Shown here: piece by piece, positions 1 to 64,000 of the stretch
Layout of the letters: each line of letters opens with the position of its first letter
How positions within the stretch are numbered: position 1 is the stretch's first letter
From: Bacteroidota bacterium
GTDB taxonomy: Bacteria > Bacteroidota > Bacteroidia > Palsa-965
DNA length: 64,000 nucleotides
NCBI GenBank assembly: GCA_020402865.1
Contig: JADBYT010000007.1
Location: forward strand, 62,001-126,000
Reading direction: 5' to 3'
Made by a program: the position numbers and the translations under genes
Notes under the pieces: model-generated
The model's input: only the letters and a program-made list of their open reading frames with translations
What the model was told of the DNA's origin: nothing
Databases searched by the model: none

Positions 1-613
1 GGCCGGCCACATAGCGTTCAATGAACACCGAGCCATCGCCAAACGCGGAGGTGGCTTCGCTCACGGCCAGTTTCATCTGCTCGGCAAAATCTTCAATGCG
101 TTCCACAATACGCATGCCTTTGCCGCCGCCGCCTGCGCTTGCTTTGATGAGCAGGGGAAAACCGGTGGCCAGGGCCACACGTTCGCCTTCTGCGATATCA
201 CTTATGGCGCCTTCTGAACCGGGCACCATCGGAATATTGTATTGCTTGGCGGCCGCTTTTGCCGATAGCTTATCCCCCATTATTTCCATCGCCTCAGGCG
301 TAGGCCCGATGAGCGTAATTCCCGATTTTTTTACGGCACGCGCAAAATCAGCATTCTCTGAAAGGAAGCCGTAACCAGGGTGAATGCCGTCAACACCTAA
401 TTTCAGAGCTACTTCAATAATTTTATCGCCAAGTAAATAGGATTGCGACGAGGGCGGCGGACCAATGCATACAGCTTCGTCGGCATAACGTACAAAAGGA
501 GCATTGCGGTCGGCTTCAGAAAAAACCGCCACAGTGGCTATTCCCATTTCGCGGCAGGAGCGCATTACACGCAAAGCAATTTCGCCACGATTGGCTACAA
601 GAATTTTCTTCAT
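1..613 (-). CDS. accC: Biotin carboxylase subunit of an acyl-CoA carboxylase (N-terminal part, cut by window start)
   Basis: ATP-dependent carboxylation of biotin, the first half-reaction of acetyl- or propionyl-CoA carboxylase. Only the first 204 residues are in the window. The protein opens with MKKILVANRGEIALRVMRSC, the classic biotin carboxylase N-terminus. HPGYGFLSEN lies at about residues 79-88 and the ATP-grasp glycine loop GGGGKGM at 161-167, followed by a conserved SEA..FGDG segment. The ATG at 611-613 is the only sensible start. The family is certain, but whether the enzyme serves acetyl-CoA, propionyl-CoA or another acyl-CoA cannot be decided from this half. Confidence 0.93.
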   Translation of the reverse strand, partial: MKKILVANRGEIALRVMRSCREMGIATVAVFSEADRNAPFVRYADEAVCIGPPPSSQSYLLGDKIIEVALKLGVDGIHPGYGFLSENADFARAVKKSGITLIGPTPEAMEIMGDKLSAKAAAKQYNIPMVPGSEGAISDIAEGERVALATGFPLLIKASAGGGGKGMRIVERIEDFAEQMKLAVSEATSAFGDGSVFIERYVAG

Positions 614-699
614 AGGAGTTTGGCCCGGTTACTTCGGACAACAGGCAAAAATAACGATTATCCCTCCACGATGATTGAAAATTGCTTTAATCAATCCTG

Positions 700-1401
700 T
701 CAGGCGGCAGCTTGGGTTGATTTCTTATCCTTGCCTGTTTGCTCAGAAATAATCCGATCCACAAAACTGTAAAGTTGTGCATCAATGTTATTATCCATCG
801 GATCAAGATCAAAACTTACACCTTCGTTGCGGGCAATTTCTGCAGCCGGACAAAAATCGGCATCGCCGCCAACAAGAATAATCCGGTCAACCTGCTTTTT
901 CCAGGCCAGCATGGCAATGTCGATGCCGATTTGCATATCAATTCCTTTTTGCCGCACGTCCAGCACCACTTCGCTTTCCTGTAAATCGGCCAATACCCTT
1001 TTGCCTTTGAGCAAATCATTGGTACAAAAGGAGCGGATACGCCAGGTTTTATTGTCTTTAAGTTTCCCCAAACGAATTTGCACCTGACTTCTGCGCCTGA
1101 GTATTTCGATAAAGCGGTTGCGGAATTCAGCAGAAGGAATGCGGCCAAAATCTATCACACGCCCGGTTAGCGGGTGATGAAACTTTTTGTTCAGCGGCTC
1201 GCAATCATAATAATACAACCTGTGCAGGCGATACTGCGAGCCCATATAGCTTTCCACCATTTGCTGAAGGTGATTGACTACAGCAACAGGATCAAAAGGC
1301 TGCTGATCTTTGAATAAACGCTGGTAACGCTTGTGAAAAAAGCCACCGTCAACTAAAACGGCAGCACGCAATTTTTGTGCTTCCTGGATATTCTCGTACA
1401 T
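700..1401 (-). CDS. NYN domain (LabA/DUF88-like) protein, putative RNase
   Basis: A 233-residue protein of the PIN-like NYN fold, a family that includes metal-dependent ribonucleases. LVDGGFFHKRY near residue 18 carries the first acidic residue. A central QKGIDMQIGIDIAMLAW segment and ILVGGDADFCPAAE supply further conserved aspartates, the usual NYN pattern. The ATG at 1401 was chosen because the family normally begins shortly before the xxLVDG strand, and upstream in-frame codons run into a hairpin and U-tract. The C-terminus is lysine and alanine rich. Its mRNA probably starts near 1502 and passes through a terminator-like hairpin before the start codon, so expression may be attenuated. The substrate is unknown. 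Confidence 0.85.
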   Translation of the reverse strand: MYENIQEAQKLRAAVLVDGGFFHKRYQRLFKDQQPFDPVAVVNHLQQMVESYMGSQYRLHRLYYYDCEPLNKKFHHPLTGRVIDFGRIPSAEFRNRFIEILRRRSQVQIRLGKLKDNKTWRIRSFCTNDLLKGKRVLADLQESEVVLDVRQKGIDMQIGIDIAMLAWKKQVDRIILVGGDADFCPAAEIARNEGVSFDLDPMDNNIDAQLYSFVDRIISEQTGKDKKSTQAAA

Positions 1402-1433
1402 GAAATAAAAATAAAAAAGTAAAAATGCTTGTA

Positions 1434-1502
1434 TAAAAAAAGCTTTGGGTGCTGGCAACCCCGCTATACCTCCTAGGGATTGCTTAGCCCAAAGCGCTAA
1501 CG
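1434..1502 (-). ncRNA. Structured leader or small RNA: two-tier hairpin plus U7, with a Shine-Dalgarno loop
   Basis: On the minus strand an 8-bp outer stem (1488-1495 with 1442-1449) and, after an internal loop, an 8-bp inner stem (1476-1483 with 1455-1462) enclose a 13-nt loop UAGGAGGUAUAGC. Seven U residues follow directly (1441-1435). One inner pair is U-G in the minus-strand RNA but would be an A-C mismatch in a plus-strand RNA, which favours minus-strand transcription. A good promoter (1507-1536) places the start of transcription about 4 nt before the hairpin. It is either an intrinsic terminator or attenuator of the NYN gene, or a roughly 68-nt small RNA. The family is not recognised. 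Confidence 0.6.
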
Positions 1503-1506
1503 AGGA

Positions 1507-1536
1507 CAAAATTAAAGCAAGAAGTTATAAATGCAA
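1507..1536 (-). promoter_or_regulatory. Bacteroidota-type promoter for the NYN leader RNA
   Basis: Reading the minus strand: TTG at 1536-1534, a 19-nt spacer, then TAATTTTG at 1514-1507, matching the TTG-N17-23-TAnnTTTG consensus. It lies at the 3-prime end of the threonylcarbamoyl-AMP synthase gene and points at the hairpin RNA and the NYN gene. Confidence 0.65.
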
Positions 1537-1546
1537 TGGTTTGGGT

Positions 1547-2509
1547 TTAAAAGTTTTCAACAGATGCTCGTTTCAGTCTGTCGTTTATTGCTTTTCCCAA
1601 ACCAGATTCCGGCATTCTTTCGGCATAAATACATTCAGCATCTGTTGTATCAAGCCTGCGCATGGCTGCAAACAAGTTACGGGCGGCTTCGGTCAGATTA
1701 CCTGTGGCCGAAAGCGTTTCTACCTGCACCATGTTTGTCCACGCAGGTGGCTGCCGCAAACAAAGTACAGCTACTTTTTGCTGTGGCGGCTGTGTTCCGG
1801 GTATTCCCAAATGCAGCGGAATACGCGGCGCATAATGCGATTTAAGCTGGCCGGGCGATTGCGGGTTGGACGATTCGTTTATTTCGAGTTCCACCTCGCC
1901 CGCAACTTCACTCAGCTGCTCAACCGTAATGCCGCCCAAACGCAGCACCACCACTTTATCGTTGCGCACAGTTACTACGGTTGACTCCACGCCAACCTGG
2001 CAGGGGCCGCCATCAAGAATGTATGGCACTTTACCGCTTAGCTGATCGGCCACATGCTGTGCGGTAACCGGGCTTATGTAGCCAAACGGATTGGCGCTTG
2101 GGGCGGCCAGCGGAAATGGCAGCGCCATAAGTAATTGCCGCGTGAGCATATGTGCAGGCACGCGAAGCGCAACGGTATCGCCGCCGGCGGTGATGATATC
2201 AGGAATGTTTTGACGGCGGGGCAATACAAACGTAAGCGGCCCGGGCGAGAAGACTCCGGCCAGTTTTTTTACAAGCAGCGGCACCTCAAGGGCATATTTC
2301 TCAAACTCCGCCGCACTGTGCACGTGCACAATGAGCGGATTAAAACTTGGCCGGTTTTTTATTTGAAAAATCTTAACGGCAGCATCAGCATCAAGTGCAT
2401 TGGCGGCGAGGCCGTAAACTGTTTCGGTGGGAATGCCCACAGTTTCGCCAAGCTTAAGCCAGTGTGCGGCCTGCTCAATATCGGTTCCGATATGTGTCTG
2501 AAATTGCAC
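1547..2509 (-). CDS. tsaC: L-threonylcarbamoyladenylate synthase (Sua5/YrdC/YciO family)
   Basis: Makes threonylcarbamoyl-AMP from threonine, bicarbonate and ATP for the t6A37 modification of ANN-decoding tRNAs. The YrdC domain shows IPTETVYGLAANALD, RPSFNPLIVHV and PSANPFGYISPVTAQ. The C-terminal third is a Sua5 domain with the usual linker SPGQLKSHYAPRIPL, so this is the long Sua5-type form (320 residues). A GTG at 2509 was chosen as start. It gives a family-like N-terminus (MQFQTHIGTDIEQAAHWLK) and lies 4 nt downstream of a TACCTTTG box. In-frame ATGs at 2524 and 2548 would lie upstream of or inside that promoter and remain alternatives. Confidence 0.9.
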   Translation of the reverse strand: MQFQTHIGTDIEQAAHWLKLGETVGIPTETVYGLAANALDADAAVKIFQIKNRPSFNPLIVHVHSAAEFEKYALEVPLLVKKLAGVFSPGPLTFVLPRRQNIPDIITAGGDTVALRVPAHMLTRQLLMALPFPLAAPSANPFGYISPVTAQHVADQLSGKVPYILDGGPCQVGVESTVVTVRNDKVVVLRLGGITVEQLSEVAGEVELEINESSNPQSPGQLKSHYAPRIPLHLGIPGTQPPQQKVAVLCLRQPPAWTNMVQVETLSATGNLTEAARNLFAAMRRLDTTDAECIYAERMPESGLGKAINDRLKRASVENF

Positions 2510-2513
2510 CGCG

Positions 2514-2521
2514 CAAAGGTA
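2514..2521 (-). promoter_or_regulatory. -7 box TACCTTTG of the tsaC gene
   Basis: Exact match to TAnnTTTG on the minus strand, 4 nt before the GTG start at 2509, so the mRNA would be leaderless. No clear TTG at the right distance was found. Confidence 0.45.
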
Positions 2522-2571
2522 CATACACAAAGCCGCATTTGTACACACCGCCGCCCAAGCCGCTATTGATT

Positions 2572-2579
2572 TATCTTTG
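2572..2579 (+). promoter_or_regulatory. -7 box TATCTTTG of the glycosyltransferase gene
   Basis: Exact match to TAnnTTTG, 4 nt before the ATG at 2584, again implying a leaderless transcript. It is divergent from the tsaC promoter. No good TTG partner was seen. Confidence 0.45.
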
Positions 2580-2583
2580 GCAC

Positions 2584-3597
2584 ATGCCCGCCGTGTCTGT
2601 AATCATGCCTGTGTACAATGCCGAAACAACCATTGAACAAGCGTTGCGAAGCATCTGTACACAAACATTTGCCGATTTGGAAATACTGGTGTGGAATGAT
2701 GGCAGCACCGACCGCACACAGTACTTCCTGGAAGCCGCAGCCAGCCGCGATAAACGTATTAAGCTGCTTGGCACGGCCGAAAACAACGGCATCGTACACG
2801 CGCTGCGCGGGCTTACGGATGCTGCCACAGCGCCCCTGCTTGCCCGCATGGATGCCGACGATGTAATGCACCCCGAACGCATTGCACAGCAGGTGCGCGA
2901 AATGAAACTGCGCCCCGGCTGCGGCCTGGTAAGCAGCCTTGTTACACACGGCGGCCATGCCCAACTGCAGCAGGGCTATGCCGAATACATCAACTGGATA
3001 AACAGCCTGAAAACGCCGGAAGCAATAAGGCTGAACCGCTTTGTGGAATCGCCGCTGGCACATCCTTCGGTGCTGTTTCGCGCAGCGCTGATTGTGCAGC
3101 ATGGCGGCTACCGCGACGGCCATTTTCCGGAAGATTACGAACTCTGGCTGCGCTGGCTCGATGCCGGGGTGGAAATGCGCAAACTGCCGCAAGCACTTCT
3201 GCAATGGAACGATTTACCGGGCCGGCTCTCACGCACACACAGCCGCTATGGCGTAAATGCGTTTCATGAGATCAAAGCCGAATACCTTGCCCGCGAACTG
3301 CGCCGCATTGTAAACGGCCGCGAAATATGGCTTTGCGGGGCCGGACGCATTACCCGCAAACGCAGCAATTACCTGCTTGAACAAAACATATCCATTGCCG
3401 GCTACATTGATGTAAACCCTGCCCTGCAAGGCAAAACAGCCGGCGGCTTTCCGGTTATCGCACCCGGACAAATTGCCTCTCCCCGCTCATGCTTTGTAGT
3501 AAGCTACATCACCAATCGCGGGGCGCGCAGGGAAATTGCACAAATGCTCGAAAGCAAAGGATTTGTAAACGGACAGGATTACATGCTTGCCGGATAA
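2584..3597 (+). CDS. Glycosyltransferase family 2 with an extra C-terminal nucleotide-binding-like domain
   Basis: A GT-A fold inverting glycosyltransferase that probably acts on cell-surface glycans. The GT2 domain fills residues 1 to about 230: VSVIMPVYNAE at the N-terminus, NDGSTD at 38-43, the metal/nucleotide-sugar site DADD at 90-93 and a later FPEDYELWLRW segment. Residues from about 240 to 337 form a second domain starting EIWLCGAGRITRK, which looks like a Rossmann-type dinucleotide or nucleotide-sugar binding loop (GxGxxxRK) and ends in a sensor-like segment (SKGFVNGQDY). The ATG at 2584 is the only start that gives a normal GT2 N-terminus. There is no membrane segment. The sugar donor and acceptor cannot be told. 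Confidence 0.88.
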   Translation: MPAVSVIMPVYNAETTIEQALRSICTQTFADLEILVWNDGSTDRTQYFLEAAASRDKRIKLLGTAENNGIVHALRGLTDAATAPLLARMDADDVMHPERIAQQVREMKLRPGCGLVSSLVTHGGHAQLQQGYAEYINWINSLKTPEAIRLNRFVESPLAHPSVLFRAALIVQHGGYRDGHFPEDYELWLRWLDAGVEMRKLPQALLQWNDLPGRLSRTHSRYGVNAFHEIKAEYLARELRRIVNGREIWLCGAGRITRKRSNYLLEQNISIAGYIDVNPALQGKTAGGFPVIAPGQIASPRSCFVVSYITNRGARREIAQMLESKGFVNGQDYMLAG

Positions 3598-3627
3598 ATC
3601 ATAACTTCATGCACAAACCTTATTTAC

Positions 3628-3918
3628 ATGAACTGGATTGACCTTTCGATCGGCGCATTACTTATGAATGCCATGCCGCATTATGTGCTGGGCGTTTGGA
3701 AAGCCAAAATGCTAAGCGGTTTCGGCATGGGTAATATGCGGAATGTAATCTGGGGACTTGTGAATGCGGCGGCGGCGCTCGGACTTTTTCTTTACGAGTA
3801 TGGTTTCGACGGTTTCGTGAAATACCAGATTTTTACAGGCGCATTTGCCATACTGGCTGTTTTTCTGGTATCCTCGTGGTTCTGGCAATGGTGGTTTTAC
3901 TCACGCAATAAACAGTAG
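3628..3918 (+). CDS. Small integral membrane protein, function unknown
   Basis: A 96-residue hydrophobic protein with about three membrane segments (roughly residues 5-20, 38-56 and 68-90) and a short basic end (YSRNKQ). It starts 30 nt after the glycosyltransferase stop on the same strand and is followed after 3 nt by another tiny membrane-protein gene. No family is recognised. Coding is supported by the clean frame, the hydrophobic pattern and the tight spacing. Confidence 0.7.
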   Translation: MNWIDLSIGALLMNAMPHYVLGVWKAKMLSGFGMGNMRNVIWGLVNAAAALGLFLYEYGFDGFVKYQIFTGAFAILAVFLVSSWFWQWWFYSRNKQ

Positions 3919-3921
3919 TAC

Positions 3922-4053
3922 ATGAATATTTTCATCTGGGTTCTTATGCTTATCTGGCTGACTATATGGCTCGTAAAAAAGAAGCCTTACTCGCGCACAA
4001 AAACTTATCATTTCCCGCTTTCGCAATTTACAATTACGGTGAAGCGCTGGTAG
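3922..4053 (+). CDS. 43-residue single-span membrane protein
   Basis: A short gene starting 3 nt after the previous stop. MNIFIWVLMLIWLTIWLVKK forms one membrane helix, followed by a basic tail KPYSRTKTYHFPLSQ and ending TVKRW. Its TAG stop (4051-4053) directly abuts the TAA stop of the convergent gene at 4054-4056, with no base between. Coding is inferred from the hydrophobic start, the positive-inside tail and the operon spacing. Function unknown. Confidence 0.5.
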   Translation: MNIFIWVLMLIWLTIWLVKKKPYSRTKTYHFPLSQFTITVKRW

Positions 4054-4704
4054 TTAGTTCTTCAAACGACCGAGTAAACGCTCATTTTCAATTACTCCGT
4101 TCTCACTTTCTGTATTTGCTGCAATAATCATCGAAGCAGCCACATCTTCGGCTTCTACGGCTTTCCAGTGTTTGGGAATGGCGAATGAAAATGTCTTCAT
4201 GATCACTTTGCCAAACGATTCGCCAAATCGTTTTTCGGTGCGGGGGCCAAGCAGCATTGAGGGACGCACGATTACACATTTTTGAAAACCTGCGGATGTA
4301 ACGGCCAGTTCCATTTCGCCTTTGGTGTGCAGATAAAAGTTGCGCGATTCAGGATTGGCGCCGATAGACGAAACCACAAGGAAAGCGTTTACCTTGTTTT
4401 CGCTTGCGCTAAGTGCAGCCCAGCGCACCAGTTCATAATCAATACGACGGAATGCGGGTTGCGAACCGGCGGTTTTTATAGTCGTTCCCAAACAGCAGAA
4501 TACTTCGTCGCCTTTTATTTCCTGCCGCAATGCATCGAGGTCTTTGAAATTGGTCACCACTTCGTCGAGTTTGGCGTTGCGGATACCGGTGGGTTTGCGC
4601 ACCAGTATTTTCACTTCTGCATAACGCGTATCGGCAAGAAGCTGCTGAAGCAGAAAACTGCCTATTAATCCGGTAGAACCAAGTACTACTGCTGTTTTGC
4701 TCAT
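4054..4704 (-). CDS. NAD(P)-binding Rossmann protein (atypical SDR, HTATIP2/NmrA-like)
   Basis: A 216-residue short-chain dehydrogenase-like protein. VVLGSTGLIGSFLLQQLL near the N-terminus is the TGxxGxxG dinucleotide loop. CCLGTTI and LVVSSIGANPESRNFYLHTKGEMELAV provide the serine and the YxxxK-like HTKGE segment seen in the HTATIP2/TIP30-like branch, where the catalytic tyrosine pattern is relaxed. It is probably cytosolic. Substrate unknown. A terminator hairpin separates it from the upstream parC gene. Confidence 0.82.
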   Translation of the reverse strand: MSKTAVVLGSTGLIGSFLLQQLLADTRYAEVKILVRKPTGIRNAKLDEVVTNFKDLDALRQEIKGDEVFCCLGTTIKTAGSQPAFRRIDYELVRWAALSASENKVNAFLVVSSIGANPESRNFYLHTKGEMELAVTSAGFQKCVIVRPSMLLGPRTEKRFGESFGKVIMKTFSFAIPKHWKAVEAEDVAASMIIAANTESENGVIENERLLGRLKN

Positions 4705-4718
4705 GGCTTATGCAGAAA

Positions 4719-4748
4719 AAAGCGGCATCATTTTACGATGCCGCTTTT
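4719..4748 (-). terminator. Intrinsic terminator downstream of parC
   Basis: An 11-bp stem (4719-4729 with 4737-4747) with a 7-nt loop. On the minus strand it is followed by a T-rich end, and the AT-rich arms would also serve the plus strand. It lies 3 nt beyond the parC stop. Confidence 0.75.
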
Positions 4749-4751
4749 GGT

Positions 4752-7397
4752 TTAAAACAGTGAGCCTTGCGGTTTGCTGCCGCTGCCCGATTCTTTTTTG
4801 CTTGTTTTCCTCAACTCCTCCACCGGCGAAAGTCCGCTCGCTTCTTCCATCAGCTCATCATCACTCAGTTCCGAAAACGGATCGGTAAGTGTGAGTCCGT
4901 TTTTCTCCTTGAGTTTGTTTGGCGTGAGTTTATTGCCTTTGGCCTTGAGGTTACGCACTTCAATAATTGTATCCATGTCGTAAGCCTCATCGGGCAGTTC
5001 AGTGCCTTTTACTTTGGCAAAACTCAGTGTGAGTGTGGTTGATGGTTTGGTGGTAACAATGACCAGTTTTGAGTCGGGATTTTCAGTGATAAACAGCGTT
5101 TTCTTGTCTGTAGGTTCGAAGATGAAACGCTTCACAAAATACTGTTTGCTTTCGCCATCGAAATACACGGCCGATGTGGTGGCTTTAGGATCAAATTTTT
5201 CGAGCAGGATGGTGTCTTCCTCGAAATAGGTGCTCAGGTCGAAACCGGTGAGGCGGTAGTGGCCGCTTTCGGTTACTTCAAGAATACGGTCTTCGGGGCC
5301 AAACTGGCCGAGGAAACGGCCGCGCTCTTCGTAGCTCAGTCGGCGTGTCTGCTTATCGTACCATACATTTTGCTTGCGCACTGCAGCCTGCATCTTATGC
5401 TTGAGTACAATTTTACGCACCGGATATCGGGTAAGAATATTGCCCTGCGCATCACGGCCCTTCACGGCCACCTGGCTCAGGTCCATATCAAACTCCAGCT
5501 TGCGGGCGCCTGAGTTGGGTGTGAGATGCACACCAATAACTTCCGGCTCGCCGTTGGGGCTTACGCTGAAATAATGCACTTTCGACTCTTTCGCGCCGCG
5601 TGTAAGATTGTATTCTTTGTCGCGTGTAATGGCGGTTACGCTGAAACGTTTCACCATTACATTGCCCCGCAAACCATCGCGGTAAGCCATGTTGTAAACG
5701 GTGCGGTCGTCGCCTTTTTTGAAAATGGCCACATGAATTATGCCTTTGCCCACGTAAGTTTTCTCGGCAAGTTTTGTCACCACCATCACCCCGTCGCTGC
5801 GAAACACAATCACTTCGTCGAGATCCGAGCAATCGCACACAAACTCATCCTTCTTCAACCCCGAACCAATGAAACCTTCTTCGCGGTTTACATAAAGTTT
5901 AGCGTTTACCGCAACTACCTGACGTGCCTCAATTACATCGAACTGGCGGATTTCGGTTTTGCGTTCGCGGCCTGCACCGTATTTCTTCTTCAGTTCTTTA
6001 AAATACTCGATTGCAAAATCGGTAAGATGTGCCAGATTGTGTTTCACACCTTCAATTTTCTGCTCCAGATCGCGCATTTTCTCATCGGCCTTGATGGTAT
6101 CGAAACGGGTAATGCGGATCATCGGAATCTGTGTGAGACGGCCAAGGTCTTCGTCCACAATTTCGCGGAGCAGTTTTTTGCGGTGTGGTTTGAAACGTTC
6201 GTATAAATAGGCATACAGCGATTCGCGGTCGGCATATTTCTTGAAGTCGATATACATTTCTTCCTTGATGAAGATTTTCTCAAGCGAAGAAAAATGCCAT
6301 TGTTCCTGCAACTCATTCAGCTCAATTTCCAGTTCGCGGCGCAGCAGATCGAGTGTGCGCTGGGTGGAAATTCTGAGCATTTCGTTTACGCCCACAAAGC
6401 GCGGCTTCTCGTCTTCAATTACACAGGCGTTTGGCGAAATGGATACTTCGCACTGCGTAAATGCATAGAGCGCATCAATTGTTTTATCGGGCGAAACGCC
6501 GGGCTGCAGATGAACAAGAATTTCGACAAACTCAGCGGTGTTGTCTTCAATTTTGCGGACTTTGATTTTGCCTTTTTCATTGGCCGCAATAATGGAGTCG
6601 ATGAGCGAGCCGGTGGTGGTTCCAAAGGGAATTTCGGTGATAACCAGCGTCTTGCTGTCTTTCACTTTCAGGCGGGCACGTACACGTATTTTGCCGCCAC
6701 GCAGGCCGTCGTTGTAGTTTGTAAAATCGGCCATGCCTGCCGTGGGGAAATCGGGCAGAATGTCGGTTTTTTTGCCACGCAGCACGGCTATGGAGGCATC
6801 AATAAGTTCGTTGAAGTTGTGCGGCAGAATTTTGCAGGCCAGGCCTACAGCAATACCTTCCACGCCCTGCGCCAGCAGCAGCGGGAATTTCATAGGCAGC
6901 GTTACCGGCTCGCGGTTACGTCCGTCGTAACTAAGCTGCCAGGGCGTGGTTTTGGGATTGAACACCACATCGAGTGCAAACTTTGAAAGACGCGCTTCAA
7001 TGTAACGCGGCGCCGCAGCACCATCGCCGGTGTAAATATTTCCCCAATTGCCCTGCATGTCGATAAGCAGGTCTTTCTGACCCATCTGCACCAGCGCATC
7101 GCCAATCGAGGCATCGCCGTGCGGGTGGTATTTCATGGTATTGCCAATAATGTTGGCCACCTTGTTGTAACGTCCGTCTTCAAGCTCCCACATGGAATGC
7201 AGCAGTCGGCGCTGCACGGGTTTCAGGCCGTCTTCCACATAGGGCACGGCACGCTCAAGAATTACGTAAGAAGCATAGTCGAGAAACCAGTCTTCGTACA
7301 TGCCGTTGATGTGGCGTACCTGATGCTCGCCGTGTCCGCTGTTCTGGGCGGAATCGGGAGATTGAAAAAGTTCGTTTTCGTTGTTCTGATCGCTCAT
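4752..7397 (-). CDS. parC: DNA topoisomerase IV subunit A
   Basis: The DNA-cleaving subunit of type IIA topoisomerase that decatenates sister chromosomes. 881 residues. The breakage-reunion domain is complete, with the active-site tyrosine at about residue 132 in APRYIEARL and the region HPHGDASIGDALVQM at 91-105. Coiled-coil segments lie around 430-480 and a beta-pinwheel-like C-terminal domain follows (repeats such as VHYFSVSP, NGEPEVIGV, YFDGESKQYF). The lysine- and serine-rich tail ends SKPQGSLF. Pairing with parE just upstream marks it as topoisomerase IV rather than gyrase. The position equivalent to quinolone-determining Ser83 of GyrA is alanine (residue 96). Confidence 0.93.
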   Translation of the reverse strand: MSDQNNENELFQSPDSAQNSGHGEHQVRHINGMYEDWFLDYASYVILERAVPYVEDGLKPVQRRLLHSMWELEDGRYNKVANIIGNTMKYHPHGDASIGDALVQMGQKDLLIDMQGNWGNIYTGDGAAAPRYIEARLSKFALDVVFNPKTTPWQLSYDGRNREPVTLPMKFPLLLAQGVEGIAVGLACKILPHNFNELIDASIAVLRGKKTDILPDFPTAGMADFTNYNDGLRGGKIRVRARLKVKDSKTLVITEIPFGTTTGSLIDSIIAANEKGKIKVRKIEDNTAEFVEILVHLQPGVSPDKTIDALYAFTQCEVSISPNACVIEDEKPRFVGVNEMLRISTQRTLDLLRRELEIELNELQEQWHFSSLEKIFIKEEMYIDFKKYADRESLYAYLYERFKPHRKKLLREIVDEDLGRLTQIPMIRITRFDTIKADEKMRDLEQKIEGVKHNLAHLTDFAIEYFKELKKKYGAGRERKTEIRQFDVIEARQVVAVNAKLYVNREEGFIGSGLKKDEFVCDCSDLDEVIVFRSDGVMVVTKLAEKTYVGKGIIHVAIFKKGDDRTVYNMAYRDGLRGNVMVKRFSVTAITRDKEYNLTRGAKESKVHYFSVSPNGEPEVIGVHLTPNSGARKLEFDMDLSQVAVKGRDAQGNILTRYPVRKIVLKHKMQAAVRKQNVWYDKQTRRLSYEERGRFLGQFGPEDRILEVTESGHYRLTGFDLSTYFEEDTILLEKFDPKATTSAVYFDGESKQYFVKRFIFEPTDKKTLFITENPDSKLVIVTTKPSTTLTLSFAKVKGTELPDEAYDMDTIIEVRNLKAKGNKLTPNKLKEKNGLTLTDPFSELSDDELMEEASGLSPVEELRKTSKKESGSGSKPQGSLF

Positions 7398-7419
7398 GAT
7401 CGTATGCGTATGCGAAGAA

Positions 7420-8118
7420 TTAGTTCGTTGTTTTTCGGGGCAATAAAGGTTTCACCGTTTCCACCCAAACTGCGTAGCCGTCGGGCGTTAAGTGTACACC
7501 ATCGGTACTGAAACGGTAGCCAAGCTTTCCGTTTTGCTGCAGGCGTGTATAGATATCGGCAAACACCAGTCCGCGTTTCATGCACTCGGCATAAAGGAAG
7601 GCATTTACTTCCCGCACGGCCTCGTGTATGCCGGGCTTTTGAATGCTTACCGGCAGCACGCTTTGCACCACAATACGTGTTTCGCCAAGTTCGGCGGTAA
7701 GCTTATCGAGCAATGCGCTCCACGAGCGGCAAACCTCACCGGCACTGCTGCCACTGAGCAAATCGTTTATGCCGCCTTCGAGAAAAAGCATTTCCGGTTT
7801 TGCATCGTGCAGGCTTTCGGTTTGCAAAATCATGGTGCTTACAAATGCGCCGGGCACGCCATGATTGATGTATGCCTTATCGCCAAGCTGCTCAAACGGA
7901 AACCCGTAGGTAAGGCTGTTTCCCGAAAACACAACCGCGCCTTCCGGTACCTCGGGAAGCTGATCGAATATTTCCTGAATTTGTGAGCCTGTCATTTTTA
8001 CGGGTGCGTAAACTTTATCAAGTCGTTTTTCGCGGTTGCGGGTTTCAATGCGTGGCAATACCAACAGAAAAAAGCCGGCGATGAGTGCGATAAGTACCAG
8101 CCAAAGCCATTTGCCCAT
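7420..8118 (-). CDS. SGNH/GDSL-family hydrolase, membrane anchored
   Basis: A probable secreted esterase, lipase or acylhydrolase of 232 residues. One N-terminal membrane helix (about residues 4-21) anchors it. SGNH blocks are present: nucleophile Ser68 in GNSLTYG, the oxyanion glycine in HGVPGA, Asn118 in GGIND, and Asp206 and His209 in DGVHLTP. It is more like the GDSL acylhydrolases acting on platelet-activating factor than like lipases. It lies between parE (17 nt) and parC (22 nt) and must be co-transcribed with them. The substrate is unknown and no link to topoisomerase function is established. Confidence 0.85.
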   Translation of the reverse strand: MGKWLWLVLIALIAGFFLLVLPRIETRNREKRLDKVYAPVKMTGSQIQEIFDQLPEVPEGAVVFSGNSLTYGFPFEQLGDKAYINHGVPGAFVSTMILQTESLHDAKPEMLFLEGGINDLLSGSSAGEVCRSWSALLDKLTAELGETRIVVQSVLPVSIQKPGIHEAVREVNAFLYAECMKRGLVFADIYTRLQQNGKLGYRFSTDGVHLTPDGYAVWVETVKPLLPRKTTN

Positions 8119-8135
8119 TGTACCAACAGTTTTTA

Positions 8136-9992
8136 TCAGGCTATTGCTTCTTCAGCCAGATCGCGCTCCACGCGCAGGTTGCTGATGATGAATTTCTGAC
8201 GTTCGTCGGTGTTTTTGCCCATGTAGTAAGAGAGCAGTTCGTTAATCATCGCTCCCGAACTCAGCAGCACCGGCTCAAGGCGAATTTCCTTACCAATGAA
8301 GTTTTTAAATTCATCGGGCGAAATTTCGCCAAGCCCTTTGAAGCGCGTTATCTCAGGCTTTGCGCCCAGCTTCTGAATGGCTTTGCGACGCTCTTCTTCG
8401 GAGTAGCAATAAATAGTTTCCTTCTTATTGCGCACACGGAAAAGCGGAGTCTGCAAAATTTTCACATGCCCTTTTTTCACCAGATCGGGGAAAAACTGCA
8501 GAAAGAAGGTAAGCAGCAACAGGCGAATGTGCATGCCATCCACATCGGCATCGGTAGCAATTACAATGTTGTTGTAGCGCAGGTTTTCGAGTCCGTCTTC
8601 AATATCAAGCGCGGCCTGAATGAGGTTAAATTCCTCATTTTCATACACCACTTTTTTGGTAAGGCCGTAGGCGTTGAGCGGCTTGCCTTTGAGACTGAAT
8701 ACCGCCTGTGTGTTTACATCGCGCGCTTTGGTAATTGAACCGCTGGCCGAATCGCCTTCGGTAATAAAAAGCGTGCTGTTCTGGCGGCGTTCGTCTTTCA
8801 GATCGGTGAGATGCACGCGGCAGTCGCGGAGTTTTTTGTTGTGCAGATTGGCTTTTTTGGCACGTTCGCGGGCTAATTTCTGAATGCCGGAAAGCTCTTT
8901 GCGTTCGCGTTCGCTCTGCAGGATTTTGCGGTGAAGCGCGTCGGCCGTTTCGGGATTTTTGTGCAGATAATTATCTAATTCTTTCAGAAACTCAGCAATA
9001 AAAGCGCGTAACGACGGGCCCTCAGGCCCCACATCCTGCGAACCAAGCTTGGTTTTGGTCTGCGATTCGAACACCGGCTCCTGCACTTTTACGCTGATTG
9101 CCGCCACAATAGAGGTGCGCAGGTCAACCGCTTCGTAATCTTTCTTGTAAAAATCGCGCAGCACTTTTACCACCGCTTCGCGGAAAGCAGCCTGGTGTGT
9201 GCCGCCCTGCGTGGTGTGCTGACCGTTTACAAAAGAGTAATAATCTTCCACATACTGCTGATCGCTGTGTGTCATGGCCAGCTCAATTTCGGAGCCGCGC
9301 AGGTGGATGATGGGATATACAATCGGGCCGCTCAGGTTTTTCTGCAAAAGATCGAGCAGACCGTTGTCGGATTTGATTTTGTTGCCGTTGTACCAAAGCG
9401 TGAGCCCTGTATTCAGGTACGCATAGTTCCACAGCATTTTCTCTACGTATTCGTTTACGTAGTGATAGTTTATGAATACGGTTTCGTCGGGAATAAAGCT
9501 GATGATGGTGCCGTCGTTTTCATCGGTATTCTTGATTTTATCATCAAGTGTTAATTCCCCGCGTTTGAACTCCGCAACCTTGCTTTTTCCTTCACGTATG
9601 GATTGCACACGAAACCACGACGAGAGTGCATTAACCGCTTTAGTTCCCACCCCATTCAATCCTACTGATTTCTTAAATGCCTCTGAATCGTATTTGGCAC
9701 CGGTATTCATTTTCGATACACAGTCGATCACTTTCCCCAGCGGAATACCCCGGCCATAGTCGCGAATGCGTACCGAACCTTCTTTTATCTGTACATCGAT
9801 ACTTTTCCCGTTCCCCATCACAAACTCATCGATGGAATTATCAATCACTTCTTTCAGGAGAACATAAATTCCATCGTCGGCCGAAGAGCCGTCGCCTAAT
9901 TTACCGATATACATGCCCGGACGCCGGCGGATGTGTTCGTTCCATTCGAGCGACTTGATATTGTCTTCGTCGTATTTTACTTTTTCTGCCAT
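8136..9992 (-). CDS. parE: DNA topoisomerase IV subunit B
   Basis: The ATPase subunit partnering ParC. 618 residues. The GHKL ATPase has the catalytic glutamate in [13 protein letters not shown] (Glu48, Asn52), [10 protein letters not shown] around 77-86 and [12 protein letters not shown] transducer domain carries QTKTKLGS. The Toprim domain has [10 protein letters not shown] and [12 protein letters not shown] with the metal-binding DxD. The C-terminus ends normally for the family ([13 protein letters not shown]). It lacks the insert seen in some GyrB proteins, and the short length fits ParE. It leads the operon parE - SGNH hydrolase - parC. Confidence 0.93.
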
Positions 9993-10050
9993 AGTTCAAT
10001 TCCTTTCCTTTTAACCGATACAGCCCGGCGGGTCGGCAGCGGGCGGATAA

Positions 10051-10278
10051 TTAACGGGCCATTGCCAGCGAAACGAGCCAGAGTATGGTAATGACAATGG
10101 CTACGGTGACCAGCGCTAGTCCAAGAAAAACAAGCCCCCGGATTACACGGGAACCAAAACCTTCATTATTGAGCCATGCGAAGCGTTTGCTGAGTTTGTT
10201 TATGGCCCACCACGCACCGAGGTACGGGAGAATGAAATACATTCCCATAAACAGCAATACATTCAGCACTTCCTTCAT
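10051..10278 (-). CDS. Small two-helix membrane protein, unknown
   Basis: A 75-residue protein with hydrophobic segments at about 5-25 and 47-72 and a basic middle (NKLSKRFAWLNNEGFGSR). It lies 5 nt after the ychF stop on the same strand, so it is probably co-transcribed with ychF. No family is recognised. Confidence 0.65.
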   Translation of the reverse strand: MKEVLNVLLFMGMYFILPYLGAWWAINKLSKRFAWLNNEGFGSRVIRGLVFLGLALVTVAIVITILWLVSLAMAR

Positions 10279-10283
10279 GTGGC

Positions 10284-11384
10284 TTACACATTAAAGCGGA
10301 AGTGCATAACATCCGCATCCTGCACAATATATTCCTTGCCTTCGATGCGCAGCTTACCGGCGTCGCGGCAGGCAGCTTCCGAACCGAGGGTTACAAAGTC
10401 TTTATAGGCAATTACTTCGGCCTTGATAAAGCCTTTCTCAAAATCGGTGTGAATGACACCGGCTGACTGCGGGGCGGTAAAGCCCACGTCGATTGTCCAG
10501 GCGCGTACTTCCTGCACACCAGCGGTGAAATAGGTTTGCAGGTTGAGCAGCCTGTAGGCAGCGTGAATGAGTTTGTTAACGCCCGGCTCATCAAGTCCGA
10601 TCTCGGCGAGGAATGCCTGGCGGTCTTCAAACGATTCGAGGGCGGCAATTTCGGCTTCCATGGCGGCGGTGATGAGCAGGATTTCCGCATCCTCGTCTTT
10701 CACGGCCTCGCGCACGGCATCGGTGTGTTTGTTGCCTGTTTTCACAGAGGCTTCATCCACATTGCACACATACATAACCGGCTTAATGGTAAGCAGGTGC
10801 AGGTCGTAAATGTATTTTTCATCCTCTTTGGCAATTTTCACCGTGCGGGCCGATTTGCCCTGCAGCAGTGCCGCCTGAATTTCGGTGAGGATGTCGTAGG
10901 TCTTTTTGGCATCTTTATCGGCACCGGTTTTGGCCTGCTTCTCTACTTTCTTCATGCGCGCTTCAACCGATTCGAGGTCTTTGAACTGAAGTTCCAGATC
11001 AATCACCTCTTTATCGCGCACCGGATTTACCGAGCCGTCCACGTGCACCACGTTCGGATCGTCGAAGCAGCGGAGCACATGCAGAATGGCGTTTGTTTCG
11101 CGGATGTTGGCGAGGAATTTATTGCCAAGCCCCTCGCCCTTGCTGGCGCCTTTTACAAGGCCGGCAATGTCCACAATTTCAACCGTGGTGGGCACAATAC
11201 GCTCGGGCTTAACAAGTTCGGCCAGTTTATTGAGGCGTTCATCGGGAACGGTGATTACGCCTACGTTGGGTTCGATGGTACAGAACGGAAAGTTGGCCGC
11301 CTGGGCCTTGGCATTTGAAAGACAGTTGAAAAGTGTTGACTTGCCCACATTGGGAAGGCCAACAATGCCGCATTTGAGTGACAT
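10284..11384 (-). CDS. ychF: Redox-regulated ATPase YchF (Obg family)
   Basis: A universally conserved P-loop ATPase of the Obg/TRAFAC class that associates with ribosomes and the oxidative stress response. 366 residues. The P-loop GLPNVGKST starts near residue 9, and DIAGLVKGASKGEGLGNKFL follows the G3 motif. The G4 position reads NVDE instead of NKxD, the change that gives YchF its ATP preference. A coiled coil (about 130-200) precedes the C-terminal TGS domain ending MHFRFNV. Length and motifs are normal. A -7 box and a GC-rich hairpin lie upstream. Confidence 0.95.
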   Translation of the reverse strand: MSLKCGIVGLPNVGKSTLFNCLSNAKAQAANFPFCTIEPNVGVITVPDERLNKLAELVKPERIVPTTVEIVDIAGLVKGASKGEGLGNKFLANIRETNAILHVLRCFDDPNVVHVDGSVNPVRDKEVIDLELQFKDLESVEARMKKVEKQAKTGADKDAKKTYDILTEIQAALLQGKSARTVKIAKEDEKYIYDLHLLTIKPVMYVCNVDEASVKTGNKHTDAVREAVKDEDAEILLITAAMEAEIAALESFEDRQAFLAEIGLDEPGVNKLIHAAYRLLNLQTYFTAGVQEVRAWTIDVGFTAPQSAGVIHTDFEKGFIKAEVIAYKDFVTLGSEAACRDAGKLRIEGKEYIVQDADVMHFRFNV

Positions 11385-11410
11385 ATCGGGAAGCTGGTCG
11401 TGTTAAATGA

Positions 11411-11449
11411 GCGGCAGCCGCGTCGGGCCGCTGCCGGAGGGCAAAAATA
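11411..11449 (-). promoter_or_regulatory. ychF -7 box and 5-prime hairpin
   Basis: TATTTTTG at 11449-11442 on the minus strand matches TAnnTTTG. The predicted start of transcription, about 5 nt downstream, falls at the outer end of a GC-rich hairpin (CGGCAGC 11412-11418 paired with GCTGCCG 11430-11436). The ychF mRNA would therefore begin with a hairpin, 28 nt ahead of the ATG. Confidence 0.4.
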
Positions 11450-11554
11450 CGTCAATACTGCCGTGCTGGTGCGCCTATTCTGCAATGGAGGCTTTGGAGT
11501 TTTCAACAAGGGCTAATTGTTATCAACACGAAGCCGCAGCCCCTGCAAAACCTG

Positions 11555-11562
11555 TACTTTTG
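11555..11562 (+). promoter_or_regulatory. -7 box TACTTTTG of the transketolase operon
   Basis: Matches TAnnTTTG, 35 nt before the ATG at 11598. A correctly spaced TTG was not found. Confidence 0.4.
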
Positions 11563-11597
11563 AGCCGCATCTCATAAAAAGCTCATCACAAACTGCT

Positions 11598-12446
11598 ATG
11601 GCCTCCATTCAGGAACTCGAAAAACTATGCACCCAGGTGCGCCGTGATATTGTACGCATGGTACACGCTGTAAACTCCGGCCACCCCGGCGGCTCACTCG
11701 GCTGTACTGAATATCTGGTGGCGCTCTACGGCAGTGTGATGCAGCACAATCCGCAGCCTTTTTCGATGGACGGAAAGAATGAAGACGTGTTTTTCCTTTC
11801 CAACGGACATATTTCACCGGTGTTTTACAGTGTGCTTGCCCGCAGTGGTTATTTCGCTGTAAATGAGCTTTCTACTTTCCGCCGCTTAAACTCGCGCCTG
11901 CAGGGGCATCCTACCACGCACGAAGGCCTTCCCGGCGTGCGCATGGCTTCAGGTTCACTGGGTCAGGGACTTTCTGTGGCCATTGGTGCAGCTTTGGCAA
12001 AGAAATTGAATGGTGATAACCGGCTCGTCTTTTCGCTGCACGGCGACGGTGAACTGCAGGAAGGTCAGATTTGGGAAGCGGCAATGGCTGCCGCAGCCCA
12101 TAAAGTGGATAATCTGATTGCCACGGTTGATGTAAACGGTCAGCAGATTGACGGCCCGACGGATAAAGTATTGCCTATGGGCGATCTGGCTGCCAAGTTT
12201 GGCGCATTTGGCTGGGAAGTAATTGAACTTTCGCAGGGAAATGTGCTTGGCGCGGTGGTTGATGCCCTTAATCTGGCCAAAACACATACCGGAAAAGGCA
12301 AACCCGTCGTTATACTCATGAAAACCGAAATGGGCAACGGCGTTGACTTTATGATGGGCACACACAAATGGCACGGCGTAGCCCCGAACGATGAACAACT
12401 TGCAGCCGCTCTGGCTCAGTTGCCCGAAACGCTCGGCGACTATTGA
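11598..12446 (+). CDS. Transketolase, N-terminal (thiamine diphosphate) subunit
   Basis: The first half of a split transketolase. It transfers two-carbon ketol units in the pentose phosphate pathway. 282 residues. GHPGGSLGCTEYL, SNGHISPVFYS, MASGSLGQGLSVAIG and the thiamine diphosphate motif HGDGELQEGQIWEA are all present, ending with the typical GTHKWHGVAPND segment. The ATG at 11598 gives the family N-terminus MASIQELEKLCTQVRRD. The matching C-terminal subunit is at 13867, with a von Willebrand A gene between them on the same strand and at operon spacing. Confidence 0.92.
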   Translation: MASIQELEKLCTQVRRDIVRMVHAVNSGHPGGSLGCTEYLVALYGSVMQHNPQPFSMDGKNEDVFFLSNGHISPVFYSVLARSGYFAVNELSTFRRLNSRLQGHPTTHEGLPGVRMASGSLGQGLSVAIGAALAKKLNGDNRLVFSLHGDGELQEGQIWEAAMAAAAHKVDNLIATVDVNGQQIDGPTDKVLPMGDLAAKFGAFGWEVIELSQGNVLGAVVDALNLAKTHTGKGKPVVILMKTEMGNGVDFMMGTHKWHGVAPNDEQLAAALAQLPETLGDY

Positions 12447-12454
12447 TCCGCACC

Positions 12455-13858
12455 ATGCTAAAAAAACTCTTTTTCCGCTCCTTTCTGCTTGCACTGGCTG
12501 TAATTTGCCTGAATGGCAATACAGCACATGCACAACAACGCGCCGCAAACCCGCAGCCGCTTACGCGCATTCTGTTTGTGTTTGATGCCTCGTTCAGCAT
12601 GTACGGCACCTGGCAAACCGGGCGTAAAATGGATATTGCCAAAAGCCTGCTTTCCAAGTTTCTCGACAGCCTGCGCACCGTGCAGAATATCGAAATCGGA
12701 CTGCGTTGCTACGGCCACCAGTACAGCCTGCAGCCCCAGCGAAACTGCGAAGACACCCGCCTTGAAGTGCCCATTGCCAAACCGGCCGTTGCTGTGCCGC
12801 AAATGAAGCAGAAACTCGAAGGCATTGTACCACGCGGCACCACACCTATTGCCTACACCCTCGAAAAATGCGGGGCCGACTTCCCGAAAGACGGCAAAAC
12901 TACACGCAACATCATCATTCTTATTACCGACGGCATCGAAGAATGCAACGGCGACCCCTGCGCCATTTCGCTTGCGCTGCAGTCGCAGGGCATTACACTA
13001 AAACCGTTTGTAATTGGCGTGGGGCTTAACGGCAACTACGAATCGCTGGCCTGCATCGGCCGCTTTTACGATGTATCCACCGAGCAAACATTTACCAACG
13101 TGCTCAACATTGTGGTTTCGCAGGCGCTCAACAACACCACCTGCCAGGTAAACCTGCTCGATCAGGCCAACCGCCCCAGCGAAACCGATGTGGCCATGAC
13201 CTTTTACGACCAGCAAACCGGTGTAATCCGCTACAGCTACATGCACACCATGAACAACCGCGGCCTTCCCGATACGGTTATTCTCGACCCGCTGAGTACC
13301 TATAAATTAGTGGTACACACCATTCCGCAGGTGGTAAAAGAAAATATTACCATTACTCCCGGAAAACATAACGTAATTGCAGTTGACGCCCCTCAGGGCT
13401 ACCTGAATCTGCAAATGGCCGGCGTAAGTAACTACGACCGCCTGCCCTGTATTGTGCGCAAAGCCGGGCAGATGCAAACCATTAATGTGCAGGAATTCGG
13501 GCGGCTCGAAAAGTATATTGTAGGAAAATACGATCTGGAAATACTCTCCACACCACGTATTTATATGTACAATGTGGATGTGGGGCAGAGTAAAACCACG
13601 CTTATTCAGATTCCGCAAGCCGGTATGCTTACGGTATTTAAACCCTCGGAAGGGCCGGGACAATTGTTTGTGGAGGAGAAAAACGAGCTGAAGTTTGTGT
13701 GCAACCTCAACAGCAAACAAATGAACGAAAGCATCGTGCTTCAGCCGGGCAACTACCGCATTGTATTTCGTCCGCTCAACTCGCGCGAAACCATTTATAC
13801 CATTGAACGCCGGTTTAAAGTAGAGCCGGGCGGGCAGATTACCGTAAAACTCTTTTGA
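12455..13858 (+). CDS. Secreted von Willebrand factor A domain protein
   Basis: 467 residues with a clear signal peptide ([18 protein letters not shown], cleavage after AHA). The VWA domain has a MIDAS motif DASFS at 44-48 and [10 protein letters not shown] carrying a second metal-site aspartate. Several cysteine pairs (RCYG, NCED, CNGDPC, LACIGR) are consistent with a periplasmic or extracellular site. The C-terminal half is beta-rich and looks like two or three Ig/CNA-like or carboxypeptidase regulatory-like modules. It starts 8 nt after the transketolase N-subunit stop and ends 8 nt before the C-subunit start. The reason for this nesting is unknown. Confidence 0.82.
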
Positions 13859-13866
13859 TTTCACAC

Positions 13867-14829
13867 ATGGAACACACCTACACCTTCAGCGAAAAGAAAG
13901 ACACCCGCTCCGGATTCGGTGCCGGCTTGCTTGAACTGGGCCGCAAAAACCCGGAAGTGGTGGCACTTTGCGCAGACCTTACAGGCTCATTGAAAATGGA
14001 TGCGTTTCAGAAAGAGTTTCCCGAACGCTTTTTCCAAACCGGTATTGCCGAAGCAAACATGATGGGCATGGCTGCCGGCCTGACCATTGGCGGTAAAATT
14101 CCGTTTACCGGTACGTTTGCCAACTTCTCAACCGGCCGTGTGTACGACCAGATCCGCCAGTCGATTGCCTATTCCGGTAAAAACGTGAAAATATGCGCCT
14201 CGCACGCCGGTTTAACGCTTGGCGAAGACGGCGCCACACACCAGATTCTGGAAGACATCGGCCTGATGAAAATGCTGCCGGGTATGGTGGTTATCAATCC
14301 ATGCGATTTTAACCAGACCAAAGCCGCTACCATGGCCATTGCCGACTACGACGGGCCGGTTTATCTGCGTTTTGGCCGCCCCACAGTACCCAATTTCACT
14401 CCGGCCGACCAGAAATTTGAAATTGGTAAGGCGCTGCACCTGGTAAGCGGCACCGACGTAAGTATCTTTGCCACAGGCCATTTAGTATGGAAGGCGCTCG
14501 AAGCGCAGCTAATTTTACACGCCAAAGGCATCAGTGCCGAAATAATCAATATTCACACGATTAAACCTTTGGATGAAGAAGCAGTCTTATCTTCAGTTCG
14601 GAAAACCCGGTGCGCCGTTTCGGCGGAGGAACACCAGCGGCACGGAGGACTTGGCGACAGCATAGCACAATTGCTTGCCCGTACCACCCCCACCCCGCTG
14701 GAATACGTGGCAGTGAACGATTCGTTTGGCGAAAGCGGAACACCTGATGAGCTGATGCTCAAATACGGTCTCGGCACAAACGACATTGTGGAAGCCGCAC
14801 TCCGCGCTGTGAGCCGCAAAAACGCCTGA
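13867..14829 (+). CDS. Transketolase, C-terminal subunit
   Basis: The pyrimidine-binding and C-terminal domains of a split transketolase, 320 residues. [20 protein letters not shown], the cofactor glutamate region [37 protein letters not shown] and the C-terminal [10 protein letters not shown] and [14 protein letters not shown] are all classical. It partners the N-terminal subunit at 11598. The ATG at 13867 begins the conserved region; a TTG four codons upstream overlaps the previous stop and is less likely. A strong terminator follows. Confidence 0.92.
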
Positions 14830-14851
14830 AAAGGCTGATTGCATACACAGA

Positions 14852-14888
14852 AGCTGCGCCCGGAAATACGAACCGGCGCAGCTTTTTT
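14852..14888 (+). terminator. Strong intrinsic terminator after the transketolase operon
   Basis: GC-rich stem (14852-14863 with 14873-14883, one bulged C), a 9-nt loop and a T6 tract at 14883-14888. It ends only 8 nt before the sigma factor start codon, so it could also act as an attenuator for that gene. Confidence 0.8.
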
Positions 14889-14895
14889 ATTTGAA

Positions 14896-15480
14896 ATGAA
14901 CGACCTCAGCGATATACAACTCTTGCAGCAGTTCAGGCAGGCTCCGGCCGATGCCGGGGGAGCCGCACTGCGCCAGCAGATATTTAAAGTGCTGGTGGTG
15001 CGCTACCAGAAAAAGCTGTACTGGCACATCCGCCGCATGCTGGTGGATCATGATGATACGGACGATGTGCTGCAGAACACGTTCATTAAAGTGTGGCGCG
15101 CACTCGACGGATTTAAGGAAGATGCGCAGCTCTACACCTGGCTCTACCGCATTGCCACAAACGAAACGCTAAGCTTCATACGCCAGCGCAAAGCCGATTT
15201 ACAGGTACGCTACGGCGATGTGGAACATTCGATTGAAAGCAAATTACAGGATGATAATTTCTTTCGCGGCGATGAAATACAGAAAAAACTTCAACTCGCC
15301 ATTCAAACACTTCCCGAAAAACAACGGCTGGTGTTTAATATGAAATACTTTGAAGAGATGCGGTATGAAGATATGTCGGCTGTACTCGATACTTCGGTAG
15401 GCGCGTTGAAAGCGTCATACCATCATGCCGTGAAAAAAATTGAAGCCTATATCCGAAACACCAGTCAGGCCATGTCCTGA
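14896..15480 (+). CDS. ECF-type RNA polymerase sigma factor
   Basis: 194 residues. Region 2 includes LQNTFIKVWRALDGF and YTWLYRIATNETLSFIRQRKADL. Region 4 contains LPEKQRLVFNMKYFEEMRYEDMSAVL and a helix-turn-helix TSVGALKASYHHAVKKI. It was placed at the ATG at 14896 because ECF factors normally begin with a short acidic stretch like MNDLSDIQLLQQF. It leads a run of four same-strand genes encoding a putative anti-sigma protein, an LTXXQ-like periplasmic protein and an outer-membrane protein, the usual layout of an envelope-stress module in this phylum. Confidence 0.92.
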   Translation: MNDLSDIQLLQQFRQAPADAGGAALRQQIFKVLVVRYQKKLYWHIRRMLVDHDDTDDVLQNTFIKVWRALDGFKEDAQLYTWLYRIATNETLSFIRQRKADLQVRYGDVEHSIESKLQDDNFFRGDEIQKKLQLAIQTLPEKQRLVFNMKYFEEMRYEDMSAVLDTSVGALKASYHHAVKKIEAYIRNTSQAMS

Positions 15481-15488
15481 GCAATGCC

Positions 15489-16598
15489 ATGAACCACGAC
15501 GAACCACATATCCTTCCGCCTGATGCCGATGACCTTTCGGTGCATGCGCCGTTGCTGCACAGTTTGCAGCACACGGAAGGACTTGCTGTTCCCGAAGGTT
15601 ACTTTGATACGCTGGTCGACGATATTCTTGCACAGGTGAATTTGCCTGCCCTTGACGGATTTACCGCACAGCCCGAAGGCTACGAAAGCGAACTCACCGA
15701 CAAGCTGCTTTCGCTGGCAGCACTGCCGGAGCCAGGCAGCTTTGTAATGCCCGAAGGTTTTGATGAGGAGTTCAGCAGCCGCATTGCCGCATTCACTGCA
15801 TTACCAGCCGGTAGTGGTTTGGATGTTCCTGAAGCATACTTTGATGAACTCACTCTGCAAATTGATGCACAGTTGCAGCTTCCTTCCGGCAGCGATGCGT
15901 TTGCGGATGTGCCCGAAGGCTACTTCAACGAGTTTACGGATGCGCTTCCCGCCATGCTGGCGCTCGATAATGTGAAGCAGGACGAAGGTTTTGCATTGCC
16001 GCCGCATTACTTCGGTGAGCTTACGGAGGCCGTAATGCAGCGTACCTCGGCCGAAATACTTGCTGCCGGCAGCGATGCCGATGTGCCACCCGGCTATTTT
16101 GAAGCTTTGCCCGAACGCATTCTTGCTCAAACCGAAAGCGACCGTGGCGGCAAAGTAATTGCGCTTACCATTTTCAGCGCGCGCAATATTGCAGCTGTTG
16201 CCGCTTCGGTGGCATTGCTGGTGGGCGCTGCGTGGTGGTTTACCGCAACAGCCAACAACGAAGGCCAACAGGCAACCGGGCTGGCCAGCCACAAACCTTT
16301 GCCCCTGCCCCGTTTCGAAACTGCAAAACCTGCGCCCGAAGAAATACAGGTGGCCGAAAAGCCTGTGTACAAAGCACCACGTAAAGCAAATCAGACACCC
16401 GAAAAGATGCAGCCCGAGCAACAGTCGAACACGGCAGTTGCAGTAGAATTCGACCTTATTGATGAATACGCGCTGGCCGATTACGCGGCTGAACAGTTTA
16501 AGCAAACACAGGTTTCGCCGGATGCGGAAAAAGATGCTGAGCTGCGCTACTACCTCGAAAACACAGAACTCGGCGAGATACTTGAACCTATTGACTAA
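15489..16598 (+). CDS. Putative anti-sigma factor with seven PEGYF-type repeats and one membrane helix
   Basis: 369 residues, starting 8 nt after the sigma factor stop. The cytosolic-side region holds seven copies of a short motif around P-E-G-Y-F at residues 34-39, 61-65, 87-91, 113-118, 141-146, 170-175 and 199-204. The period is 26-29 residues, and most copies are followed by an acidic-hydrophobic helix (such as DTLVDDILAQV). One membrane helix lies at about 232-252 (AAVAASVALLVGAAWWF). A proline/lysine-rich stretch and an acidic C-terminal end follow outside. Position and topology suggest the anti-sigma partner, but no classical zinc anti-sigma motif is visible. Confidence 0.65.
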   Translation: MNHDEPHILPPDADDLSVHAPLLHSLQHTEGLAVPEGYFDTLVDDILAQVNLPALDGFTAQPEGYESELTDKLLSLAALPEPGSFVMPEGFDEEFSSRIAAFTALPAGSGLDVPEAYFDELTLQIDAQLQLPSGSDAFADVPEGYFNEFTDALPAMLALDNVKQDEGFALPPHYFGELTEAVMQRTSAEILAAGSDADVPPGYFEALPERILAQTESDRGGKVIALTIFSARNIAAVAASVALLVGAAWWFTATANNEGQQATGLASHKPLPLPRFETAKPAPEEIQVAEKPVYKAPRKANQTPEKMQPEQQSNTAVAVEFDLIDEYALADYAAEQFKQTQVSPDAEKDAELRYYLENTELGEILEPID

Positions 16599-16614
16599 AG
16601 CATAAACGATTGCC

Positions 16615-17082
16615 ATGAAACGCATTCTTTACATATTCTTTCTGCTGATTGCCGCGCAAACGCTGCCCGCACAAACAGCGGCTACCCAGTCGGGAGCCGA
16701 GCGGGTGCAGGCTTTACGGGTGGCTTTTATTACGCAAAAACTATCACTCACGCCCGCCGAGGCGCAGGTATTCTGGCCGGTGTATAACGAATATCAGGAC
16801 AAGCGCGATGCACTGCGTAAACAGGCTGCCGAAAACCGCCGCAAAATACGCGAGCAGGCCGATCAGCTCAGCAACGAAGAGCTTACACGACTGGCCGATG
16901 ACGAAATAAAATTCCGCGAAGAAGATGTAAAACTTCAGGCCGAACTTCATGCAAAACTGAAAACAATTTTACCGGCCAAAAAACTGGCACAACTTTATGT
17001 AGCCGAAGAAGATTTCAAAAAAGAACTGGTGCGGCTGTTAACTGAAGACAATTCGCCAAATCCCAAACAAGGCCAAAACTAA
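16615..17082 (+). CDS. Periplasmic LTXXQ/Spy-like protein (sensor of the ECF module)
   Basis: 155 residues with a signal peptide (RILYIFFLLIAAQTLPAQ). The mature part is a charged helical protein with LTPAEAQVFWPVYNEYQDKRDALRKQ and NEELTRLADDEIKFREEDVKLQAELHAKLKTILPAKK, the pattern of Spy/CpxP-type periplasmic sensors that in Bacteroidota often follow ECF sigma genes. It probably binds misfolded proteins or metals and signals to the anti-sigma protein. It lies 16 nt after the putative anti-sigma gene. The family is assigned by pattern only. Confidence 0.72.
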   Translation: MKRILYIFFLLIAAQTLPAQTAATQSGAERVQALRVAFITQKLSLTPAEAQVFWPVYNEYQDKRDALRKQAAENRRKIREQADQLSNEELTRLADDEIKFREEDVKLQAELHAKLKTILPAKKLAQLYVAEEDFKKELVRLLTEDNSPNPKQGQN

Positions 17083-17096
17083 ATCTACAGCACACA

Positions 17097-18311
17097 ATGA
17101 AACAGTTCTGTCTTCTTCTTTGTGCAGTATTCTGCTCGCTTTGGCTGAAAGCGGATACAGACACCACACAACAACACAAGCCACGCTCATTTGCTTCGCA
17201 GCGTGTAGTGCGGAATTATATTAAGCCCTCGCTTTCGTTCAGCGCATTCAGTACAAACGTAAAGCCATTGGTGCCCGTGCGGCGCTTCTCGCAAAGCATT
17301 AATGATACGCTCGACGATTTTCGTATTGGCGAGCAGCAGCTTGGTTTTATTACCCCGCTTTACACCCACACCCGCTTTGGCCGTAAAGACAGCAATCATG
17401 TAAACACGTTTCATTTGCTGTTTACCGCAGGTATAGTGCGCATAGCGCCCGAATTTTCAGGACTTCGGCACCAGCATGTATTTACACGAACCGGCGTAAG
17501 TCTGCGCATGTTATACACCTTCGGATCAAAGTTTGTGCTGTTTTACGATGCCTCTCCGTTTGTGGTAAGCGATCAGTACCGTGGCGACCGGATAAAACAG
17601 TATCGGTTCGCCACTACGGCTGTGTTCAACTGGATGGTGCATCCCAGCTTTAGTTTACGCGCAGGTTTTACGCGTACATACCGGCTTGGCAACAGCTTCG
17701 TACTGCCCACTTTTGGCCTGCGGCTGGGACGGCTTGATGGCAAGGTGTATTTTACAGCGCAATACCCGCGCTTTGCGCAGCTTGTATTTCAGCCCACTCC
17801 CAAGCTCAGCATCAGCGCCTATTCGCGGGCGCATGGTGGCTTGTATGCGGTGAGCAACAAAGACAGCGTGCTTTATTCGGGCGATGATGATGTGCTCCGG
17901 CTTGGACTGGTGGGGCTTGCCAATGGTTTGCGGGTGGATTACCGCACAGGAAATAATTTCAGCTTTTACGTTTCGGCCGGCTTTAACAGAAACAGGGTAT
18001 TGATGTTTTCGCAATCGTACAACGACTCGATTGGTGTGTTCAACCAGCTTCGTCCATATTACAACGGCCGCACCAGCGAAAATGCTTTTTTCCTGAATGC
18101 CGGTTTTACACTGCGATTCGGAAAAGCCAAAACATCAGCCGGCAACTACCTGATGTATGATGCCTTTGAACTCAACAACAGCACCGATGTGGCCGACGGC
18201 AGCAACATGCCCGGAAATGGTGATGTGCCTGCTCGAAGTACTTCACAGGAAGCCGCTAAAATACAATATCAGGATGTGCAGGATTTAATTTCTGACTCTG
18301 ATTTGTATTAG
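17097..18311 (+). CDS. Outer-membrane beta-barrel protein, function unknown
   Basis: 404 residues, signal peptide KQFCLLLCAVFCSLWLKA. The body alternates aromatic and polar residues in about 12-14 short strands typical of an outer-membrane barrel: RTGNNFSFYVSAGFNRNR, FSLRAGFTRTYRLGN, NAFFLNAGFTLRFGK. A low-complexity acidic tail follows. It lies 14 nt after the LTXXQ-like gene and is the last gene of the sigma-factor run, so it may be a structural target or member of that stress module. It resembles uncharacterised DUF6268-like barrels, but this is not certain. Confidence 0.7.
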   Translation: MKQFCLLLCAVFCSLWLKADTDTTQQHKPRSFASQRVVRNYIKPSLSFSAFSTNVKPLVPVRRFSQSINDTLDDFRIGEQQLGFITPLYTHTRFGRKDSNHVNTFHLLFTAGIVRIAPEFSGLRHQHVFTRTGVSLRMLYTFGSKFVLFYDASPFVVSDQYRGDRIKQYRFATTAVFNWMVHPSFSLRAGFTRTYRLGNSFVLPTFGLRLGRLDGKVYFTAQYPRFAQLVFQPTPKLSISAYSRAHGGLYAVSNKDSVLYSGDDDVLRLGLVGLANGLRVDYRTGNNFSFYVSAGFNRNRVLMFSQSYNDSIGVFNQLRPYYNGRTSENAFFLNAGFTLRFGKAKTSAGNYLMYDAFELNNSTDVADGSNMPGNGDVPARSTSQEAAKIQYQDVQDLISDSDLY

Positions 18312-18318
18312 CCGCCAG

Positions 18319-20046
18319 TTACTGTTTCAATACCCGCTCAACAGCTGTTTTGCCCTGTGCATCACTAACACGAAGCATGTAAACACCAGCGGGCAAATCA
18401 AGAGTGTATTGTGTTTGCGGCAATGCCGTAAGTTGTGCTGTATTTACTGTTCGTCCGCACATATCGGTAAATTCAAGTAGTACATTTCCCGAAAAACCGC
18501 TCAGATCAAGCATCAGCGTGCTGTAAAACGGATTGGGATATACCTTTATTCCTGAAAGCAATGTATTTCCCGGCGGAATTCCTACACCCGATTGATCATA
18601 GCGTGCTACAAACACATCGCTGTTTTGCCACGCCGAAGTAAGCACCAGATTATTCTGCGAATAATCAAAATCAGTTGATCCGGTGAACTGACCGGTTACA
18701 TACACCACACCAAGCTGGTTAATGTAAATATCCTCCGCAAAATCATCGTAAATCCCGCCAATGGAAAATGCCCAGTTGAACTGACCGGCTGTATCATTGC
18801 GCAGCACCAGAAAATCGGCTGCAACGGATGAGCCGTTTTGTATGTAATTGGCCACGGCTGCCGACGGATCGGCATCAAGCGTATCAAAGAAATTCAGGGC
18901 TAGATAAAGTGCGCCGTCGAGGCCCATCTCAATGGCCATTCCATCAACCGGAGCCGAATTGGCAAGCAGATAGCCCCAGGCAAAACTGCCGCTTTCGTTG
19001 AGTTTAACCACCATGCAGCCACCCGAAAGCAGACTGTCGTTGAGTGTATATACGCCGGAGCCGGGATCCACATCGGCGCTGCCAATAATTTTGCCGGTGA
19101 GATATACATTGCCCCAGGCATCAGCGGCCACATCGTTTACATAGTCTTTTTCCGGTCCGCCAAGCGCAGCGGCCCAGTTAAATGCGCCGTTTGAAGCAAG
19201 CTGCAGCACAAAACCATCAATGCGGCCAGCACTGGTTTGATAATATGTACCTGCGCCCGGATCAAAATCCACACTGTCTTCAAACTGTCCGGCAGCCACA
19301 ATCTGTCCCTGCGCATCGCTGCGCACCGCATTTACCTGATCGAATCCGCTGCCGCCAAAGGTTTTGGCCCACACAAAATTACCCATGCTGTTAAGCACTA
19401 CCACAAACGCATCGCTGCTGCCAGCAGCCGTGAGCGCATTTACCGCCGGGCCCGGATCAAAATCAACCGTATTCTCAAACGAACCGGCAATTACAGACTG
19501 TCCGTTGCTTCCGGGGCACACACTCATTGCACTTTCCAATGCCGGACCGCTGAGTGCCTTTGCCCAGTTTAACTGTCCTTGCGGCGAAAAACTGGCTACA
19601 AACACATCAGAAACCCATGTAGGCGAAGAGCCCAGCATAACCGTTGCTGCTCCCGGATCCATATCAATTACTCCTGTAAAAAATCCGGTTACAATAATAT
19701 TCCCTGCTGCATCTATGCACATCCCGTTCACTTCATCGCCGCCAGAACCACCAATTTGCAAAGCCCACACAAAATTACCCGCAGCATCCAGTTTCTGCAC
19801 ATACCCATCAGTTCCTCCCTGTGAGGCAAGGTTGTAAATGTTGTTTCCCGAACCCGGTGCCGGATTGAAATCAACCGTACTCTCAAACTTTCCGCATGAG
19901 TACACATTTCCCTGTGCATCGGCAGTTACCACAGCAGCGCGCTCAAAATCGCCGGAGCCATTTTGCTTTGCCCAGCTTACAACGGGTTGTTGCGCAAATA
20001 AGGGTTGAATTAGTAATGCGAAACAACTAAAGAAACAGAATTTCAT
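18319..20046 (-). CDS. Secreted beta-propeller (SBBP repeat) protein with T9SS type A sorting domain
   Basis: 575 residues, signal peptide MKFCFFSCFALLIQPLFAQ. About eight repeats of roughly 50 residues, each with DAQGNVY.CG.FE.TVDF-P-type and GxxDGFVxxL-type strands, form a beta-propeller (SBBP repeats). The last ~75 residues (GIKVYPNPFYSTLMLDLSG and ending TAVERVLKQ) are a T9SS C-terminal sorting domain, so the protein should be exported across the outer membrane and attached to the surface or released. Ligand unknown. It is convergent with the sigma-factor module. Confidence 0.88.
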   Translation of the reverse strand: MKFCFFSCFALLIQPLFAQQPVVSWAKQNGSGDFERAAVVTADAQGNVYSCGKFESTVDFNPAPGSGNNIYNLASQGGTDGYVQKLDAAGNFVWALQIGGSGGDEVNGMCIDAAGNIIVTGFFTGVIDMDPGAATVMLGSSPTWVSDVFVASFSPQGQLNWAKALSGPALESAMSVCPGSNGQSVIAGSFENTVDFDPGPAVNALTAAGSSDAFVVVLNSMGNFVWAKTFGGSGFDQVNAVRSDAQGQIVAAGQFEDSVDFDPGAGTYYQTSAGRIDGFVLQLASNGAFNWAAALGGPEKDYVNDVAADAWGNVYLTGKIIGSADVDPGSGVYTLNDSLLSGGCMVVKLNESGSFAWGYLLANSAPVDGMAIEMGLDGALYLALNFFDTLDADPSAAVANYIQNGSSVAADFLVLRNDTAGQFNWAFSIGGIYDDFAEDIYINQLGVVYVTGQFTGSTDFDYSQNNLVLTSAWQNSDVFVARYDQSGVGIPPGNTLLSGIKVYPNPFYSTLMLDLSGFSGNVLLEFTDMCGRTVNTAQLTALPQTQYTLDLPAGVYMLRVSDAQGKTAVERVLKQ

Positions 20047-20205
20047 ACGTCTGATTGTATTTTTGAATAAAATTGGTCATAGTTCTTTATTTCAGCAAAG
20101 ATGTGATCGCACTTTATTTGCTTTCCATTTATTCAATATCACCTGCTATTTTTCTTCAAAAACATCATTTACAACCTCTTATGAATATATATATGAATGA
20201 AATAT

Positions 20206-20396
20206 TAGCTTCCTGATTAGAACTCATCTCAAAATTGTTTTTCGAGATTTTTCCAAGTATTTTTTGATATGGCGAATATCATTTCGCAGCGCATAGCTAG
20301 ATGCTCTGGGCAAGAAAGGATGTGAAGCCAGATCAAAAAATACGCAGTGAAAAAGCCGGAAGGATAATTTTGAGATGAGTTCTAATTAGTTTCCTG
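20206..20396. mobile_element. 171-bp MITE-like element with 21-bp terminal inverted repeats and 10-bp direct repeats
   Basis: Perfect 21-bp inverted repeats at 20216-20236 and 20366-20386 (outer part ATTAGAACTCATCTCAAAA and its complement) bound 171 bp with no coding frame. Directly outside them lie a 10-bp direct repeat TAGCTTCCTG (20206-20215) and TAGTTTCCTG (20387-20396), 9 of 10 matching, which looks like a target-site duplication. This is the structure of a non-autonomous insertion element; the IR sequence and 10-bp duplication suggest an IS4-like parent, which is not in the window. The rest of the 20047-20504 gap holds nothing else recognisable apart from a weak TAACTTTA box before gluQ. 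Confidence 0.75.
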
Positions 20397-20504
20397 CAAA
20401 AAGCTGAACATACATGCCCAAAAACAGCAGCAGTAAATCGGCACATTTACATGCAACAAATCTGGGTTATACATAACCGGTTTGCTGTTAACTTTACCAC
20501 ATCA

Positions 20505-21251
20505 ATGCCCACACGCACACGCATAGCACCTACACCAAGCGGCTTTTTACACAGCGGCAACGAATATTCGTTTACGCTCACTGCTGCGTGGGCAAAAGAG
20601 CTGGGCGCCGAAATTTTGCTGCGCATTGATGATCTCGACGATGTGCGTAAGCGGCCGGAATATGTGGCCGATATTTTCCACACGTTGCATCGCCTTCAGA
20701 TAAGCTGGCAGCTGGGCCCGCAAACGCCCGATGAATTTGAAAAGCATTGGTCGCAGCGTTTGCGCACCGCGTACTACAACAATGCGCTTGACGCGTTGAG
20801 CAGCATCCCCGGCCTGATTTATGCCTGCACCTGCTCGCGGCGTACACTCAGCTGCAACGGAGGCGAATGCAGCTGCCACCAGCAAAATATGCCGCTTTCC
20901 ACGCCCGATGCAGCCTGGCGTGTAAATGTGCCGCCGCACACCATTATCCGCTTCAACGATGAGAAACGCGGTGCGGTGGAAATTGACCTGCACGCCGCAG
21001 CCGGAAACTTTGTGGTGCGCCGCCGCGATGGCATTGCAGCCTACCAGATTGCCTCGCTGGTTGATGATACACTTTTTGAGATCACGCACATTGTGCGCGG
21101 AGAAGATTTACTGCCTTCCACAGCCGCACAGCTTTTTTTGGCCCAACATTTAGGCTACGAAAGTTTTCTGCAAACCCGCTTTCTGCATCACGATCTGATT
21201 ACAGACGAACAGGGAAATAAATTGTCGAAATCAAATCAGCACCACCTTTAA
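20505..21251 (+). CDS. gluQ: Glutamyl-Q tRNA(Asp) synthetase (truncated GluRS paralogue)
   Basis: Charges glutamate onto the queuosine base of tRNA-Asp. 248 residues, only the class I catalytic half with no anticodon-binding domain. RIAPTPSGFLHSGN is the HIGH-type motif, IDDLDDVR follows, a cysteine cluster CTCSRRTLSCNGGECSCH could hold zinc, and KLSKS near the C-terminus is the KMSKS motif. It ends soon after KLSKS (NQHHL), shorter than E. coli GluQ. The ATG at 20505 gives the expected start. It is convergent with the radical SAM gene, whose stop lies 2 nt away. Confidence 0.88.
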   Translation: MPTRTRIAPTPSGFLHSGNEYSFTLTAAWAKELGAEILLRIDDLDDVRKRPEYVADIFHTLHRLQISWQLGPQTPDEFEKHWSQRLRTAYYNNALDALSSIPGLIYACTCSRRTLSCNGGECSCHQQNMPLSTPDAAWRVNVPPHTIIRFNDEKRGAVEIDLHAAAGNFVVRRRDGIAAYQIASLVDDTLFEITHIVRGEDLLPSTAAQLFLAQHLGYESFLQTRFLHHDLITDEQGNKLSKSNQHHL

Positions 21252-21253
21252 CG

Positions 21254-22666
21254 TTACGACATTTTGGGCGTGGCCACGAGCCATTCTTTAAGCACACGTT
21301 CTACCGGAAAACGATAATTGCTGCGTTCGAGCCGCCACCGGGCAATACGCTGCACTACGCCCGGCACACGTCTGTGCCAGCCAATGTGCTGATAGAATTT
21401 GAAGTTTTCAATTTCACGGATTTTTTCCGCACTTATCCACTCACTCTTTCCCGAATCTACATAATCGAAATTGCTCCATGCTTCGAGGCTGTCTGAAAAT
21501 GTGTAGCCCTTGCTGCGCAGCTCATCGGCAATTGGATTTCCGGGATAGGGTTTGAAGTAGAAAATTCCCATGTGAAATTTCGGACTCATTTTTTTGAGGC
21601 GTTTCACCATGTCGAGCGTGGCCGAAATACTTTCTTCACTCTCGCCGGGAAAACCCACAATGATGCTGAAATTGATGGCAATATCGTATTTGATACATTT
21701 TTCGGCCGCTTCAAATACATGCTCAATTTTGATGTCTTTTTTCATCCAGTTGAGCATATCCTGCGTGCCGGCTTCCATGCCGATCATTACTTTTTCGAGT
21801 CCCGATTGCTTGCAAAGTTTCCAGACCTCATCATCAAGCCGCACGCCCTGATCGGCACGCATGGTGCCAAACCAGCTTACCGGAAGTTTGCGGGCAATAA
21901 ACTCTTCGGCTACTGCTTTTACACGTTTGGTGTTGGTGAAAAATGTTTCGTCCTGAAAATGGATATGCTCAAACTGATACTGTTTCCACAAGGCCTCAAT
22001 TTCATCGCCCATTCGTTTGGGATCGAAACCATACCAGCCGCGTTTGTACATAAACGGATCAGCACAAAACGTGCAGCGGAAACGGCATCCCTGCGAGGAG
22101 ATATAATCGAGTTGTTTGCGGCCGCTTAGTTTCATGTAAGCAGGCACATCAATGAGGTTGTAATTGAATGCGGGAAAGGTGTTGATGTCCTGCATAGGCT
22201 GCGCCTCATTATGAATGATGCGGCCATCAGACAATTTATAGCTTACGCCCTTAATGCCTTCGGGCGTTTTGTCTGAAGCGTAGGCATCAACCAGCGCAGC
22301 AAACGGTATTTCACCCTGCCCGATAACCACAGCATCCACGCAGGAAGCATTCAGCGTCTGATCAGGAAAAAGCGAAGGATGCCAGCCGCCCCACACTACC
22401 GGTATTTGCGGAAAAGCCTTTTTTACGGCCTGCGAATACTTCAGCGCATCTTTAATGGGACGACCGGTAAGCACTGTAGTGGCAAAGCAAACGCCATTGC
22501 GGCCAAGGGCTTCGGCTATTTTCGGAAACGGGTCTTTTTCCAGCCGGCCATCAATAATTACCACCTCGTACTTCTTTGCATCGAGGTACGAGCCAATGGC
22601 CAGCAAGGCAAGCGGCATGGTGTAATACACCGCATCGGGATTATATAGCACAACCGTTTTCTTCAT
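21254..22666 (-). CDS. B12-binding domain radical SAM protein
   Basis: 470 residues. The N-terminal cobalamin-binding-like domain (about 1-150) includes LLAIGSYLDAKKYEVVIIDG and VVWGGWHPSLFPDQTL. The radical SAM core has Cys194-x3-Cys198-x2-Cys201 in SSQGCRFRCTFCADPF, followed by VGFPGESEESISATLDM. The C-terminal ~100 residues are basic and aromatic. It belongs to the class with AdoMet methyltransferases and rearrangement enzymes such as the BchE-like or hopanoid/lipid groups, but the substrate cannot be named. The ATG at 22666 was preferred over 22672 because MKKTVVLYNPD is a normal start. Confidence 0.88.
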   Translation of the reverse strand: MKKTVVLYNPDAVYYTMPLALLAIGSYLDAKKYEVVIIDGRLEKDPFPKIAEALGRNGVCFATTVLTGRPIKDALKYSQAVKKAFPQIPVVWGGWHPSLFPDQTLNASCVDAVVIGQGEIPFAALVDAYASDKTPEGIKGVSYKLSDGRIIHNEAQPMQDINTFPAFNYNLIDVPAYMKLSGRKQLDYISSQGCRFRCTFCADPFMYKRGWYGFDPKRMGDEIEALWKQYQFEHIHFQDETFFTNTKRVKAVAEEFIARKLPVSWFGTMRADQGVRLDDEVWKLCKQSGLEKVMIGMEAGTQDMLNWMKKDIKIEHVFEAAEKCIKYDIAINFSIIVGFPGESEESISATLDMVKRLKKMSPKFHMGIFYFKPYPGNPIADELRSKGYTFSDSLEAWSNFDYVDSGKSEWISAEKIREIENFKFYQHIGWHRRVPGVVQRIARWRLERSNYRFPVERVLKEWLVATPKMS

Positions 22667-22709
22667 GCACAAGAGGGTTGTGCAAGATACGGAAGTTGTG
22701 CCGAATGTG

Positions 22710-22717
22710 TAAGTTTG
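22710..22717 (+). promoter_or_regulatory. -7 box TAAGTTTG of rsmE
   Basis: Matches TAnnTTTG, 5 nt before the ATG at 22723, so a leaderless mRNA is expected. Confidence 0.45.
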
Positions 22718-22722
22718 CAGCG

Positions 22723-23430
22723 ATGAATCAGTTTTATTTTCCCGACCTGAGTGGGCCTCAGCTTCAGCTTAGCGAAGAAGAATCGAAACATGCCGTGCGT
22801 GTGCTTCGTTTGCAGGCGGGCGATGAAGTGGAACTGGCCGATGGTCGGGGTACAAAAGCCCGCGCCGTGGTGGCTGATAATCATCCTAAACGCTGTGTGC
22901 TGGATGTGGTGAGCCACACACAACATGACACAGGCCGCAATTTCACCCTGCATCTGGCAGTTGCCCCCACCAAAAACAGCGACCGCATTGAGTGGCTGGT
23001 GGAAAAAGCCACCGAACTGGGCATTGATGCCATCACCCTGCTCGACTGCGAACATTCTGAACGCAGCAGCTTCCGCACCGAAAGGCTGGAAAAAATTGCC
23101 GTGGCCGCCATGAAACAATCGCAGCAGGCGTGGATGCCCGTAATCAGCGGCCCTGTTCGCTTTGCTGAGTTTATCGGGCAAATTGCAGGAGGCACATCCT
23201 GTTTCATTGCCCATTGCGTAAGTGAAAACGAACGCACTCCGCTACACAAAGCCGCTAAGGCAGGCGGCAATGTGGTTATACTCATCGGCCCGGAAGGCGA
23301 TTTTTCGGCAGCCGAAATTGAAGCTGCTCTACAACGCGGTGCCAAACCCGTGAGCCTCGGCAATACCCGGCTTCGCACCGAAACGGCTGCATTTGCGGCT
23401 TGTGCAGCGGTGCATTTTGTGAATAGTTAA
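22723..23430 (+). CDS. rsmE: 16S rRNA (uracil1498-N3)-methyltransferase
   Basis: A SPOUT-class methyltransferase for m3U1498 of 16S rRNA. 235 residues. The N-terminal PUA-like part has FYFPDLSG and SEEESKHAVRVLRLQAGDEVELADGRG. The knotted domain has AVAPTKNSDRIEWLVEKATELGIDAIT, the tip IGPEGDFSAAEIEAA and the C-terminal RLRTETAAFAACA, all family signatures. The ATG at 22723 gives the typical MNQFYFPDL start. It stands alone, divergent from the radical SAM gene. Confidence 0.93.
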   Translation: MNQFYFPDLSGPQLQLSEEESKHAVRVLRLQAGDEVELADGRGTKARAVVADNHPKRCVLDVVSHTQHDTGRNFTLHLAVAPTKNSDRIEWLVEKATELGIDAITLLDCEHSERSSFRTERLEKIAVAAMKQSQQAWMPVISGPVRFAEFIGQIAGGTSCFIAHCVSENERTPLHKAAKAGGNVVILIGPEGDFSAAEIEAALQRGAKPVSLGNTRLRTETAAFAACAAVHFVNS

Positions 23431-23439
23431 TCCCAAAAT

Positions 23440-25191
23440 ATGATTACCAGATTTTTACTTTGCCTGCTGCTGATTACATCAAGTACGGCAACACTCTCCG
23501 CCCAAAAAGATCCCGAAAAGAAAAAACGCGGAACAGTTACGGTTTACTATCCAAACTCCAAACAAGTTTGGTACACCGGTCAAAACAAGAATTTCGTGAA
23601 AGAAGGAACTTGGATATATTATTCAACCCAAGGTAAAAGAACGCGTATTGATAACTACAAAGCCGGTGTGCTGGACGGTGAGCGAAAAGTTTTCATGGAT
23701 ATCGTAATGATTTCTAAAGAACATTACAGCAACGGAAAACCCGACGGAACGCAACACTATTTCTACAAATCGGGGAAGCTGAAAAGCATGGTGTTTTTCA
23801 CTGCCGGAAATCCCGACAGCGCCCACTTTTTTAACGAGGGTAATTTTATGTACAGCAGAGCTGAAATTTATGCTGACAAACAAGTGATTGCTGTTCGTGG
23901 TTATAATTATCTCGGACAACTGCAAACAACGGAATACTACGATAGAGGAAAGAAAACCGGTGTCTGGAAATTCTATTCCGACCGCTCAAACGATACTACT
24001 TTAAAATCGTTCATCACATACAAAGACGGAAAGAAAAACGGTTTCTGCAGCGAGTCGGGTTACAACGAAAAACTCGAAGCCTGGTACGAGAACGATACAT
24101 TACATGGCCCTTACAAATATTATATTCATGGAAATCTGAAAGCGGAAGGCACATTTAAAAAAGGCAAACTGCATGGACTTAACAAAACCTATTTATTTGG
24201 TCAATCGATTGAAGAAATAAATTATGTGAACGGAACTGAAACCGGTGTTTCCAAAGTCTATTCCGAAATCGACGGCCACATTTACAGTAAAAGATACTTT
24301 TCTGCAAAGACAGATAAACGCGGGGCTGCATTAGTTGATTCGGCTTTTTCATACAACCGACAAGGAATTAAAACTCGTGAAGATATTTGGCTGCGGCAAG
24401 TCAATACAGCTAATCCCGAAGCCGAATATCATGTGTATCGTGAATGGTTTGACAATGGTAAATTGAAGCAAACCGCTCGCTACTCGGCCGACTGGAATCA
24501 GTATATCGTGAACGATTATTATGAGAACGGAAAACAGAAATCGGTACTGATTTATGCAAACGGTCTGCTAAACGGGAAAGCATTGTTCTGGCATGAAAAT
24601 GGTCAAAAAGCCATGGAGTTTACAGCCGTAAATAACGAAGTTAGTTTAATACCCAAAGTGTGGCTGAAGAACGGAAAGCCCGCAACGAATGGGCAAAAGG
24701 AATACATTGAAATTGTAAATCAGTTTAAACCTGAGGATGTTTGGTTTCATGCACTTGAACAAGAACCCGAGATACTCGAAACAAGAGCCGGAGATGACTA
24801 TGCCCAAGAAGAAGTTTATGAGGTTGCAGAAGCTCCTCGTGAACCGGCTCCGCGCATAAACAACGATATAAACCCTTACTACAAGGCTGCCGATTGTTTC
24901 CCCGGCGGCGATTCGGCCATACAGGCTTATATTCGTCAGCAACTTGTTTATCCCATTGCAGACGAAGTGTTCAGAAACTTTGGAGCTGTTGATGTTACAA
25001 TTGTACTGGATGAAAACAGCAAAATCACAAAATGCAACGTGAGCAATGATTTTTCACCACTGAAATCGTTTATGCTGCGCGAAGAAGCGATGCGAGTGGT
25101 AAACAGTATGCCCTGGAAAGTTCCTGTAAAAGACGGAAAACCGGTAAGTGTGGCTATTACCGTGATGGTGAATTTTGAGCTGCCGGATTGA
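23440..25191 (+). CDS. Secreted MORN-repeat (YwqK-like) protein with TonB-like C-terminal domain, copy 1
   Basis: 583 residues, signal peptide LLCLLLITSSTATLSAQ. Many repeats of the MORN-variant kind (KNGFCSE, NDTLHGPYKYYIHG, HENGQKAMEF) run from about 40 to 410. An acidic/proline linker precedes a C-terminal ~100-residue domain (KAADCFPGGDSAIQAYIRQ and VDVTIVLDENSKIT) resembling a TonB C-terminal domain. The next gene is a paralogue. Lower GC than its neighbours. Role unknown. Confidence 0.78.
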   Translation: MITRFLLCLLLITSSTATLSAQKDPEKKKRGTVTVYYPNSKQVWYTGQNKNFVKEGTWIYYSTQGKRTRIDNYKAGVLDGERKVFMDIVMISKEHYSNGKPDGTQHYFYKSGKLKSMVFFTAGNPDSAHFFNEGNFMYSRAEIYADKQVIAVRGYNYLGQLQTTEYYDRGKKTGVWKFYSDRSNDTTLKSFITYKDGKKNGFCSESGYNEKLEAWYENDTLHGPYKYYIHGNLKAEGTFKKGKLHGLNKTYLFGQSIEEINYVNGTETGVSKVYSEIDGHIYSKRYFSAKTDKRGAALVDSAFSYNRQGIKTREDIWLRQVNTANPEAEYHVYREWFDNGKLKQTARYSADWNQYIVNDYYENGKQKSVLIYANGLLNGKALFWHENGQKAMEFTAVNNEVSLIPKVWLKNGKPATNGQKEYIEIVNQFKPEDVWFHALEQEPEILETRAGDDYAQEEVYEVAEAPREPAPRINNDINPYYKAADCFPGGDSAIQAYIRQQLVYPIADEVFRNFGAVDVTIVLDENSKITKCNVSNDFSPLKSFMLREEAMRVVNSMPWKVPVKDGKPVSVAITVMVNFELPD

Positions 25192-25228
25192 ATTGCCTTG
25201 TCGTAATCCCAACCATACAACACCTGCT

Positions 25229-26968
25229 ATGTGCAATCGTAATACACAAATTAGCGTTTCTCAACTTCTACGCCTCATTTTACTGCTTTTTCTCTTTGCT
25301 TTTTCGGCCAATCCTCTGCTAGCCACTCAAAAAAAGCATGGTAAAAAAAACGGCATGGTAAAAGTGTATTACAGCGGCTCAAAGCAACTTAAATATACCG
25401 GCCAGAATAAAAACTATTTACGCGAAGGCGTGTGGATGTATTACGCACCCAATGGCAGCTTAACCCGAACCGAAGAATGGCACCTGAATAAACTGCACGG
25501 TGCACGAAAAATTTATCTGAATAACACGCTACTCACACACGAAAATTATCGCGACAGTGTATTGCATGGCATGCAGCTCTACTACACCATAACCGGCACA
25601 TTGAAACGCAAATACTGGTTCACCAACGGCAATGCCGACAGTTGCCACGTTTACCCTGAAGGATTTCGTAATCCGGGCGAACGCATTGTTTATGAAGGCA
25701 AACTAATTAAGTTTGTAAAACGCTATTACAATAACGGCAACTTGAACCAGACTGAATATTATGAGAATGGACTAAAAGATGGTATCTGGACTACTTATTC
25801 TTCAAGTCATCCCGGAGAAATAACAGAAACAATTACTTATAAAAACGGAGTAAAGGAAGGGATGAGTGTTGAAATTACTTCAACGCAGGTGTGGAAAGAA
25901 ACAAACTACAGCAATAACCTCAGGAATGGATTGGAGAAAAACTATATAGACGGGAAACTTGCCTATGAACAATTCTATGTGAATGATAAATTAAACGGTT
26001 ATCTGAAAGTGTACAGAGATAATCAGGTGGTGTATGAAGCCGAATACAAAAACGATAAGCTAACAGGAGTAAGTTCTCATTATCAGCCGCTTTCAGGCGT
26101 ATTGCTTAAGCGGGAGTATTGGTCAGACCACTACATTTCACCTTACCAGCCAGTACCCGACTCTGTATTCCAATACTATGCCAGCGGAAAAAAACAGCTT
26201 ATTGCCCGCTACACCAATTCGCAGAGGAATAACTCGCTCATTGCTGAGGGAAACGTGCAAATGTGGTATGAAAGCGGTAAAACCAGCAGTACCTATTCGC
26301 TGCTGAACGGCTTAAAGCATGGTACAGAAACTATCTATTATCCGAATGGGAACAAACAAAAGCAGATCAACCGGGTAAATGGAAAAGTTTCGGGACAAGT
26401 AAACGTGTGGTATGAGAACGGAATGCCTGCATTAATTCTAACTATTGCAGCTGATACACTTGTGCCTCCGGTTGTGGCATTCGACAAAAATGGCAAGCCG
26501 GTAAAGGCAGGAACCACAGCATTCCGCGAAAGTGCAGCCGCACTGATTCCTGATGAACTGTTCACAAACACGGCTGCACCCGAAAATCCATGGAGCAGCC
26601 CGGATACAGCCGAAGATTTTTTACCTGTTGAAACGATTGACCTCCCGGCAAACACCATAATGCTTTATGATGATATAAGTATTGATAATATTTATCCCGG
26701 CGGAAATACTGCATTTGATGAATTTATGAAAGATCAAACCGTTTACCCCGGTGCCGATCGGTATTTAGGCCACGAGACTACACTCATTATTTTTCTTTCT
26801 CTTGCACCCGACGGCAGCATAAGCAACACGTACATCGAGAAGGATTCGGCTCAGTACATTACCCTGCAAACTGAAGCTTTGCGGCTTATTTACTGTGCAC
26901 CGTGGCAAAATCCCGTAAGGCAGCCGGTTTCGTTGTATATCCCCGTTCGTTTTGCCATAAAGGAGTAA
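25229..26968 (+). CDS. Secreted MORN-repeat (YwqK-like) protein with TonB-like C-terminal domain, copy 2
   Basis: 579 residues, with the same domain order as the preceding gene: a signal peptide (LLRLILLLFLFAFSANPLLA), MORN-type repeats (LKYTGQNKNYLREGVWMYYAP, NGNLNQTEYYENGLKDGIW, YYPNGNKQKQI) and a C-terminal TonB-like part (DNIYPGGNTAFDEFMKDQ, TLIIFLSLAPDGSIS). It is a tandem duplicate, starting 37 nt after the first copy. The ATG at 25229 was chosen because only it precedes a signal peptide. Role unknown. Confidence 0.78.
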   Translation: MCNRNTQISVSQLLRLILLLFLFAFSANPLLATQKKHGKKNGMVKVYYSGSKQLKYTGQNKNYLREGVWMYYAPNGSLTRTEEWHLNKLHGARKIYLNNTLLTHENYRDSVLHGMQLYYTITGTLKRKYWFTNGNADSCHVYPEGFRNPGERIVYEGKLIKFVKRYYNNGNLNQTEYYENGLKDGIWTTYSSSHPGEITETITYKNGVKEGMSVEITSTQVWKETNYSNNLRNGLEKNYIDGKLAYEQFYVNDKLNGYLKVYRDNQVVYEAEYKNDKLTGVSSHYQPLSGVLLKREYWSDHYISPYQPVPDSVFQYYASGKKQLIARYTNSQRNNSLIAEGNVQMWYESGKTSSTYSLLNGLKHGTETIYYPNGNKQKQINRVNGKVSGQVNVWYENGMPALILTIAADTLVPPVVAFDKNGKPVKAGTTAFRESAAALIPDELFTNTAAPENPWSSPDTAEDFLPVETIDLPANTIMLYDDISIDNIYPGGNTAFDEFMKDQTVYPGADRYLGHETTLIIFLSLAPDGSISNTYIEKDSAQYITLQTEALRLIYCAPWQNPVRQPVSLYIPVRFAIKE

Positions 26969-26990
26969 CACATATTATTTTTCCTGCAAC

Positions 26991-27022
26991 TTGCATCTCC
27001 CCCTCCCCATTCCCTATATTTG
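26991..27022 (+). promoter_or_regulatory. thrS promoter
   Basis: TTG at 26991-26993, a 21-nt spacer and TATATTTG at 27015-27022, a full match to the Bacteroidota consensus. Transcription should start near 27027, giving a leader of about 38 nt. Confidence 0.75.
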
Positions 27023-27039
27023 CAGCAGACAAACTCAAA

Positions 27040-27056
27040 CCTGCGTTGTAGGCAGG
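27040..27056 (+). promoter_or_regulatory. tRNA-Thr anticodon-arm mimic in the thrS leader
   Basis: A perfect 5-bp stem CCTGC/GCAGG with a 7-nt loop GUUGUAG. Numbered as an anticodon loop, this gives U33, UGU at 34-36 (a threonine anticodon) and A37. It ends 8 nt before the thrS ATG, where bound threonyl-tRNA synthetase would block initiation, as in the E. coli thrS operator. The structure is seen in the sequence; the regulation is inferred. Confidence 0.5.
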
Positions 27057-27064
27057 CTTACTTT

Positions 27065-29014
27065 ATGATCAACATCACACTCCCTGATGGTTCTGTGCGC
27101 CAGTACGAAGCCGGAACCACTTCTCTCCAAATCGCTCAATCGATCAGCGAAGGATTAGCACGCAACGTTTTAGCAGCCGAAGTAAACGGCGAAGTTTGGG
27201 ATGCCACCCGCGCCATTGACGCTGACGCATCGCTCAAACTCCTTACGTGGAACGATACCGCAGGTAAAGAAACCATGTGGCATTCCTCGGCTCACCTTAT
27301 GGCCGAAGCGCTGGAAGCACTTTACCCCGGCATCAAATTCGGTATCGGCCCGCCCATTGAAAACGGCTTTTATTACGACGTAGATCTGGGCGACGACCGG
27401 AAGCTCACGCATGAGGACCTGCCCGTGATTGAGAAAAAAATGCTCGAACTGGCCGGCCAGAAAAACGCCTATGTGCGTCAGGAAATGCCCAAAGCCGAGG
27501 CGCTTGGCTTTTTCCGCGACAAAGGCGACGAGTACAAACTCGATCTGCTGCAGGATCTTGAAGACGGTAAAATTACCTTCTACACGCAGGGCAATTTCAC
27601 CGATCTCTGCCGCGGTCCGCATATTCCCAACACCGGCTTTATCAAGGCCGTGAAGCTGCTTAACCTTGCCGGTGCCTACTGGCGCGGCGATGAAACAAAA
27701 AAGCAGCTTACACGCATTTACGGCATTACCTTCCCCAAGCAAAAAGAACTCGACGAGTACCTTGTAATGCTTGAGGAAGCCAAAAAACGCGACCACCGCA
27801 AGCTGGGCAAGGAGCTCGAACTCTTTACCTTCTCCGAAAAAGTAGGCATGGGTTTACCGCTCTGGCTGCCCGCCGGTGCCGCCCTGCGTGAGCGCCTGCA
27901 GAACTTTTTGCAGAAAGCCCAGCTCAAAGCCGGTTACGTACCGGTAATTACACCGCACATCGGCAACAAGCAGCTTTATATTACCTCCGGCCACTACGAG
28001 AAATACGGCAAAGATTCGTTCCAGCCCATCCGTACACCGCAGGAAGGCGAGGAGTTTTTCCTCAAGCCGATGAACTGCCCGCACCACTGCGAAATCTACA
28101 AGAGCAAACCGCGCTCTTACAAAGATCTTCCGGTGCGCTTTGCCGAATTTGGCACCGTGTACCGCTACGAACAAAGCGGCGAACTCCACGGCCTTACCCG
28201 TGTGCGCGGCTTTACACAGGATGATGCCCACCTCTTCTGCCGCCCCGACCAGGTAAAAGAAGAATTCTGCAAAGTAATTGACCTTGTGCTGTACGTTTTC
28301 CGCGCGCTTGAGTTTACCGACTATGTGGCTCAGGTATCACTCCGCGATAAAACCGACCGCAGCAAATACATCGGTACCGACGAAAACTGGGAAAAAGCCG
28401 AAAGCGCCATTGTAGAAGCCGCCGCCGAAAAAGGCCTGAAAACCGTTGTGGAATATGGCGAAGCTGCCTTCTACGGCCCTAAACTTGATTTCATGGTGCG
28501 CGATGCAATTGGCCGTAAATGGCAGCTTGGCACCATTCAGGTTGATTACAACCTGCCCGAACGCTTCGAGCTCGAATACACCGGCGCCGACAACATGAAG
28601 CACCGCCCGGTAATGATTCACCGCGCTCCTTTCGGTTCAATGGAACGCTTCGTAGCAGTACTTATTGAACACTGCGCCGGCAAATTCCCGCTCTGGCTCA
28701 CTCCCGAACAGGTGGCCGTGCTCCCCATCAGCGATAAATACATTTCTGATGCGGAAAATGTACTGGAACAATTGAAAAATTACGATATTCGGGGATTCGT
28801 TGACGACCGTAACGAAAAGATTGGCAAGAAAATACGCGATACCGAGCTGAAAAAAGTTCCGTACATGCTCATCATCGGCGAAAAAGAAGCAGCAGAAAAA
28901 ACTGTTTCCGTTCGCCGCCAGGGTGAGGGCGACAAAGGCTCCATGAGCGCCGAAGAATTTGCCAACCTCATCAATACCGAAGTCCGCGAAAAACTGGAGT
29001 CATTCAGTAAATAG
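27065..29014 (+). CDS. thrS: Threonyl-tRNA synthetase
   Basis: A class II synthetase charging tRNA-Thr, 649 residues. It has an N-terminal TGS domain ([16 protein letters not shown]), an editing domain with [16 protein letters not shown] and the [10 protein letters not shown] segment. The catalytic core has motif 2 [12 protein letters not shown] and the zinc-binding [12 protein letters not shown], and motif 3 is [14 protein letters not shown] normal anticodon-binding domain closes the protein. The ATG at 27065 gives the standard start. The leader carries a possible autoregulatory operator. infC follows 38 nt later. Confidence 0.97.
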
Positions 29015-29042
29015 TTAATTCAAACAAGTATCACTTAAAAAC

Positions 29043-29055
29043 GGAGGTTCACATC
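29043..29055 (+). promoter_or_regulatory. infC Shine-Dalgarno GGAGG and AUC start codon
   Basis: GGAGG (29043-29047) stands 5 nt before ATC (29053-29055), an ideal spacing in a genome region where such sequences are otherwise rare. ATC is in frame with the conserved infC reading frame with no stop between. Confidence 0.6.
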
Positions 29056-29670
29056 GCTACTCCTTTTAACCGTCCACCCGGACCGCCCCGCCCAGCAGGA
29101 AGCGGTGGTGGCAGTCGCCCGCCCTTTAACCGTGGCCCACGTATGCCGCGAAAAGAAGAACTTCACCGCATTAACGAAAAGATTCGTGATGTAAATGAAG
29201 TACGCGTTGTTGGCGAAGACATTGAACAAGGTGTTTTTTCGATCGAAAAAGCACTTGAAATTGCACGTAATGCCGGTCTCGATCTGGTAGAAATTGTGCC
29301 CAATGCCGTGCCGCCGGTTTGCCGTGTGGTGGACTATAAAAAATTCCTCTACGAACAGAAGAAGAAGCAAAAGGAAATCAAAGCCAAAGCCCAAAAGGTG
29401 GTGGTTAAAGAAATCCGCTTCGGTCCGCACACCGATGATCACGACTTCAACTTCAAGAAAAACCACGCTCAGAAATTCCTCGAAAGTGGAGCCAAAGTAA
29501 AAGCCTACGTGTTTTTCCGTGGCCGTACCATTGTGTTTAAAGAACAGGGCGAAATTCTCCTGCTTCGTTTTGCACAGGAACTCGAAGAATTCGGCAAAGT
29601 GGAACAACTGCCTCAGCTGGATGGTAAACGCATGTCTATTATGCTCACGCCTAAGAAGAAAGCGAAATAA
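29053..29670 (+). CDS. infC: Translation initiation factor IF-3, probably using an AUC start
   Basis: Keeps 30S subunits free and proofreads the start codon and initiator tRNA. From the internal ATG at 29143 the protein has 175 residues; from ATC at 29053 it has 205, adding a Pro/Gly/Arg-rich tail [15 protein letters not shown] and NRGPR. The N-domain has [17 protein letters not shown], the linker is lysine rich ([14 protein letters not shown]), and the C-domain has [13 protein letters not shown] and ends MLTPKKKAK. The ATC start is preferred because of its Shine-Dalgarno, and because non-AUG starts on infC are known to allow autoregulation by IF-3. The internal ATG is the alternative. Confidence 0.88.
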
Positions 29671-29695
29671 TCCATCCCTTTTTATAGTATTGCTC

Positions 29696-29735
29696 AAAGG
29701 CCGTCGCTTTCTGCGATGGCCTTTGTTGTTTTTTG
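29696..29735 (+). terminator. Intrinsic terminator after infC
   Basis: A 12-bp stem with one G-U pair (29696-29707 with 29713-29724), a 5-nt loop, then a T-rich run to 29735. It separates infC from rpmI and rplT. Confidence 0.8.
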
Positions 29736-30039
29736 ATGCCGGTTACAATTATTCCCTTCGTTCATTATCTGCCACATCATACACTTCTGTCAGGATACCG
29801 CAACCCGAAAAATCAATATTGCACCACATCCACCAAAAGCCGGTTTGCAACCAAACATAGCGAAATCTGTGCAGGATATCGAATAAGCATTCGCAGTGCA
29901 TTACTGACAGGTATCTTTAAGCTGCCCGATTAAAACAAATGCACTCGTTTTGAAAGCGTATAGAGAGGGCAGCATGTGCAAATGCTAACCATTACTTCGC
30001 ACATTTTAACCCGATTAATGCTTCTTACGAAACAGCTTT
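29736..30039. other. Non-coding gap before the chitinase gene
   Basis: About 300 bp in which no convincing reading frame, repeat or RNA is seen on either strand. Short frames here lack family signal and have poor codon patterns. Confidence 0.4.
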
Positions 30040-30047
30040 TAAATTTG
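30040..30047 (+). promoter_or_regulatory. -7 box TAAATTTG of the chitinase gene
   Basis: Matches TAnnTTTG, 22 nt before the ATG at 30070. No correctly spaced TTG was seen. Confidence 0.4.
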
Positions 30048-30069
30048 TTATGCTCAACACATATTTTAT

Positions 30070-31548
30070 ATGAACACACTCTACAAACGCATTACCCTGC
30101 TGTTACTTTGCTGGCTTCCGGCACAAACCATTCTCCTCGCCCAACCCTGCCGTGAAGTAGTGGGCTATTATCCAAACTGGCAATGGTATGACCGCAATAA
30201 GCTGGTAAATCCATCCAGCATTGATTACAGCAAGTACACCATTATCAACTATTGCTTTTTCAATCCGCAGCCTAACGGTGACATTGTTACCGGCGATTCC
30301 TGGGCCGATGAAAACCTGTTGATGGGACAGATCAACTGGAGCACCACACCACCTTCCTATTACCCGAACACTTCAATTGTAGATCTGGCCCACAACAACA
30401 ATGTAAAGGTGCTGATCTCAGTAGGCGGCTGGACCTGGTCGAATAATTTCCCGTCTATAGCGGCTAATCCGACTACGCGTGCGGCTTTTGCACATTCATG
30501 CAATGAGCTGGTGCGGCAATATAATCTCGACGGCATCGACCTCGACTGGGAATATCCCGGCTATGCGCCGCACAATGGCGGGCCGGCAGATGCGGCTAAC
30601 TTCACGCTGCTGCTGCAACAGGTGCGCGATTCGCTTAATGCACTCGAACTGGTAAACAACGAACAATACCTGCTCACGGCTGCAGTAGGAGCTTCGGCCG
30701 CAAATATGAGCAATGTACAGTGGGCTGCAGTTACGCCCCTGCTTGATATGATTAACCTCATGTCGTACGACTTTTTCGGGGCCTGGGATGCAGTAGCCAA
30801 CCACAATTCACCGCTCAATGCCCCGGCCTGCGGCGATCCGGGATTTAACATCAGTACGGCGTTTACCCAGCTTACCCAGCAATATGGCGTACCGGCAAAC
30901 AAAATTAATGTGGGCGTTGCGTTCTACGGCCGTAGCCAAACCGGCTTCACCGGCCTCTGCCAGGCTACCTCGGGCAATGCCGCCACCACAGCTTTCCCGC
31001 CCGACGGCGTGCCGCTTTATTACGAAATTGCAGCTCAGCAGAGCCAATATACCTTCAACTGGGACAATCAGGCTCAGGTGCCGTGGCTGAATAACAGCAA
31101 TGGCGTTTTCCTTTCATATGACAATGAGCAGTCGATAGCCCTGAAAGCCCAGTTTGTTGTAAGTAACGGTGCACGTGGCGCCATTATCTGGGAAATTACA
31201 GGCGATTATCTCGAAACGGCACCGGGTTCGGGCGTTATTGCAGGCACACCGCTGGCCGATACCTTGAATGCCGTGTTTTGTGCCTCACCGCTTGGTGCTC
31301 AAGTTTTAGCTACTGCAACACAGTGTCAGCTCGCGCCAAATCCGGCCAACAACCTCGTTAATATTATGCCTGCCCCAACCAGCCCCGCCACAGTCCGCAT
31401 TTTTACGGCCACCGGCGCACTCATCGAAAACCAGCTTTTACCCGCAGGAGCTAACACGCTGAATATCAATAATCTTTCAACAGGCGTATATCTGCTTTCC
31501 ATTGAAACAGCAGAAGGCATCAGTTGGCAGAAACTGATTAAGAACTAA
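30070..31548 (+). CDS. Secreted GH18 chitinase with T9SS sorting domain
   Basis: 492 residues. Signal peptide up to about residue 25. The GH18 barrel has SVGGWTW at about 118-124 and the catalytic DGIDLDWE at 154-161 with Glu161 as the proton donor, plus MSYDFFGAWD and a C-terminal IIWEITGDYLET. The last ~75 residues (QLAPNPANNLVNIMPA to SWQKLIKN) are a T9SS sorting domain, so the enzyme is exported to the surface or medium to degrade chitin or related beta-1,4-GlcNAc polymers. It sits between infC and rpmI, an unusual place for a secreted enzyme. Confidence 0.93.
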   Translation: MNTLYKRITLLLLCWLPAQTILLAQPCREVVGYYPNWQWYDRNKLVNPSSIDYSKYTIINYCFFNPQPNGDIVTGDSWADENLLMGQINWSTTPPSYYPNTSIVDLAHNNNVKVLISVGGWTWSNNFPSIAANPTTRAAFAHSCNELVRQYNLDGIDLDWEYPGYAPHNGGPADAANFTLLLQQVRDSLNALELVNNEQYLLTAAVGASAANMSNVQWAAVTPLLDMINLMSYDFFGAWDAVANHNSPLNAPACGDPGFNISTAFTQLTQQYGVPANKINVGVAFYGRSQTGFTGLCQATSGNAATTAFPPDGVPLYYEIAAQQSQYTFNWDNQAQVPWLNNSNGVFLSYDNEQSIALKAQFVVSNGARGAIIWEITGDYLETAPGSGVIAGTPLADTLNAVFCASPLGAQVLATATQCQLAPNPANNLVNIMPAPTSPATVRIFTATGALIENQLLPAGANTLNINNLSTGVYLLSIETAEGISWQKLIKN

Positions 31549-31629
31549 GCATGTGTGTTTTCAACAAGGCACATTGGAGTAAATAGCGCTTTTTTTAACC
31601 GGAAAGTCGGCGCAGGCCAAAGTTTTTAC

Positions 31630-31637
31630 TACATTTG
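31630..31637 (+). promoter_or_regulatory. -7 box TACATTTG of rpmI-rplT
   Basis: Matches TAnnTTTG, giving a leader of about 70 nt before rpmI. It lets the ribosomal genes be transcribed independently of infC. Confidence 0.45.
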
Positions 31638-31711
31638 CACCCTGTTGCCCGAAAAGGGAAACAAACCGTTCTTTCTCAGTAAATTTCAAATCCAAATAAA
31701 TACGCGCAACT

Positions 31712-31906
31712 ATGCCGAAAATGAAAACCAATTCCAGTGCAAAAAAGCGCTTTGCGCTCACCGGAACGGGTAAAATCAAGCGTAAGCATGCGTTCAAGCG
31801 TCACATCCTTACCAAAAAGGAAACTGCACGTAAGCGTCGCCTCACAAACGATGGACTCGTTTCAAAAGGAGACATGAACAACGTGAAGGCCATGCTTTGC
31901 ATGTAA
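31712..31906 (+). CDS. rpmI: Ribosomal protein bL35
   Basis: 64 residues of the normal length. [20 protein letters not shown], then [16 protein letters not shown] and the C-terminal VKAMLCM match the family throughout. It is followed by rplT with a 118-nt gap, the conserved order. Confidence 0.97.
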
Positions 31907-32024
31907 GGTGTACGAATTGAACCATTAATTACGTACCGGTTTATCCGAAAACAAGTTAAACCCGGCTTGAGGTAACAAGCTTCTGATTGAGTTCAGAACA
32001 CCCAAAGCCAAAACGAAAAACAAA

Positions 32025-32369
32025 ATGCCAAGATCAGTCAATCATGTCGCTTCACGCGCCCGTCGTAAAAAGGCGCTGAAAATGACACGCGGTTACTGGG
32101 GTGCCCGTGGTAACGTATGGACCGTTGCCAAGAATACACTCGAAAAAGGTTTGGTGTATGCCTACCGCGACCGCAAACAGAAAAAACGCAACTTCCGCTC
32201 ACTCTGGATTCAGCGTATTAACGCTGGCGCCCGCCTGCACGGAATGTCTTACTCCGAGTTCATGGGCAAAATCCACGACAAAGGCGTAACCTTAAACCGC
32301 AAAACACTTGCCGACCTCGCAATGAACCACCCCGATGCTTTCAAAGCGGTGGTTGATTCGATTAAGTAG
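32025..32369 (+). CDS. rplT: Ribosomal protein bL20
   Basis: 114 residues, full length. [46 protein letters not shown] and [16 protein letters not shown] are diagnostic. It binds 23S rRNA early in 50S assembly and in other bacteria represses its own operon. A strong terminator follows. Confidence 0.97.
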
Positions 32370-32387
32370 GATGTTTCAAATACTACC

Positions 32388-32430
32388 AAAATCCCCGGTT
32401 TCAGCTTATGAAACCGGGGATTTTTATTTT
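32388..32430 (+). terminator. Intrinsic terminator after rplT
   Basis: A 15-bp perfect stem (32388-32402 with 32410-32424), a 7-nt loop and a T-rich end. Confidence 0.85.
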
Positions 32431-32488
32431 GAGGAAACTTTATTTTATTTTTAAATATTATAAATGTTTTTTCAGTTAGTTGGAAAAT

Positions 32489-32535
32489 TATAATTCGCCA
32501 ACTTGGCTTATTTTCAGGCAAGTTGGCGAATTATA
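32489..32535. repeat. Palindrome A downstream of the ATPase gene
   Basis: Two perfect 17-bp arms, TATAATTCGCCAACTTG at 32489-32505 and its complement at 32519-32535, around a 13-bp spacer. It lies about 94 bp beyond the stop of the ATPase gene. The core TTCGCCAA/TTGGCGAA is shared with palindrome B on the other side of the gene. Confidence 0.8.
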
Positions 32536-32628
32536 GATTCTGAAATTTTCTTGCTAAAGAGAGAAACGGAGATTATATTGACATACAAAAACCTGATTAT
32601 CATTACTTTAAAAACAAGATAGTGTTTT

Positions 32629-34068
32629 TTATTCTGAATAATCAAAAATTTCATCGATTACAATTTCGTGATTTACGGAACTATAAAAATGCTCATTTTT
32701 TAAAGTGCCTTTAGCAGAAATAATTGTAATAAAAATATTTTTTCTTGAATTGCTTTTTCGCTCTATACAGCTTAGTTTATTAAATAGCTCCTGCTCATAG
32801 GCTTTGTTAATTACTAAGGGCGTATTCAGAAATTTGGCTTCAATAATATTTATCACGTTATCTGACTGATCGAAAATAAGATCAATCTGACAGCCTTTCG
32901 TATGTGCTGTACCCTTATCAATAAACGAATACACATTGTACTGAATACCGCCAATACCCAGTAATGCAGCAATGATTTTATGGTGCTTGAAACAGATGTT
33001 CTCAAATGCAATGCCCGACCATATTTTAAACGACTGACTGCCAGCCAGCGCAGCGCCATTCTTTACAGAAGCAGGGTTGTGTAAAAACTTGAAATAAAAG
33101 AGCGTGTACTCATCCGTGAGCCGGTAGAGCCTGTCTTCCCGTTTTTTCCCCATGTCGGATGTATTGGCAATAAACCCGCATTCCTCCAGCTCCTCAAGCA
33201 CAGTGGTTAGTCCGCCTCCGCTGGGTAGTTTGGTGGCTTCAATAATTTCATTGCGGGTAAGCCCGCGGCCTTTGGCGGCCAGTACTTTTACCAGACGTTC
33301 ATGCAGCCTGTAGTTTTTGAACAACGAAGCATATAAGTTTTCATACTCCGTTCTAAGGCCGGCATTCTTATTGAAAAACAATTCATTCAGAATTTGTGAA
33401 ATACCTTTGCCTGGCTGCACCTGCTTCAGATAGTACGGAATACCACCAATACACATATACAACTGCACAATATCCTTATTGGTGAGTTTTACGTTGCGGT
33501 GTCTGAGATAGGCACGTGTTTCACCAAGATCAAAGGCTTCCAAACGTATGGTTTGTGTAAGCCGGTTATGCAAACCACCTCTGTTTCGGATAACCCGGTT
33601 TATGATCCAAGACGCGGCAGACCCGCAAATCACAAGCAGCACATCACTTCGCTTGCTGCAAAACGAATTCCAGAACTGCGTAAATGCAGCCATAAAGCCT
33701 GATCGCGGTGTATCATACCACGAGATCTCATCGAAAAAAACAACTTTTTTCTTTTTTCGCCGTGATGTTAAGCGAATAATATATTTCTCCAGAAACTGAA
33801 AAGCCAGCAACCATGAATCCGGTGCCGGTTTCTTCGCGGCAACAGGATACACCTTACCTAATTCAATCCAAAAATTCAATAACTGCTCATTCATTCCCGC
33901 ATTAAACAAACCTGTGCAATCAAATACAATCTGCTTACCAAACCGCTCTCGAATCAGATATGTTTTTCCTACCCTTCTCCTTCCATACACCGCCAAAAAC
34001 TCAGAATCATTACTTCTCAGCAATCGATCCATTACTTCCAGTTCTTTTTTCCTTCCAATTACAGCCAT
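32629..34068 (-). CDS. AAA+ ATPase with C-terminal PD-(D/E)xK nuclease-like domain (archaeal-type ATPase, DUF234)
   Basis: 479 residues. The ATPase_2-type domain has Walker A YGRRRVGKTYL near residues 28-38, Walker B KKVVFFDEISWYD and a sensor region LLVICGSAASWIINRV. A winged-helix part follows (GRGLTRNEIIEATKLPSGGGLTTVLEELEE). The C-terminal DUF234-like domain carries CQIDLIFDQSDNVINIIEAKF, the D...ExK arrangement of PD-(D/E)xK nucleases. The ATG at 34068 was chosen as it begins the conserved AVIGRKKEL. The gene is AT-rich against its neighbours and bracketed by two palindromes. Proteins of this type are widespread in Bacteroidota with no settled role. Confidence 0.85.
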   Translation of the reverse strand: MAVIGRKKELEVMDRLLRSNDSEFLAVYGRRRVGKTYLIRERFGKQIVFDCTGLFNAGMNEQLLNFWIELGKVYPVAAKKPAPDSWLLAFQFLEKYIIRLTSRRKKKKVVFFDEISWYDTPRSGFMAAFTQFWNSFCSKRSDVLLVICGSAASWIINRVIRNRGGLHNRLTQTIRLEAFDLGETRAYLRHRNVKLTNKDIVQLYMCIGGIPYYLKQVQPGKGISQILNELFFNKNAGLRTEYENLYASLFKNYRLHERLVKVLAAKGRGLTRNEIIEATKLPSGGGLTTVLEELEECGFIANTSDMGKKREDRLYRLTDEYTLFYFKFLHNPASVKNGAALAGSQSFKIWSGIAFENICFKHHKIIAALLGIGGIQYNVYSFIDKGTAHTKGCQIDLIFDQSDNVINIIEAKFLNTPLVINKAYEQELFNKLSCIERKSNSRKNIFITIISAKGTLKNEHFYSSVNHEIVIDEIFDYSE

Positions 34069-34076
34069 AACAAAAC

Positions 34077-34125
34077 TTATATTTCGCCAAGTTAGCAAAT
34101 TTTACCCAAACTTGGCGAAATATAA
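34077..34125. repeat. Palindrome B upstream of the ATPase gene
   Basis: Perfect 17-bp arms, TTATATTTCGCCAAGTT at 34077-34093 and its complement at 34109-34125, with a 15-bp spacer. It lies 8 nt before the ATPase ATG, so it overlaps the leader or promoter. It shares TTCGCCAA with palindrome A. Confidence 0.8.
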
Positions 34126-34191
34126 ATTTCGCAAAAACCTATCAAAAAACACTAAAAACCAACCACTAAAACCTTATTTTCAACAACTTAA

Positions 34192-35694
34192 CTAAACATC
34201 CCCGAACAAGTTTCTAATTTCATTTTTTAGCAATTTCCCCATTCCGTTTCTTGGCAAATCTGTAACCAGCACAATTCTCGAAGGAAGCTTATATCCCGCT
34301 ATTTTATCCGTCAAAAACTCTCTTAATTCTTCAATAGAAATATCTCCTTCTCCTTCTTTTTTTATTAGTGCAGCTCCTACACGTTCTCCCCACATTTCAT
34401 CAGGCACCCCCACTACTGCACAAGCTGCTATTTTCGGATGTGTAAGTAATACATTCTCTATCTCAAGTGCCGATACTTTGTATCCGCCGGTCTTAATAAT
34501 ATCCGTTGATATCCGACCGGCAATACGATATATCCCCTCCTGTCTTTCCGCCATATCGCCGGTTTTAAACCAGCCATCAGCCGTAAACGCGGCTTTTGTC
34601 TCCTCAGGACGATGCCAGTATTCCTTAAACAACGCAGCACTTTTCACCTGAAGCTCGCCCTGTGCATCGGGAGCAGTTAAGATTTCACCTGTGTCTGCAG
34701 CGAGTCGTACTTCATTGCCGGGCAGCGGCGTGCCAACACAACCAGCCAGTCGATTTCCTTCGAGCGGATTACTAAGCACCATGCCCGTTTCCGTCATTCC
34801 ATAACGCTCAAGTAATGTATGTGAGGTAATCTCTTTCCATTTCTGCAGCACCGGCACGGGCAAAGCCGCCGACCCCGAAACCATGAGCCTGAGCTTTGCG
34901 GCACCGCTGCTCCATTTCTGCCGCTTCTCTTCATCGGCATTTTCCCAGTGTGCAATGAGTTTAGCATAAATGGTGGGCACGGCCATAAACAGCGTATAAT
35001 GCCCCGAAGCCAGCCCCGGCCATACATCAGCCTCATCGAAACCGGAGCGCATATCGCAGCGGGCACCAATCATAAGCGCGCAAAGCAGTTTATTGACAAT
35101 GCCATGCGTATGATGCAACGGTAACACATGCAAAATGGAGTCGGCGGCTGTCCAGCCCCAGGCATTATGCAGCACAGTAATCTGTGCATACAGTGCGCTG
35201 TGCGTGTGTACAACGCCTTTGGGTTTTCCGGTGGTGCCGCTAGTAAAAAGCATGAGTGCCGGCTCTGCTGCTTTCGGATAGGGCAAATTGAGCGGCATAA
35301 CCGCATCCTGCGGCGGACGCATGGCTTCTATTTCCTCGATACGCACGCGCATTTTAGGCAGACGCGCAAGCAGTTTACGCTGGCAGAGTACAGTTTGCGC
35401 ACGGCTTTCGGTAATGGCGTATTCCAGTTCGGCCGGCGGGTGATCGATGCAAAGCGGCACAGCCATGCCACCGCAAAGCCAAACAGCCAGCAAAGAAGCC
35501 ACATAGGGCAGGCCGGGCTGAGCCAGCAGCGCCACCGGAGCGCCTTTCAAATCCTCGCCGCCAAGATGGTGAAGGGCAATATCTTTTGCAGTAAGATAAA
35601 CTTCGTCAGCGGTAAAAGTCCCCCGTGCATCGCGCAAAATACGGCGGCCTGGTTCATCCACAAGAATATCCGAAAACGCATCGAGAAATGTCAT
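34192..35694 (-). CDS. Acyl-CoA synthetase (AMP-binding enzyme, malonyl-CoA synthetase-like)
   Basis: 500 residues of the ANL superfamily, activating a carboxylic acid through an acyl-adenylate. The P-loop LFTSGTTGKPKGVVHTHSAL, YGMTETGM, WFKTGDMAE and the C-terminal lysine region RNGMGKLLKNEIR are present. The compact size and HVLPLHHTHGIVN are like malonyl-CoA or short-chain synthetases (MatB/AcsF3 type) rather than acetyl-CoA synthetase. The substrate is not certain. The -7 box is 4 nt before the ATG. Confidence 0.88.
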   Translation of the reverse strand: MTFLDAFSDILVDEPGRRILRDARGTFTADEVYLTAKDIALHHLGGEDLKGAPVALLAQPGLPYVASLLAVWLCGGMAVPLCIDHPPAELEYAITESRAQTVLCQRKLLARLPKMRVRIEEIEAMRPPQDAVMPLNLPYPKAAEPALMLFTSGTTGKPKGVVHTHSALYAQITVLHNAWGWTAADSILHVLPLHHTHGIVNKLLCALMIGARCDMRSGFDEADVWPGLASGHYTLFMAVPTIYAKLIAHWENADEEKRQKWSSGAAKLRLMVSGSAALPVPVLQKWKEITSHTLLERYGMTETGMVLSNPLEGNRLAGCVGTPLPGNEVRLAADTGEILTAPDAQGELQVKSAALFKEYWHRPEETKAAFTADGWFKTGDMAERQEGIYRIAGRISTDIIKTGGYKVSALEIENVLLTHPKIAACAVVGVPDEMWGERVGAALIKKEGEGDISIEELREFLTDKIAGYKLPSRIVLVTDLPRNGMGKLLKNEIRNLFGDV

Positions 35695-35698
35695 GCGG

Positions 35699-35731
35699 CA
35701 AAGTTAACCGCTCCGCACGTATGCACATCAA
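35699..35731 (-). promoter_or_regulatory. Acyl-CoA synthetase promoter
   Basis: On the minus strand TTG at 35731-35729, a 22-nt spacer, then TAACTTTG at 35706-35699, matching the consensus. It ends 4 nt before the ATG at 35694, so the mRNA should be leaderless. Confidence 0.6.
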
Positions 35732-35743
35732 AAACCTCACATG

Positions 35744-36775
35744 TTATGCCTGCGCAGGATAAACACCCGCCTGCTTCATACGCGGATGCACCATGCGAAA
35801 CCACAGTGGCGGAATCAGTGCAATGTAAAACATGCCAAAGTAACCACTGTTTAGTTCCGGGCCGCCTTCGTGTGTAATCAGCGTATGATACGGTTTTGAA
35901 GCCTTCATGTGATGATCGGCGTGGCGCGAAAGCTCGATGAGTGTGAGCCGGCTGCCCGGCGCATCAGACTGCCACGAATGCTGTGCTTCTACTTTGCGGC
36001 CCGGTTCGCGCATTAAACCGTAATGTTCTATGTAATTGACATACTCAAGCTGGAAGACAGCCACAAGCGATACACCCAGATAAGCCAGCAGTACCGTTGT
36101 ATTGAGCCACCCGCCCAATGCTGCGCAAACAGCCAGCTGCAGCAAACCGGCGCGCACTACATAATTGCCCAGCCCGTATGCCGTACGGTTAAGCTTTTGT
36201 AATCTCGCCGCCTCAAGCCGAAGTGCGCTGTACCACTGCCCCGGAACTGTGCGCGCAAAAAATGCATAAAAACTCTCGCCAAGTCTGGCCGTAGCCGGAT
36301 CGGCCATTGTGCCTACCGTGCGGTGATGTCCGCGCACATGTTCTACATAAAAATGCGTGTAATTCACCACAAACATATTCAACTGACCAAGCAGCCGTTC
36401 CAAAGCATTTTTGCGGTGAATAAGTTCGTGTGCCACTACAATGCCCGAAATACCAGCATTGAGCCCAACCGAGCCTGTGGCCAGTATTAACTGATGAAGT
36501 GTATAAGAATGCTGCGAAGCCCGAACAATCAATAACACAATTGCTGCAAGATGCAAGGCCGATGCAAGATATAGAATTACATCCGGAATTATTGACCACT
36601 GATTATCGGGCGGATTATCATGTTTGGGCGGTAATATCCAGTCGAGAAGCACCAGCACAACCAGATTCCAGACAATATTGAACACATGAAATACGGGATT
36701 GACCACACCTCCCGCCACAGCAAGTATGCCGGGCAGTAACGCCACCGTATATCGCAAGCCATAAGACATGTTCAT
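35744..36775 (-). CDS. alkB: Alkane 1-monooxygenase (membrane di-iron hydroxylase)
   Basis: 343 residues with about six membrane helices. All AlkB histidine boxes are present: HELIH, HVRGHH, EHYGL and LSRHADHH, plus NYIEHYG. It hydroxylates the terminal methyl of medium-chain alkanes or a related lipid with rubredoxin as electron donor. No rubredoxin gene is nearby. The start is either of two ATGs six bases apart. Family members in Bacteroidota also include fatty-acid hydroxylases, so alkane use is not proven. Confidence 0.88.
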   Translation of the reverse strand: MNMSYGLRYTVALLPGILAVAGGVVNPVFHVFNIVWNLVVLVLLDWILPPKHDNPPDNQWSIIPDVILYLASALHLAAIVLLIVRASQHSYTLHQLILATGSVGLNAGISGIVVAHELIHRKNALERLLGQLNMFVVNYTHFYVEHVRGHHRTVGTMADPATARLGESFYAFFARTVPGQWYSALRLEAARLQKLNRTAYGLGNYVVRAGLLQLAVCAALGGWLNTTVLLAYLGVSLVAVFQLEYVNYIEHYGLMREPGRKVEAQHSWQSDAPGSRLTLIELSRHADHHMKASKPYHTLITHEGGPELNSGYFGMFYIALIPPLWFRMVHPRMKQAGVYPAQA

Positions 36776-36900
36776 GTCAATAAAGTTAATTATTGATTCT
36801 GCTCATAACGCCACATCAAATGGAATTTATACAAATCGGCTTAACTTTCCGTTAAACCTGTCTCTGTATTCCACGAAACGCACATAAACCAGTTTATAAC

Positions 36901-37088
36901 ATGCACCTTGCCGAAGTCATTCTCTACGTAAGCAAGCCTGTAAAAGTGCCGGCAAAGCTGCCGCGCACGCACTGGCCTGCGGCGCTTTAGCAGTAAGTGA
37001 AGCGCAAAACCGAAACTGGGGACACCGCGTGCCGTATGTGGCCGATGCCGACGGGCATATTCTTCCTTTTGCCTCACAGCCCGAATAA
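36901..37088 (+). pseudogene. Remnant of a VOC/glyoxalase superfamily gene
   Basis: ATG at 36901 opens MHLAEVILYVS, the usual first strand of a VOC protein, but this frame stops at 36990. In the frame +2, from about 36930 to the TAA at 37086-37088, the sequence reads ALACGALAVSEAQNRNWGHR followed by VPYVADADGHILPFAS, the C-terminal half-motif of the same family (WGxRVxYVxDxDG). The middle of the gene is missing, so this is an internally deleted, frame-disrupted copy. It could not make a functional enzyme. Confidence 0.65.
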
Positions 37089-37176
37089 ATCAGTTTAGTG
37101 TTTCTGCTACTGACATACTGTTGTCACACCTGCGTAGTTGTTTTGCATCATCAAATCACTCAAAAAAACAACTACC

Positions 37177-37629
37177 ATGAACAACATCATTCATTCACCC
37201 GCAAAAAATTACCTGCTATCATCTCACACCATTACCTTCAATGAGCTTTCGCAAACCGGTGCAAAAGCGGTGGATGCATTGTATGCCGAACTCGGCAAAC
37301 GTGGCCTGCAACGTGCGGGAAATATTGAATTTATCTACCACAATTTTTCACAGGAGAAGCCCTTTTTGCTGGAAATAGCCATTCCTGTAACCGAAGAAAC
37401 GGAAACAGAAAATGGCGAATTTAAACTTGTAAAGCGCAATGAGTTCCGCAACCTCAACCACATACATATCGGAAGCATGGAAAGTATGATGCAGGTTTAC
37501 GATGGCATTTTTGCCGAAATTGGCAGCAAAGGACTTCCCTACAACGGCGAGGTGCGCGAGGTTTACCTTAAATTTAACGGCCCCGATGCAGCTGATAATG
37601 TAACCGAAATTCAAATCGGGCTTAATTAA
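37177..37629 (+). CDS. GyrI-like / AraC effector-binding-domain protein
   Basis: 150 residues resembling the small-molecule-binding GyrI-like domain found at the C-terminus of BmrR and in stand-alone proteins: LLEIAIPVTEETE, FRNLNHIHIGSMESMMQVYDGIFAEIGSKG, REVYLKFNGPDAADNVTEIQIGL. It lacks any DNA-binding domain. The ATG at 37177 was chosen because upstream sequence is not conserved in pattern. It lies 3 nt before the WYL regulator gene, so the two are co-transcribed and may act together in sensing a ligand. Confidence 0.75.
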   Translation: MNNIIHSPAKNYLLSSHTITFNELSQTGAKAVDALYAELGKRGLQRAGNIEFIYHNFSQEKPFLLEIAIPVTEETETENGEFKLVKRNEFRNLNHIHIGSMESMMQVYDGIFAEIGSKGLPYNGEVREVYLKFNGPDAADNVTEIQIGLN

Positions 37630-37632
37630 GCA

Positions 37633-38580
37633 ATGAATAAAGTAGAGCGGCTTCAGGCCATTTTACATGTGATACAAACCAAACGCACGGTGAGAGCTGA
37701 AGATCTCGCCGTGCGTTTCAATGTGCATATACGTACGATTTACCGCGATGTAAATGCACTGATTGAAGCCGGACTACCCATTGGTGCAGAAGCCGGACGC
37801 GGCTACTTTATTCTCGAAGGCCATTATCTGCCGCCTGTGATGTTTACAAAAGACGAAGCTTTTTCGCTGCTGCTTGCAGGGAAATTTTTACGCCGCCGCA
37901 CCACCGAACGCTTTCAGAAAGCGTTTGATACAGCCAGCGAAAAAATACGCGCCCAGCTGCGCGGCGAACTGAAAGACGAATGGGCCGTACTTGATGAACG
38001 CATCAGCGTGGATGCATTCGCCTCTGCTCCTATTCCGCCTGGCAACGACCTGCATCTTGATGCGGTAAATAATGCTCTTGCCAAAAACGGCGTGCTGTAT
38101 TTACGCTATAAAACCGCTACAGAAGCCGAAAGCCGCCGCCAGGCCGAACCCGTAGGACTGCTCTACTACGCCAATGTATGGCACCTGATTGCATGGTGCC
38201 GCCTGCGCAAAGACTACCGCGATTTCAGGCTTGACCGCATCATGGAAATTGAACTGCTGAACGAAACATTTGACCCTGATAAACGCCTCAGCATTTCGGC
38301 ATACGTTACACAGCAGCAACGTACCGACCAATGGACCGAAGCCAAACTCTTTATTTCGGAAACCATGTACGGTTACATGCAAAACTCGCGCTACTCGATG
38401 GGTTATGTATCTGATGTAAAAGTACAGGGCGGCTACGAAGTGCTGTTTACCGTAACCTCGGTTAACTATTTTTCGCGCTGGTTGCTGATGATGGGTGCGC
38501 ACGTGCAGGTAATTGAACCCGCATGGCTTGAAGATGAAATTAAAAAGCATGTGGCAATACTGGCCGAAAAATACCTGTAA
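37633..38580 (+). CDS. YafY-type HTH/WYL-domain transcriptional regulator
   Basis: 315 residues. An N-terminal winged helix (RLQAILHVIQTKRTVRAEDLAVRFNVHIRTIYRDVNAL) and a WYL domain (EPVGLLYYANVWHLIAWCRLRKDYRDFRLDRIMEIELL) followed by the WCX-type end. WYL domains bind ligands, often nucleic acids or nucleotides. The gene is three bases downstream of the GyrI-like gene. The target is unknown. Confidence 0.88.
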   Translation: MNKVERLQAILHVIQTKRTVRAEDLAVRFNVHIRTIYRDVNALIEAGLPIGAEAGRGYFILEGHYLPPVMFTKDEAFSLLLAGKFLRRRTTERFQKAFDTASEKIRAQLRGELKDEWAVLDERISVDAFASAPIPPGNDLHLDAVNNALAKNGVLYLRYKTATEAESRRQAEPVGLLYYANVWHLIAWCRLRKDYRDFRLDRIMEIELLNETFDPDKRLSISAYVTQQQRTDQWTEAKLFISETMYGYMQNSRYSMGYVSDVKVQGGYEVLFTVTSVNYFSRWLLMMGAHVQVIEPAWLEDEIKKHVAILAEKYL

Positions 38581-38587
38581 GCCAAGC

Positions 38588-39574
38588 CTAGTTCTGAATA
38601 ATGTACTCCACCCGTTCAGGCTCGGTGCGGAGATTGCGTACAAATACAGGACGGCGCACAACGGTAAGCGGCACTGTAGAACGTGTGCTGCTTATGTTTT
38701 TGTAATCAGCCACTACGCGGAACTGATCGGGGGTAATGCGGCTGTATTCGCTGAGGGGCACAAGGAAAACCACATCAACTTTATCCGGAATGGTTTTGAG
38801 TGTGGCACCGGGAGGTGTGTTTACGGCGGTAACAGGTATGCTGAAACGACCTTCGGTAAACTGCCCCACTTTTACATGCACTTTTACTGCTGCAGGCGAA
38901 ACTGTGAGTTGCCGCGCTGTACCATTCAGCACAAGCGGTACCAGTTCATTCACATCACGCTCCAGATTCGTGTACACGCGCGGTTCAGTGTTGATCACAC
39001 GAATGGAATTAACCATTTCGGCCGAACCGCTGATGAGTACCCAGGCCGGCTCACACTGAATGCTGTCGGCCAGCTGAAAAAGCGGAGCTGGTGTGGCTGA
39101 AACCACAGCACGCACAGGCACTTTGCGCGATACACGAGCCGAAAAGCTAAGCGCAATCGTATCGGGAAATACATGTACCACTTTGGCGCCCCGGCCAAAA
39201 CTGCTGCGCAAACGCAGGCTGCTGATGTTGGTTAGCAATGCCAGATCGCCGCGACGGTTCTGGCGTGCGGTGCGTACATCAAGCTCAAGCACTCCGGGGC
39301 TGCGCCCAAGTTTGAGTGTAAGCAGTGTAAAGCCACTTCCCCGGATCTCGGCATCCACCGAATCAGGAAGCTGATTACTCAACAAACGATCAGAGGGCAG
39401 ATTGATGTAGGTAACCGCCACACGCTGCATCATTGAATATTCTTTGGACAAAGCCTGAAGCAGCCAGGCCATGCCCGAAAGCAGCAAACACACCAGCAAA
39501 GTAGAAACGCGGCGACTCAGCAGGGGCTTCTGCCCTTCTGAATCGCCGCGCCGGAATAGTCCTTTGATGGTCAC
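38588..39574 (-). CDS. YbbR-domain (CdaR-like) membrane-anchored protein
   Basis: 328 residues. One membrane helix at about 24-42 (LLVCLLLSGMAWLLQAL), then repeated YbbR-type beta domains: AVTYINLPSDRLLSNQLPDSV, VPVRAVVSATPAPLFQLADS, FSIPVTAVNTPPGATLKTIP. In Firmicutes CdaR regulates diadenylate cyclase; no cyclase is seen here. It lies immediately downstream of yajC in the same direction. Confidence 0.82.
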   Translation of the reverse strand: MTIKGLFRRGDSEGQKPLLSRRVSTLLVCLLLSGMAWLLQALSKEYSMMQRVAVTYINLPSDRLLSNQLPDSVDAEIRGSGFTLLTLKLGRSPGVLELDVRTARQNRRGDLALLTNISSLRLRSSFGRGAKVVHVFPDTIALSFSARVSRKVPVRAVVSATPAPLFQLADSIQCEPAWVLISGSAEMVNSIRVINTEPRVYTNLERDVNELVPLVLNGTARQLTVSPAAVKVHVKVGQFTEGRFSIPVTAVNTPPGATLKTIPDKVDVVFLVPLSEYSRITPDQFRVVADYKNISSTRSTVPLTVVRRPVFVRNLRTEPERVEYIIQN

Positions 39575-39597
39575 GGTTGAAATTTACGAAAAACCGC

Positions 39598-39954
39598 TTA
39601 TGCTTTTTTCTCGCCGCCACCACTCAGTGCGCGGGTCTGATCCATCGAAATGGCCGACTTAAGCATACGCAAACGGGTGCCACCTTCGGTTTCAATTACA
39701 AAATCGGTATCATCACCATACTCCACAATTTTGCCAATGATGCCGCCAATGGTCACTACTTTATCGCCCTTCTGAAGTTCTTCCATGAGCTTCTTCTGCT
39801 CTTTGGCTTTCTTCTGTTGCGGACGGATCATGAAAAAGTAAAATACCACTACAATACCCACAATCATTAGGATATTGATAAGGCTGGCATTGCCGTTTGT
39901 TCCCTGAGCCGGTGCCGGTGCTGCGGCCTGAAGCAGAATTGATGAAAAATTCAT
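39598..39954 (-). CDS. yajC: Preprotein translocase subunit YajC
   Basis: 118 residues. A membrane helix (ILMIVGIVVVFYFFMI) is followed by the invariant RPQQKKAKEQKKL and GDKVVTIGGIIGKI. It is part of the SecDF-YajC complex. The ATG at 39954 gives a short N-terminal extension. It lies between the DUF1573 lipoprotein and the YbbR gene. Confidence 0.92.
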   Translation of the reverse strand: MNFSSILLQAAAPAPAQGTNGNASLINILMIVGIVVVFYFFMIRPQQKKAKEQKKLMEELQKGDKVVTIGGIIGKIVEYGDDTDFVIETEGGTRLRMLKSAISMDQTRALSGGGEKKA

Positions 39955-39988
39955 ACGTGAATTGGTGATTGATAAATATTGATTGAAA

Positions 39989-40471
39989 TTAGGGCTTGGC
40001 AGGAGCCGGAGCCGAAGGTGCAAGAATTTTTGCCTTAATGGTAAGGATGGTTGTATTGGGTTCGCAGTTGGTCAGCAGGGTTACGGTTTTACTCACCTCA
40101 CCGCTCTTACCTTCACTGTTAAACTCCACATTAATTACACCGTCCTGACCGGGCGCAATCGGTTTTTTCGGATAATCGGGCACGGTGCAGCCACAGCTTC
40201 CGTTGGCACTGCTGATTACAAGTTCCGAGCCGCCAACATTGGTGAATTTGAATACACACTTTACACGGTCGCCCTGTGTAATGGTGCCGAAATCATGAAC
40301 GTCTTTATCAAACTTCATTTTGGGGAGTTCGCCGCTGGGTGCGTGAGAACTGGCAGTAGCCGAATTATCAACCAGCGCTGGCGTAACCTCGCCGTTACCT
40401 TTGGGAGCACAGGCCGTGGTAAGCGCCACAAGTGCCACGGCGGCAATACGGATAAAAGAAAAAGTTTTCAT
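39989..40471 (-). CDS. DUF1573 lipoprotein
   Basis: 160 residues. Signal peptide with lipobox VALTTAC, so it is lipid-anchored. The DUF1573 domain covers about 57-150 (DVHDFGTITQGDRVKCVFKFTNVGGSELVISSA, SCGCTVPDYPKKPI), an Ig-like fold common in this phylum. The function is unknown. Confidence 0.85.
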   Translation of the reverse strand: MKTFSFIRIAAVALVALTTACAPKGNGEVTPALVDNSATASSHAPSGELPKMKFDKDVHDFGTITQGDRVKCVFKFTNVGGSELVISSANGSCGCTVPDYPKKPIAPGQDGVINVEFNSEGKSGEVSKTVTLLTNCEPNTTILTIKAKILAPSAPAPAKP

Positions 40472-40495
40472 AGTGTTTATCATTGTTCAGCAGTG

Positions 40496-40503
40496 CAAAA
40501 GTA
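40496..40503 (-). promoter_or_regulatory. -7 box TACTTTTG of the DUF1573 gene
   Basis: Matches TAnnTTTG on the minus strand, giving a leader of about 20 nt. No TTG at the right spacing. Confidence 0.4.
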
Positions 40504-40518
40504 CAATTTATTACAGCG

Positions 40519-41469
40519 TTATTCCATTAATCCCCTGCCCGATTTTACCAATAACCCTTCGGCTTTAAAATCGGCCACCAGTTTATCCAGAATACCATTA
40601 ATAAACTGTTTGCTGCGGGGCGTGCTGTAGGTTTTCGACACTTCGATGTATTCATTAAGGGTTACTTTCACCGGAATGCTTTGAAAGTACTGCAGTTCCA
40701 CCAGTGCCATTTTCATCAGAATCACGTCCATCAGGGCAATGCGGTCAACCTCCCAGTTGGTTGTTTTCTCAGCAATGCGTTTTTCGTAATTGTCGTTTTC
40801 GATAATGGTTTTACGGTAGAGATCAATTACAAAACGTCGGTCTTCGTCGGTATCCTTAAACAGCGGGGCCAGCTCGGGGTTTTTATCTTCGCGGCCCGAT
40901 TCGAGGGTACGGATCATGGCGGGTGCCACAGCCATGTTCAAATCGCCGGGCCAGTGCATATTTTGCTCTTCAAGGTAATGCTCCACCTCATCGTCGTCGG
41001 CAATAAAGCGTTTGAATACATCAAGCAAAAACTCCACATCGGCGGTGTAATCGCCTTCGGGGCTGGTCATATATACTTTGTAGCCGTCCCAGTTACGTAC
41101 CTTGCTCCAGATTTTGCGGGCAAGATCCATATCTTCATCCCGCTGCCAGCCTAATTTACGTGATTCGGCTTCGCGTTTCAGGCCGGGATGATTGAGTAGT
41201 TGCGCAATTACCTTATTGTTTACAAAGCGCATGTTGGGGTTAATGTCTTCGGCCGTTTTAAGGTGTTTGTTACGGTTGTCTTCGATAAGATTCACTGCCT
41301 GACGATGCAACTCGGCAAACATGAGCAGCAGATAAATATAAAGCTCGTAGGTGCGGTCAACACTGCGCAGCAGTTCCCGTTCGCCACGCGGCATATCATT
41401 GTCGCCCGACTGGAAGTAACCATACAACGCCTGCATGGCTTTAATGCGTAAATAACGCCTGTTCAGCAT
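40519..41469 (-). CDS. nusB: Transcription antitermination factor NusB
   Basis: 316 residues, longer than the ~140-residue bacterial standard, as is usual in Bacteroidota. It opens MLNRRYLRIKAMQALYGYFQ. The canonical helical fold is in the C-terminal half (IALMDVILMKMALVELQYF, PVKVTLNEYIEVSKTYSTPRSKQFINGILD). It binds boxA with NusE to suppress premature termination of rRNA transcription. The ATG at 41469 was chosen as it starts the conserved RRxxRxxA motif. Confidence 0.92.
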   Translation of the reverse strand: MLNRRYLRIKAMQALYGYFQSGDNDMPRGERELLRSVDRTYELYIYLLLMFAELHRQAVNLIEDNRNKHLKTAEDINPNMRFVNNKVIAQLLNHPGLKREAESRKLGWQRDEDMDLARKIWSKVRNWDGYKVYMTSPEGDYTADVEFLLDVFKRFIADDDEVEHYLEEQNMHWPGDLNMAVAPAMIRTLESGREDKNPELAPLFKDTDEDRRFVIDLYRKTIIENDNYEKRIAEKTTNWEVDRIALMDVILMKMALVELQYFQSIPVKVTLNEYIEVSKTYSTPRSKQFINGILDKLVADFKAEGLLVKSGRGLME

Positions 41470-41510
41470 ATTGTTAGTGTAAAATAAGCACGAAAAGGCA
41501 CAGAATAAAA

Positions 41511-41560
41511 TGCACACATCCCGGCCGTGGCGGAAATTACCGCCCCAACCGGGATGTGCA
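41511..41560 (-). terminator. Long imperfect hairpin, probable terminator of leucine dehydrogenase
   Basis: An imperfect inverted repeat (TGCACACATCCCGG paired with CCGGGATGTGCA, with a GGCGG/CCGCC inner stem) at 41511-41560, followed on the minus strand by a T-rich run. It lies between leucine dehydrogenase and nusB. Confidence 0.6.
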
Positions 41561-41651
41561 TGAAATGATTCCGTGCTGGATTCATTGTGGGTATTATGCG
41601 TTGTCTGACGACAACAAATCGGTTCAAAGAACGATTGCTTTTACAATCAAA

Positions 41652-42749
41652 TTAACGGCGTGTACGCAGTGCAGCCATAGCCGCAATGCGTTGCTCTGCC
41701 ATACGGTTGGCAGCCATGTAGGCAGGTATTTTCTCGGCTTTGGCAAGCGCAAACACGGCTGCGGTATTGTCGTAAATTTTATCGGCAAGTGTAAGCGCGT
41801 AATCACGGCCAAAACCTACCACTTCAGAATATACGTTGATCAGTCCGCCTGCATTCACCACATAATCGGGTGCATACACAATGCCTTTTTCCATTACAAT
41901 TTTGCCATGCACGGCTTCGTCGGCAAGCTGGTTGTTTGCTGCACCGCAAATTACCGAGCACTTCAAACGCGAAAGTGTTTCGTCGTTTACGGTAGCACCC
42001 AGTGCGCAGGGCGCGTAAATATCCATATCAAGATCAAAAAGCTGATCACCACTTACAATTTCTACCGAAGCATGCGAATTCTTCACAGCTGCCAGGCGGT
42101 CTTCGTAAATGTCGCAGATCCATACTTTGGCACCTTCTTTCACCAGAAAATCAACCAGCACCGAACCCACATGGCCTACGCCCTGCACGGCTACTTTCTT
42201 GCCGGCCAGACTGTCTGATCCCCACATTTCCTTCGCTGCTGCTTTCATGCCCATATACACACCACGCGCAGTTACGGGCGAAGGATCGCCGCTGCCACCC
42301 AGCGCGGGCGGAATACCAGACACATGTTTGGTTTCCATGTGTACATACTCCATGTCTTTGGTGCTGATTCCCACATCTTCAGCGGTAATATACTTGCCGC
42401 CGAGGCTGTCCACAAATTTGCCGAAACGGCGCATCAGGGCTTCGTTCTTGTCTTTGCGTGCATCGCCAATAATTACAGCTTTGCCACCGCCCAGGTTAAG
42501 ACCTGTAACAGCTGCCTTGTAAGTCATTCCGCGCGAAAGACGAAGCACGTCGGTAAGCGCATCGCTTTCATTGGCATAGGCCCACATACGGGTACCACCT
42601 AATGCGGGCCCCAGTGTGGTGTTGTGTATGGCAATGATGGAGCGGAGTCCGGTTGCGTTGTCGTTGCAGAAAACCACCTGTTCGTGGTCGAATACCGACA
42701 TCTGGCTGAGCGGGCCGGTAGCAATTTTTGTCTCGTTTGCTGTGAGCAT
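41652..42749 (-). CDS. ldh: Leucine dehydrogenase (Glu/Leu/Phe/Val dehydrogenase family)
   Basis: 365 residues. Oxidatively deaminates branched-chain amino acids with NAD. ALGGTRMWAY, the catalytic-lysine region GLNLGGGKAVI, ITAEDVGISTKDMEYV and the Rossmann loop VQGVGHVGS are all present, as is CGAANNQLA. Shorter than hexameric glutamate dehydrogenases, the usual leucine dehydrogenase size. Together with HMG-CoA lyase nearby it fits leucine breakdown. A good promoter precedes it. Confidence 0.9.
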   Translation of the reverse strand: MLTANETKIATGPLSQMSVFDHEQVVFCNDNATGLRSIIAIHNTTLGPALGGTRMWAYANESDALTDVLRLSRGMTYKAAVTGLNLGGGKAVIIGDARKDKNEALMRRFGKFVDSLGGKYITAEDVGISTKDMEYVHMETKHVSGIPPALGGSGDPSPVTARGVYMGMKAAAKEMWGSDSLAGKKVAVQGVGHVGSVLVDFLVKEGAKVWICDIYEDRLAAVKNSHASVEIVSGDQLFDLDMDIYAPCALGATVNDETLSRLKCSVICGAANNQLADEAVHGKIVMEKGIVYAPDYVVNAGGLINVYSEVVGFGRDYALTLADKIYDNTAAVFALAKAEKIPAYMAANRMAEQRIAAMAALRTRR

Positions 42750-42816
42750 TGAGTTTAGGGTTGAGTGAGTCCCTGTTGATTTGCTTAACTTTACACCGGC
42801 TTATTCAGACGGCCTG

Positions 42817-42847
42817 CAAAAGTAGCTGTTTTTTATCACCCGCCCAA
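42817..42847 (-). promoter_or_regulatory. Leucine dehydrogenase promoter
   Basis: TTG at 42847-42845, a 20-nt spacer and TACTTTTG at 42824-42817 on the minus strand, a full consensus match. The leader is about 60 nt. Confidence 0.65.
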
Positions 42848-42902
42848 GCAGGAAAAAACAGGAAATAACTTCCGCAGACAATGCTGTCGGCCCACAAACG
42901 AA

Positions 42903-44669
42903 GTGAAAGCACTCTCCTACCTCAATAAATACTTCTGGAAATACCGCCTCCGGCTGTTTTCCGGCATCCTCTTCATTGGTTTATCAACCTGGTTCAGTCT
43001 TGTACCGGCCAATCTGGTAGGTAAAGGGCTCGATTTTGCGGCATGGGCCATCAATCACCCGCAAATTCCGGCCGAAAGGGTTACCTCACTCCTGCTCCGC
43101 TTTGGCCTCGAAGTAATAGCCTACACACTGGCCTATGGCGTTTTTCTTTTCCTCAACCGTCAGACAATTATTGTCATGTCGAGGCTGATTGAATTTGATC
43201 TGAAAAACGAAATCTTCAATCATTACCAGCATCTCGACCAGACCTTTTACAAGAAAAACAACACCGGCGACCTCATGAACCGCATCAGCGAAGATGTGAG
43301 CCGGATACGCATGTATATTGGCCCTGCGGTAATGTACACAACCAGCACAGCCATTACGCTGGTAATGACTATTATGTTTATGTTCAGCAGCGATGTGCGG
43401 CTTTCTTTGTATGTGCTGGCGCCGCTGCCGGTGCTTACCGTTTCCATTTACTACGTAAGCAACCGGATCAACCGCAAAAGTCTGAAAGTGCAGCAGCAGC
43501 TCTCTCAGCTTTCCACGCTTTCGCAGGAAACCTTTTCGGGCGTGCGGGTTATTAAAGCCTTTGCACGCGAAAAAAACGCCGAAACACAATTTGCATCAGC
43601 GGCAGATGAGTACATGACACGCAACCTCTCGCTGGCCCGCACCGAATCGATGTTTCAGCCGTTTATGCTGCTGCTTATCGGCCTGAGTATTTTGCTTACG
43701 GTACTCATTGGCGGGCGCGAGGTAATTGACGGGAAGCTGAGTGTGGGCACCATTGCCACCTTTATTCTGTTCGTGATCCGCCTCACCTGGCCTATTGCCT
43801 CGCTGGGCTGGGTTACCTCGCTGGTGCAGCGCGCAGCGGCTTCGCAGGAACGTATCAACGAATTTCTGAATACAAAACCGGCTATCGAATCGGCCTCCAG
43901 CGAGCCGTTTGCGCTTTCCGGCGATATCGAATTCCGTCACGTAAAATTTGTGTATCCCGACTCAGGTGTGTGCGCGCTTAACGATGTATCATTTACCATT
44001 AAGGCCGGACAATCAGCCGCGTTTCTGGGCCGCACGGGCTCGGGAAAATCAACGCTGGCGCAGTTAATGGTGCGTTTGTACGACGTAAGTGAAGGCGAGA
44101 TTCTGATTGACGGAAAAAACATAAAATCGGTAAACCTGAACCACCTGCGCGAAAACACAGGCTACGTGCCGCAGGAAGTGTTTCTGTTTTCCGAAACCAT
44201 TGCCGGCAACATCGCTTTCAGCGCACATGATCTGCGCGAAATCGGTTCGCGACAAGGTGAAATTGAACAGGCCGCCCGCGATGCCGCCATTCATGCCAAT
44301 ATCACGGAATTCCCCAAAGGCTACGAAACATTGGTGGGCGAACGCGGTGTAACACTCTCCGGCGGACAACAGCAGCGCATTTCCATTGCCCGCGCCATTC
44401 TTAAACAACCACGCCTTCTCATTTTCGACGATTGCCTCTCGGCTGTGGACACGGAAACCGAAGATGAAATTCTGGGCAACCTGCGCCGCATCATGCACCG
44501 GAAAACTACCATCATCATCAGTCACCGCGTGTCGGCGGTGCGCCATGCCGATCAGATTTTTATTCTCGACGAAGGAAAAATTATTGAACAGGGCACACAC
44601 CAACAGCTGCTTGATGCCGGCGGATACTATGCCGGATTGTACCACAAACAGGTACAGGAACTTCAATAA
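42903..44669 (+). CDS. MsbA-like ABC transporter, fused permease and ATPase
   Basis: 588 residues, a half-transporter that should homodimerise to export lipids, peptides or drugs. Six membrane helices lie within about 1-320. The ATPase domain has Walker A GRTGSGKST near 376-384, the signature LSGGQQQRISIARAIL and Walker B LLIFDDCLSAVD followed by the switch histidine in IIISHRVSAVRH. The start is GTG at 42903 (MKALSYLNKYFWKYR). The substrate cannot be told. Divergent from leucine dehydrogenase. Confidence 0.9.
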   Translation: MKALSYLNKYFWKYRLRLFSGILFIGLSTWFSLVPANLVGKGLDFAAWAINHPQIPAERVTSLLLRFGLEVIAYTLAYGVFLFLNRQTIIVMSRLIEFDLKNEIFNHYQHLDQTFYKKNNTGDLMNRISEDVSRIRMYIGPAVMYTTSTAITLVMTIMFMFSSDVRLSLYVLAPLPVLTVSIYYVSNRINRKSLKVQQQLSQLSTLSQETFSGVRVIKAFAREKNAETQFASAADEYMTRNLSLARTESMFQPFMLLLIGLSILLTVLIGGREVIDGKLSVGTIATFILFVIRLTWPIASLGWVTSLVQRAAASQERINEFLNTKPAIESASSEPFALSGDIEFRHVKFVYPDSGVCALNDVSFTIKAGQSAAFLGRTGSGKSTLAQLMVRLYDVSEGEILIDGKNIKSVNLNHLRENTGYVPQEVFLFSETIAGNIAFSAHDLREIGSRQGEIEQAARDAAIHANITEFPKGYETLVGERGVTLSGGQQQRISIARAILKQPRLLIFDDCLSAVDTETEDEILGNLRRIMHRKTTIIISHRVSAVRHADQIFILDEGKIIEQGTHQQLLDAGGYYAGLYHKQVQELQ

Positions 44670-44854
44670 CGTTCAGTGAAACTATCTACTTAATACTATT
44701 CATTCCGGCTTACTCCACCGTATGAATTTTATACTCCGCAAAGGTGCTGCTTGTACCTGAAAATTGTTTTGTTTAACAACTTCCGGGAATTGATAAACAC
44801 TTTTTGTATTTATCTAATAGCATGGTATTTATGACGGGAAACAGAATTTTGAGC

Positions 44855-44883
44855 TTGAAGTTGACCGATTTTTTATAGATTTG
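44855..44883 (+). promoter_or_regulatory. Promoter of the DUF3276 gene
   Basis: TTG at 44855-44857, an 18-nt spacer and TAGATTTG at 44876-44883, a full consensus match, about 30 nt before the predicted start of translation. Confidence 0.65.
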
Positions 44884-44917
44884 TTAACCAAGCTATCCAC
44901 GTCAAACGATTGAATGT

Positions 44918-45334
44918 ATGATGAACGACGATCGCCACAATAGTTACAACGACTCGGGCGAAATTTATTCCAAAGCAGTTAAAGCCGGCAAACGCACGTA
45001 TTTTTTCGACGTGAAATCAACCCGGGGCAACGACTACTACCTCACCATTACCGAGAGCAAGAAGCGGTTTGATGATTCGGGAAATTTCAGTTACGAAAAA
45101 CACAAACTGTTTCTTTACAAAGAAGATTTCGACAAGTTTGTAGAAGGACTTGAAGACATTATCAACTACATCCGCTCACGCAGCGATTATCAGCCGCCGC
45201 AGCAATACAACACTCATTTTCAGGGCAACGAAAACCATTACAGCAATGGTAACGGTTATTCGAACGATGCTTCAATGGCAGGCAGTAACCTGAATTTCGA
45301 AGACCTGAACAACAACCACAATCATCAGGGATAG
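44918..45334 (+). CDS. DUF3276 (PUR-alpha-like) nucleic acid-binding protein
   Basis: 138 residues. The PUR repeat spans about 12-90: GEIYSKAVKAGKRTYFFDVKS, NDYYLTITESKKRF and HKLFLYKEDFDKFVEGLEDIINYI. The C-terminal 45 residues are Asn/Gln/Tyr-rich and disordered. PUR proteins bind single-stranded DNA and RNA, and the family is near-universal in Bacteroidota. Two ATGs in a row; the first was taken. Confidence 0.88.
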   Translation: MMNDDRHNSYNDSGEIYSKAVKAGKRTYFFDVKSTRGNDYYLTITESKKRFDDSGNFSYEKHKLFLYKEDFDKFVEGLEDIINYIRSRSDYQPPQQYNTHFQGNENHYSNGNGYSNDASMAGSNLNFEDLNNNHNHQG

Positions 45335-45351
45335 TTACCCGTTAACCATTT

Positions 45352-45395
45352 ACATGAACGCCCGGTTTCTTTGAAGCCGGGCGTTCATGTTTTGT
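45352..45395. terminator. Bidirectional terminator between DUF3276 and HMG-CoA lyase genes
   Basis: A 14-bp perfect stem (45352-45365 with 45377-45390) extended by four inner pairs, ending in a TTTT run on the plus strand. It lies between convergent genes and can serve both. Confidence 0.8.
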
Positions 45396-45415
45396 GGAAC
45401 GAAGTAATGGTTGCT

Positions 45416-46279
45416 TCAAGCCGGAAAAACTTCCACTGCTTTACGCATGGCTTCGGCAAATTTAGCCTGATCGATACCGGTGCTGGTTTGAATTTCGTGC
45501 AGGAAGCTGAGCACATTTTCGGAAGCCATGTTGCCGGTAAGTTCGTCGGCGGCCATGGGGCAGCCTCCGAAACCTTTTACGGCATGATCGAAACGGCGGC
45601 AGCCTGCGTTCCATGCGGCTTCCATTTTCTCGCGCCACGATGAAGGTGTGGTGTGCAAATGCGCACCGATGCGCACCTGCTCAAACTCAGGAATGAGTTG
45701 CGAAAACAGGTAAGTAATGTTTTCGGGATTAGACACACCGGTGGTATCGGCCAGTGCAATAGTGCGTATGCCCAACGCGGCAAGACGCTGTGTCCAGTGT
45801 ATGGCAATATCCGCATTCCACGCATCGCCGTAAGGATTGCCGAAAGCCATGGAAATATACACCACCAGCTCCTTGCGGCTGTTTACGCAAAGCGATTGTA
45901 TTTCCTCCACGCGGCTCAGCGACTGGGCAATGGTTGCATTTGTATTGCGCAGCTGGAATGTTTCGGAAATGGAAAACGGATAACCGAGAAAACTGATTTC
46001 ATCAAATGCACAGGCTTCTTCGGCGCCGCGCTGGTTGGCCACAATGGCAAGCAGTTTCGACGAGGTGTTGTCCAGCTCAAGTTTGCGCAGCACATCGGCC
46101 GTGTCACTGAGTTGCGGAATGGCTTTTGGCGACACAAAACTGCCAAAGTCGATGGTATCAAAACCACAGCGCAGCAACAGGTTGATGTAATCGGCTTTAA
46201 GCTGCGTGGGAATAAAATCGTGAAGGCCCTGCATGGCATCGCGGGGACATTCCACCAGCTGAAGTGTGTCGTTACTCAT
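45416..46279 (-). CDS. Hydroxymethylglutaryl-CoA lyase
   Basis: Cleaves HMG-CoA to acetyl-CoA and acetoacetate, the last step of leucine degradation. 287 residues of the DRE-TIM fold. [69 protein letters not shown] and [20 protein letters not shown] correspond to the conserved catalytic and metal-binding loops. The ATG overlaps the pyrD stop by 4 nt, so the two are translationally coupled. Confidence 0.9.
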
Positions 46280-47319
46280 TTGCGGTTGCGTTGTGCGGCA
46301 ATGGCGCGGTTAATGTTTCGGGCAATGGCGGGGCCTTCGTAAATAAAGCCGGTGTACACCTGCACCAGACTGGCGCCGGCTTCAAGTTTTTCGAGTGCAT
46401 CCTGCGCGGTGTGAATGCCGCCTACTCCGATAATGGGAAATGCCCGGCCTGATTGCTCGCTCAGGTAGCGGATTACTTCGGTGGCGCGGCTGGTAAGCGG
46501 TTTGCCGCTGAGTCCGCCTGCGCCGATTTCCTGAATGCGGCTTTCGGGCGTATGCAGCGCGGCGCGGCTTATGGTGGTGTTGGTGGCAATTACGCCGTCA
46601 ATCGCTGTATCACGCACAATGCTGATGATATCATCAAGCTGGCCGTTGGTGAGGTCGGGCGCTATTTTAAGCAGGATGGGCTTGGGTGTTGACTGTGCGG
46701 CGTTTATATTTTTTAAGCGACGAAGCAGCGCCGTAAGCGGTTCCTTCTCCTGCAAATCGCGCAGGTTGGGCGTATTGGGCGAACTTACGTTCACCACAAA
46801 ATAATCAACCACCGGATAAAGCGTGTGGTAGCATTTCTCGTAATCATCAGCCGCATGTTCATTGGGTGTCACTTTGTTTTTACCAATGTTGCCGCCAATG
46901 ATGATGTTTGTTTTGCGGCGTTTGAGGCGTTCGGCGGCGGCGGCAGCGCCTCCGTTGTTAAAACCCATGCGGTTTATCAGTCCGCCGTCGGCCGGAAGAC
47001 GAAACATACGGGGTTTGGGATTGCCGTCCTGTGCAAGCGGCGTAAGCGTGCCCACTTCCACAAACCCGAACCCGTAGGCGCCCAGCTCATCAAACAGTTT
47101 TGCATCTTTATCGAAACCGGCTGCCAGCCCCACCGGGTTAGGAAACGTGATGCCGAATACGGTTGTGGCTAATTTCGGGTCGTTTACCACATACAGTTTA
47201 CGTGTAAGTGCAGCTACACCCGGAATGCGTTGTATAAAGCGGATAGCGGCAAATACAAAGTGGTGGGCTTTCTCAGGATCAAAGAGAAAGAAAAAAGGCT
47301 TGAGCAGCGATTTGTACAT
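46276..47319 (-). CDS. pyrD: Dihydroorotate dehydrogenase (quinone), class 2
   Basis: Oxidises dihydroorotate to orotate in pyrimidine synthesis, linked to membrane quinones. 347 residues. The N-terminal hydrophobic segment [21 protein letters not shown] is the class 2 membrane-associating region. [35 protein letters not shown], the catalytic-serine loop [14 protein letters not shown] and [10 protein letters not shown] are present. The ATG at 47319 gives the expected start. The -7 box lies 7 nt upstream. Confidence 0.95.
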
Positions 47320-47326
47320 ACGGCTG

Positions 47327-47334
47327 CAAAGGTA
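47327..47334 (-). promoter_or_regulatory. -7 box TACCTTTG of pyrD
   Basis: Matches TAnnTTTG, 7 nt before the ATG. A TTG lies 24 nt upstream, one more than the usual range. Confidence 0.5.
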
Positions 47335-47346
47335 CCAAAAGACATG

Positions 47347-47376
47347 CAACAGGCCGCCCAAACGGACGGCCTGTTG
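47347..47376 (-). terminator. Probable terminator after the SprB-repeat gene
   Basis: Perfect 10-bp stem CAACAGGCCG/CGGCCTGTTG with a 10-nt loop. The U-tract is weak (GTCTTTT), so confidence is moderate. Confidence 0.5.
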
Positions 47377-47399
47377 AAAATATCGGACAATAACTTCTT

Positions 47400-50066
47400 C
47401 TATCGTTTAATTACTACACGGGCGGTTGATACTGTTCTGCCGTTATCAAGCTGTACCATATACACACCGGGAGCCAGCACACGCAAATCGAGCGGTGTGA
47501 TTACATTGCCGGTGGTGTTCAGCTGATCGGTGTACACCTCCTGCCCCATTACGTTGTACACGCGGATACGTGAAACGCCGGCAGCTTCAAAACTTAGCGT
47601 AAACAAACCGTCGGCCGGGTTGGGCGAAATGTGCAGCGATGCAGCCTGCTGCATGTCATTAACACCAGTAACCGAAGGCGCAGCCACGTTGGAGCGGATA
47701 CTGAGGCTGGTTTGCGTGGTGGGCGAGTTTGATGCCAAACGAACAATTACACACGAAGGTGTATTCGGAATTACTTCTACCACATATACCCAGCTGCCTG
47801 CAGCCGTATCGGTAAACGAGGTAGCCGAAGCGCCCACTGAAGTAAGATAGGTGAGATTGTTTACCGATGTGCCGCGTAAAATATACTGCGTAAACAAAGG
47901 CGCTCCCTGGTAGGCAGTCCAGTTCAGCTGATTGCCCTGCGGCAAAACCGGCGTTACCGAAAGCGACACACCCACGTGTGCGCCCGACGAAGGTGCAGAA
48001 CTTCCGCAGGCATCCACACGCACCACCTGATAACGCTCGGGCGAAACACTCGCATCCGATCCGGCATCAATATAGGTTGAAATTATACTGGACGATTGTG
48101 AGGCCAGCAGTGTAAAGTTGCCGCTGTTAAATGGCACCTCTTTATAAATCTCATACGTATTGCCGGGATTATTGAAAAAATTGTCCCAGCCAATTACATA
48201 TTCATTGGTAGTTGGAATTACACTTACTCCGCAAATGGTAGTGGCTGGCGGCGGTGCAGTGCTTACCGTTACAATGGTAGTGTCGTAAATGGTATCGCAG
48301 CCGTTCATGGCCATTACTACAACCGTATCCACACCCGGTCCGGAGGGCACGTAGTTGAAGATGGAACTCGTATCGCCGCTTTGCGGCCAGAGATAGGATG
48401 TATTCCAGTCGTTGGTAAACACACTGAACTGATGTACTGAATAACACGACACGGTAAGGGTTGACGGCAGCGGATTGGTCCAGTTCAAAGGCCCTAAATA
48501 CAGTACAGTAGCCGTATCCGTATATGTACAGCCAGACTGATCGGTAACCGTTAAGGTGTAGGTGCCCGGCCCAAGCTGGCTGATGGATGAAGTAGTGGCT
48601 CCGGTGCTCCAGAGATAGGTGTAAGGCGCATTTCCACCATAAGCATACGCAGTAATGCTTCCGTTGGAAGGACAATACGCATGAGTTGGATATAACGCCG
48701 CACCAACCGACTGATTGACAAGCACAGTAACGGGTGCAGTAGTGTAGTTGCAACCGTTGGCATCAGTAACCGTTAGTGCATACGTACCGCTTGCACTAAC
48801 GGTAAGCGTGGGGGATGTTTGATTGCCCGGCGACCAGAGATAGGTAAACGGCCCGGTTCCACCTGTAATTGAAGGTGTAATCAGATAAGAACCGCACGAA
48901 GCAGGCGCAGCACTTATTGAGGCTGTAATACCGTTGTAAGGCACCGTAAACACACCGCCGCCGCAACCGCTGCTGCCGCTTATCTGCAAGTAATAACTAC
49001 CGGGCGCAAGGTTGCTGATGGAACTTGTATTGGCTGTTGTTGAACTCCACAAATACGTATAAGGCCCTGTGCCACCGGTTACGTTGCTGATGGTAATAGC
49101 ACCATTATTGTTGCAGGTAGCCGGCGTAACCGTTGACGTAAAGTTAATCGGGTTGTTTACGGCTACGCAGCTCTGGCAAGAAGTCTGGTAATACAAACCG
49201 GCCACAGCAAACGTGTAGCAGTCGCCGGCCGAGTTCATTGAATAGGTAAACGAATTTTGTGCAGCCGAAATTTGTACCGTGGTGTCTTCTATGTAGTTCC
49301 ACCAGTTGAACTGAAACGGCACCGCATTGAGTCCGAAGTTAATGATGTCATTAAACTGCAGATCACCCACCATAATAAACGCATCAGCGTAGGTAGAGGT
49401 GGCGCAGGCCGAAAAGCCGGTCATGGTGTGTGTAAGCAGTCCGCCTGCCACCGTGGCTGCCCCATCGTCTATGTGCAGTGTGCCGGTGTAGGAAACCGAT
49501 GGATCTTTGTAAATAATAAGCAGCGTGGCCCCTTCGGCATCCGCATTGGGCGGTGTAATTACTGCCGAAACCGGTATGCCGCTTAGCTGATAGGTGCCGT
49601 TGCTGGAAATAATACCGGTTACGTTGGCCCGGTACACCTGCGTGTTCATCATGCCCCAGCATACGTCGATAGACGTGCCCACAAGCTGACTTTGCACGGT
49701 GATTGAATTTCCCTGCGGATTAGTAAGCGTAATTAGCGGTGCGGGCGGATTGGGCCCAAGCAGTTCGAACCAGAGATAGGCTGAATCCACCACCGCACAT
49801 CCCGGCAGGCCGGTTATGGTAAGCGGAGCCGGCTGCGGAAGACCAATGGGTGTAAAACGCTGCCCCAGCCGCACGGTTGCCTGCGTGTAGTTAAGCCCGC
49901 AGGCCGTGTTTGAATATACACGGTTAAGTGTATCATTGCCGTTAAGCACCTGCTGCTGCGACATAAGGCGCTGCACGGGAGTGAGTGATTGCGGTGTGCC
50001 ATCAGGCTGTTGGGCACCAAGCACAAGCGGAAAGACAAAAGCAGGTAACAGGTAGCGTAATTTCAT
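47400..50066 (-). CDS. Large secreted SprB-repeat protein with T9SS type A sorting domain
   Basis: 888 residues. Signal peptide [19 protein letters not shown]. Residues about 60-280 form a beta domain with DUF3344-like motifs. Residues about 290-560 hold SprB-type repeats (such as [20 protein letters not shown] and [20 protein letters not shown]). Fibronectin-like beta domains follow. The C-terminal ~75 residues ([19 protein letters not shown] to ARVVIKR) are the T9SS sorting domain. It is likely a surface adhesin. It is downstream of nothing on the same strand and stands alone. Confidence 0.88.
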
Positions 50067-50260
50067 TTCGATTTGGGATTTGGAGAAATTCTATGTGCAA
50101 GTTAAGTAAAGTAAACCCTGTAGCAAACTGATTATCAATATTTTTTACTAACCAATAGCATATCTTTAGAAAAGCCGGTCAAGTATTAATTAATACTAAA
50201 TCATAACCCTGCCTGTTTCCTGAAATTCAAAACTAACTTAGATTGCATTCGGCAAACACT

Positions 50261-51577
50261 ATGAAAAAGAAAAGTATTCCTGCAGATCTGTTGCAGCTGA
50301 TACGCTCTATGTCAAAAGCCGAGAAACGCGCATTCCGGCTCGACAGTTCGAGATATAAATCAGCCGACGGCACACCGAAGAGTTATCTTCAGGTGTATGA
50401 ACAACTTCTTCAGCTCGAAGAAGGCGCACCGATACCGGAAATCAATGCAACTGATCAGGAATACCTGTTTCAGCTGCTTACCGAATCGCTGGTGCAGCAG
50501 CAGCACCGTAATTCGCCCGAAAGCGGGCTGCGCGAACAACTTTCAGCAGCCCACCTGCTCTATCAGCGTGGACTTGAAAAACGCGCCAACCGCCTGCTCG
50601 AAAAGCTGACTGAGCAGGCTTCCGAAGCCGGGCTTTTCGAATTTGCGCTTGAAGTAACTTCGCTGGCTTTGCGTTTGGTAAACGGCATGGGCCAGCTGCA
50701 TCAGGCCGAGAAAATAATTGCCCGCCGCAGCGAACTTATGAAAGGCCTCACGCGCATGCACGAAACGGATATGCTGCTGCTGCGGCTCAGTTCAACTGCG
50801 GCCGACAAATCAGCCATTATCGACGAAATTCTGAACAGTGCGCTGCTGAAACAGGAGCCGCTGAGTGTGCCCGAAGATATTTTGCGCATGCACCTGCTGG
50901 CGCACATTGGCGCCGAACGCAAGAACCTGAGCGAAATGATGCAGTACCACGAACGCGCCCTGCAGCTGCTCGAAAAACACCAGGCTGTACTGGCCGTGCG
51001 TCAGGAACAATACATTACAATGGTGTTCAACAGCGGTATCCTCGCCTACCGTTCACGCACGGTGAAGGAAGTGGGACATGCCGTGCAGCGCCTGCGCCAG
51101 TTCAGCGAAAACGCCCCCGTACACCTGCGCAGCCGTATTTCACGCGCGCTGATCGAACTCGAACTCCGCGCACGGCTTATTGAAGCCGACAATGCCGACG
51201 CCACCGACCTCATTTCCCGCGCACAGCAAATACTCAGCGATACCGAAGGCAACACCGACACCGGCCGCGATGGTTTCATTCGCTACTTTGCCGGACTCCT
51301 GGCCTGGAAAACAGGCCGTTTCCGCGAAGGTGTGCGCATGCTCCAGCCCGTGTGCGACAGCAACACGCTCAACACCCTCTGGCCGCGCCTTTACGCCTAC
51401 GCCAGCCTGCTCCGCATGGCCTGCCACTGGCAAGCCGGCAACAACGAAACCGCCGACACACTCCTGCTCGGCTTTAAACGCAACAAAAGCTTCGAAGCCG
51501 CGCGAAACATGCCCGAAGTAGCGCAGCTCATGAAAAACATAAAAGTTTATCCGGGCGGAAGCGAGTGGCTCCTCTAA
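50261..51577 (+). CDS. Helical-repeat (TPR-like) protein, function unknown
   Basis: 438 residues, no signal peptide or membrane segment, so cytosolic. The N-terminal ~100 residues (LLQLIRSMSKAEKRAFRLDSSR, SYLQVYEQLLQLEEG) recall helix bundles found at the start of Bacteroidota TPR proteins. The rest is nearly all helical with repeats of the form LEKHQAVLAVRQEQYITMVF. The ATG at 50261 is preferred over an earlier one. Family recognised only loosely. Confidence 0.65.
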   Translation: MKKKSIPADLLQLIRSMSKAEKRAFRLDSSRYKSADGTPKSYLQVYEQLLQLEEGAPIPEINATDQEYLFQLLTESLVQQQHRNSPESGLREQLSAAHLLYQRGLEKRANRLLEKLTEQASEAGLFEFALEVTSLALRLVNGMGQLHQAEKIIARRSELMKGLTRMHETDMLLLRLSSTAADKSAIIDEILNSALLKQEPLSVPEDILRMHLLAHIGAERKNLSEMMQYHERALQLLEKHQAVLAVRQEQYITMVFNSGILAYRSRTVKEVGHAVQRLRQFSENAPVHLRSRISRALIELELRARLIEADNADATDLISRAQQILSDTEGNTDTGRDGFIRYFAGLLAWKTGRFREGVRMLQPVCDSNTLNTLWPRLYAYASLLRMACHWQAGNNETADTLLLGFKRNKSFEAARNMPEVAQLMKNIKVYPGGSEWLL

Positions 51578-51578
51578 A

Positions 51579-51636
51579 CGACTATCGGCTGATCTTCCCC
51601 GGGATCAGCCAATAGTCGGGAGCATAATTTTTTTTA
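51579..51636 (+). terminator. Intrinsic terminator
   Basis: A 15-bp stem with one mismatch (51579-51594 with 51603-51618), an 8-nt loop and a run of eight T at about 51628-51635. Confidence 0.8.
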
Positions 51637-51757
51637 GTACCCCTCTGATTGAAAAGGGTAATTTGACTGGCAAACACATCTTACCCGAAAACAGAAACCG
51701 GCTCAGAAGCAATTCTGAACCGGTTTTCTGCATCAATGCGTGTATGTAATCGGGCAA

Positions 51758-52843
51758 TTACTTTTTGCCTTTCATCTGTTCTTCCAGGCGCTGCTGTTCC
51801 CATTTGCGCTGCTGCAGAATCTGCACGTAGCGCGGTGCGCGGCGGTCGCCCATTTGGGCCGAGCGGTTGGCCCACTGCAGCGCCAGATCCAGATCGCCTG
51901 ATTGTTCGGCTACCAGGGCAAGATTGTAGGAAGCGCGGCGGGCTACTTTCGGATTCGGGTTTGAAGCCAGTTTGTTCCACACATCCGCAGCACCCTGCCA
52001 GTTCTGGAAACGGGCCAAACGGCCGGCGGTGCGCATTTCGGGCGTTTTGGGCGCTTTGCGGTAAAACTCGCGGGCTACCCAAATAAATTGGGGCGCAATG
52101 CGGTGGCCGTACTGGTTGCCCGCCGCAATACCCGCGCGGCGCGACATTTCATAACGGGCAGGCAAACGGCCCTGTGCTTCCTGCACAGTCTGGCCCTGAC
52201 CTTCAAAAAACTGATCGCTGTTTTGGGTAAACTGGTCGGAAATGGTTTTGTTTTTCAGGTCGTAAATGCGCCAGGTGGTTACCACACTCACACGGCCACG
52301 GGCACGGTGCTGGTTTACGGTAATGGTAGAACCGTCTGACTGGCGCTGCTGCGTGGGCACCAGATCCATTGCCACATCGGTGTTGGAGTCGAATGCTTCA
52401 AGCACCACCAGCGCGGTAGTGGTATCGTTGCCAATTATGCGGCTCACCGTTTTCCAGTCGAGCGGCGGCATTACCTGGCGGCGGCCGGTGCCTTTAAGCG
52501 CGGTATCAAGCGCGGCAATGGTTACGGTGTAGCGCGGTGTCATGGTCAGCGTCTGGCGCAGGCCTTCGAGGCAGTCTTCCGAAGCCCATTTGTCCTGCAA
52601 GGGATTTTCGCCCGTAAGCAGGCCTTCCAGAATGTTCAGCGCCTGCTGGCCATTGCCCTTGCCGGGGCGGGTACGGTCGGCCAGTACAAATTTCTGGAAA
52701 TGCGCCGGCAGCATAATATCGGCCGGTTTAAGCACCTGCAGCTGGGTTTGCGACACCCTGCAGGACGAAATGGCTGCCGGAACAGTAAAGAGGGACGCAA
52801 CAAACACAGCGGGCAGCCACAAACGGAGTAAATACTTTTTCAT
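51758..52843 (-). CDS. DUF6340-like lipoprotein
   Basis: 361 residues. Lipobox AISSC after the signal peptide KKYLLRLWLPAVFVASLF. The pattern VLKPADIMLPAHFQKFVLADRTRP, VVTTWRIYDLKNKTISDQF and the C-terminal helical repeats KVARRASYNLALVAEQSGDLDLALQWANRSAQ (a TPR-like pair) match an uncharacterised Bacteroidota family. The ATG at 52843 was chosen because only it precedes a signal peptide. Confidence 0.72.
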   Translation of the reverse strand: MKKYLLRLWLPAVFVASLFTVPAAISSCRVSQTQLQVLKPADIMLPAHFQKFVLADRTRPGKGNGQQALNILEGLLTGENPLQDKWASEDCLEGLRQTLTMTPRYTVTIAALDTALKGTGRRQVMPPLDWKTVSRIIGNDTTTALVVLEAFDSNTDVAMDLVPTQQRQSDGSTITVNQHRARGRVSVVTTWRIYDLKNKTISDQFTQNSDQFFEGQGQTVQEAQGRLPARYEMSRRAGIAAGNQYGHRIAPQFIWVAREFYRKAPKTPEMRTAGRLARFQNWQGAADVWNKLASNPNPKVARRASYNLALVAEQSGDLDLALQWANRSAQMGDRRAPRYVQILQQRKWEQQRLEEQMKGKK

Positions 52844-52971
52844 AGGAGTTGTAATTGTGATGTGTGTGGAAGTTTTCAAGTTTCGTGCCAGAATGCTTCC
52901 GGGGTTGAAATTAGGGGGATTGGGGGGGATTTGCAAATTTTTGGGGGAATTGCGGCTGGGTTTGCGGCACC

Positions 52972-53700
52972 TCAACTAATATCATTTAATGATTTAATCA
53001 TATTTTCAATGGTTTCAGTTGTTTGCTCAATTCCAAAATTACAAATTGAGTGAATACATGATAGACTAACGGTTAAATCAAATGGGAATTGAGTTGGGTT
53101 AAGATCGGGGCTTCTTGTAACATTAATATTTAATTGTTTCATTTTTTCAATTTGACCACTTTTTTCAAGAATATCCCACTCCACTTGCCCAGCGATGTAT
53201 GTATCAGCATTAAGTAATTTGGTAATTTCACTTCGATGTTCAATTGAATGTGTACTTGTTAAACTACTTTGATAAATTATTTTAACATTAAAATAATTCA
53301 ATGTTTCAAGTATAAGAATAAGTGATTTCATATTTATATCCAAAATAGTACCATCGCTGTTAAGTAAAATTGATCGAAGACTATCCAAAAACCCAAATGC
53401 TAATTTATTATGATTGGGATAAATCTGAGAAATTGTTTTAATATGTTTGTCAATCCATGTTTTGTTAGTAGGATCAACTCGTGCATTTTTAAATACAGTC
53501 ACTCCTTTTCTATTTACTGGCAAAGACAACCATAATTGTTCTCCAGTGTAATTAACTATTCTATTTCGATAAACAAATGAATCTTTATTTCTATGTGGCA
53601 ATGGAGCTAAATCTAAAATTACAGTAGTATCAACTTCAAGTATTCTTGAAATGTGACGGAGGTTGGGGAGATATCTACTTGTTACACACGTAATTTTCAT
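52972..53700 (-). CDS. WbqC-like family protein
   Basis: 242 residues. WbqC-type motifs: CVTSRYLPNLRHISRILEVD near the N-terminus, then VYRNRIVNYTGEQLWLSLPVN and KTWIDKHIKTISQIYPNHNK. The C-terminal part lists an unusual D-rich NVTRSPDLNPTQFPFD. The family is linked to O-antigen or sugar-metabolism operons, but its chemistry is unsettled. The start codon overlaps the methyltransferase stop by one base (TAATG). AT-rich. It is the last gene of the four-gene operon. Confidence 0.78.
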   Translation of the reverse strand: MKITCVTSRYLPNLRHISRILEVDTTVILDLAPLPHRNKDSFVYRNRIVNYTGEQLWLSLPVNRKGVTVFKNARVDPTNKTWIDKHIKTISQIYPNHNKLAFGFLDSLRSILLNSDGTILDINMKSLILILETLNYFNVKIIYQSSLTSTHSIEHRSEITKLLNADTYIAGQVEWDILEKSGQIEKMKQLNINVTRSPDLNPTQFPFDLTVSLSCIHSICNFGIEQTTETIENMIKSLNDIS

Positions 53701-54341
53701 TAAATACTAGAATCGTAATTTATTGCTGCCATATACATCCAATCAGCTTTTTTATTTCGATAATCTCTCGCAGCCATCAAGATTTCAAAATCAAGCTCTT
53801 CAATTTCAGAACAATGTTGCTCAAACATCGCTCTATAAGTATGAACTATAGCACCATGATAGTTTTCTGACTGATAACCAGCATAATTACCATTAGTGAG
53901 TAAATGCGATGAATAAATTAATATTCCATTATTTTTTAATAACTTTTTACATAGTTTAAATAAATTTCGCCTCCTCTCATAGGGATTTATCATATCAACC
54001 ACATTATTCATGAGAAGAGCAATATCAAATGTACCAAAATTTGAATTATAATTTAGAATATCATCACATATAAAAGAATAATCAGGATTATTTTTTATAG
54101 CAAAATCAATCATTTGCCGAGAGAAATCTATTCCGACATAATTTTCTTTATCCGGGATTAATGTTTTTACAATTCGTCCAGTTCCACAACCAAGATCTAT
54201 TATTTTTGAACTTTTTTTTACAAATTTATCTAAAAATAGGCTCTCGATTTCAGATAATTCATTCCATTTGGAATATGCCTCTACGGTTTCACACCTTGAA
54301 AGTGCTCTGATATAATCTCTTTCCTCATTATTACTTTTCAT
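53700..54341 (-). CDS. Class I SAM-dependent methyltransferase
   Basis: 213 residues. The AdoMet-binding GxGxG-type loop IIDLGCGTGRIVKTLI lies at about 50-65, with the acidic YVGIDFSRQMID and the later FDIALLMNNVVDMINP and GILIYSSHLL. The substrate is unknown. ATG overlaps the hydrolase stop by 4 nt. AT-rich like its neighbours. Confidence 0.85.
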   Translation of the reverse strand: MKSNNEERDYIRALSRCETVEAYSKWNELSEIESLFLDKFVKKSSKIIDLGCGTGRIVKTLIPDKENYVGIDFSRQMIDFAIKNNPDYSFICDDILNYNSNFGTFDIALLMNNVVDMINPYERRRNLFKLCKKLLKNNGILIYSSHLLTNGNYAGYQSENYHGAIVHTYRAMFEQHCSEIEELDFEILMAARDYRNKKADWMYMAAINYDSSI

Positions 54342-55096
54342 AGTGTTTCATTTAAAAAGAATACAAGTTTTTCAGCCATTATTTGCCATTCATTGCCATT
54401 GGCATACCAATGATCAGCATCTTGTACTTCAAATAAGTTGCCATTTTTTAAAATTCTTTTTAAATCTCTTACATGTCTAATTGGAACGGCACTATCAGCA
54501 GTACCGTGAACTATTTGCACAGGGCATTCTATTTTACTGGCTTCCAAATATGTGTTGTGAAATAACGAATCAAGGACTGCCGAATAATTCAAGCCAACCT
54601 CTTTAGAATACCCTTCGTTACCCCATTCTTCCATTATTTTAGCTCCATATTGTAATTGATACCCCTCTGGAAGAAATGTGCTTGGTGATTTTAATGCTAT
54701 TGCTTTTATTTCAGAAAATTTGCTTGCTTCTAGTAAAGCTATATTCCCACCATAACTTGCACCTAATATTCCTATTCTATTTTTATCATGTAATCCATTA
54801 TTTAATACAAAATTCATTACCCCCTTAAAATTTTCGCATCCGAGCGATAAGTTTAATTCTTTGTAAACACCTGGTGAATTACCAAGTCCTGAAAAATCAA
54901 ATAAAAATGTCCCTAACCCTATTTTATGAAGCATTGGTACTATTTGCTGCCAAGTTTGACCTTTACTGCCACTTGGTCCATCACCAGTCATAAGAATTAC
55001 TAGTGGAAAATTTTCTTGCAATACGTCTGGCATACCCCACATTCCGAAAAGAATATTTTTGCCATCATTAAATTCGACTAATTGATTACTAATCAT
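54338..55096 (-). CDS. Alpha/beta hydrolase
   Basis: 252 residues. The nucleophile elbow GILGASYGGNIAL carries the serine, VHGTADSAVPI carries the acid, and DADHWYANG the histidine. TGDGPSGSKGQTWQQI is an oxyanion-side loop. It is close to prolyl-oligopeptidase-like or serine-aminopeptidase-like esterases. It starts 5 nt after the membrane gene's stop, in the same operon. Confidence 0.85.
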   Translation of the reverse strand: MISNQLVEFNDGKNILFGMWGMPDVLQENFPLVILMTGDGPSGSKGQTWQQIVPMLHKIGLGTFLFDFSGLGNSPGVYKELNLSLGCENFKGVMNFVLNNGLHDKNRIGILGASYGGNIALLEASKFSEIKAIALKSPSTFLPEGYQLQYGAKIMEEWGNEGYSKEVGLNYSAVLDSLFHNTYLEASKIECPVQIVHGTADSAVPIRHVRDLKRILKNGNLFEVQDADHWYANGNEWQIMAEKLVFFLNETL

Positions 55097-55101
55097 GTTT
55101 T

Positions 55102-55920
55102 CTATTTTAAGTTAAGTGAAATTTTTCCGTCAACTTTATATTCTTTTCCTGTTTCTTGTGTTTTATTTGAATTTCGTTTTAAAGATTCCATAGAAGGAGC
55201 TAGTACTTTTCCATCAGCTATATGATGTGCAAGAAAACTATTAGCTTTCTTGTAATAATAAAGACCGTAATTAACTATGAAAATTGCAAACATGAATCCA
55301 ACAAAAAAAGAAAGAACCATTTGAAATTTTGTAGCACAAATAGTGTACGAAATTGTAATACTAGCTAATGGAATTAATAACCCTCCCGCAAGTCGAATTT
55401 CACCCTCCGATCTAATTCTATCATAGGGCTGTTCTAATGATGTGCCAGCAATTTTCCCTTCCATCCATAATGTTTCAATAAAAACTGATTTTGTAAACAA
55501 AGATTCTCTTTGATTATACTCTTCTGTAGTTGTTGCACTAAATTCTTTGAAAAATCTAATTGACTCTTGTTGTAATCTGTTTTTTGCAGACTCACTATAC
55601 GGTAACAATGCATTTATAATTCCATTTTTAAATTTATTTTTTTTTGAATTATAGCTAGTATTTACATGTTTCCTATGCAATCCATCGACAATTCCTTCTA
55701 AAAATGTAGTATATAAGGAACCAATGATTAGACTTAGAATTATAAAAAAGACTAAAGGAGCTATGTTTAATAATTTAAATATTTCAGCAACATAAGGACG
55801 TATCGACACTCTTGAGAATAGATGGTCATACAATAATATGTAAAATGCAATGACAATTATTGCCCCTGTTATGAAAGAAACTCTTATTATTCTAAATCCT
55901 GAAATTAATGATTCAAACAT
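55102..55920 (-). CDS. Integral membrane protein, function unknown
   Basis: 272 residues with about four membrane helices (near 14-33, 48-72, 177-195 and 200-222). Between helices 2 and 3 lies a basic, probably cytosolic loop (RKHVNTSYNSKKNKF) and a stretch ETLWMEGKIAGTSLEQPYDR. The lysine-rich C-terminus ends ISLNLK. The ATG at 55920 was preferred to an upstream one because it starts FESLISGFRII. No family is recognised. First gene of the AT-rich operon. Confidence 0.7.
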   Translation of the reverse strand: MFESLISGFRIIRVSFITGAIIVIAFYILLYDHLFSRVSIRPYVAEIFKLLNIAPLVFFIILSLIIGSLYTTFLEGIVDGLHRKHVNTSYNSKKNKFKNGIINALLPYSESAKNRLQQESIRFFKEFSATTTEEYNQRESLFTKSVFIETLWMEGKIAGTSLEQPYDRIRSEGEIRLAGGLLIPLASITISYTICATKFQMVLSFFVGFMFAIFIVNYGLYYYKKANSFLAHHIADGKVLAPSMESLKRNSNKTQETGKEYKVDGKISLNLK

Positions 55921-56212
55921 ATCAAAGTATATGATTATTTTTTTTACAAATACTTTTATTTTTTTTAAAAAAATATTAATCGTAAATATATAATTATTTT
56001 CAATAATAAAGAACAAAAAATCAATTTACTACTCTACAATATATAAAAATCATCTAATCTATGGATGAAAAGTCCGCACAATCGATATAAGAATTTCGTC
56101 AGTTCTTATTACACTAAACAAGTCAATACTAATATATCCATTACTGTTATTATTTCCACGTCCCCCCAAACAACCTCTTTGCATCCCCCATCCCCCCCCA
56201 ACAAAAAACCCG
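55921..56212. other. Intergenic AT-rich to C-rich transition
   Basis: Holds no gene. It starts very AT-rich, at the edge of the acquired operon, and turns abruptly near 56160 into C-runs (CCCCCC at 56163-56168 and 56190s) just before the fumarylacetoacetase promoter. Confidence 0.4.
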
Positions 56213-56220
56213 TACTTTTG
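56213..56220 (+). promoter_or_regulatory. -7 box TACTTTTG of fahA
   Basis: Matches TAnnTTTG, 27 nt before the ATG. The nearest TTG is 31 nt upstream, too far. Confidence 0.4.
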
Positions 56221-56247
56221 CCCCCGAAATTTCCAGCCAACGCACAA

Positions 56248-57528
56248 ATGACCACACGCGACACCAACTCGCCCGCCCTCCGCTCCTGGGTTCCGGTTCC
56301 CGCCGGAAGCGATTTTCCCATACAAAACCTGCCCTTCGGCATTTTCAGCACTCCCCGCCGCAGTGCCCGTGCGGGCATAGCCATTGGCGAACACATCCTT
56401 GACCTTGCCGCACTGGCCGAACTGGGCTACCTTGATGTGCTGCAGCTGGACAACAAAGTATTCAGCCAGCCGGTTTTGAACGACTTTATTGCACTTGGCC
56501 AAAAAGCCTGGCGGGCCGTGCGCAGCCGCGTGTCGGAACTGCTGGACGAAAAAACACAGGCGCTGCAGAGCCAGCCCGAAGCCCGCGCGCAATGCCTTGT
56601 GCCCATGAGCGAGGCGCGTATGCACCTGCCGGTGCGCATTGGCGATTACACCGATTTTTACTCGAGCATTGACCATGCCACCAACATGGGCAAAATGTTC
56701 CGCGACCCCGAAAACGCGCTGCTGCCCAACTGGAAACATATTCCGGTGGGCTACCACGGCCGCTCGTCGTCTATTGTGGTGAGCGGCGCCTCGTTTCACC
56801 GGCCAAAAGGGCAAACCAAAGCGCCCGATGCCGAAGTGCCCAGCTACAACCCTACCCGCCTGCTCGATTTTGAGCTGGAAACGGCCTTCATCATCGGCAA
56901 AGCCACGCAGCTGGGCGACACTATAAGCACAGCCGCCGCCGACGACCACATTTTTGGCATGGTGCTGTTTAACGACTGGAGCGCGCGCGACATACAGGCC
57001 TGGGAATACGTGCCGCTGGGGCCGTTTCTGGCCAAGAACTTCTGCTCGGTAATTTCGCCGTGGATTGTAACGCTTGATGCGCTGGAGCCGTTCCGCGTGG
57101 CCGGCTACACGCAAACACCCGCCGTGCTGCCCTACCTTGAATACGCGGGCGAAAAAAACATCGACATTGCCCTTGAAGTTTCCATAAAGCCCGAAAACGC
57201 GGAAGAAACCGTAGTCTCACGCTCCAACTACAAATACATGTACTGGACCATGGAGCAGCAGCTGGCGCACCACACCGTAAACGGCTGCAACATGAACGTG
57301 GGCGATATGCTGGCCTCAGGCACCATAAGCGGGCCCGATGAAGGCTCATTCGGTTCGATGATGGAAATAACCTGGCGCGGCACCAAACCCGTGCAAATGA
57401 CCGACGGCAGCGAACGCAAATTCATAAACGACGGCGATACCGTGATTGTGCGCGGCTATGCCGAGAAAAACGGTGTGCGCATTGGCTTTGGCGAATGTGC
57501 ATCAGTTGTACTGCCTGCAAAACCTTAA
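56248..57528 (+). CDS. fahA: Fumarylacetoacetase
   Basis: Hydrolyses fumarylacetoacetate to fumarate and acetoacetate, the last step of tyrosine breakdown. 426 residues. The N-terminal domain has SDFPIQNLPFGIFST; the catalytic domain has DYTDFYSSIDHATNMGKMFR, PVGYHGRSSS, ETAFIIGKATQLGD and FNDWSARDIQAWEYVPLGPF, and the C-terminal metal site GFGECASVV. The ATG at 56248 gives the usual start. No other tyrosine-degradation genes are in the window. Confidence 0.95.
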   Translation: MTTRDTNSPALRSWVPVPAGSDFPIQNLPFGIFSTPRRSARAGIAIGEHILDLAALAELGYLDVLQLDNKVFSQPVLNDFIALGQKAWRAVRSRVSELLDEKTQALQSQPEARAQCLVPMSEARMHLPVRIGDYTDFYSSIDHATNMGKMFRDPENALLPNWKHIPVGYHGRSSSIVVSGASFHRPKGQTKAPDAEVPSYNPTRLLDFELETAFIIGKATQLGDTISTAAADDHIFGMVLFNDWSARDIQAWEYVPLGPFLAKNFCSVISPWIVTLDALEPFRVAGYTQTPAVLPYLEYAGEKNIDIALEVSIKPENAEETVVSRSNYKYMYWTMEQQLAHHTVNGCNMNVGDMLASGTISGPDEGSFGSMMEITWRGTKPVQMTDGSERKFINDGDTVIVRGYAEKNGVRIGFGECASVVLPAKP

Positions 57529-57538
57529 GCTGCCGCGT

Positions 57539-58360
57539 ATGAAACTCCTGCAAATTTTGCTGCTTGCGTGGCTAACCGCGCTTACGGCCTGCTCGGAAAA
57601 ACAAAAAGACGACGCCAAAACCGATACTGCTTCCACTGCGGCGGTGGTAAACCCCAATGCGCCCAAGCCCGAAGTACTTACCACCGACAGCGGCCGGCTG
57701 GAAGTGCCCGTGGTAAACGGCGAGAAAAACGGCAAGGCATCGGTATATAACAAAGCCGGTAAGCTGGTGAGCGAAGGCCAGTACCTGAAAGACAAAAAAA
57801 CCGGCGTGTGGAAAGCGTTCGACGAGAACGGAAAACTGCTTGCCGTCACTCAGTTCACCGTTAACGGCATACGCAGCCTGCCGGTGGCTGATTTTGACAT
57901 GCGCACGTTTGAAAACACGCAAATGAATATTCGCCTGCGTGTGCCGCGCAACTGGAGCGAAGTAAAATCGCCCAACCCGGCGCTGATGGCCGTGTTTGAA
58001 AAAGAACTCAGCGATACCACCTTGCAGCGCCCGGCCGTAAACGTGGTAAAAGGCCAGCTGGGTAAAGACGAAACACTGGACAAAATTGCCGCCGACCAGC
58101 TTAAAATGCTGCACGACAATGTGGACCGCTTAGATGTGGTGGATGAACAGAAAGTGGAACTGGCACAGGCTACCGGTTTTCGCCGATACGGCACCTATGC
58201 GGTGGGTAATGCGCAGATCGGATTTATTACCACCATACTCATTTCCGGGAAGGATGTGTACGTTTTCAACTGCATTGCCGATAATTCAAAGCCCGGTAAT
58301 ATGCTCAATTATCAGGCTGTATTTGACGAAATGGCCGATAGTTTCCAGAAGTTGAAGTAA
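57539..58360 (+). CDS. Lipoprotein with MORN-type repeats
   Basis: 273 residues. Lipobox LTAC. An early YwqK-like MORN repeat (EKNGKASVYNKAGKLVSEGQYLKDKKTGVWKAFDENGKL) precedes a beta-rich C-terminal half (NIRLRVPRNWSEVKSPNPALM, FITTILISGKDVYVFNCI) typical of PsbP/DUF1795-like. It follows fahA by 10 nt. Confidence 0.72.
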   Translation: MKLLQILLLAWLTALTACSEKQKDDAKTDTASTAAVVNPNAPKPEVLTTDSGRLEVPVVNGEKNGKASVYNKAGKLVSEGQYLKDKKTGVWKAFDENGKLLAVTQFTVNGIRSLPVADFDMRTFENTQMNIRLRVPRNWSEVKSPNPALMAVFEKELSDTTLQRPAVNVVKGQLGKDETLDKIAADQLKMLHDNVDRLDVVDEQKVELAQATGFRRYGTYAVGNAQIGFITTILISGKDVYVFNCIADNSKPGNMLNYQAVFDEMADSFQKLK

Positions 58361-58463
58361 TCTCGCTTACCACTTAGCGGAAATAATCACCCGCTTGTCG
58401 ATTTGCATGAGATTTACGACGGGAAATGGCAACTTTTACATTGCTCAATATGTTAAAGTGCCT

Positions 58464-59192
58464 ATGAAATCCCTTTGTAACATCCCCGCATTACTTTTTA
58501 TTTTGGTTTGTACGGCTCCGGCTACGCTTCGTGCACAGTTCAATAATCAGGACAAACAGCTGTTTCAGTTTGCGTGGCATTTTGGTCTCGACCGCCAGTT
58601 TTATGAATCATCGCTTGAACGTTCGTTCGGAAAAACATCAATCATTGTAGGTATTGGCGGTAATTCGAATATGGGTTCCGATTATCAGTATGTATCGCCC
58701 GAAGATTCGAAAGACATGAACAAGCGGCTTGAACTTTACGAAAGCAAAACGCTCGACAAATTTCCGGAAGTATATACAAAAGACACCTATCTGGAACGCA
58801 CGGTAACCAAGTATCGCGGCGCTTACATCCGCATCGGAGCCGCGCATTACTTTAATGCCAAAACCAGTGCGCTGCGTCTTTCGGGGTACTATGCCGGAAT
58901 AGATCTTATCGGTATGCAAACCTTCGAGCATCAGACACTCACCTACCGCATAGACAGCAAACGAAGCGAGACCTGGTCCACCAGCGGCGAAAACAGGTTT
59001 TACACGCTGGGCATAGCACTGAAAACCGGTTATGTGTGGTTTCCGATGAAACAAAACCTGTTTTGCGTGCGTGTGGATATTTCGCACCCGTTCTACATTC
59101 CGTTTACCGAAACCATTAACCTGAACAGTCCGTTTACCGGCGGGCATTTTGAAGGTGCAATAGGTGTGGGTTTGCGCATTGGTGCGCGGTAA
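58464..59192 (+). CDS. Secreted, probably outer-membrane protein, unknown
   Basis: 242 residues, signal peptide SLCNIPALLFILVCTAPATLRAQ. The mature part alternates charged and aromatic residues in beta strands: YESSLERSFGKTSIIVGIGGNS, RGAYIRIGAAHYFNAKT, LGIALKTGYVWFPM, and ends GAIGVGLRIGAR, a typical barrel terminus. Family not recognised. The ATG at 58464 was chosen as the only one with a signal peptide. Confidence 0.6.
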   Translation: MKSLCNIPALLFILVCTAPATLRAQFNNQDKQLFQFAWHFGLDRQFYESSLERSFGKTSIIVGIGGNSNMGSDYQYVSPEDSKDMNKRLELYESKTLDKFPEVYTKDTYLERTVTKYRGAYIRIGAAHYFNAKTSALRLSGYYAGIDLIGMQTFEHQTLTYRIDSKRSETWSTSGENRFYTLGIALKTGYVWFPMKQNLFCVRVDISHPFYIPFTETINLNSPFTGGHFEGAIGVGLRIGAR

Positions 59193-59240
59193 GCTGATAA
59201 CCTGCTTTCCCCTCTGTGCATGGCCCGAAACGGCTGGCTT

Positions 59241-59269
59241 GTCCCGAAAGTTTTCGGGACATTTTTTTT
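59241..59269 (+). terminator. Intrinsic terminator
   Basis: A perfect palindrome GTCCCGAAAGTTTTCGGGAC-type stem (59241-59260) followed by T8 at 59262-59269. Confidence 0.8.
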
Positions 59270-59400
59270 CAGCAGCGTATGCATCGGGGCAATTGAAAAA
59301 CGAGGAGAATGATTGAAAAATAAATCGCTTTGCACAGCTGAAAAATTGTAACTTCAATGCAGATTTGCAGTGATAATTGCTGCGGCATGCTATTGTTTTT

Positions 59401-61644
59401 ATGGCCGACACACAGAAAAAAGCACCCGAAATAGATCTTGACCAGGAGCGGAAGGAAATCCTGAAACGATACCGCAGTTTGCTGCGGGCCTGCAAGCGCA
59501 GGCTTGAAAAAGGCGATAAACAGCTTATCCGCAAAGCGTTTAACGTGGCGCTGGATGCGCACAAAGACATGCGCCGCAAATCAGGCGAACCTTACATCTA
59601 CCATCCGCTGGCCGTGGCGCAGATTTGTGCGGAGGAAATCGGGCTGGGCACCACCTCGGTAGTGTGTGCGCTGCTGCATGATACGGTTGAGGATACCGAT
59701 ATTACGCTTGACGATGTGAAGGGCATGTTTGGCGAGAAGGTGGCAAAGATTATTGACGGGCTCACCAAAATTTCGGGGGTGTTTGACCAGCAAACCAACT
59801 CGCTGCAGGCTGAGAACTTCCGCAAAATGCTGCTTACGCTGAGCGATGATATCCGCGTAATTCTCATTAAACTGGCCGACCGCATGCACAACATGCGCAC
59901 GCTCGACTCGATGAAGCGCGACAAGCAGCTTAAAATTGCCTCGGAAACGCTTTACCTCTATGCCCCGCTGGCACACCGTTTGGGGCTGAATGCCATAAAA
60001 TCGGAGCTGGAAGACCTGGGACTGAAATACACCGAAGAAGAGGTGTATAACGATATTGCCCAGAAGCTGAAAGACACCGAGCCGGAACGCAAAAAATTTA
60101 TCGCCAAGTTTATCGGCCCGATTAAGGAAATTCTGCACGAGCAGGGGTTCAAAGCCCGTATTTACGGCCGGCCAAAATCAATATTCAGCATTCAGAACAA
60201 AATCCGCTTCAAAGGCGTGCCGTTTGAGGAAATTTTCGACCTGTTTGCCATCCGCGTAATTATTGATACACCCTACGAAAAGGAAAAGGCCGACTGCTGG
60301 CGGGTGTATTCCATTGTGACTGATTTTTACCACCCCAGTCCCGACCGTCTTCGCGACTGGATCTCGACGCCCAAGGCAAACGGTTACGAATCGCTGCACA
60401 CCACCGTAATGGGGCCGGAAGGCAAATGGGTGGAAGTGCAGATACGCACCGAGCGCATGGACGAGCTGGCCGAAAAGGGCTATGCGGCGCACTGGAAGTA
60501 TAAGGATGAAGTGGCGGGTGTGGACAACAACCGCGAAAACCAGCTGGAAGAGTGGCTGCGCAAAATCCGCGAACTGCTGGAAAGTCCGGAGGAAAACGCG
60601 CTTGATTTCATAGACGATTTCAAGCTGAACCTGTTTGCGGAAGAAATTTTTGTGTTTACGCCCAAAGGCGAAATGCGTACGATGCCCGTGGGCGCCACTG
60701 CGCTTGACTTTGCGTTTGATATTCACACCAAAGTGGGCGAAGAATGTATTGGCGCGAAGGTGAACCACAAATTAGTGCCGCTGAGCCACGAACTCATCAG
60801 CGGCGATCAGGTGGAAATTCTCACCTCGTCGAAACAACAGCCCAAGGAAGACTGGCTGAGCTATGTGGTTACAGCCCGCGCCAAATCGAAAATTAAGAGT
60901 GCGCTGAAAGAAGAAAAGCGCCGTGTGGCTGAAGAAGGGCGCGAAATTCTGGAGCGTAAATTCAACCACCAGAAAATTGATTTCACGGTAAAAAACATCA
61001 ACGAATTTCAGATGTACCTGCGTTTGCCCAGCGCGCAGGAACTTTTTTACCGCGTGGCAAAAAATGTGGTAACCCTGCGCGAGCTGAAAAACTGGCTGCG
61101 CGACAAAGACAAACCCAACCGCAGCGCCAAAACCGAACCCACACTGGAGCAGGTGGTGAAAGATGTACGCGGCCAGAAAAGCGCCGAAGACATGCTCATC
61201 ATCGGCGATAACATGACGCGCATTGAATACAAATTAGCCAACTGCTGCACGCCCATTGCCGGCGATGATGTATTTGGTTTTATTACCGTAGGCGAAGGCA
61301 TAAAAATTCACCGCGTAAACTGTCCCAACGCGCTCCAGCTCATGGCCAACTACGCCTACCGCATTGTAAAGGCGCGCTGGCAGGGACAAGAGAAAATTTC
61401 GTTCCTGGCCGGTATCCGCGTAGCCGGCATCGACGAAGTGGGCATTGTAAACAACATCACCCGCATCATCTCCAGCGAACTCAACGTAAACATGCGCTCC
61501 ATTAGTTTTGATACGGTTGACGGCACGTTTGAAGGAACTATAATGCTTTTTGTGCATGATACCAACCACCTCACCAGCCTGATCAATAAACTCCGTAAGG
61601 TAAACGGCGTGCAGGATGTGTCGCGTATTAATCCGGGGAATTAA
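59401..61644 (+). CDS. Bifunctional (p)ppGpp synthetase/hydrolase (RelA/SpoT)
   Basis: 747 residues. An HD hydrolase domain (YHPLAVAQICAEEIGL, LLHDTVEDTDI, LADRMHNMRTL), a synthetase domain (YGRPKSIFSIQNKI, DLFAIRVIIDTPYEKEKADCW, ANGYESLHTTVMGPEG), a TGS domain (VFTPKGEMRTMPVGATALDFAF), a zinc-finger-like segment NCCTPIAGDDVFG and a C-terminal ACT domain. It both makes and degrades the alarmone that controls the stringent response. The hydrolase domain is intact. The ATG at 59401 begins the conserved protein. Confidence 0.95.
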   Translation: MADTQKKAPEIDLDQERKEILKRYRSLLRACKRRLEKGDKQLIRKAFNVALDAHKDMRRKSGEPYIYHPLAVAQICAEEIGLGTTSVVCALLHDTVEDTDITLDDVKGMFGEKVAKIIDGLTKISGVFDQQTNSLQAENFRKMLLTLSDDIRVILIKLADRMHNMRTLDSMKRDKQLKIASETLYLYAPLAHRLGLNAIKSELEDLGLKYTEEEVYNDIAQKLKDTEPERKKFIAKFIGPIKEILHEQGFKARIYGRPKSIFSIQNKIRFKGVPFEEIFDLFAIRVIIDTPYEKEKADCWRVYSIVTDFYHPSPDRLRDWISTPKANGYESLHTTVMGPEGKWVEVQIRTERMDELAEKGYAAHWKYKDEVAGVDNNRENQLEEWLRKIRELLESPEENALDFIDDFKLNLFAEEIFVFTPKGEMRTMPVGATALDFAFDIHTKVGEECIGAKVNHKLVPLSHELISGDQVEILTSSKQQPKEDWLSYVVTARAKSKIKSALKEEKRRVAEEGREILERKFNHQKIDFTVKNINEFQMYLRLPSAQELFYRVAKNVVTLRELKNWLRDKDKPNRSAKTEPTLEQVVKDVRGQKSAEDMLIIGDNMTRIEYKLANCCTPIAGDDVFGFITVGEGIKIHRVNCPNALQLMANYAYRIVKARWQGQEKISFLAGIRVAGIDEVGIVNNITRIISSELNVNMRSISFDTVDGTFEGTIMLFVHDTNHLTSLINKLRKVNGVQDVSRINPGN

Positions 61645-61663
61645 TTTGTAAATTAGTGGACAG

Positions 61664-61834
61664 ATGAAACAAACGCCAGAAAATACGCCCACCGTACCTG
61701 AAGAAACTTCTTTTTTAACTCCGGAGGATCTCAAAATTATCTCCGAACGAAAAGCCAAATTTCTATCTGGCGAAGAGCAGGCTCTGGATGCTTACGAAGC
61801 CGGAAAAGAATTGCTAAAACTATTTGAAAAATAG
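61664..61834 (+). CDS. Probable antitoxin of a type II toxin-antitoxin pair
   Basis: A 56-residue acidic protein, MKQTPENTPTVPEETSFLTP then EDLKIISERKAKFLSGEEQ, with the length, charge and helical pattern of antitoxins that pair with RelE/ParE toxins. It begins 20 nt after the rel stop and ends 8 nt before the toxin start. No DNA-binding domain is recognised. Assigned mainly from its neighbour. Confidence 0.6.
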   Translation: MKQTPENTPTVPEETSFLTPEDLKIISERKAKFLSGEEQALDAYEAGKELLKLFEK

Positions 61835-61842
61835 GTTGCTCC

Positions 61843-62138
61843 GTGTTCGATATTATTATTGTTCCCGGAGCCTATAATGATCTACGCCGTTTTGCCCAAT
61901 GGTATGAAAAAAACAGGAGGGCTACGGTTCATTATTAATCCGCGAATATCTTGATGCAGTTCAGCATTTAGGAAAATATCCCTATGCGCAACAGGAAGTA
62001 GAACATTCGCTTCGACAAATAAGGATTGGCCGTTTCCCTTGTTTAATTATCTATGATATTGCTGATGGCAAAACTGTAATCATTTACAGAATTATTCATT
62101 CACACACTAATCCGGTCAAAAAAAGACTAAGAAAGTAA
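61843..62138 (+). pseudogene. RelE/ParE-family toxin, frame broken at an A7 run
   Basis: A GTG at 61843 opens FDIIIVPGAYNDLRRFAQWY then EKN, a RelE/ParE N-terminus, but the frame stops at 61936. In the -1 frame the rest of the domain runs from 61914 to 62138: QEGYGSLLIREYLDAV, RIGRFPCLIIYDIADG, VIIYRIIHSH and a basic end KKRLRK. Joined, the protein has 98 residues, a normal length. The break lies exactly at A AAA AAC (61908-61914), a classic -1 slippery heptamer. Either programmed frameshifting, a one-base deletion or a sequencing error in the A run explains it. Confidence 0.7.
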
Positions 62139-62217
62139 GCCAGATATCACATTTTGTTTATCTCCCCACCCAACAAAAATCAGTATCTTTACCTCCCTTT
62201 ACATTACGCATACCAAC

Positions 62218-62709
62218 ATGACAGATACAGAAACCCGGGAAACGGTGAAAAACATTTTCGCTGCGCACCTGGGTAAGCACGGACACCGCAAGACACCTGA
62301 ACGGTTTGCGATCCTGGATGAGATTTATGTGAGAGGCGGTCATTTCGACATTGAATCGCTGTACATTCACATGAAGAATCAGAAATACCGGGTGAGCCGC
62401 GCTACGCTGTACAATACCATAGAGCTTTTACTGGAATGCGGGCTGGTTACACGCCACCAGTTTGGCCGCAATCAGGCTCAGTTTGAACGCGCCTACGCCT
62501 ACAAGCAACACGACCATTTGATTTGTCAGGACTGTGGCCGTGTGCTTGAATTCTGCGACCCGCGCATCCAGCAAATCAAAAAAACCACCGGCGATATTCT
62601 CGACTTTGAAATTGTGAACCACTCGCTCAATTTCTTTGGTCGCTGCAACAAACTGGCTGCGCACGGCACCTGCCCTCACAAGGATACAAACGGAAAAGAG
62701 CCCTCATGA
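62218..62709 (+). CDS. fur: Fur family transcriptional regulator
   Basis: 163 residues. A winged helix ([54 protein letters not shown]) and a metal-binding dimerisation domain with [12 protein letters not shown] and a later [12 protein letters not shown]. It probably senses iron, zinc or peroxide; the residues present fit Fur more than Zur or PerR, but not decisively. Its stop overlaps the STAS start by 4 nt. Confidence 0.88.
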
Positions 62710-63053
62710 ACTTCTCCTACACCATACCGCAAACCCGGCCTGTGGCCATTATTGCCATGCAGGGCAATCTGCTCGATAAAGATTCATCGCTGCAACTGCT
62801 TGGCGATGTGGACAAGCTGGCTGCCGACGGGCATGCCCATTTCATTTTCGACCTTACGGCCATGAAGCTCATGAACAGTACCGGGCTTAATGTACTTATT
62901 CAGGCCCTTACACACGCCCGCCGTGCCGGTGGCGAAGTGGTGGTGGCCTGCATACCCAATAAAGTGCGCGAACTCCTGCTGCTTACACGCCTTAATGCGG
63001 TGTTTCATGTGTATGACACGCTTGACGAGGCCCGCGCTCACCTGAACCGATAA
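62706..63053 (+). CDS. STAS-domain anti-sigma factor antagonist-like protein
   Basis: 115 residues, a lone STAS domain with the phosphorylatable serine in [14 protein letters not shown] (Ser58). It would relay a signal from a serine kinase or phosphatase to an anti-sigma factor or other partner; none is nearby. It overlaps fur by 4 nt (ATGA), so the two are co-translated. purA follows after 41 nt. Confidence 0.85.
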
Positions 63054-63094
63054 TTACTCTCAATCATTCATTCAAATACCGACCACCCTTTTCT

Positions 63095-64000
63095 ATGAAA
63101 GCTGATATTCTCCTGGGCCTCCAATGGGGCGATGAAGGAAAAGGTAAAATTGTTGACGTTCTCACACCCAAGTACGATGTGATAGCCCGTTTTCAGGGCG
63201 GCCCCAATGCCGGTCACACACTTGAGTTTAACGGCATAAAACACGTACTGCATACCATTCCTTCCGGTATTTTCCATGAAACCACGGTAAACGTAATCGG
63301 AAACGGTGTGGTGATTGATCCGGTTATTCTCAAGCGCGAAATTGATGCGTTGCGTAAGCTGGGCGTGGATGTAAAAAAACGCCTGCTTGTGTCGCGCCGC
63401 GCACACCTTATCCTGCCCACACACAGCCTGCTCGACAAAGCTTCGGAAGCCGCAAAGGGCAAGGAAAAAATCGGTTCCACGCTCAAAGGTATCGGCCCTA
63501 CGTACATGGATAAAACCGGCCGCAACGGTTTGCGTGTAGGCGATATTGATTTGCCCGATTTCCGCGAGAAATACGACAAACTGGTAGCCAAGCACCGCGA
63601 ACTGCTTCGCTTTATGGGTGCGGATACTGACCCTGCCGAGTTTGAAGGCGCCTGGTTTGAAGGTATTGAAACCATGCGTGAGCTTACCCGCATTGACAGC
63701 GAGCATTTTGTAAACGATATGCTGCGCAACGGCAAAACCGTGCTGGCCGAAGGTGCGCAGGGCTCCATGCTGGATATTGACTTTGGCACCTATCCGTTTG
63801 TCACCTCGTCAAACACCATGGCTGCAGGCGCCTGCACCGGATTGGGCATTGCCCCCTCACGCATTGGCAATGTAATTGGCATTTTCAAAGCCTACTGCAC
63901 CCGCGTGGGAAGCGGCCCCTTCCCTACCGAGCTGCTTGAAGAAACCGGTGAACGCATGCGTCAGGAAGGCCGCGAATTCGGCTCTACCACCGGACGCCCG
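63095..64000 (+). CDS. purA: Adenylosuccinate synthetase (N-terminal part, cut by window end)
   Basis: Makes adenylosuccinate from IMP and aspartate with GTP. 302 residues are in the window. LLGLQWGDEGKGKIVDVL is the phosphate loop, followed by RFQGGPNAGHTLEF, THSLLDKA, GIGPTYMDKTGRNGLRVGDI and EGAQGSMLDIDFGTYPFVTSS, all classical. The fur-STAS-purA order is the expected one in this phylum. Confidence 0.97.
   Translation, partial: MKADILLGLQWGDEGKGKIVDVLTPKYDVIARFQGGPNAGHTLEFNGIKHVLHTIPSGIFHETTVNVIGNGVVIDPVILKREIDALRKLGVDVKKRLLVSRRAHLILPTHSLLDKASEAAKGKEKIGSTLKGIGPTYMDKTGRNGLRVGDIDLPDFREKYDKLVAKHRELLRFMGADTDPAEFEGAWFEGIETMRELTRIDSEHFVNDMLRNGKTVLAEGAQGSMLDIDFGTYPFVTSSNTMAAGACTGLGIAPSRIGNVIGIFKAYCTRVGSGPFPTELLEETGERMRQEGREFGSTTGRP

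What the first reader, a model, noticed from the sequence alone, without database searches (positions are those of the whole stretch)
27040..27064. tRNA-Thr anticodon-arm mimic just before thrS
A 5-bp stem and 7-nt loop with U33-UGU-A37 is an exact geometric copy of a threonine anticodon arm, ending 8 nt before the thrS ATG and inside a 38-nt leader. The E. coli thrS operator works in this manner, but the known case is gammaproteobacterial with a different layout. By chance alone such a stem with the right loop is rare in so short a leader (about one in several thousand by a rough count).
Basis: partly seen in the sequence, partly recalled or inferred. Interest (0 to 1): 0.65.

Follow-up and report, generated by a model that had tools for sequence, protein, structure and literature searches.

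The report
tRNA-Thr anticodon-arm mimic controlling thrS
Just before the gene for threonyl-tRNA synthetase, this bacterium and dozens of related genera carry a small RNA hairpin that copies the part of threonine tRNA the enzyme reads, so the enzyme probably shuts off its own production when it is in excess; such a switch was known from E. coli, but I found no report of it in this phylum.

Summary
CCTGC-GTTGTAG-GCAGG (27040-27056), a 5-bp stem with a 7-nt loop reading U33-UGU-A37, ends 8 nt before the thrS ATG (27065). All 9 thrS leaders readable in its family (3 genera) keep it. The stem changes by compensation (CCTGC/GCAGG to CCTAT/ATAGG), while U33, G35, U36 and A37 stay fixed and position 34 varies, as ThrRS identity rules predict. 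Across class Bacteroidia, 70 of 218 thrS leaders carry an NGU hairpin. No other 35-36 dinucleotide exceeds 6, other gene leaders give 2 of 192, and the background is 1.8% per 112 nt. The same scan recovers the known E. coli thrS operator arm. ThrRS keeps the E. coli anticodon-binding residues. Three layouts occur: a single arm close to the start (this window), an 8-nt-loop arm (e.g. Algoriphagus), and in Sphingobacteriaceae a distal arm plus a second arm whose stem contains the start codon. Best explanation: ThrRS binds the arm and blocks initiation of its own mRNA, in a phylum that mostly starts translation without Shine-Dalgarno pairing. Binding and repression are inferred, not shown. Novelty: a new variant of a known kind (E. 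coli-type thrS operator). I found no earlier report in the held library; Rfam showed no match.

The parts
26991..27022 (+). putative promoter: TTG (26991-26993) and -7-like TATATTTG (27015-27022)
   Evidence: read from sequence; the TA..TTTG block is conserved in the 9-leader family alignment; the TAnnTTTG consensus of Bacteroidota is from general knowledge; start site not measured
27040..27056 (+). tRNA-Thr anticodon-arm mimic: CCTGC-GTTGTAG-GCAGG, 5-bp stem, 7-nt loop, U33-U34-G35-U36-A37
27045..27051 (+). loop GTTGTAG; T at 27046 = U33, GT at 27048-27049 = G35-U36, A at 27050 = A37 (all invariant in the family); 27047 = variable position 34
27057..27064 (+). 8-nt spacer between hairpin and start codon; no Shine-Dalgarno sequence
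   Evidence: spacer 6-13 nt in the other family members
27065..29014 (+). thrS, threonyl-tRNA synthetase (649 aa; TGS, SAD, class II core and anticodon-binding domains), the presumed repressor

Best explanation
The hairpin is a translational operator of thrS. Free ThrRS uses its C-terminal anticodon-binding domain to bind the arm as if it were the anticodon arm of tRNA-Thr, reading G35 and U36. Because the arm sits 8 nt before the start codon, bound ThrRS would keep the 30S subunit off the initiation region and lower thrS translation. When tRNA-Thr is abundant it would compete for ThrRS and relieve repression, matching enzyme supply to tRNA. Shown here: the structure, its covariation, the fixed NGU core, its specific link to thrS, and conservation of the anticodon-reading residues in ThrRS. 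Inferred: binding, occlusion of the ribosome, competition by tRNA.
For: All 9 readable leaders of the family carry the arm, with stem compensation and position 34 free (U, C and A seen). At -4 kcal/mol, 70 of 218 Bacteroidia thrS leaders have an NGU loop, against at most 6 for any other 35-36 pair, 157 of 8813 background tiles and 2 of 192 other ORF leaders. Covariation score 0.909 vs 0.391 shuffled for 7-nt loops and 1.290 vs 0.261 for 8-nt loops; slid registers give at most 0.18 and 0.33. The scan finds the E. coli thrS operator arm GTGATCT-TTCGTGT-GGGTCAC. The fixed bases are ThrRS identity elements (G35, U36; PMC9976931). ThrRS keeps the residues aligned with E. coli N575, R583, E600 and R609 (R583, E600 and R609 are named as binding residues in PMC6430810). 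Leaders of other class II synthetase genes in the genus (PF00587 and PF00152 families) show no NGU hairpin.
Against: No binding or expression data exist. The window has one arm, while the E. coli operator has two for the dimeric enzyme. Many Bacteroidia families (e.g. Hymenobacteraceae, Fulvivirgaceae, several Flavobacteriales) lack it, so it is dispensable. Loop positions 32 and 38 are not tRNA-like. The counted hairpins were selected by folding, which inflates the paired percentage (but not the dinucleotide control).
Confidence: 0.86

Rival explanations
1. A generic 5'-end stabilising or unfolding-sensitive hairpin near the start codon, without specific recognition of the loop.
For: Position near the start codon would affect initiation or decay in any case; stem covariation alone fits this.
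Against: In the unselected family set the loop letters U33, G35, U36, A37 never change while the stem does; class-wide, other 35-36 dinucleotides are not enriched; other gene leaders lack it.
Confidence: 0.05
2. The arm is read by another anticodon-loop protein (for example the t6A37 machinery, which acts on tRNAs with U36-A37), not by ThrRS.
For: A37 after U36 is over 90% conserved, as in t6A substrates (general knowledge).
Against: t6A enzymes are not expected to need G35 (general knowledge), yet GU is the only enriched 35-36 pair when all 16 were free to appear; sampled leaders of other synthetases in the genus lack it.
Confidence: 0.04
3. A DNA operator (inverted repeat) for a transcription factor.
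For: Arms are inverted repeats close to the promoter.
Against: Arm sequences are exchanged freely while the asymmetric centre TNGTA is kept on the sense strand; one form overlaps the start codon.
Confidence: 0.03
4. Chance hairpin.
For: About 1-2% of arbitrary 112-nt stretches hold some NGU hairpin this stable.
Against: Conserved with compensatory change in 9 of 9 family leaders; excess over background p about 1e-60 (not corrected for relatedness).
Confidence: 0.01

Closest known systems
Escherichia coli thrS operator (ThrRS translational autorepression)
   Same: Hairpin upstream of thrS with a 7-nt loop and Thr anticodon core (loop TTCGTGT by my scan); same enzyme family with the same anticodon-reading residues.
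   Different: The E. coli operator has four domains, two anticodon-like arms and a ribosome-binding region with a weak Shine-Dalgarno sequence (PMC11088916, PMC3858243). Here there is one short arm in a leader of about 38 nt, 8 nt from ATG rather than 21, and no Shine-Dalgarno. Two arms occur only in the Sphingobacteriaceae clade among the leaders studied.
Yeast HisRS and yeast ThrRS mRNA anticodon mimics (PMC6542539, PMC9956033)
   Same: A synthetase binding mRNA elements resembling its cognate anticodon loop.
   Different: Eukaryotic mRNAs, not leader hairpins of a bacterial thrS; the ThrRS target in PMC9956033 is RPC10.
T-box riboswitch
   Same: Leader RNA control of synthetase genes.
   Different: T-boxes bind tRNA, not the synthetase (general knowledge); no T-box hit here.

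Membership tests
E. coli-type thrS operator | hairpin upstream of thrS with anticodon-arm geometry and Thr anticodon (NGU) | tested here: met
   class-wide
E. coli-type thrS operator | helix supported by compensatory changes | tested here: met
   all five pairs change on both sides, 99% of cells paired; unselected family set
E. coli-type thrS operator | ThrRS with the anticodon-binding domain and residues that read G35/U36 | tested here: met
   (PF03129); alignment: N575, R583, E600, R609 kept
E. coli-type thrS operator | two anticodon-like arms for the enzyme dimer | tested here: not met
   only one stable arm in the window leader; two arms in 22 of 25 Sphingobacteriaceae-clade loci
E. coli-type thrS operator | four-domain layout with a Shine-Dalgarno ribosome-binding domain | tested here: not met
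   leader about 38 nt, no Shine-Dalgarno
E. coli-type thrS operator | ThrRS binds the leader and competes with the 30S subunit | not testable with these tools
   needs gel shift and toeprint
T-box riboswitch | Rfam T-box structure upstream of the gene | tested here: not met
   no T-box hit
tRNA gene | complete tRNA fold | tested here: not met
   ARAGORN finds none in the window

The most novel reading that the evidence does not exclude
Anticodon-arm mimicry by thrS mRNA is a recurrent regulatory design of Bacteroidia, in at least three architectures (single arm by the start, 8-nt-loop arm, and a double arm in which the start codon itself lies in the mimic's stem so that ThrRS would clamp the start codon directly). 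It works with ribosomes that mostly ignore Shine-Dalgarno sequences, and arose independently of the E. coli operator.
Probability: 0.6. Interest if true: 0.72.

Novelty: new variant of a known kind. Interest (0 to 1): 0.63.

Why it matters
The E. coli thrS operator is the textbook case of an mRNA imitating tRNA to be bound by its own synthetase. Finding the same trick, with other layouts, across many genera of a distant phylum suggests that it is a repeatedly used solution rather than an E. coli curiosity. It gives a natural series of operators to compare: 7- versus 8-nt loops, one versus two arms, free versus paired start codon. It also gives a ready test of how a repressor blocks initiation where ribosomes mostly do not use Shine-Dalgarno pairing.

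Tried and rejected
Rfam scan of the window locus and of six loci including the E. coli thrS locus: no regulatory RNA family at its gathering score, the E. coli operator not being matched either. The fold with upstream DNA broke the hairpin; rejected because that DNA lies in or upstream of the predicted promoter. The second exact genomic match to the 7-nt pattern, CCTGCGTGGTAAGCAGG, lies antisense inside a long ORF and is taken as chance. Other synthetase leaders in the genus showed no NGU hairpin and no repeated strong hairpin of another anticodon. Thirty-five leaders from other classes of the phylum gave no excess.

Full report
Observation. The window carries CCTGC-GTTGTAG-GCAGG at 27040-27056, an 8-nt spacer, and the thrS ATG at 27065. 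ORF and domain calls identify the gene: 649 aa, with TGS, SAD, class II core and anticodon-binding domains, 43% identical to E. coli ThrRS. With the probable transcript start (after TATATTTG, 27015-27022), the five stem pairs form with probability 0.92-1.0. Strict geometry (5 Watson-Crick pairs, 7-nt loop, U33, GU) occurs about once in 2,000 leaders of this length, and about once in 4,600 with A37.

Conservation in the family. The genome's order is represented by 12 genomes of one family; nine have a readable thrS start. All nine keep the hairpin, 6-13 nt before ATG. Stems are CCTGC/GCAGG in six and CCTAT/ATAGG in three, a double compensatory change. Loops are GTTGTAG, GTTGTAT, ATCGTAA, TTAGTAT and GTTGTAA: U33, G35, U36 and A37 never change, while position 34 takes U, C and A. 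Apart from the promoter-like TA..TTTG block, the hairpin is the best-conserved part of the leader. This set was not selected by folding. The genome's own tRNA-Thr arms have other stems and loops TTTGTAA, TTGGTAA and TTCGTAA, so the match is to the recognition core, not to one tRNA gene.

Class-wide test. I collected 218 thrS leaders from class Bacteroidia: genomes, fetched, plus 80 named contigs. Every U33-containing 7-nt or 8-nt loop was scored by constrained folding, whatever bases stood at 35-36. At -4 kcal/mol, 70 leaders have GU at 35-36; the next dinucleotides have 6. Background is 157 of 8,813 tiles of 112 nt, and 2 of 192 other ORF leaders. The same scan finds the E. coli thrS arm GTGATCT-TTCGTGT-GGGTCAC as positive control, and only 2 of 35 leaders from other classes of the phylum. 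Leaders of other class II synthetase genes of the genus, found with PF00587 and PF00152, have no NGU hairpin. The Fisher p-values ignore relatedness and should be read as order of magnitude only.

Covariation. Thirty-six distinct 7-nt hairpins: 99.4% of cells paired, all five pairs with changes on both sides, score 0.909 against 0.391 for shuffles and at most 0.18 for slid registers. Thirty 8-nt hairpins: score 1.290 against 0.261. Because these hairpins were picked by folding, with U33 and GU required, the paired percentage and those loop letters are biased upward; the dinucleotide control and the family set are not.

Architectures. (a) Single proximal 7-nt arm: own family and others. (b) 8-nt loop such as GTTTGTAN in Algoriphagus, Echinicola, Belliella and Roseivirga. 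(c) Sphingobacteriaceae (Pedobacter, Mucilaginibacter, Sphingobacterium, Olivibacter): a distal arm, typically AATCAC-[NTNGTAN]-GTGATT about 37-90 nt upstream, plus AATCAT-AGTTGTAG-ATGATT, whose 3' arm is the start codon and second codon. In the ThrRS tree 22 of 25 members of that clade have both by the scan, and the other three have one. Hymenobacteraceae, Fulvivirgaceae and several Flavobacteriales lack any arm. The tree needs at least 11 gains or losses of the arm, so it is gained or lost often; single or multiple origin is not settled.

Mechanism. The conserved letters are the ThrRS identity elements G35 and U36 (PMC9976931). E. coli ThrRS binds two anticodon-like hairpins and prevents 30S binding, and changing the anticodon-like sequence to that of tRNA-Met switches control to MetRS (PMC11088916). 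The residues aligned with E. coli N575, R583, E600 and R609 are kept in this ThrRS (R583, E600 and R609 named in PMC6430810). I conclude that ThrRS probably binds the arm and hinders initiation by proximity. Ribosomes of Bacteroidia do not in general recognise Shine-Dalgarno sequences (PMC9976891), so the block must act without competing for a Shine-Dalgarno site. Binding, repression and relief by tRNA are inferred. That a ThrRS can accept an 8-nt loop has a parallel in the 8-nt anticodon loop of a yeast mitochondrial tRNA-Thr (PMC4267643).

What is known. The phrase 'thrS operator' occurs in five papers of the held library, and searches combining thrS or threonyl-tRNA synthetase with Bacteroidetes terms showed no title or abstract on such an operator there. 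The element works like the E. coli operator but lacks two of its defining parts in this window (second arm, four-domain Shine-Dalgarno layout), so I file it as a new variant.

Noticed in passing
window 29040-29060: infC (IF3) after thrS seems to start at a non-AUG codon (ATC, 29053-29055) preceded by GGAGG (29043-29047). Several relatives keep GGAGG with ATC, ATT or ATA, notable in a phylum that mostly does not use Shine-Dalgarno pairing; may reflect IF3 autoregulation as in E. coli infC.
   Followed up: partly
L037, L047, L054 and other Sphingobacteriaceae loci: A second mimic whose stem contains the thrS start codon (AATCAT-AGTTGTAG-ATGATT), so codons 1-2 take part in the hairpin.
   Followed up: partly
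L123 (G091): Variant CCTGC-GCACGTAT-GCAGG with A instead of U at position 33 in an 8-nt loop, missed by the U33 scan.
   Followed up: no
L056 (Chitinophaga filiformis): AGCTGT-AGGTTA-ACAGCT, 6-nt loop, ending near the thrS start; possibly a degenerate or unrelated hairpin.
   Followed up: no
genome G003: No ThrRS hit in a genome rated 99% complete, although three other matches to the class II core family PF00587 are found; probably missing or withheld sequence.
   Followed up: no
L341 1501-1517, minus strand: CCTGCGTGGTAAGCAGG, a perfect second match in the own genome with GGU at the anticodon positions, antisense inside a long ORF; taken as chance.
   Followed up: yes
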